In this document: piece by piece, positions 1 through 21,434 of the stretch
Position numbering within the stretch: position 1 is the stretch's first letter
Layout: every line of letters starts with the position of its first letter
From: a virus
Direction: 5' to 3' (one strand)
DNA: 21,434 nucleotides
Virus record (IMG/VR): IMGVR_UViG_3300041809_000338
Coordinates: 1 to 21,434 of that record
Notes under the pieces: generated by a model
Told to the model about the DNA's origin: nothing
The model's input: the letters and a program-made list of their open reading frames with translations, nothing else
Database searches by the model: none
Made by a program: the position numbers and the translations under genes

Positions 1-251
1 CAATGCGGGAAGGGGTGTAAATCGCAAGCTATTCCATCTCGTCGATGCGGGAAGGGGTGTAAATCGCAAGCGAGTCCATCTCGGCAATGCGGGAAGTGGT
101 GTAAATCGCCAGCTAGTCCATCTCGGCAATGCGGGAATTGGTGTAAATCGCAAGCTAGTCCATCTCGTCGATGCGGGAAGGGGTGTAAATCGCAAGCGAG
201 TCCATCTCGGCAATGCGGGAATGGGTGAAATTGCAAGCGAGTCCATCTCAC
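1..251 (+). repeat. Six tandem 42-bp repeat units inside the methyltransferase gene, the last with a 1-bp deletion
   Basis: Units begin at 1, 43, 85, 127, 169 and 211, with a degenerate partial seventh at 252. The first five are exactly 42 bp (14 codons). The sixth is 41 bp because GTGTAAATCG became GTGAAATTG. Units differ at only a few bases (cAATG/cGATG, aAGgGG/aAGtGG/aATtGG, CTAG/CGAG). In the methylase frame they encode a 14-aa unit of NAGxGVNRKxVHLG type. There are no spacers between units, so this is not a CRISPR array. Confidence 0.93.
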
Positions 252-712
252 CAATGCGGGAAGGGGTCTATGGCTGGATGCAAAACCTTTCGGAACGATT
301 GGAGCGCGTAAGGGTTTGTTGCGGCGACTGGCGGAGGGTGACTGGCGGACGTTCGGGTGATTCATTAAAACATTTCTTTGCTGCCGGAAACCGTTGTGCT
401 GTTTTTCTTGACCCGCCCTATTCAACCGAAGCCAACCGAAACGAGACGCTTTACCGCGAGGAAGATTTGGACGTGGCGCACGCCGTCCGCGAATGGGCAA
501 TCAGTCAAGGCAACGATCCGCGCCTTCGCATTGCATTATGCGGCTACGAAGGCGAACACGATATGCCGAAAGATTGGAGCGTTTTAGAGTGGAAGGCGCG
601 CGGCGGATATGCCTCGGTTGCCGACGGCGAAACGGACGCCAAAGACAACTGCAAACGCGAGCGGATTTATTTCTCGCCCCATTGCTTGAAAGGCGAGGCT
701 GAATTATTTTAA
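2..712 (+). CDS. DNA adenine methyltransferase, D12 class, C-terminal part (5' truncated by window)
   Basis: This is the C-terminal portion of an N6-adenine DNA methyltransferase. The frame is open from position 2, so the gene starts outside the window. The motif IV tetrapeptide DPPY is encoded at 410-421, in the context VFLDPPYS. After it come an LRIALCGYEGEH segment and a KARGGY segment, as in phage-type D12 methylases. The N-terminal FxGxG-type AdoMet-binding motif must lie upstream. Residues encoded before about position 290 come from tandem 42-bp repeats and read as copies of a 14-aa unit (NAGRGVNRKLVHLG-like). These fall where the target-recognition region of D12 enzymes usually lies. 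An internal ATG at 221 exists, but starting there would drop most of the enzyme. The likely role is self-modification of phage DNA against host restriction, or regulatory methylation. The family call is firm; specificity cannot be read. Confidence 0.85.
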   Translation, partial: NAGRGVNRKLFHLVDAGRGVNRKRVHLGNAGSGVNRQLVHLGNAGIGVNRKLVHLVDAGRGVNRKRVHLGNAGMGEIASESISPMREGVYGWMQNLSERLERVRVCCGDWRRVTGGRSGDSLKHFFAAGNRCAVFLDPPYSTEANRNETLYREEDLDVAHAVREWAISQGNDPRLRIALCGYEGEHDMPKDWSVLEWKARGGYASVADGETDAKDNCKRERIYFSPHCLKGEAELF

Positions 713-720
713 CCAACGCC

Positions 721-903
721 ATGAGCAAGTTCAACCGATCCGAAGCCAGAAAGACGCGCGTGGAAATCTGCGGCGCAACCCGCAAGCGGATATTCCATTC
801 GCACGAGGCCGCGTTTGAATTTATGCTTGACAAACCGGAATTGAAGCGGTCTTATGTCTGCCAGTATTGCTCATTCATTCATGTAACGAGCCACTCACAA
901 TGA
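721..903 (+). CDS. Small Cys-containing protein, possible zinc ribbon (60 aa)
   Basis: This is a short basic protein with C17, then a C47-x2-C50 pair followed by H54 near the C terminus (YVCQYCSFIHVTS). That spacing suggests a single zinc-binding ribbon or knuckle, as seen in many tiny phage proteins. It starts 8 bp after the methyltransferase stop and has no clear Shine-Dalgarno sequence. It overlaps the next gene by 4 bp (ATGA at 900-903), which supports a coupled operon and a real gene. The function is unknown; nucleic-acid binding is only an inference from the cysteine pattern. Confidence 0.65.
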   Translation: MSKFNRSEARKTRVEICGATRKRIFHSHEAAFEFMLDKPELKRSYVCQYCSFIHVTSHSQ

Positions 904-1433
904 ACGCAACTGAATCATTCTGCAACGCGCCTGAAAATCGGGGCAATCCGCTGGACGCGATAAGCGGTGAAGCAGATCCAAGCTGGACGGCAAACTGCGC
1001 CCGCGAATGCGGAACTTCCGAATCTACCGTTGCCGATGTCGTCGAATGGTATCAGGAAAACGTCCCGCAATCGAAAATTGATGAAACACAGCTTGACGCC
1101 GCCCGCGAAGTTCTGGCGCGAAACCGCGATGCCTTCCACTATCTGATTGAGTATCAATCAAACCAGAAAAAGGCGAAGGAAATCAGGATGTCAACCCGCG
1201 TGATGGCGCTTGAACTCGGCTATTGCACCGCCGCCGGCGCGAACAATGTCGCCGAACTCGCGCAGAAAATGCGATTCAAAAAGCAGACGGTCAACAAATG
1301 TTCAATCGCATTCCAGCCGAGATTGAAGCTGCCGCCGCGACCCGGACAAAGGACGGGAGAACAGCGCAAACACTTTTCCGATGTGGCAAACGAACGGATA
1401 AAAACCAAACAACAAACCAACTATGAGCAATGA
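900..1433 (+). CDS. Probable helix-turn-helix DNA-binding protein (177 aa)
   Basis: The start at 900 is chosen because it overlaps the previous stop as ATGA. The same frame is open upstream to an ATG at 867, but that would overlap the previous gene by 37 bp. Residues about 105-140 (ALELGYCTAAGANNVAELAQ, then KMRFKKQTVNKCSIAFQ) look like a helix-turn-helix, with KKQTVNKC in the recognition-helix position. They are followed by a basic Pro/Arg tail (LPPRPGQRTGEQRK). The N-terminal half is acidic and unrecognised. Placed in the block before the terminase, it could be a late-gene regulator. That role is inference; the HTH is a visual judgement. Confidence 0.6.
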   Translation: MNATESFCNAPENRGNPLDAISGEADPSWTANCARECGTSESTVADVVEWYQENVPQSKIDETQLDAAREVLARNRDAFHYLIEYQSNQKKAKEIRMSTRVMALELGYCTAAGANNVAELAQKMRFKKQTVNKCSIAFQPRLKLPPRPGQRTGEQRKHFSDVANERIKTKQQTNYEQ

Positions 1434-2046
1434 AATGACATACCCCGAACGCGCCGGAGCGATTGCGCGGGAAGCAAGAATCGAATGCTGCCAAACGGCG
1501 GCAAAGCACTGGAATCAGGCGGTCGAGGCCAAGCATGGAATTGACCGCGAAAAGATAAAGGCATTCAACGAACTGCGCGAGGCCGGCATAAGTTTGAACG
1601 AAGCCAGCGGGCGCGAGCAGCTTACGTTCAATGAGAACGGGCGCGAATTTGTCCGCAAGGAATTGCTGCCGCATTTGCCGGAAGGAATGACGGTATCGAA
1701 GGTGCAATGCTGCTGCCACATTGCCAACACCGTGCCGGAACCCGTCAAGACCATTGAGGAATTGCGGGTTGAACAGGACAAGATGGAGCCGTTTTTGACG
1801 GAACATTTTGGCGAATCGAAGAAGAAAATCGCGCTGACATCGCACAAGGCAAAGAACCTGTTTTCCACAATAGTCACCAAGACGGCGGATTGGGCGGCTG
1901 TTTTTGACGAGCTTGCCGTCGAGGAGCCGCTTGAACAATGGAGCGGCGAGAAGCTGGATGAGTTTATCGAGAAAACAAAGCCGATGGACGACCGCTACCA
2001 AGCGGCTGTGAAAATCAGACTTCACAGCAAGACGGTGAACGTATGA
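1423..2046 (+). CDS. Hypothetical phage protein (207 aa)
   Basis: I do not recognise this family. The protein is soluble, charged and mostly helical, with a Cys cluster at about residues 94-97 (KVQCCCH). It has no signal peptide or membrane segment. It overlaps the preceding gene by 11 bp and its stop overlaps the next start (ATGA at 2043-2046), so it belongs to the same operon. The leader before its ATG is A/C-rich (AAACAACAAACCAACT) with no Shine-Dalgarno sequence. The shadow ORF on the opposite strand (1291-2025) has lower plausibility because it runs against the coupled operon. Confidence 0.75.
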   Translation: MSNEMTYPERAGAIAREARIECCQTAAKHWNQAVEAKHGIDREKIKAFNELREAGISLNEASGREQLTFNENGREFVRKELLPHLPEGMTVSKVQCCCHIANTVPEPVKTIEELRVEQDKMEPFLTEHFGESKKKIALTSHKAKNLFSTIVTKTADWAAVFDELAVEEPLEQWSGEKLDEFIEKTKPMDDRYQAAVKIRLHSKTVNV

Positions 2047-2204
2047 CAGCCAAAAAGACCAAGCGATTTGCGTCCGGCTGTTTTGACGGCCAGAGATTCA
2101 CAATCGAAGTCGCGCCACAGGAAACTTTGGCGCAACTCAAAAAGCACTTCCGGGCGACGGTTGGACACGACCGGATAACGAAGGTGAAATGGTTCTGGAA
2201 ATGA
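2043..2204 (+). CDS. Small basic hypothetical protein (53 aa)
   Basis: This is a short ORF with both ends coupled to its neighbours. Its ATG overlaps the previous stop (ATGA at 2043), and its TGA overlaps the next ATG (ATGA at 2201). It begins MTAKKTKRFASGCFDGQRF and ends KVKWFWK, a basic, aromatic tail. The perfect stop/start chaining on both sides is the main evidence that it is translated. No function can be assigned. Confidence 0.6.
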   Translation: MTAKKTKRFASGCFDGQRFTIEVAPQETLAQLKKHFRATVGHDRITKVKWFWK

Positions 2205-2311
2205 AAAAGCGTTCACGCAAAACCCAAACCGACCGCGAGGCCGACAGGCTGTTCAAGGAATATCGCCGCCGTTGCGCCAAGTGGAAAAGAATTGGGATTA
2301 GGAAGAAATGA
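2201..2311 (+). CDS. Tiny highly basic hypothetical protein (36 aa)
   Basis: This 36-aa ORF begins MKKRSRKTQTDREADRLFKE and ends KRIGIRKK; about a third of its residues are Lys or Arg. It overlaps the previous stop and the next start by 4 bp (ATGA at both 2201 and 2308). The charge suggests nucleic-acid binding, perhaps an accessory to packaging because the small terminase follows. That is inference. An ORF this short could also be only a translational coupler between its neighbours. Confidence 0.5.
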   Translation: MKKRSRKTQTDREADRLFKEYRRRCAKWKRIGIRKK

Positions 2312-3135
2312 CCGACGACGAAACAAATCAGGGCGACGCGCCGGAAGTGCCGATGGCAGACGACGAGCTTGTGGAAAGGCTGGCCAAGTTCTCGCCAGCT
2401 GAGGCTTGCAACTTGCGGGTGCTTTACCACAAATATCTTCAAGGCGAGACGCAAAAGTGGCAGGAGGAAAAGCTGATTGCCTGCGGCATCATCGGCAGAA
2501 GGTCGGACTCCCAAATGGAGATGCCGCCAGAATGTTCACAGACCCAGATGGCGGCTCACCTGACGGAAAATTACGGAAAGCCAGTCGGCAAGGAATACTT
2601 CACGGCACAGGTCGCGTCTTGGATAAAAACGGAAGGCGCACCGGCTCCGGGCGCAAACCGGAAACTCAACACGGCTGATTTCATCAAGTGGTTTATGGCA
2701 AACAAGTGGGAAGGCGGAGCGACAAACGGCGGCGGGGATTCATCAATCGGGGCCGGCGCAAAGGCGAAACAGGAATTGTATGTTGTCCAGTTGCGCCGCG
2801 CTGAACGTGCGGACAAGGAAGAACAGCGCAAGTTTGAATCGCGATGGATGATAACCGACGATCACGATTTCTGGCTGGAGGGTGTTGTGACGCGCGCCCG
2901 GCAGTCGGTTCTTTCGATGCTCAAGCGGGTTGCGGAACTGGCAAAACAGGCGTCGAAGGAATCCGGCGCGGACGAAGCCATGACTGAAAAACTGATTGCC
3001 GAATTGCGCCCGAAACTGGACGCAGACTTTGAATCATGGCAGTCCGACTTCACGAAACAGGTTGAAGAACTGGATGTTGCGGCGCACGAATCTAGCGAAA
3101 CGAAAAAGGCAGAATTGAAGGTGAAGAAGTTGTGA
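2308..3135 (+). CDS. Probable terminase small subunit (DNA-recognition), 275 aa
   Basis: It sits directly upstream of the large terminase and is coupled to it. Residues about 76-130 have the layout of a winged helix-turn-helix of the Nu1 type: an SQTQMAAHLTENYG helix pair, a KEYFTAQVASWIKTEGAPAP segment, then NTADFIKWFMANK. A Gly-rich linker (residues 137-150) leads to a long charged helical C-terminal region (about 155-275), suited to oligomerisation and contact with the large subunit. At 275 aa it is longer than lambda Nu1 (181 aa). The start has a usable AGGA box (TTAGGAAGAAATG). Expected role: binding the packaging initiation site and recruiting the motor. The call rests on position plus the HTH pattern. 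Confidence 0.7.
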   Translation: MTDDETNQGDAPEVPMADDELVERLAKFSPAEACNLRVLYHKYLQGETQKWQEEKLIACGIIGRRSDSQMEMPPECSQTQMAAHLTENYGKPVGKEYFTAQVASWIKTEGAPAPGANRKLNTADFIKWFMANKWEGGATNGGGDSSIGAGAKAKQELYVVQLRRAERADKEEQRKFESRWMITDDHDFWLEGVVTRARQSVLSMLKRVAELAKQASKESGADEAMTEKLIAELRPKLDADFESWQSDFTKQVEELDVAAHESSETKKAELKVKKL

Positions 3136-5180
3136 TGCCATACCACCCATCCTCCGCCCTCCTCCGCGCCAAGAAAGCCATTAACCAAAAGGTTTTCAGG
3201 GGTGAGATTCATGAGAACCACGCCGGGAATGCCCACTTGAAAGAATTTCTGGCGTGCCATTTTCATCGGAAGATTATGCGTGATGCAAAACTTTCGACCA
3301 CGCGGCGGCAGGGGTTGAGGGCTGCAAACCAAATAGGCAAAACGCGCATTGGCGAGTGCATAATGATTTATCGCATGGAACACGACCCGGCGCACACGGT
3401 TGTTTATGACGAGACGATTGAAAAGAGCCGCGACCACATGAGCAACCGTTTTGGGCCGCTGCTGAAATCAATCCCGTCATTCGGTAAAATTTTCAAAGAC
3501 ATCATGGCGAACAATCGCTTTGACGTGACGACGCAGGACATCCGGCTGCCGGGCATGATATTCCGGGCGCGGCCTCTGAATGAGCAATGGACGCAATCCA
3601 TCACCGTGCGTTACGGGCTGATTTCAGACGCGGCATTGTGCGACCCGCGACAAGTGCGCCGGGCATTCGTTCGCTCGCGCCAGCATGAGAAAGATGATTT
3701 TTGGTTCGTTGAATCGCAGGGCGATGCGATGAATGGTCAGACCGGAGGCGGGTTCAAAGAGTTCATGGCGACAACGAACGACGCCAAACTTTGGGTCAGG
3801 TGTCCGCTTTGCCAGACCCGCCAGAGATTTATTTTCCACCACGAACGAACACAGGATACGCAAATTGTCGCGCCGCTGTCAGTGGCATCGCTTGATCGTG
3901 ATGCGTGGATTTCTCACAACAAACCAATCTTGCTTTCCGAAGAACGGAGGCACGCTGGATTCAAAGTTGAGGGCGAGTTGAAAAAGGATGATGGCAGCAT
4001 AAACGAACAGCAAATAATGCGGGCAACGGTTTATGAATGTCCGCACTGTGGCGGGATATGGCGTGATGACGGGCTGTTCGGTGAGACGCGGCGTTACCTT
4101 GACCGAGAAGCCGGGATGGATGAAAACTGGATTGCCACGCGCCCGGATGCGTTGCCGGGCTATCTCGGCTATTCGCTGCCAGTTTGGATTAACCCGATTA
4201 TTTCATGGGGCAGCGCGATGCTGTTTTTCAGGCAGGCAATGGAGGCGAAGAAAATGGGAAACCTGTCAAACCTTCAGGAGTTCCGAACGAAATGGGAAGG
4301 CGAAGATTGGGATTGTTCGGGAATTGGCTTCCGCGACCAAACCCCCGCTCCCGGCAGTTATGACCCGTTGCAATTGAAGGAATTGATTGCCAATGCTCAT
4401 TCGCTGGACATGACGGTAGATTGTCAAGAAGATGGCGATCACAAGCAGAAAACCGGCGTTTCAGTCACTGGCTGGTTTTGGGTGATAGTCAGAGTTTGGG
4501 GCAAGGATTCAAACAGCAAACAAACCACACGATTCTTTTGCAAGTCGTGGGACTATTGGATTTCGGTTCAAAAGTATTGGAACATTCCGAATGACAGGGT
4601 AATGATTGATTGCCTGTTTGACCCGGTTGGCGTTCGCAATAAGGCGGTGGAACAGCGGAAGATTATCAAACTGAACAAACCTCATCCCATTTTCAAGACG
4701 CTTGAAAAAACCGTGACGTGGAAGTTATTGCAGGCGGTGACGCGCCAGCAAAATTGGAAGCACAAGGATGGCAAGGAGCGGCCTTGGAGTGAGGAACAAC
4801 GAGACGGCGGATATGTCATCAATCCCAAAACAGGACGGCCAGAATGGATCACTGTGCCCAAAATTCTTTTCAACAAAAACCCGATCCGCCAGCAGGTGGA
4901 CGCGCTTTATACGAGGTCGCCGGGACTGCCTCAATTTGAATATCTTGACCGGGCGCACTTGAAGATGATGGATGGTTCGCCGGACGAGTTGACCTTGCGC
5001 GAAGAAACCGGCAAGCGGACTTATGAAAGCCAGATGGCCGCGCAAAATTACAACATGGAAAAGCATAAATATGTTGAAGAACATTCTGACGATCATTACT
5101 ATTGGTGCGAGCAGGCACAGGTGGTAAGGGCCGGAATGGACGGCCTTTTGGGGCTTGACTCGGTGTTTGTGGCAGAATGA
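3135..5180 (+). CDS. Terminase large subunit, lambda GpA family (681 aa from ATG)
   Basis: This is the packaging ATPase-nuclease of the GpA type. A Walker A-like loop AANQIGKT lies at about residues 64-71, followed by strand VVYDETIEKSRDHMSNRF. Two CxxC pairs (WVRCPLC near 221-227 and YECPHCGG near 301-308) match the Cys pairs of this family. GYLGYSLPVWINPIISWG and LQEFRTKWEGEDW match conserved GpA segments near the domain junction. MTVDCQEDGD near 427-436 and MIDCLFDP near 491-498 fit acidic positions of the C-terminal nuclease. The usual Walker B DE is not obvious: the equivalent segment reads GLISDAALCD. Length is close to lambda gpA (641 aa). Start choice: GTG at 3132 is immediately followed by ATG at 3135, and either is coupled to the small subunit stop. 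Confidence 0.9.
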   Translation: MPYHPSSALLRAKKAINQKVFRGEIHENHAGNAHLKEFLACHFHRKIMRDAKLSTTRRQGLRAANQIGKTRIGECIMIYRMEHDPAHTVVYDETIEKSRDHMSNRFGPLLKSIPSFGKIFKDIMANNRFDVTTQDIRLPGMIFRARPLNEQWTQSITVRYGLISDAALCDPRQVRRAFVRSRQHEKDDFWFVESQGDAMNGQTGGGFKEFMATTNDAKLWVRCPLCQTRQRFIFHHERTQDTQIVAPLSVASLDRDAWISHNKPILLSEERRHAGFKVEGELKKDDGSINEQQIMRATVYECPHCGGIWRDDGLFGETRRYLDREAGMDENWIATRPDALPGYLGYSLPVWINPIISWGSAMLFFRQAMEAKKMGNLSNLQEFRTKWEGEDWDCSGIGFRDQTPAPGSYDPLQLKELIANAHSLDMTVDCQEDGDHKQKTGVSVTGWFWVIVRVWGKDSNSKQTTRFFCKSWDYWISVQKYWNIPNDRVMIDCLFDPVGVRNKAVEQRKIIKLNKPHPIFKTLEKTVTWKLLQAVTRQQNWKHKDGKERPWSEEQRDGGYVINPKTGRPEWITVPKILFNKNPIRQQVDALYTRSPGLPQFEYLDRAHLKMMDGSPDELTLREETGKRTYESQMAAQNYNMEKHKYVEEHSDDHYYWCEQAQVVRAGMDGLLGLDSVFVAE

Positions 5181-5229
5181 ATTTATGAAAACTGAAATGC
5201 AACGAGTCATTGAAATGGCTAAACCGCTT

Positions 5230-5240
5230 TTGACTTTGGG
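5230..5240 (+). promoter_or_regulatory. TTGACT motif 20 nt upstream of the start at 5250
   Basis: TTGACTTTGGG runs on as CCATTGGAG directly into ATG at 5250. It is one of five TTGACT copies placed 20 or 21 nt before a start codon. The downstream part matches the CATT-N-G-N-G-ATG ending seen at 12562 and 15095. It lies in the 69-bp gap between the terminase and the next gene. Function unknown. Confidence 0.5.
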
Positions 5241-5249
5241 CCATTGGAG

Positions 5250-5870
5250 ATGGACGCAACTATCCAATGGCGCGAGCCGGAAATCTTTTCAGCCGGCGAC
5301 ACGCTCAAGTTCAACAAGTTTCTGCCGAATTATCTTCCGGCGGATGGCTGGGCTTTGACATACTCGGTTACGGATGAACTTCCAGATTCAGGGAACTTGG
5401 TGGATTCAATCTTTTCCACCCCATCGGCAACCGATCCATCGGTTCATTCAGTCAATGTGCCAAATTTCGGCGCTGGACTGGAAGCGGGCGATTACATATT
5501 AACGGGGGTGGTGGTTAATGCCGCCGGGAATCCATCAAAAAACATCGCGGCGGGCGAACGGCACACCTTTTACATCGGGGAACTGACTTTTGACCCGGAC
5601 TTGATGGACGGGCTTTCTTCCGCTCCGGTGACTACGTTTGTGCAGCGGATGATACCGATTTTGGAGGCGAAGATTGCCAGGCTTGAGGCTTACGACTTGA
5701 CGGAAACGGATGTCCAGCGGACAAGGTTTGTCATCGAGGACAAAACCAAGACGTATGAGCGATACTGGCGGCTGCTTGAGTTCCGAAATTATGAAAAGAA
5801 ACAGGAGCGCGCCTCGAACACGGGCCAAGACCAGAATTATGTGAGGCCGGTTTATGCTGGAGGATGGTAA
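5250..5870 (+). CDS. Probable head-completion/connector-type structural protein (206 aa)
   Basis: The N-terminal half is beta-rich (IQWREPEIFSAGDTLKF, then WALTYSV...GDYILTGVVVNAAG). The C-terminal third is a helical segment of the form TFVQRMIPILEAKIARLEA followed by TRFVIEDKTKTYERYWRLLEFR. This two-part layout matches a family of uncharacterised proteins often encoded between the large terminase and the portal of lambda-like phages; this is a recollection of sequence pattern, not a search. A TTG two codons upstream (5244) is an alternative start. ATG 5250 is preferred for its codon and because a TTGACT element lies exactly 20 nt upstream. The role in head assembly is inferred from position. 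Confidence 0.65.
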   Translation: MDATIQWREPEIFSAGDTLKFNKFLPNYLPADGWALTYSVTDELPDSGNLVDSIFSTPSATDPSVHSVNVPNFGAGLEAGDYILTGVVVNAAGNPSKNIAAGERHTFYIGELTFDPDLMDGLSSAPVTTFVQRMIPILEAKIARLEAYDLTETDVQRTRFVIEDKTKTYERYWRLLEFRNYEKKQERASNTGQDQNYVRPVYAGGW

Positions 5871-5873
5871 CGC

Positions 5874-6089
5874 ATGAACAAAACCATTTCCATCACACCA
5901 CAGGTCATGCTGGCATTGGTCGGCGGGGCGACGTTGCGGGCGGTGAATGTGCCGGCGGCGCGCGGGGGGAAGATTGTGAAGTCCGGCTACGATGCGGCGC
6001 GGCAGGAGTTCTGGGTGGAGGTGAGTTCGGATTCGTTTGAAAACCCGGAAATCCGGTTGCCGCAGACTTTTATTTTGGATGTTCAATGA
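5874..6089 (+). CDS. Small hypothetical head-module protein (71 aa)
   Basis: It has one of the few canonical ribosome-binding sites in the window: GGAGG, 10 nt before ATG 5874. Its stop overlaps the portal start (ATGA at 6086). It occupies the position of lambda gpW, between terminase and portal. However, its sequence looks beta-type (GYDAARQEFWVEVSSDSF) rather than the small helical gpW fold, so I do not call it gpW. It is a conserved-looking small head-module protein of unknown role. Confidence 0.65.
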   Translation: MNKTISITPQVMLALVGGATLRAVNVPAARGGKIVKSGYDAARQEFWVEVSSDSFENPEIRLPQTFILDVQ

Positions 6090-8029
6090 AATTTTTACAG
6101 CCTTCAACTTGGTTTGGCCGCAAGGCCTCGCAAAGCGTTGTCGAGGAAATCCAGACGCTTCCCAACGTCAGGCCGGAATCGGTAGCTTTCGCCAATTCTC
6201 AAATCCATAAATTTGCCCGGATGAAAGAAGTGGTTGGCGACCTGATGGAGTCCTCCGCCAGGTTGCAACGTTCTTATGATGCCGGGGTTTCAACAGCTTT
6301 CAACGCTGATTTCAAGGGGACTTATGGCACGGCCAACACGGAGATTTTTAACGACTTTTACAAGGTCTGGGCGCGGGCGCGCACGCTGGCAAAGGACACC
6401 CCGCAAGGCAAGGCAATTCTCCGAACCCACAGAAACAACATTGTCGGACATGACCCGTTCAAATTGACGATGAAGGTCGGGGCCACGGTGGACAAGCCGC
6501 ATCCGAAATCCGGCGTGACGGTGAAAGTATTTGAGGCAGAGAATGATACAAACCAGTTGATAGAAGCGGAATGGAGACAGCAGGGCTTGCCGGAAAACTT
6601 CACCGTGCGCGGGACAATATCATCTTTGGAAGCCTATAACCAGATTGTGAATGAGGCAAAAACGGTTGGAAGCATTCTAATCCGACTGTGGGACAATGTG
6701 GACAATGAATCTGGTTTTGCGATTGACCTTTTGGAGAGTGACCGTTTGCAGCCTAATTACATGGCCAAGTCTCAACCCGGAGACAAATTCGGAGCAGGAA
6801 ACCAAATTCGCGGCAGCATTGAATACGACAAGATGGGCAAACCTCTGGCGTATTGGATTCTGACGCGGCATCCCGGAGAGTATTACATCGGTCAAAACTA
6901 TCCCGGTGGCGCTGCAAAGGACTTCGTTAGGGAACAGGTTCCCGCGAAGGACATCATTCATTTCAACAACCTGCGCGACCGGGCGGAACAGGAAATCGGA
7001 TTCACGGAACTGGACGCCTGCATACAGGCAATTTGGCGGTTGTTCCAATATCAGAAGGCGCTTACATACGCTTCAATTTCGTCCTGCATGAAGCCGTTTT
7101 GGATCAAGAAAAACTATCCGACCGGAATGCAATACTCGCCGGATGATTTTAGTCGCATGGTGGAGGGTTTTTCAAAGGGATCAGGACTGCCGGGCGAATT
7201 GGGAAATCCAGTCTTGGCGCAGCAGGGAATCAAGCAGCGCCAAAGCACGGAGGTTCCAGGCTCGACTCTGGAATTAGAATACGGCATGGAGTTGATGCAG
7301 ACCGACCCCAAATTCCCAATTGAGGCCGCGCATGAATTCAGGATGGACAACGACAAGGAAATCGCGGCGGCGGCGGCGGTTTCGTATGCTGATTTGACGG
7401 GGGATTTTCAATCGCTCGGCTACATTGCGGCCCAGATGTCACAGCGTCCGTCCCGTGACGAGGCGATGGTTTTTCAGGAACACATGATAATGGTTGTGGT
7501 ATCCCGCATTTTCAAAAGATGGCTGCGGGCGGCGTGCATGAATGGAGTCTTGGACGGGCTGGCATCACGACAGAAGGAAATCATTCGGGCGGCTCATTTT
7601 CGCGGAAAGCGGTTCCCGTTCACCGACGAATTGCGTGAAGTGCAGGCGCTTGTTTTGAAGCTGGACGCCAAACTTATTTCTCCGCAACGCGCACAGGACA
7701 TCATGCCGGATGGCGATGACATTGAAAACGTCATTGCCGAATGGTCGCAATGGAATGAGCGTTGCGAGGCCTATGGAATCCCGTTGATGGATGCTCCAAC
7801 GGCAGTCACCGAAAAAGAGATGCAGGCCGAACCGAACGAGAACGGCGATTTGCCGACAGCGCAAGATGGTGGAGATGCCGCGCAACCGCCGGCCACAACC
7901 AAGCCGTCAAAAGCAAAGGGCAGCGTGACGGCAAAGGGTCAAAAGCCGGGGACACAAGGCCGGTCAAGCCATCAGCGGAACTGGAACAGCGCGGCGCTGA
8001 CGCGGCAACTGCTTTCGGAAACAATCTAA
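6086..8029 (+). CDS. Phage portal protein, lambda gpB family (647 aa)
   Basis: This is the portal vertex subunit, which forms the dodecameric DNA channel and docks the terminase. The N-terminal region has the family pattern of an R-rich loading segment (RARTLAKDTPQGKAILRTHR) followed by NNIVGHDPFKLTMKVG. Conserved-looking core segments follow: QIVNEAKTVGSILIRLWD, KDIIHFNNLRDRAEQEIGFT, and, near residues 433-450, SYADLTGDFQSLGYIAAQM, equivalent to the YxxLTxDxSxxNYSS-type segment of lambda portals. The C-terminal 60 residues are a low-complexity, Lys/Gln/Gly-rich tail. Length is above lambda gpB (533 aa), mostly because of that tail. It follows the 71-aa gene with an ATGA overlap. Confidence 0.9.
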   Translation: MKFLQPSTWFGRKASQSVVEEIQTLPNVRPESVAFANSQIHKFARMKEVVGDLMESSARLQRSYDAGVSTAFNADFKGTYGTANTEIFNDFYKVWARARTLAKDTPQGKAILRTHRNNIVGHDPFKLTMKVGATVDKPHPKSGVTVKVFEAENDTNQLIEAEWRQQGLPENFTVRGTISSLEAYNQIVNEAKTVGSILIRLWDNVDNESGFAIDLLESDRLQPNYMAKSQPGDKFGAGNQIRGSIEYDKMGKPLAYWILTRHPGEYYIGQNYPGGAAKDFVREQVPAKDIIHFNNLRDRAEQEIGFTELDACIQAIWRLFQYQKALTYASISSCMKPFWIKKNYPTGMQYSPDDFSRMVEGFSKGSGLPGELGNPVLAQQGIKQRQSTEVPGSTLELEYGMELMQTDPKFPIEAAHEFRMDNDKEIAAAAAVSYADLTGDFQSLGYIAAQMSQRPSRDEAMVFQEHMIMVVVSRIFKRWLRAACMNGVLDGLASRQKEIIRAAHFRGKRFPFTDELREVQALVLKLDAKLISPQRAQDIMPDGDDIENVIAEWSQWNERCEAYGIPLMDAPTAVTEKEMQAEPNENGDLPTAQDGGDAAQPPATTKPSKAKGSVTAKGQKPGTQGRSSHQRNWNSAALTRQLLSETI

Positions 8030-8032
8030 ACT

Positions 8033-8401
8033 ATGCTGCCTTTTCAACAGCACGCGGCGATCACCCGCCAATATCAGGATTTTATCGGAGGCGGATCGCC
8101 ACTGGCCACGTTGCTTCTCTATGTGAATCCAAACGTGACGGTGCCTTTGACGCACACGAAAATTGATGGAAGTTTTTTCCTGACGGGAGGCCAGTCAGAC
8201 ACCACAACAATTGAGCGGTGTGAATTTCAATCCTGCTTAATTCCAATGACAAACTGGAAGGATGTAAAAAAGGGTTTGTGTTGCGATCTGACAATAAAAC
8301 CAGGAGCGCCAGTTCTACAACTCCGATTATGGGATGGCGGACTTGTCGAAGGTGGAGAAACATTCCGGTTCATGCTGGTTGGCGTGAATTTCCGTGGATG
8401 A
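8033..8401 (+). CDS. Small hypothetical head-module protein (122 aa)
   Basis: This compact, beta-type protein starts 3 bp after the portal stop. It has three Cys residues and a Gly-rich C terminus (LRLWDGGLVEGGETFRFMLV). No family is recognised. Its place between portal and prohead protease suggests a head-assembly or connector role, which is inference. It is followed after 4 bp by a long GC-rich hairpin. Confidence 0.65.
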   Translation: MLPFQQHAAITRQYQDFIGGGSPLATLLLYVNPNVTVPLTHTKIDGSFFLTGGQSDTTTIERCEFQSCLIPMTNWKDVKKGLCCDLTIKPGAPVLQLRLWDGGLVEGGETFRFMLVGVNFRG

Positions 8402-8405
8402 TTTA

Positions 8406-8473
8406 GGCGGCGGCGGTGCGGAAGATGACGGAACTCTAGTTTTCCGGCGACGACCGCGCCGCCGTCTGCCGCC
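8406..8473 (+). other. Long GC-rich two-tier hairpin between the 122-aa gene and the protease-capsid gene
   Basis: Left arm 8406-8421 (GGCGGCGGCGGTGCGG) pairs with right arm 8454-8473 (CCGCGCCGCCGTCTGCCGCC): 16 pairs including one G-U, with one 4-nt bulge. Within the loop, CGGAA (8429-8433) pairs with TTCCG (8442-8446). No T-run follows directly, so it is not a classical terminator. It lies 25 bp upstream of the capsid-fusion start and could act as an mRNA processing site, a stabiliser or an attenuator. Confidence 0.6.
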
Positions 8474-8476
8474 GGT

Positions 8477-8487
8477 TTGACTTTGGC
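8477..8487 (+). promoter_or_regulatory. TTGACT motif 21 nt upstream of the protease-capsid start
   Basis: TTGACTTTGGC begins 4 nt after the hairpin right arm and 21 nt before ATG 8498. The first ten bases are identical to the copies at 5230 and 16017. No -10-like hexamer appears at 16-18 nt spacing, and there is no Shine-Dalgarno sequence before this ATG. Confidence 0.5.
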
Positions 8488-8497
8488 GTTTTGATAT

Positions 8498-11281
8498 ATG
8501 GCTGACAAACCAGCAGAAACCGCCGAAGCAAAAGAAAAAACGCCCGCCGTTGAAACGGCAGCGTCCACCAAGCCCGCAGAGTCAAATCGCACCACGCCGG
8601 TTGAGATGGATCGGGACAATGCAAATCTACTTTACCGTTTCACCGAGGTCACGCGCAGCGACATCGTTGGAGAAGACACTTTCCAGATCGCCGCCGCCTC
8701 CGAATTTCCGGGGAAACAAATCGCGGATGAAGTCCATGCGCGGGTTTGCGGGGTAAAAGAGGGCGAGCCTTACACGGAAATTTTGAGTCACAATGAAGGC
8801 GATGCCGACCTTTCATTTTTGAACAGCGGACGCGCGGCGTTTTTGGACGAACATACGCCCACGCGCCATCTTGGAAACATCAAAAAGGCCACACTTTCAA
8901 CGGACAAGGTGACGCGGATTCTGGCGCAATGCGATGAGGTGACAAAGCTTTCAAAAATCCGAAAGAAACAATTGAGCAAAAAAAGCCGGATGAATGTTTC
9001 GATGGGCTACATTCACACGCGATATCTCGGCTCGCAAACACTGGACGATGGAACTGTCGGCCATCGTTTTGCGTGGCAGGGGCGAGAAGTTTCCAGCGTG
9101 GCCGATCCACTGGATACAACCGTCGGGCTTGGTCGCGCGGCGGCGACGGACAAGGTGGCCTGCTTCAACTGCGGAAAGCAAATGAAAAGCTCGGACATGA
9201 TCAAATCGGATGACGCGCTGTATTGCTCGCAGGATTGTGTGGATGCCGAAACGCCGGCGGATGACACAGAGCGTTCGGTCGGATTGAAAATGTTCCGTGC
9301 GAAGAAGGATTCAAAAGAATTTCGGATTTCTCACGCTGAACTCCGACAAAAAACCGTCCGCGCCCTAGACAGCGACAAACGGTTCAAATACAAACGCGAT
9401 AACGGCGACCAAGTTTCAGACTTTTATCATCACGACAACCATCAGGTTTCCGCTGACGGCACAGATTTCCAAGCCATCGTTTCTTCACCGGCATGGCGCG
9501 ATGGCAGCAAGCTTTACGCGGTGGATTTCACCTACGACGGCAGCGATGTGACGCTTGGCGAAGCCACTCATGTTGAACCCAAAACCACCTTGGAAGCGGT
9601 CGAGCGGGGACTGCCGTGCGACCTGAAACAATTCCGTTCGGTTGACTTGCCGGAATTATCAGAAGCGGATAAAACCGCAATCGTTGCACCAAACATTTTA
9701 ACACGCAAAATTATGGCCGATAAAACACCGGAACAAATCGCGCAGGAAGCTATCGCTGCGAAACCCGAACTCGTCATTGACAGTCTCGAAACCCCGCACG
9801 TCAAGCGGGCGCTTGCCGAGCGAGGCTATCGCACCAAAATTGAATTGGATGCTGCGGCCAAGACCCGCGATGAGAAAATCGCCGGGCGCAACAAGGAAAT
9901 CCTCGCGCTGGAAACTGAATTTCGTTCCGACGCCGGCGACCTCATCAACCACCGCAAATTGCCCGATGGCCGCAAGGAGCCGTTTTACGTTCGTGACGCG
10001 ATTCATCTGGCCGCGATGGAAGCCTGCGCCTCCGATGATTCCAAGCCGGACACTGAAATCCGCCAGATTTTCCGCAGCAAGGTGGACGACTTGAAGCGCG
10101 GGGCCGCTTCGGAGGAAAACATCAAACGCGCCGTGGACGCCGCCGAAATGGGCTTGGCTGGCCGTTGTGACGATGTTTTCGCCGTCATCAAACGGACTCT
10201 TGCCGAATCTCACAGCAAAGGCACCCAATCCCGCAGCCTCATGCCCGCCGGTGCCGAGCTTGAATACTCGGACGAAATCCGCAACCAGTTCAAATCAATG
10301 CCGGGTTGCGCGCACGTCGCCGACCTCGGCGGATTCATGTCGCCCCCGAAACAGGGCCGCAAATGGGATGGAACCATTTTGGAGCGCAAGGCCCGCAGTG
10401 GTTCACGCATGAAGCGCGATGCGCTGGCCTCTGATTTTGTAACCGTCGGCGCGATGATTGCGCCGGAGTTCCGGCCTTACATCGAATTGCTCCGCAACTC
10501 CACCGTTCTGGACAAGCTCGGTTGCACCTACATCGGCGGATGCAACGGCGAACAGGTTTTCCCGCGCCAAGAGGCCGCGACGGTTGCGCAGTCGGTTGCC
10601 GAAGGTTCGCAATTGAATCCTTACGACCAGACGCTCGGCCAAATCAAGATGACGCCCAAGCGCGTTGGTTCCCGACAGTATTACAGCCGGCTGGCAGTCA
10701 TCCAGGCGGTTCCGGGCTGGGAAGCAATGGTCTGGAACGATCACGCGATGGTGTTGGCGATCTATCAGGATGAAATGGGAATCAATGGAACCGGCGCGGC
10801 TGACCAGCCCACCGGCATCCTGAATCAGCCCGGCATCAATCAGTTGCTTTTCGGAGGCACGCCGACTTACAACAACATCCTCAATTTCCGCACGCAAATC
10901 CGCAAGTTCAACGTGCCGGGCCAACTGGCATTTACGACCACCAGCGTTGGTCAGGGTCGTCTGGCTTACCTGCCGGCGGCCTTGAATGGCTCGACAGTCA
11001 TCACGCAGGGCGAGTTGGACGCCATCTGGAAGGGCGACGAGGAAAACGGCGAAATGCTCGGCTGCAAGGCCGTGGCGAGCCAGCAGATTCCCGGCGACAT
11101 TCTGCTTGCGGGCGTGTTCTCGGAATTGCTCATGGCAAGCTGGGGCGGAATCTTCACCACGCTTGACAATTACACCCGCGCCGACCGGGACGAGGTGGCG
11201 ATCACGTTCAACACCTATTTTGACATCGCCGTGCGGCACGCGCAGGCGTTCACCCGCTCGTTGGATACGGTCAACCAATAA
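8498..11281 (+). CDS. Fused prohead protease (S78) - zinc-knuckle insert - HK97-type major capsid protein (927 aa)
   Basis: A single uninterrupted ORF encodes what most phages split into two or three genes. Residues about 45-215 resemble an HK97-type S78 prohead protease, with a candidate catalytic His in AAFLDEH (H119) and Ser in MNVSMGYIH (S168). An insert with C222-x2-C225 and C243-x3-C247 looks like a zinc knuckle. Residues 405-580 are a charged helical region suited to a scaffold or delta domain. The last 350 or so residues are HK97-fold capsid-like (GAMIAPEFRPYIELLRNSTV, RQEAATVAQSVAEGSQ, GINGTGAADQPTGILNQPGI, then a VAITFNTYFDIAVRHAQAF end). An internal ATG at 9713 begins MADKTPEQ, echoing the ORF's own MADKPAET. 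Maturation presumably uses self-cleavage. No Shine-Dalgarno sequence precedes the start. Confidence 0.88.
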   Translation: MADKPAETAEAKEKTPAVETAASTKPAESNRTTPVEMDRDNANLLYRFTEVTRSDIVGEDTFQIAAASEFPGKQIADEVHARVCGVKEGEPYTEILSHNEGDADLSFLNSGRAAFLDEHTPTRHLGNIKKATLSTDKVTRILAQCDEVTKLSKIRKKQLSKKSRMNVSMGYIHTRYLGSQTLDDGTVGHRFAWQGREVSSVADPLDTTVGLGRAAATDKVACFNCGKQMKSSDMIKSDDALYCSQDCVDAETPADDTERSVGLKMFRAKKDSKEFRISHAELRQKTVRALDSDKRFKYKRDNGDQVSDFYHHDNHQVSADGTDFQAIVSSPAWRDGSKLYAVDFTYDGSDVTLGEATHVEPKTTLEAVERGLPCDLKQFRSVDLPELSEADKTAIVAPNILTRKIMADKTPEQIAQEAIAAKPELVIDSLETPHVKRALAERGYRTKIELDAAAKTRDEKIAGRNKEILALETEFRSDAGDLINHRKLPDGRKEPFYVRDAIHLAAMEACASDDSKPDTEIRQIFRSKVDDLKRGAASEENIKRAVDAAEMGLAGRCDDVFAVIKRTLAESHSKGTQSRSLMPAGAELEYSDEIRNQFKSMPGCAHVADLGGFMSPPKQGRKWDGTILERKARSGSRMKRDALASDFVTVGAMIAPEFRPYIELLRNSTVLDKLGCTYIGGCNGEQVFPRQEAATVAQSVAEGSQLNPYDQTLGQIKMTPKRVGSRQYYSRLAVIQAVPGWEAMVWNDHAMVLAIYQDEMGINGTGAADQPTGILNQPGINQLLFGGTPTYNNILNFRTQIRKFNVPGQLAFTTTSVGQGRLAYLPAALNGSTVITQGELDAIWKGDEENGEMLGCKAVASQQIPGDILLAGVFSELLMASWGGIFTTLDNYTRADRDEVAITFNTYFDIAVRHAQAFTRSLDTVNQ

Positions 11282-11318
11282 TTTCGGAACAAACACAAAA
11301 TTTCAAACAATCAAAAAC

Positions 11319-11936
11319 ATGAAATTCACCAAATACCTCATCGTGATGCTGTCGGTCGCCGCCGTTTGCATCAGCACCGCCCGCGCCCAAAATGACATAT
11401 TCAACACGGTTCGCACGGCCAACATCGGGTCGGTTTCCGCCATCGGAATTGGCGGTTTGCCGGCCACGAACGGTCCAGTGGACATTTTGGGATATAACGG
11501 GAGGGGTGTTGTTCTGCTGACCACATTCACCAACGGCACTGGCGGCGGGAATCTTTACGCGGCGGTTGAGACATCGCCGGACACTACGAATTGGACGCAG
11601 CTTGCCAATTATGCCGTGATTACATCGCCAACGTCCATTTCCTACACCAACACAGGATACGCAGGCGCCAACTTGGTTGTGGCGGACAACTTCCTGCTTC
11701 CAGGAACGATTACCACGCCAACGGCATACAGTGCGGGATTTAACACCCCATATCTGGCGCCGCTGATGTTCACAAATACCGGCACCGTGAATGTCTCCAA
11801 GAATGGGAATTACGCCATCGGCATCAATCTAACCGACAGTGCGCGTTACATCCACGTTGTCTGGACTGGCTCTGCCACGAACGGGACAACTGTGGTGAAT
11901 GCTGTGTTGCAGGGCGGCCGATTTTTGGCACCGTAA
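11319..11936 (+). CDS. Predicted exported, virion-associated candidate protein with Sec signal peptide (205 aa)
   Basis: ATG 11319 begins a textbook Sec signal: MKFTK, hydrophobic core YLIVMLSVAAVCIS, and cleavage site ARA before QND (after about residue 23). The mature part is beta-rich and full of Asn, Thr and Gly. It contains VDILGYNGRGVVLLT, AAVETSPDTTNWTQL and a RYIHVVWTGSATNG segment. This layout resembles small proteins often encoded just after the capsid gene in HK97-like phages (possible decoration proteins), which normally lack a signal peptide; the resemblance is from memory. The leader is A-rich with no Shine-Dalgarno sequence. An in-frame extension upstream (from 10986) would overlap the capsid gene and hide the signal, so it is rejected. 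Confidence 0.75.
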   Translation: MKFTKYLIVMLSVAAVCISTARAQNDIFNTVRTANIGSVSAIGIGGLPATNGPVDILGYNGRGVVLLTTFTNGTGGGNLYAAVETSPDTTNWTQLANYAVITSPTSISYTNTGYAGANLVVADNFLLPGTITTPTAYSAGFNTPYLAPLMFTNTGTVNVSKNGNYAIGINLTDSARYIHVVWTGSATNGTTVVNAVLQGGRFLAP

Positions 11937-11979
11937 AAACCGTCAAAAACCGTCAAAGTCTCAAAATCAAATCACAACT

Positions 11980-12378
11980 ATGAAATATATTTGCACCAAT
12001 CCGTTTCCGAATCCTCCCGGAAACCCCATTGTCATTGAATCTCCCATCAAGGGCGCGGTGGTCAAAAACGCCGCTGGAAAGGATGAAACCAGGCACATTC
12101 ACAAGGGAGCTACGTTTGAAATCGGAACCGCGAGCGAGTTCAAAGACCTGTCTCCTGCGGAGAAAACGCTTGTGTCGCAATTGGCCGTCAGCAAGAAAAT
12201 CGCCGAGGCCACCCCGCAGACGATTGAGCGCATCAAAAAGGAAGTCGCCGCCGAAAAGCTGGTGGCCGACCGCGATGCGGAACGGGACGCAAAAGCTGAT
12301 CCCATGAAGCTCATTGCCGATGCACTGGCCGCTTTGCCGGACATGATTGCGAAAGCGGTCGCCGCTGCGGTGAAATAA
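11980..12378 (+). CDS. Small hypothetical head-region protein with helical Ala/Lys-rich C terminus (132 aa)
   Basis: ATG 11980 is chosen because it lies beyond the previous stop; the in-frame extension to 11899 would overlap that gene. The N-terminal part (about residues 1-50) looks globular and beta-type (MKYICTNPFPNPPGNPIVIE). From about residue 58 on it is helical and rich in Ala, Lys and Glu, ending LPDMIAKAVAAAVK. The leader carries three near-copies of CCGTCAAAAA (11931-11957) and no Shine-Dalgarno sequence. A strong terminator follows 23 bp after its stop, so it is the last gene of the capsid transcription unit. Family not recognised. Confidence 0.7.
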   Translation: MKYICTNPFPNPPGNPIVIESPIKGAVVKNAAGKDETRHIHKGATFEIGTASEFKDLSPAEKTLVSQLAVSKKIAEATPQTIERIKKEVAAEKLVADRDAERDAKADPMKLIADALAALPDMIAKAVAAAVK

Positions 12379-12401
12379 TTATCAGCTTGTCACAGTTCAC
12401 G

Positions 12402-12438
12402 ACCGCGCTGGATTCGCCGCCAGCGCGGTTTTTGTTTT
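12402..12438 (+). terminator. Rho-independent terminator after the capsid block
   Basis: A perfect 10-bp stem, ACCGCGCTGG (12402-12411) with CCAGCGCGGT (12420-12429), closes an 8-nt loop. It is followed by TTTTTGTTTT. The T-run ends directly at an ATG (12439). Confidence 0.9.
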
Positions 12439-12582
12439 ATGCCCGGGTTTCTCAATACAGTCCATGAAGACGCGCGTGGGCTAACGCAGCGTGTGTTATT
12501 GAGGCTTAAAGCGGGCGAGGACGAAGCTGGCACGCCGCATTGGGTTGTGGCATCATTGGGTTTGACTGTGCCGCATTTGTGA
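12439..12582 (+). CDS. Tiny hypothetical ORF (47 aa) starting at the terminator T-run
   Basis: The ATG at 12439 comes directly after the terminator T-tract, so no Shine-Dalgarno sequence is possible. The peptide begins MPGFLNTVHEDARGLTQRVL and ends ASLGLTVPHL. Its stop overlaps the next start as TGATG (12580-12584), which is the main support. No family is recognised. It may be a real small protein, or only a coupling ORF for the gene that follows. Confidence 0.4.
   Translation: MPGFLNTVHEDARGLTQRVLLRLKAGEDEAGTPHWVVASLGLTVPHL
12562..12572 (+). promoter_or_regulatory. TTGACT motif 20 nt upstream of the start at 12582
   Basis: TTGACTGTGCC continues as GCATTTGTG into ATG at 12582. It shares the CATT-N-G-N-G-ATG ending with the copies at 5230 and 15095. 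Here the element lies inside the 3' end of the 47-aa ORF rather than in a gap. Confidence 0.45.
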
Positions 12583-12788
12583 TGGTTCCAATCACGGCCA
12601 AGCAGCACAACGCTCAGCAGGTGGGGGAGTCTGAATTTAGACCGAATCCAAGCCCCGTCGAGGTATTCGAGTCCTTGATGAAACATTTCGGTTTCAGGTT
12701 TGTGACCGTCGAGCCATCGCCCACTTTCACAAGAGAAGTCATGCGTCGGATCAAACAAGTTCAATCCCAAAAGCGCAAGAGAAAATGA
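12582..12788 (+). CDS. Small hypothetical protein (68 aa)
   Basis: ATG 12582 overlaps the preceding stop (TGATG), and a TTGACT element lies 20 nt upstream. The in-frame ATG at 12540 would remove this coupling. The protein starts MVPITAKQHNAQQVGESEF, has a central PSPVEVFESLMKHFGFRFVT helix-strand unit and a strongly basic C terminus (RRIKQVQSQKRKRK). The stop overlaps the next ATG by 4 bp. The basic tail suggests RNA or DNA contact, as inference only. Confidence 0.6.
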   Translation: MVPITAKQHNAQQVGESEFRPNPSPVEVFESLMKHFGFRFVTVEPSPTFTREVMRRIKQVQSQKRKRK

Positions 12789-12958
12789 GCGATATTTCCA
12801 TGTGCCTCGATTTTGGCTGCCCTTCACGGCACAAGTGTTATCGCTTCATGGCAGACGCCGAATCTGACCATCAGGCGTATGCGGATTTTCAACGGCAGGG
12901 CGATGCGGAGCAATGTGAAGATTTCATGCCGGTAAATCAAAAAATTGAGGAAACATGA
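12785..12958 (+). CDS. Small four-cysteine phage protein (57 aa)
   Basis: ATG 12785 and the stop at 12958 both overlap their neighbours by 4 bp (ATGA). The protein has C7, C12, C18 and C44 in the order C-x4-C-x5-C-YRF...Q-x-Y-x2-F...C-EDF. This pattern recalls tiny Cys-rich proteins common in phage genomes, where a C..C..C-xRF start and a C-x-DF end are typical. A folded zinc or disulfide mini-domain is likely. The function is unknown. Confidence 0.65.
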   Translation: MSDISMCLDFGCPSRHKCYRFMADAESDHQAYADFQRQGDAEQCEDFMPVNQKIEET

Positions 12959-13773
12959 GCGATCAAAAGGAAATATCAATGGTCTGGGTTGGGGACATTC
13001 ACGCGGGCAGCAAGTCTGCAATCTGCGTTCCCGACATGGAGCTTGGCGAGGGTGGCCACTTCCGTTATTCCGTGGCGCAGGCCGCGCTCTACGAAGCGTG
13101 GTGCGGGCTTGCGAAGGAATGGGGACAGCCGGACATTCTCGGCGTCAACGGCGATGCCATCGAAGGACAGGCGCGCAAAGAATCCGGCGTGCCATGCTGG
13201 TCAAACGACCTTGACGACCAGATTGAATGCGCCCGCCAGTTGATTGCCTTGTTTGGGGCGCGCAAAACCTACATCATTGAAGGCACTGGCTATCACACTG
13301 ACGCCGGTGGAAAATCCCTGGAGCATCATCTTGGCGAGAAATTGAACGCGGAGAAGATTGGTTCTGGAAATTCCAACCGCGCCGCAACCGAGTTGTTTTT
13401 GACCGTCGGCGGGATAACGGTTCACGCCGCGCATCATGTTTCAATCGGAACGGGCTGGTATAAGACGACCCCGCTTGCGCGCGAACTGGTTTTTGCGCTT
13501 CTGAATGAATCCGACTTCCACAAGGTTGACCTGATACTCCGCAGCCATGTCCATTATTTTTGCGGGGTGGAGTTCCACCGTCAGCGGGGTTACACGCTTC
13601 CCTGCTGGCAGTTGCGGACAAGATACATGATGAAGAAGTCCGCGTTCGGAATGACTCCCAGCATTGGGGCTGTCCGATTCCGAATCAAGGGCGGCACGAT
13701 CCACCTGGAGAAAAGATTTTTCAGGCCGGTTGAGTGCAAGCCAAAATTATTCCGCTATGAAGAAAGTGACTGA
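12955..13773 (+). CDS. Calcineurin-like metallophosphoesterase (272 aa)
   Basis: Metal-binding motifs of the calcineurin-like superfamily appear in order. GDIHAGS near residues 13-19 gives D14 and H16. GVNGDAIEG near 63-71 gives D67. IIEGTGYH near 107-114 sits where GNHE is expected. TVHAAHHV near 155-162 and LRSHVHYF near 195-202 give the later His ligands, the latter corresponding to GHxH. The canonical Asn of GNHE is replaced (GTGYH), so catalysis may be altered. The start overlaps the previous stop and has a GAGGAAA box. Such enzymes in phages may act on nucleic acids, nucleotides or phosphoproteins; the substrate cannot be read. It sits between head and tail genes, an unusual place for an enzyme. 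Confidence 0.82.
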   Translation: MSDQKEISMVWVGDIHAGSKSAICVPDMELGEGGHFRYSVAQAALYEAWCGLAKEWGQPDILGVNGDAIEGQARKESGVPCWSNDLDDQIECARQLIALFGARKTYIIEGTGYHTDAGGKSLEHHLGEKLNAEKIGSGNSNRAATELFLTVGGITVHAAHHVSIGTGWYKTTPLARELVFALLNESDFHKVDLILRSHVHYFCGVEFHRQRGYTLPCWQLRTRYMMKKSAFGMTPSIGAVRFRIKGGTIHLEKRFFRPVECKPKLFRYEESD

Positions 13774-14047
13774 TTCATCCAGCGAGAAAACTGACGTTCT
13801 GAAAGTCCCGAAGAATTGGGATGAAGTGACCGAACTTGAAATGGCCCTTGGCGTAATGCCGGATAAAGTGCCGAAAGGATTCAGGACGATTGCGGAGTGG
13901 GCGAAGATTTGGGGCAGAAACCGGTGCAGTGCTGAAAAGATAATCGCCGGACACGTTCTGAATGGCCGGATGGATGTAAAAAAATTCCGCATTCAAACAA
14001 ATAAACAAAAGAGCCGTCCGATTCTGCATTACAGGGCAATCAAATGA
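13757..14047 (+). CDS. Probable winged-helix DNA-binding protein (96 aa)
   Basis: ATG 13757 overlaps the phosphoesterase end by 17 bp; the longer in-frame start at 13664 would overlap by 110 bp and is rejected. Residues about 41-96 read as a helix-turn-helix and wing: GFRTIAEWAKIWG, then SAEKIIAGHVLNGRMDVKKF, then a basic hairpin (TNKQKSRPILHYRAI). This is the layout of small MarR-like or phage winged-helix proteins. It could regulate late genes or bind virion DNA. The fold call is visual, and no effector domain is present. Confidence 0.6.
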   Translation: MKKVTDSSSEKTDVLKVPKNWDEVTELEMALGVMPDKVPKGFRTIAEWAKIWGRNRCSAEKIIAGHVLNGRMDVKKFRIQTNKQKSRPILHYRAIK

Positions 14048-14229
14048 AATCAATGGAATTTAAGCATCGCGGGATAACGTATCGCGGGAATCTTAAACAG
14101 ATAGCGGCGATGATGGATGAGTGTGAAGCGCGGGAATTGATGCTGGCGGCGATACGGGCTGAGGAGGACAGGAATGGCGCGAACATCCGTCGCTGCCTTG
14201 AACTGAATCCGGGCTTGCTTCAATTTTGA
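14044..14229 (+). CDS. Small hypothetical protein (61 aa)
   Basis: It starts with an ATGA overlap at 14044. The N-terminal beta hairpin (MEFKHRGITYRGNLKQIAAM) is followed by a helix and an acidic-basic C-terminal part ending NPGLLQF. No family is recognised. Its stop codon lies within the next TTGACT element (TTTTGACT). Confidence 0.6.
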   Translation: MKSMEFKHRGITYRGNLKQIAAMMDECEARELMLAAIRAEEDRNGANIRRCLELNPGLLQF

Positions 14230-14236
14230 CTGCGGC
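14226..14236 (+). promoter_or_regulatory. TTGACT motif 21 nt upstream of the start at 14247
   Basis: TTGACTGCGGC overlaps the preceding stop codon (TGA at 14227-14229) and lies 21 nt before ATG 14247. The spacer is GC-rich, then GTTTATGA. No Shine-Dalgarno sequence is present. Confidence 0.45.
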
Positions 14237-14246
14237 GGGTTTATGA

Positions 14247-15092
14247 ATGCAACTGACGGCCACAGTGGACACGTCCAACCTGATGCGGGCGCAAATGATT
14301 TTGATGCGCCATTCCAAGCGTTCTCCGGCAAGGTGCATCAATTCGACGGCCTATCATGTCATCAAAGATGTCGTTGAGGCGGATGGCGGATTTCCGGTTG
14401 TTTCACAGGCAACGATTGATTCAGACATGGAGGTCACAGTTACCCCAATTCTTTCAACTCGTGGAACAAGTCGTGGTCAGCCACTTAAATCCGGCGCAAC
14501 CGAAATGGAAATCCCGGACATGAGTGCGGCAATGGCGATTACGATTGCCCGAATGAATCCGCAGTCTAAATACAGCCTTTCAACTGGCAACCGATGGCCA
14601 GTGGCGACACAAGGCGGCTGGCACACGATGATTAAGGGATTTGCAAGGGCATACGGAGCGCAAAACGCTTATGCGATGGCACTGGACGCGATTAGGCCGA
14701 TTGCCGAGCGAATGGTCAGGGCGCGGCATTCATCCACAGGATTCCTTAAAAAGTCATGGATTGATTTGAAAGTGGCGTTGATTCCTTTTGCCATGGGCAG
14801 GAATGAATCGCCGGCGGCCATCGTGACGGGGGATTGGTATAATGAAGTTGACCCCGCAAAGGAGGGATACCCGCTGGCCGCATGCAGGGTTTCAAACACA
14901 CTTGGCACAGGATACAGAACGACAAAAGAGCTTTCTGAAAAATATAACAGGGCAAACCACGACATTTCGGAGCCTCGCATTCGGAATGCGATTAACCGGG
15001 AGTTTGATTCAAAAATGGCACTGGCGGCGAAGGCTGAATGGGCGAAAGACGAGCCAGAACTGCGTGTGCTTGGCCTTCTGGTAAATCCTTGA
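14247..15092 (+). CDS. Hypothetical head-tail/tail-completion protein (281 aa)
   Basis: I do not firmly recognise this protein. The N terminus (VDTSNLMRAQMILMRHSKRS followed by INSTAYHVIKDVV) has the helical, residue-pair style of tail-completion proteins of the HK97 gp10 type. Its length is about twice that of gp10 and the rest is unassigned. Position after the head block and before the tail tube candidate fits a connector or tail-completion role. The start at 14247 is 21 nt after a TTGACT element. An out-of-frame ATG at 14243 is rejected. Confidence 0.6.
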   Translation: MQLTATVDTSNLMRAQMILMRHSKRSPARCINSTAYHVIKDVVEADGGFPVVSQATIDSDMEVTVTPILSTRGTSRGQPLKSGATEMEIPDMSAAMAITIARMNPQSKYSLSTGNRWPVATQGGWHTMIKGFARAYGAQNAYAMALDAIRPIAERMVRARHSSTGFLKKSWIDLKVALIPFAMGRNESPAAIVTGDWYNEVDPAKEGYPLAACRVSNTLGTGYRTTKELSEKYNRANHDISEPRIRNAINREFDSKMALAAKAEWAKDEPELRVLGLLVNP

Positions 15093-15094
15093 AT

Positions 15095-15105
15095 TTGACT
15101 TCCGG
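15095..15105 (+). promoter_or_regulatory. TTGACT motif 20 nt upstream of the start at 15115
   Basis: TTGACTTCCGG continues as GCATTAGCG into ATG at 15115. It lies wholly in the 22-bp gap between genes and matches the CATT-N-G-N-G-ATG ending of the 5230 and 12562 copies. Confidence 0.5.
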
Positions 15106-15114
15106 GCATTAGCG

Positions 15115-15690
15115 ATGGCATTTTTCATCAACCCATCCACAAAATTTGAGCGCGCCTGCCGCGCCCTGCTGATTTTGCAGAAAAAGGCGACATGGGAAGA
15201 TTCTTTTATTTCGCTTGATTCCAGATCAAGGATTTTGCCGAACAGGACATTTAGCGTGAGGCAATTCATTCCAACGCGGGGGTGGAGGCCGGAGGGCGTG
15301 TGCGATTTGGAGATTCAGCATCACTTTTCGGCAGTTGACCAGCCGAATGAAGCACCCAATACACAACAGGTTTCGATGGAGAACTACGTTGGGGACACGC
15401 TGGATACGCTGAATCTTGGCGGCTCGTCAGAAGCAACAAACATGAAGGCATTGGCAGATGCAATAACGCAAGCCGGAAGATGGCTGGCAACGCCTAATCC
15501 AAGCGGGAACACCCCGATTGACGACAAGATTTTGGCCGCGAATGCTGACATGGTCAACTTTCGTTGCGATTGGGTGAAATTCTCAACGCCGCTGATTACT
15601 CGCGGAACCGAAACGGGAACGACAAATTGGGTGGAAATTGTCCATCTATCCGCATTTGTGAGCCATTCAAACGCAGCATTACCAAACTGA
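15115..15690 (+). CDS. Hypothetical tail-module protein (191 aa)
   Basis: This is a globular protein without a signal or membrane segment. It begins MAFFINPSTKFERACRALLI and has a mid segment RTFSVRQFIPTRGWRPEGVC. By position, between the probable tail-completion protein and the tail tube candidate, it may be the tail terminator. No sequence motif confirms that. The start follows a TTGACT element by 20 nt. Confidence 0.6.
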   Translation: MAFFINPSTKFERACRALLILQKKATWEDSFISLDSRSRILPNRTFSVRQFIPTRGWRPEGVCDLEIQHHFSAVDQPNEAPNTQQVSMENYVGDTLDTLNLGGSSEATNMKALADAITQAGRWLATPNPSGNTPIDDKILAANADMVNFRCDWVKFSTPLITRGTETGTTNWVEIVHLSAFVSHSNAALPN

Positions 15691-15693
15691 TTT

Positions 15694-16020
15694 ATGACCG
15701 CATCTCCAATTTCATCCACACCAAAATCCGTTCCGGCAACGACAACGAAAGAACAGCCGGCACTTTCAAAAAAAACTCCGCAGTTCCAGCCGGTGAAGCA
15801 TCCGCTGCGGTTTTGTATTTCTGGCAGACAGCACATGATTCAACCGCTCAAGGACTTAATTTCGGCGGACGCCAACATTCCAGACCATTTTAAGGCCGTT
15901 TTGTCGGCTGAAATTGACAACATAAAAACGAACGCCGCACAGGTGGATTTACACGTCGTTGACCATGCTGACGGCGGGATTTCTTTTCAAGGCCACATAA
16001 AACCGATTCAGTTGGGTTGA
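15694..16020 (+). CDS. Small hypothetical protein (108 aa; possible shorter start at 15835)
   Basis: From 15694 the first 45 or so residues are low-complexity Ser/Thr/Pro/Lys (MTASPISSTPKSVPATTTKE). The part from M48 (nt 15835, MIQPLKDLISADANIPDHFK) looks like a compact folded domain. A terminator-like hairpin lies at 15778-15814, inside the N-terminal part, so the true start may be 15835, giving 61 aa. The upstream ATG is only 3 bp after the previous stop, which favours the longer form. Function unknown. Confidence 0.5.
   Translation: MTASPISSTPKSVPATTTKEQPALSKKTPQFQPVKHPLRFCISGRQHMIQPLKDLISADANIPDHFKAVLSAEIDNIKTNAAQVDLHVVDHADGGISFQGHIKPIQLG
15774..15814 (+). terminator. Possible weak terminator or attenuator hairpin
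   Basis: CCGCAG (15778-15783) pairs with CTGCGG (15805-15810), followed by TTTTG; an A-run precedes the left arm. The loop is long (21 nt), so the stem is weak. It lies within the upper part of the 108-aa ORF and 20 nt before the alternative start at 15835. Confidence 0.35.
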
Positions 16021-16027
16021 CTTTGGG
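16017..16027 (+). promoter_or_regulatory. TTGACT motif 35 nt upstream of the start at 16052
   Basis: TTGACTTTGGGCGTTTTTG nearly repeats the 8477 copy (TTGACTTTGGCGTTTTG). It overlaps the previous stop (TGA at 16018-16020). Its distance to the start is 35 nt, unlike the 20-21 nt of the others, and no -10 hexamer follows at a normal spacing. Confidence 0.4.
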
Positions 16028-16051
16028 CGTTTTTGTAGTGGCAACACGATT

Positions 16052-16507
16052 ATGAAACGATTTTTACACATTTTGACGCTGGCGGTCTTTGCGCTTTTTG
16101 CGTTTGGATTGCGGGCGCAGACCGTTGGGAGTTCTTCCCTTATCACCGGCACGAATTATTTTCCAATCCTAATTTCACCGGGGATTTACCAAACCAACCA
16201 GATTTATCAGGCTGGTGCATACAAGCCGGTTACGCTCGGCAACATCGCCAGCACGAACGAAACGGTGACTGCATATTATATCGTGAATCCAACCAACGGA
16301 CTTGTCCCCGTGCCGAATTTGCCGGGCTGGTTCTTCACTGGAAACGGTTACACCAATTCATTTGCCAGCGGAACGAACGGCGGATCATATTCTTTTAATT
16401 TCAACGGGACTGGCCAAACCGTGCTTTGCCCCGCACAGCTAATGATTGCCCTAACCGGCACGAACCTAAACGGCAGCCCGGTTACAAATTCCGCATACGT
16501 CCCTTAA
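16052..16507 (+). CDS. Second predicted exported protein with Sec signal peptide (151 aa)
   Basis: The N terminus is a clear Sec signal: MKRF, hydrophobic LHILTLAVFALFAFG, and LRA before QTVG (cleavage after about residue 22). The mature part is beta-type and rich in Asn, Thr, Gly and Tyr (for example NGYTNSFASGTNGGSYSFNF). This is the same composition as the 11319 protein, and both have an RAQ junction. No family is recognised. It sits just before the tail tube candidate, so it is either a virion protein routed through the envelope or a secreted or surface protein expressed late. Both readings are inference. Confidence 0.7.
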   Translation: MKRFLHILTLAVFALFAFGLRAQTVGSSSLITGTNYFPILISPGIYQTNQIYQAGAYKPVTLGNIASTNETVTAYYIVNPTNGLVPVPNLPGWFFTGNGYTNSFASGTNGGSYSFNFNGTGQTVLCPAQLMIALTGTNLNGSPVTNSAYVP

Positions 16508-16519
16508 CAAAACAAAATT

Positions 16520-16987
16520 ATGCCCGGCCCATCACCCTTCAACATTTCGGAACAGCAAGTAGGAGCAGTGGCTTACTTGTATGGAATCACCAACTCTGGA
16601 ACGGCGGTCACGATTGCGGGATTGGATTCATTTGAATTTGATTCGGACGAACTCACCCTGACATGGGATGAAAAGGCGAACAAGGATACGACCGGAAACA
16701 TCCAGAACTACACGCAAACCAATTTCCGGTATGAGCGGTCGCTGAAAATTTATCCGAGCGGCGAGACTCGTGCGGCGGCGGCGACTGTGGCCGGCGAAGC
16801 CATCACGCTGTTCTCGGTTGTCATCGCCAATTACAAGGTGGCCGCTTTCAACGGGACGTGGCGCGTGAAATCCGGCACGAAGATCAATTTGAAGATGGAC
16901 GACAACGCCTCGATTGATTTCAGCATGGAGCGGTTCGTCAACGCGGCGCAGAATGCGGCATTGACGGGTGCGGCGATTGTCGGTTAA
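16520..16987 (+). CDS. Candidate major tail tube protein (155 aa)
   Basis: This beta-rich protein has tail-tube-like features. SFEFDSDELTLTWDEKAN near residues 37-54 and a C-terminal GTWRVKSGTKINLKMDDNASIDFSMERF segment resemble the paired sheets of tail tube subunits. An Ala-rich end follows. It is directly followed by the strongest terminator in the window, as expected for a gene needed in high amounts. It precedes a pre-tape-measure gene and the tape measure gene, the normal order. The leader is A-rich without a Shine-Dalgarno sequence. No domain search was possible, so the call is by pattern and position. Confidence 0.6.
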   Translation: MPGPSPFNISEQQVGAVAYLYGITNSGTAVTIAGLDSFEFDSDELTLTWDEKANKDTTGNIQNYTQTNFRYERSLKIYPSGETRAAAATVAGEAITLFSVVIANYKVAAFNGTWRVKSGTKINLKMDDNASIDFSMERFVNAAQNAALTGAAIVG

Positions 16988-17005
16988 TCTGTTGGACAAT
17001 TTATG

Positions 17006-17045
17006 ACGGCGGCAGCGGAGCAATCCGCCGCCGCCGTTTTTTATT
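17006..17045 (+). terminator. Strong rho-independent terminator after the tail tube candidate
   Basis: A 14-bp stem, ACGGCGGCAGCGGA (17006-17019) with TCCGCCGCCGCCGT (17024-17037), has a single A-C mismatch. It is capped by a GCAA (GNRA-type) tetraloop and followed by TTTTTTATT. The next start codon is only a few bases beyond (17049). Confidence 0.93.
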
Positions 17046-17048
17046 AAA

Positions 17049-17723
17049 ATGCACGACGCGGAATTTTGCAATTCGTTCCAACCGCCAGAGGTTAAAATCT
17101 TTGGCGTGTTGATGGAAAACTTTGCCATCGGGCATGAACTGGCATTGATACGGCAGGGAAACCCGCTGGCGACTTACGGCGAGTCGTCATTTGCCGAATT
17201 GTCATCCGATGCGAAGATGCTGGCTTTGGCAATGGCCGTTGAAATCTGCGGCAAGAGATTTGGATTTTTAAGAAAGTGGAAATTTGTCATTTCAGAGTAT
17301 CGGGCAACGCCGGAAGAACTAGCGACAGAGATAAAACGATTCCGTGAATATCGGGCCGCCGGGAGCCACGATTTGCCGCTGACAAAGATGCCCAAGCAGC
17401 ACGGCATTCCGTTCCGATATTTCGGCGCTCCAGCATTGGCGAGCCTGATCAATTATGTCACTGAAAAGCATCATCTGTTAATCCGGTCACACTTTCACGG
17501 ATCGCCGCTGAATTTTCCGCTTGGATTGGCGCAAATACTTTACACGACGCATCTGGAAACGACCGGCGCGGTGTGGGTAAAGAATCATCAGGAAATGGAG
17601 CGCGAAAAACCGCGACCGGAAGGCGCGCCGCCGCTTGGAATAAACGAAAAAGTGTTGTTGGGCGAAGAAGCGGAGAAGGCGTTTGCCGAGGCTGTTAAAA
17701 ATGCAAACGGAGGAAAACCATAA
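17049..17723 (+). CDS. Pre-tape-measure protein, possible tail assembly chaperone (224 aa)
   Basis: It lies between the tail tube candidate and the tape measure gene, the usual place for tail assembly chaperones. The segment VKIFGVLMENFAIGHELALI near residues 15-34, followed by RQGNPLATYG, looks like a conserved N-terminal domain, which argues for the ATG at 17049 rather than a later Met. The C terminus is charged and Gly-ended. There is no slippery heptamer and no open alternative-frame extension of the lambda G-GT type; instead its stop overlaps the tape measure start (TAATG at 17721-17725). A GGAGG box within its 3' end serves the next gene. Its own start abuts a terminator. Confidence 0.65.
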   Translation: MHDAEFCNSFQPPEVKIFGVLMENFAIGHELALIRQGNPLATYGESSFAELSSDAKMLALAMAVEICGKRFGFLRKWKFVISEYRATPEELATEIKRFREYRAAGSHDLPLTKMPKQHGIPFRYFGAPALASLINYVTEKHHLLIRSHFHGSPLNFPLGLAQILYTTHLETTGAVWVKNHQEMEREKPRPEGAPPLGINEKVLLGEEAEKAFAEAVKNANGGKP

Positions 17724-19462
17724 TGGCATCGGCAGTAACAGTCATTTTCGGGGCGAACTCGACGCAGTTTCAGGCGGAACTTGCGAAGATGCAGCAGATG
17801 GCGCAAATATCAGCCGCAAAGATTTCCAGTGGAACCGTCATGGGCGGCGGACACGGCCCCGGAGGAATGACGGGAATCATCCGGGAATCGTCCACCGTTG
17901 TTCGGGAAATCGCAATGGGCAGGGGATTGGGCCGCATTCTCGGATCAATGTCATTGCTGGTTCAATATACAAAACTGTTCTTAACGGGCGCAAAAGATGC
18001 GGCGACATATTCCGAACAACTGGCTGCCGGCTATGAGCGGTTGGCATTGAAGGCAAATCTGGCAGCAATTGCCGCCATGAAAAAAGCGGAGGCGGCGGCG
18101 GCGGATGCCTATGCGGAAGGAATGGAAGATGAAATGACAATCGCTGCGGCGGATGCGGACATGGCAAAGGCGATAACGGCAAAAGCCGATGCGGTTGCGG
18201 CACAGGAAAAGGCGGCGGCGGCATTGGAAGCGGCACAAGCGGAACAGGCAGAGGCGGCGGCGGCAGGAGAAGCGACTGCCGCATCGTTGCCGCTGATGGC
18301 CATTTTCATTGGCATAATCGCAGTATTGGCCGTCCTTTACGGGGCTTACAAAATTGTCCACGGGATTTTACATTCATTGGAGGAACAGGAAATAAAATCC
18401 GCGCAAACAGCCCGCGAACTGAACCTGACTTATGAAGAAGAAGCCGCCGCCCTTGACAAGCTGGCATCGGCGGCAGATAAAACCGAGGATGCGCTTCGCA
18501 AAATGACGGCGGCGCATGATGACTACGCCAAGCGAGTTGATGCAACGGTGGAGGCGCAGAAGAATTTTTATGAACATTCCAAGAAGCTTGCCGATCTAAA
18601 AAAAGACGCCGACCTTACCAATGTGGACATTGCTGAAAAACAGGGCTTAATAACGCATGAGCAGGCGGTAAGGCAAAAAGAGGATATTGAGAAGAAGGCC
18701 AATTCGGATGCTGCGGCGGCAAAGACGGCTGAATTGTTGAAAGAGCGCGACTTGCTTTTAGTGTCAAGCCAGCGGGCGCAGGATTTTGCGAAACAGAAGC
18801 GCGAAGAAGCACAGGCCGCAAGTGATAAAATCAATACATCACCAGAAGTCAAGGCAAACGCCGAAGAACTTGCCCGTTTGGAAAACCTTCAAAAGCAATT
18901 ACGAAAAGACGCCGACAAATATGCGGAAGACGCCGCAAAAACCGCACCCGGAGAAGAAAAAGACCACCTTTTGAATTTGGCCAAAACAAACAACATAATG
19001 GCAGATACGGCACAGCTACAAGCAAATGACCAGCGCGCCAAAATGAAGCCAGGCGAAATTGCCGCCGCCGATGCCATGACAGCGGCCACGGAGGCCACAA
19101 ACAACGCCAAAACCATCGGAGAAAAGGCGGTCAAGGCAACAACCGAATGGGCCAATCAGGAAAAAAATTCACCGTCAGAGGTGGCCGCTGAAAATGCAAA
19201 CATTGACCTGAAAGCAAAAGAAGAATTGTTAAAAGTAGAAAAATCCGACGAAAAGGGCTATTCACTGAACAGCCAGCAGAAGGTTGGGGCGTATGCGGCA
19301 ACGGCTCCGATTCTCTTGCAGCAGTTGAACGCACTGCGCTCGATTGATCACAAGGTTACTCCGGTTGCGCCACCGTCCAATAATCCGCCGGGCGAAAAGA
19401 AGCCCCAACTAGGAACACGGCCAGCCGGCCAAAACAGGCATCAAACTGGAATCAATGTGTGA
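17723..19462 (+). CDS. Short tape measure protein with one membrane segment (579 aa)
   Basis: This is the largest tail gene. The protein is mostly helical and very rich in Ala, Lys and Glu. Residues about 103-187 are an Ala-rich helix. Residues about 189-208 (LPLMAIFIGIIAVLAVLYGA) form a membrane-type segment, and 220-500 are predicted coiled coil. The C terminus is Pro/Gly-rich (PPSNNPPGEKKPQLGTRPAG). The N-terminal VTVIFGANSTQFQAELAKM matches the opening of many tape measure proteins. At roughly 0.15 nm per residue the tail would be near 85-90 nm if it is a siphovirus. The start overlaps the previous stop (TAATG) and has a GGAGG box. Confidence 0.82.
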   Translation: MASAVTVIFGANSTQFQAELAKMQQMAQISAAKISSGTVMGGGHGPGGMTGIIRESSTVVREIAMGRGLGRILGSMSLLVQYTKLFLTGAKDAATYSEQLAAGYERLALKANLAAIAAMKKAEAAAADAYAEGMEDEMTIAAADADMAKAITAKADAVAAQEKAAAALEAAQAEQAEAAAAGEATAASLPLMAIFIGIIAVLAVLYGAYKIVHGILHSLEEQEIKSAQTARELNLTYEEEAAALDKLASAADKTEDALRKMTAAHDDYAKRVDATVEAQKNFYEHSKKLADLKKDADLTNVDIAEKQGLITHEQAVRQKEDIEKKANSDAAAAKTAELLKERDLLLVSSQRAQDFAKQKREEAQAASDKINTSPEVKANAEELARLENLQKQLRKDADKYAEDAAKTAPGEEKDHLLNLAKTNNIMADTAQLQANDQRAKMKPGEIAAADAMTAATEATNNAKTIGEKAVKATTEWANQEKNSPSEVAAENANIDLKAKEELLKVEKSDEKGYSLNSQQKVGAYAATAPILLQQLNALRSIDHKVTPVAPPSNNPPGEKKPQLGTRPAGQNRHQTGINV

Positions 19463-19476
19463 TATAGTTAAATTTT

Positions 19477-20388
19477 ATGGCTGGAAATTTGCAAGCATTT
19501 GGATTTGACGAACTGACCTTTGGGCCTGTCAAAATTGATTATGGCCCAAAGGGGACAACGACACATTTCACCGTGACTTGTCCGCAAATTGGGCAGTTGA
19601 TCAACTATTACAATTACATCATTCAATTCGGGGCATCGGGAACATTTTTAGGATGCGATGTCGGGCTGGATGGGGTGACGACTGCGGAGGTTAAAAGCCT
19701 TGAAGTGTCCGTTCCGGGCATTGCCAACAGCCTGACAAATCTTCTGGCGGAGCTTTATTTTGATTCATGGGAACTGCTGGCGAACGAGATAACCGATTCT
19801 ATTTTTAACAATCCATTGATTGTGGGTTCAACCGGATGGATGACGGACAATGACAAGGTGATATTGTCCTATGTTGCAACCAATGGAGGAACCATATCAC
19901 AAGCAGTTTCAGCCTGCAATGCGGCCTGCAATGCTTCACCAGCCACGCTGCCGCATCCGGTGACGGGCGGAATCGGATCGCCAACACAATATCAAGCCCC
20001 GTCTGATGCAAGGTCGCAACAGATTTTTTTGGAGCTTTTGAAGGGGCAAACCGAGTTTGGCCGTCCATCAAAAGTGTTGCGGCACACGAGTTATTGCAGC
20101 GCGGGGGCGCTCTATAATTCCAGCATCCAATACGAGGAATGTATTTACACGGCCGCGCAATTATTGAGCGAGGTCGGTTCTGGCTGGACTTACAATTTAC
20201 CGCCCCGTCTTTATTCCGAAATAGCCGCGCAGCCGGTGCAATTTGCGCCGACAACCGAATCCGCGTTCTACACTTTTGGCTGGAAAAAAACGATTGGAAG
20301 GGAACCCGTAATGGCAAACTTTATGATTGAGCGGGAAGTTGAATATGCGCTTGGACTTTGGAGCAATTTGAGATACGCCCTGCGTTAA
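19477..20388 (+). CDS. Hypothetical distal-tail protein (303 aa)
   Basis: It follows the tape measure gene by 14 bp, in the place of distal tail or baseplate hub proteins. It begins MAGNLQAFGFDELTFGPVKI and has a Cys-containing middle (SACNAACNASPATLPHPVTG) and an aromatic C terminus (FYTFGWKKTIG, then YALGLWSNLRYALR). No family is recognised and no catalytic motif is visible. The role in tail-tip assembly is inferred from order only. The leader is AT-rich (GATATAGTTAAATTTT), so a weak local promoter is possible but not shown. Confidence 0.65.
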   Translation: MAGNLQAFGFDELTFGPVKIDYGPKGTTTHFTVTCPQIGQLINYYNYIIQFGASGTFLGCDVGLDGVTTAEVKSLEVSVPGIANSLTNLLAELYFDSWELLANEITDSIFNNPLIVGSTGWMTDNDKVILSYVATNGGTISQAVSACNAACNASPATLPHPVTGGIGSPTQYQAPSDARSQQIFLELLKGQTEFGRPSKVLRHTSYCSAGALYNSSIQYEECIYTAAQLLSEVGSGWTYNLPPRLYSEIAAQPVQFAPTTESAFYTFGWKKTIGREPVMANFMIEREVEYALGLWSNLRYALR

Positions 20389-20889
20389 GTGAGAAGCAAA
20401 AACATAAATCCAGACGGCAGCGGAAACGGCCCGGACAGCGATTTCATAAACCGCGTTCTGGGACGATTAAATGAATTGCAATTTTATTCTTCTGGAACCG
20501 TTAAGGTGGAGCAGCTAACCCGTGGAACCCGATTTCGCATCAAGCCATCGTTCGGCGGTTCAATCACCGGCCTGCAATTCCAGCAGCCCTACATCGAGCT
20601 TGACCCGACGATTGCTATTTCGCAATGGACGATTGTGAACGTATCGCCGAACAATCCGATTGCGACGACTGGCATTGTGGATTTGGTTTCCAATGTTTTG
20701 ACGGTCGCGCCGACGGGCTATTGGGTGGCCGTGGCTGACATCCCGGCGCAGACTTCGACGCCGAAATACAACGTGCCGGTGATGCCGCCGACCGTGGCAT
20801 GGGTTTCATCGCCGGGCAGTCAGAAGGGCGACTTGGATCAGGCTGGCATCTTGTGGCTGCCGCTGCCGAGAATCGGAACTTGTGTGTGA
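20389..20889 (+). CDS. Tail-fibre-like protein (166 aa), GTG start
   Basis: The GTG at 20389 follows the preceding TAA with no gap, and no ATG lies nearby in this frame. The protein starts with a polar stretch (NINPDGSGNGPDSDF) and then has NRVLGRLNELQFYSSGTVKV and TRGTRFRIKPSF. This helix-then-beta opening is common in tail fibre and tip attachment proteins. The rest is beta-type and Pro/Val-rich. The C terminus (ILWLPLPRIGTCV) overlaps the next gene by 4 bp. Confidence 0.6.
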   Translation: MRSKNINPDGSGNGPDSDFINRVLGRLNELQFYSSGTVKVEQLTRGTRFRIKPSFGGSITGLQFQQPYIELDPTIAISQWTIVNVSPNNPIATTGIVDLVSNVLTVAPTGYWVAVADIPAQTSTPKYNVPVMPPTVAWVSSPGSQKGDLDQAGILWLPLPRIGTCV

Positions 20890-21434
20890 ACACCGGCATT
20901 CCATATCGCAAACGCTGCAACGGTCAGGGCGATGTTTGCGCCCAGCTTGGCCATTCCATTTTTCAGAATTACAAGTCAAACCAGAAATACACCTATTATT
21001 TTTCCGACACGTCACCGGTGCCGCAGGGCATTCCGGGCGGCAATGACTACACGGAATGCGAGCCGTGCGGCTCGACCGTGGCCGACATTTGCACGGGCGG
21101 TCTGCCGGCCGGCGCAAACTGGCAGTCGGCCTTTTTTGCCGGAACACGGGTGACGCCGGAAGTGGGCGAGCAATGGCAGTCATCTTCATTTCTGGACGGC
21201 GCGGCGGTGGATTTTGTGAACGGCAGCCTGCAAACATTCTCGGCTGGAACCACGGAAGATTTTGGCGTGTGCCATCAAATCGGGTTCAAGGCTTACGCGG
21301 GCATGGGGCAATGGAACGGCAGTTACGGCTTCAATTCGGCGGACTCATGCGCGACACCGGACAAGACGATTCCCGCTGACCAGCAAAAATTTTTGACGCT
21401 GACGTTCACGAGCCTGAATTATCGAGCCTACAAT
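20886..21434 (+). CDS. Partial Cys-containing tail/fibre protein (at least 183 aa, 3' cut by window)
   Basis: The frame is open from GTG 20886 (GTGA overlap with the preceding stop) to the window end without a stop. It reads NTGIPYRKRCNGQGDVCAQL, then a segment with CEPCGS and ICTGGLPAGANW, then beta-type sequence with Gly, Asn and aromatic residues (GFKAYAGMGQWNGSYGFNS). The Cys residues and the Gly/Asn/aromatic composition suggest a structured tail-tip or receptor-binding protein. The start has no ATG alternative nearby. The function is inferred only from position at the distal end of the tail module. Confidence 0.65.
   Translation, partial: MNTGIPYRKRCNGQGDVCAQLGHSIFQNYKSNQKYTYYFSDTSPVPQGIPGGNDYTECEPCGSTVADICTGGLPAGANWQSAFFAGTRVTPEVGEQWQSSSFLDGAAVDFVNGSLQTFSAGTTEDFGVCHQIGFKAYAGMGQWNGSYGFNSADSCATPDKTIPADQQKFLTLTFTSLNYRAYN

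Follow-up and report, generated by a model that had tools for sequence, protein, structure and literature searches.

The window, that is, the whole 21,434-nucleotide stretch that was analysed (IMG/VR record IMGVR_UViG_3300041809_000338), carries a terminase gene, a portal gene and a long fused head gene, and the portal gene precedes the fused gene as in other fusion phages (Table 1). The original prediction had placed an S78-type protease and an HK97 capsid in a single 927-aa polypeptide, on which domain hits and profile matches agree. It had also claimed that a separate capsid gene is absent, and the window ORFs that were scanned include no second one, the record being only a 21.4-kb fragment, so another may sit elsewhere. 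Two other genes within the head/tail operon, 11319-11936 and 16052-16507, encode proteins with Sec-type signal peptides at their N-termini (MKFTKYLIVMLSVAAVCISTARAQ... and MKRFLHILTLAVFALFAFGLRAQ...). The first of them adjoins the capsid gene directly downstream and has a match to PHROG 5707, a family of unknown function, and the same arrangement is found in the related contig L222 (6937-7659).

Table 1. Position of the fused head gene, its parts and its neighbours in the window.
Feature	Position (nt)	Strand	Basis or remark
Terminase large subunit (GpA type), upstream of fused gene	3132..5180	+	GpA_ATPase 1.3e-11
Portal protein gene (lambda family), upstream of fused gene	6086..8029	+	Phage_portal_2, 1e-42
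Fused gene, long form	8498..11281	+	927 aa, open, ATG start
Order of the long form: N-extension, S78-type protease, Cys4, swappable domain, scaffold/delta, capsid	8498..11281	+	
S78-type prohead protease domain, residues 86-215	8753..9142	+	PHROG 4523, NF045541, hhalign, alignments
Protease residues H119, S168, E197	8852-8854, 8999-9001, 9086-9088	+	Invariant in alignments
Cys4 motif C222-x2-C225-x17-C243-x3-C247, zinc-ribbon/knuckle-like	9161..9238	+	Four Cys invariant, eight records
Domain of unknown function, ~125 aa, residues 260-385	9275..9652	+	Most conserved protein part, exchanged as module
AT-rich initiation-like signal before M406, AT 0.75	9693..9712	+	Resembles start region of gene 16520
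Proposed nested short form from M406, scaffold/delta and capsid, 522 aa	9713..11281	+	Met-Ala conservation, AT-rich signal, family-wide ribosome-binding site
Scaffold/delta-like segment, residues 406-640	9713..10417	+	Least conserved part
HK97-type capsid part, residues 641-927	10418..11278	+	Pfam, PDB 8gta, hhalign 99.9%

The N-terminal part of the protein matches PHROG 4523, "major head and protease protein", at residues 87-284 (E 8.8e-13) and NCBIfam NF045541, "prohead protease/major capsid protein fusion protein", at residues 84-270 (E 1.6e-12). The protein misses the curated cut-off of NF045541 (46.8 vs 525 bits), and the window gene is the same sort of fusion, outside this narrow model. 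Pfam Peptidase_S78 (PF04586), searched directly with the window protein, gives no match, and the Pfam search yields the capsid only; the same model does match S-LBS1 (2.2e-7) and Murka (2.6e-6), both named relatives. By hhalign, the N-terminus of the window family aligns with the profiles of these S78-positive fusions over residues 34-217 (99.3%, E 2.5e-20) and 41-217 (97.8%, E 1.3e-12). The S78 assignment proposed for the N-terminus, not recovered by the direct Pfam search, is supported indirectly by PHROG 4523, NF045541 and hhalign via S78-positive homologues. His119, Ser168 and Glu197 are unchanged throughout the alignment of the window family with named phages. We take the conserved His and Ser to be active-site residues, from their catalytic role in HK97 gp4. 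AlphaFold models of residues 1-405 (6 sequences) and 406-927 (5 sequences) reached mean pLDDT values of only 43 and 35, too low for a fold search.

The C-terminal part matches Pfam Phage_capsid (PF05065) at residues 653-919 (E 1e-14, 55.1 bits against a cut-off of 24.2), and the chain of PDB 8gta, from Dinoroseobacter phage R4C, aligns to window residues 651-917. The R4C ORF has 629 aa, and the capsid chain modelled in the cryo-EM virion has 268 residues, ORF positions 362-629; the shell contains 415 copies of it (PMC10276861). Since the modelled virion chain is only the C-terminal 268 of 629 residues, the R4C precursor evidently undergoes cutting, at a site that is approximate because the deposit may leave disordered residues unmodelled. 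From the alignment of the R4C chain, the mature capsid chain of the window protein probably begins at about residues 636-651. The scaffold/delta segment before it has 25-32% identity to the relatives L004 and L006 and is predicted, with low confidence, to be largely helical.

The fusion had been presented as unusual, which is not supported in view of dozens of named phages, hundreds of contigs and a named NCBI family: a protease-capsid fusion in one frame is a known and very common architecture. A tblastn search of phage records gave 55 relatives, and in those inspected the fused gene immediately follows the portal gene. Relatives of the named fusions occur on at least 114 bacterial contigs, chiefly of Proteobacteria but also of Verrucomicrobia, Fibrobacter, Nitrospirales and others, and on at least 579 viral contigs; fused protease-capsid genes are found in prophages of many bacterial phyla. 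It is extremely improbable that an error of assembly or annotation merged a protease gene and a capsid gene into this ORF: related loci do include split protease/capsid pairs, but the identical fused frame in the independently assembled L002, L004, L006, L031 and L222, as well as in many isolates, refutes this. The fusions of NF045541 and of PHROG 4523 and 617 (Dinoroseobacter phage R4C, Synechococcus S-CBS3, Vibrio VP882, Pseudomonas PPpW-3) have in common with the window the order terminase-portal-fusion, an S78-type protease followed by an HK97 capsid in one ORF, and a Met after the protease. The window lineage differs from NF045541-type fusions in being about 200-300 aa longer, its protease and scaffold being separated by the Cys4 motif and a swappable domain. 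Less ordinary than the fusion itself are the proposed nested start, seen across the fusion family, and the conserved Cys4 with its exchangeable domain in this lineage.

Salmonella phage Gifsy-2 has, like the window, protease, scaffold and capsid in a single tripartite gene, with a protease that is ClpP-like. In lambda C/Nu3, an internal in-frame start yields the scaffold part without the protease; the lambda capsid gene is separate, whereas the nested product proposed for the window includes the capsid. The single gene of Gifsy-2 is attributed to Effantin et al. 2010 in a passage of PMC8538268, and Paracoccus prophages also have a single gene for a ClpP-like protease, scaffold and capsid (PMC6536676). 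Gene 5 of Pseudomonas phage MD8 unites protease, scaffold and capsid as the window gene does, its protease being ClpP-like and not S78, and a nested start is absent from the passages on gene 5 in that account (PMC8508860). The same paper states that protease and scaffold come from one gene in lambda and P2. HK97 gp4/gp5 resemble the window gene in having an S78 protease and a delta-domain capsid precursor cleaved to the mature capsid (PMC8508860); they are encoded by two separate genes in HK97 and by one in the window.

The cysteines C222, C225, C243 and C247 lie just past the protease exactly as first described. A Cys4 had been called unexpected there, which agrees with its occurrence at that place only in the window lineage among 84 non-redundant fusions. 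Its extent had been underestimated, the lineage-specific insert covering about residues 216-385 and not 222-247 only. All four Cys are kept in 6/6 aligned records and in two further ones, eight in all, with a variable spacer between the pairs; the second knuckle is CxxC in L004, L014, L221 and L222 and CxxxC in the window, L002, L006 and L031. Matches of the motif to zinc-finger families were sub-threshold only (LIM, Ecl1, DUF7564 and MYM finger), and the Cys4 is zinc-ribbon-like, not assigned to a zinc-finger family, with putative binding of zinc. At the equivalent point in its linker after the protease, L073, a Geobacteraceae prophage, has another kind of cysteine cluster, CETCGNDPCSC.

The domain at residues 260-385 matches no Pfam or PHROG family. 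Its core (277-370) has 93% amino acid identity between the window and L006, with 44% identity at fourfold sites and 45% amino acid identity in the capsid, while the siblings L006 and L031 are only 59% identical in the 260-385 domain and 84-95% identical over most other regions. Judged by these identities, the domain is under strong amino acid constraint, with synonymous sites near saturation, yet it is swapped as a module. Past the motif, the protein of the window lineage runs on for 714 residues, vs at most 514 in other fusions, with about 200 additional residues separating protease from scaffold. Since the insert is upstream of M406, it would be confined to the long form; it marks a site in head genes at which phages insert and exchange entire domains, expected in the protease-bearing form only. 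Some candidate matches were rejected: MT835503, the best named-phage match to the Cys4 and insert, lies within bacterial enzyme genes and is due to chance, Bacillus tail-lysin matches to the same region (E 0.07) were not credited, and PDB antibody matches to the 260-385 domain are chance. The bacterial genome scan gave no close relative of the window protein. In a sample of 388 genomes sharing the phylum of a Verrucomicrobiaceae genome and 80 sharing that of a Fibrobacter genome, fusions match the protease and capsid parts, with no insert-spanning match among those listed; the match of G240 in the bacterial sample runs to profile position 272.

A tentative reading, which we hold to be possible but rather doubtful, is that the functional novelty lies in the Cys4 together with the 260-385 domain, as either a zinc-dependent regulator or targeter of the protease or a cargo or anti-host domain released from the prohead by cleavage. 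The conservation of the Cys4 in eight records fits such a function, as does a strongly constrained domain exchanged among close siblings and present in the long form only; against it, the insert has no family match and the structure model is of low confidence.

Met406 stands at nt 9713, and the DNA upstream of it, 'attttaacacgcaaaatt', is similar to that at the start at 16520, 'cttaacaaaacaaaatt'. True starts of the window phage have an upstream AT content of 0.58 vs 0.46 (p 1.2e-4), with no Shine-Dalgarno (SD) signal at its gene starts (p 0.38), and the SD test at M406 is also negative. By upstream AT content M406 takes rank 1 of the 20 internal ATGs in its gene. The Met is present at the equivalent position in 7/7 relatives checked, as Met-Ala in 6/7. 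In seven genes, M406 and its equivalents take ranks 1, 1, 2, 1, 1, 1 and 2 among internal ATGs, and the seven codons before them are AT-richer than synonymous draws with p values of 0.015, 0.074, 0.121, 0.006, 0.009, 0.002 and 0.026; AT-richness is a weak signal, and two of the seven genes miss p 0.1 alone or the first rank. The in-frame internal start signal that marks a nested gene of the lambda C/Nu3 kind is found here in statistical form, and M406 probably begins a 522-aa protease-free scaffold-capsid protein.

Across the fusion family, 84/84 non-redundant loci have an in-frame ATG no more than 75 codons past the protease motif, usually where the scaffold segment begins; the window's ATGs within those 75 codons are inside the Cys4 insert, and M406 is farther downstream. 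An SD energy under -4 is found at 48% of linker ATGs, vs 11-19% in later parts of the genes. The mean SD energy at linker ATGs is -5.54, vs -3.29 at random linker codons, a value reached by 0/500 draws. In the synonymous-codon shuffle test (n=83), -5.56 was observed against a shuffle mean of -4.71, with 0/200 shuffles as strong; where a linker held several ATGs, the one with the strongest SD was used, with identical selection for the shuffles. The K/E-rich composition of the linker alone is, by this shuffling, insufficient as the source of the shared SD. Capsid-internal ATGs in the 83 loci have weaker SD than their own synonymous shuffles (100/100 shuffles stronger), and internal starts appear to be avoided within the capsid part; all these shuffle counts are not probabilities, and the related sequences are non-independent, which overstates significance. 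Cyanophage-type members have a weak SD or have it at a different Met. In split relatives, the protease stop is followed by AGGAGA or AGGAGGT and by the capsid ATG 13-14 bases past the stop, a position equal to that of the linker Met in the fusions.

These split pairs, with a capsid start at the linker position, make it plausible that a former gene pair left behind the linker Met together with its ribosome-binding site, in which case only the full-length polyprotein would be made, with a protease on every subunit and a whole shell that processes itself. The single ORF agrees with this, and the truncated R4C virion chain fits self-cleavage alone. We nevertheless consider it unlikely: across 83 diverse fusions the signal exceeds that of synonymous shuffles, while at other internal ATGs it is depleted, results that a decaying relic would not give, and Met and signal persist though the scaffold/linker otherwise evolves fast.

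The preferred reading, which we regard as likely, is that the tripartite head gene (S78-type protease, scaffold/delta and HK97-fold capsid) encodes two nested proteins. Initiation at 8498 would give the long form, which carries the protease into the prohead, and translation from M406 would give a protease-free scaffold-capsid chain that makes up the bulk of the shell, so that a few long chains would supply the protease and many short ones would form the shell, in a ratio that is presumed. After assembly, the protease would cut shell subunits of both forms near residues 636-651, removing the scaffold and its own domain, and the remaining capsid protein would be about 31 kDa in size. The zinc-ribbon-like Cys4 and the swappable domain of the long form could help the protease to fold or to take its place, or serve as cargo delivered with the prohead. 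The original prediction had set self-cleavage of the whole shell against production of separate capsid chains; these alternatives look reconcilable, both being probable from the nested start signal and from an R4C shell made of the C-terminal ~270 residues.

With a nested start, the stoichiometry problem of one protease per subunit would vanish. No treatment of how fusion phages avoid this problem, and no account of a nested start in protease-capsid fusions, was found in the open-licence literature, and a conserved nested start, if true, is a simple and testable answer; usual annotation would then overlook a main head protein. We consider it somewhat more likely than not that fusion genes of tailed phages are generally nested, with the window long form as a minor carrier of the zinc-ribbon-like motif and exchangeable domain, and the fusion would then set the protease dose via translation.

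Two further observations concern relatives of the window phage. L015 and L018 (CRP-811, S-CBS3) have a long additional domain N-terminal of the protease, which shows that this side also accepts add-ons. In the closest relative (IMGVR_UViG_3300032722_000020, 61,263 bases), the fused gene spans the contig ends, the end of L002 and the start of L003, which overlap at residues 519-727, and this overlap suggests a genome of about 60 kb with terminal redundancy or permutation.
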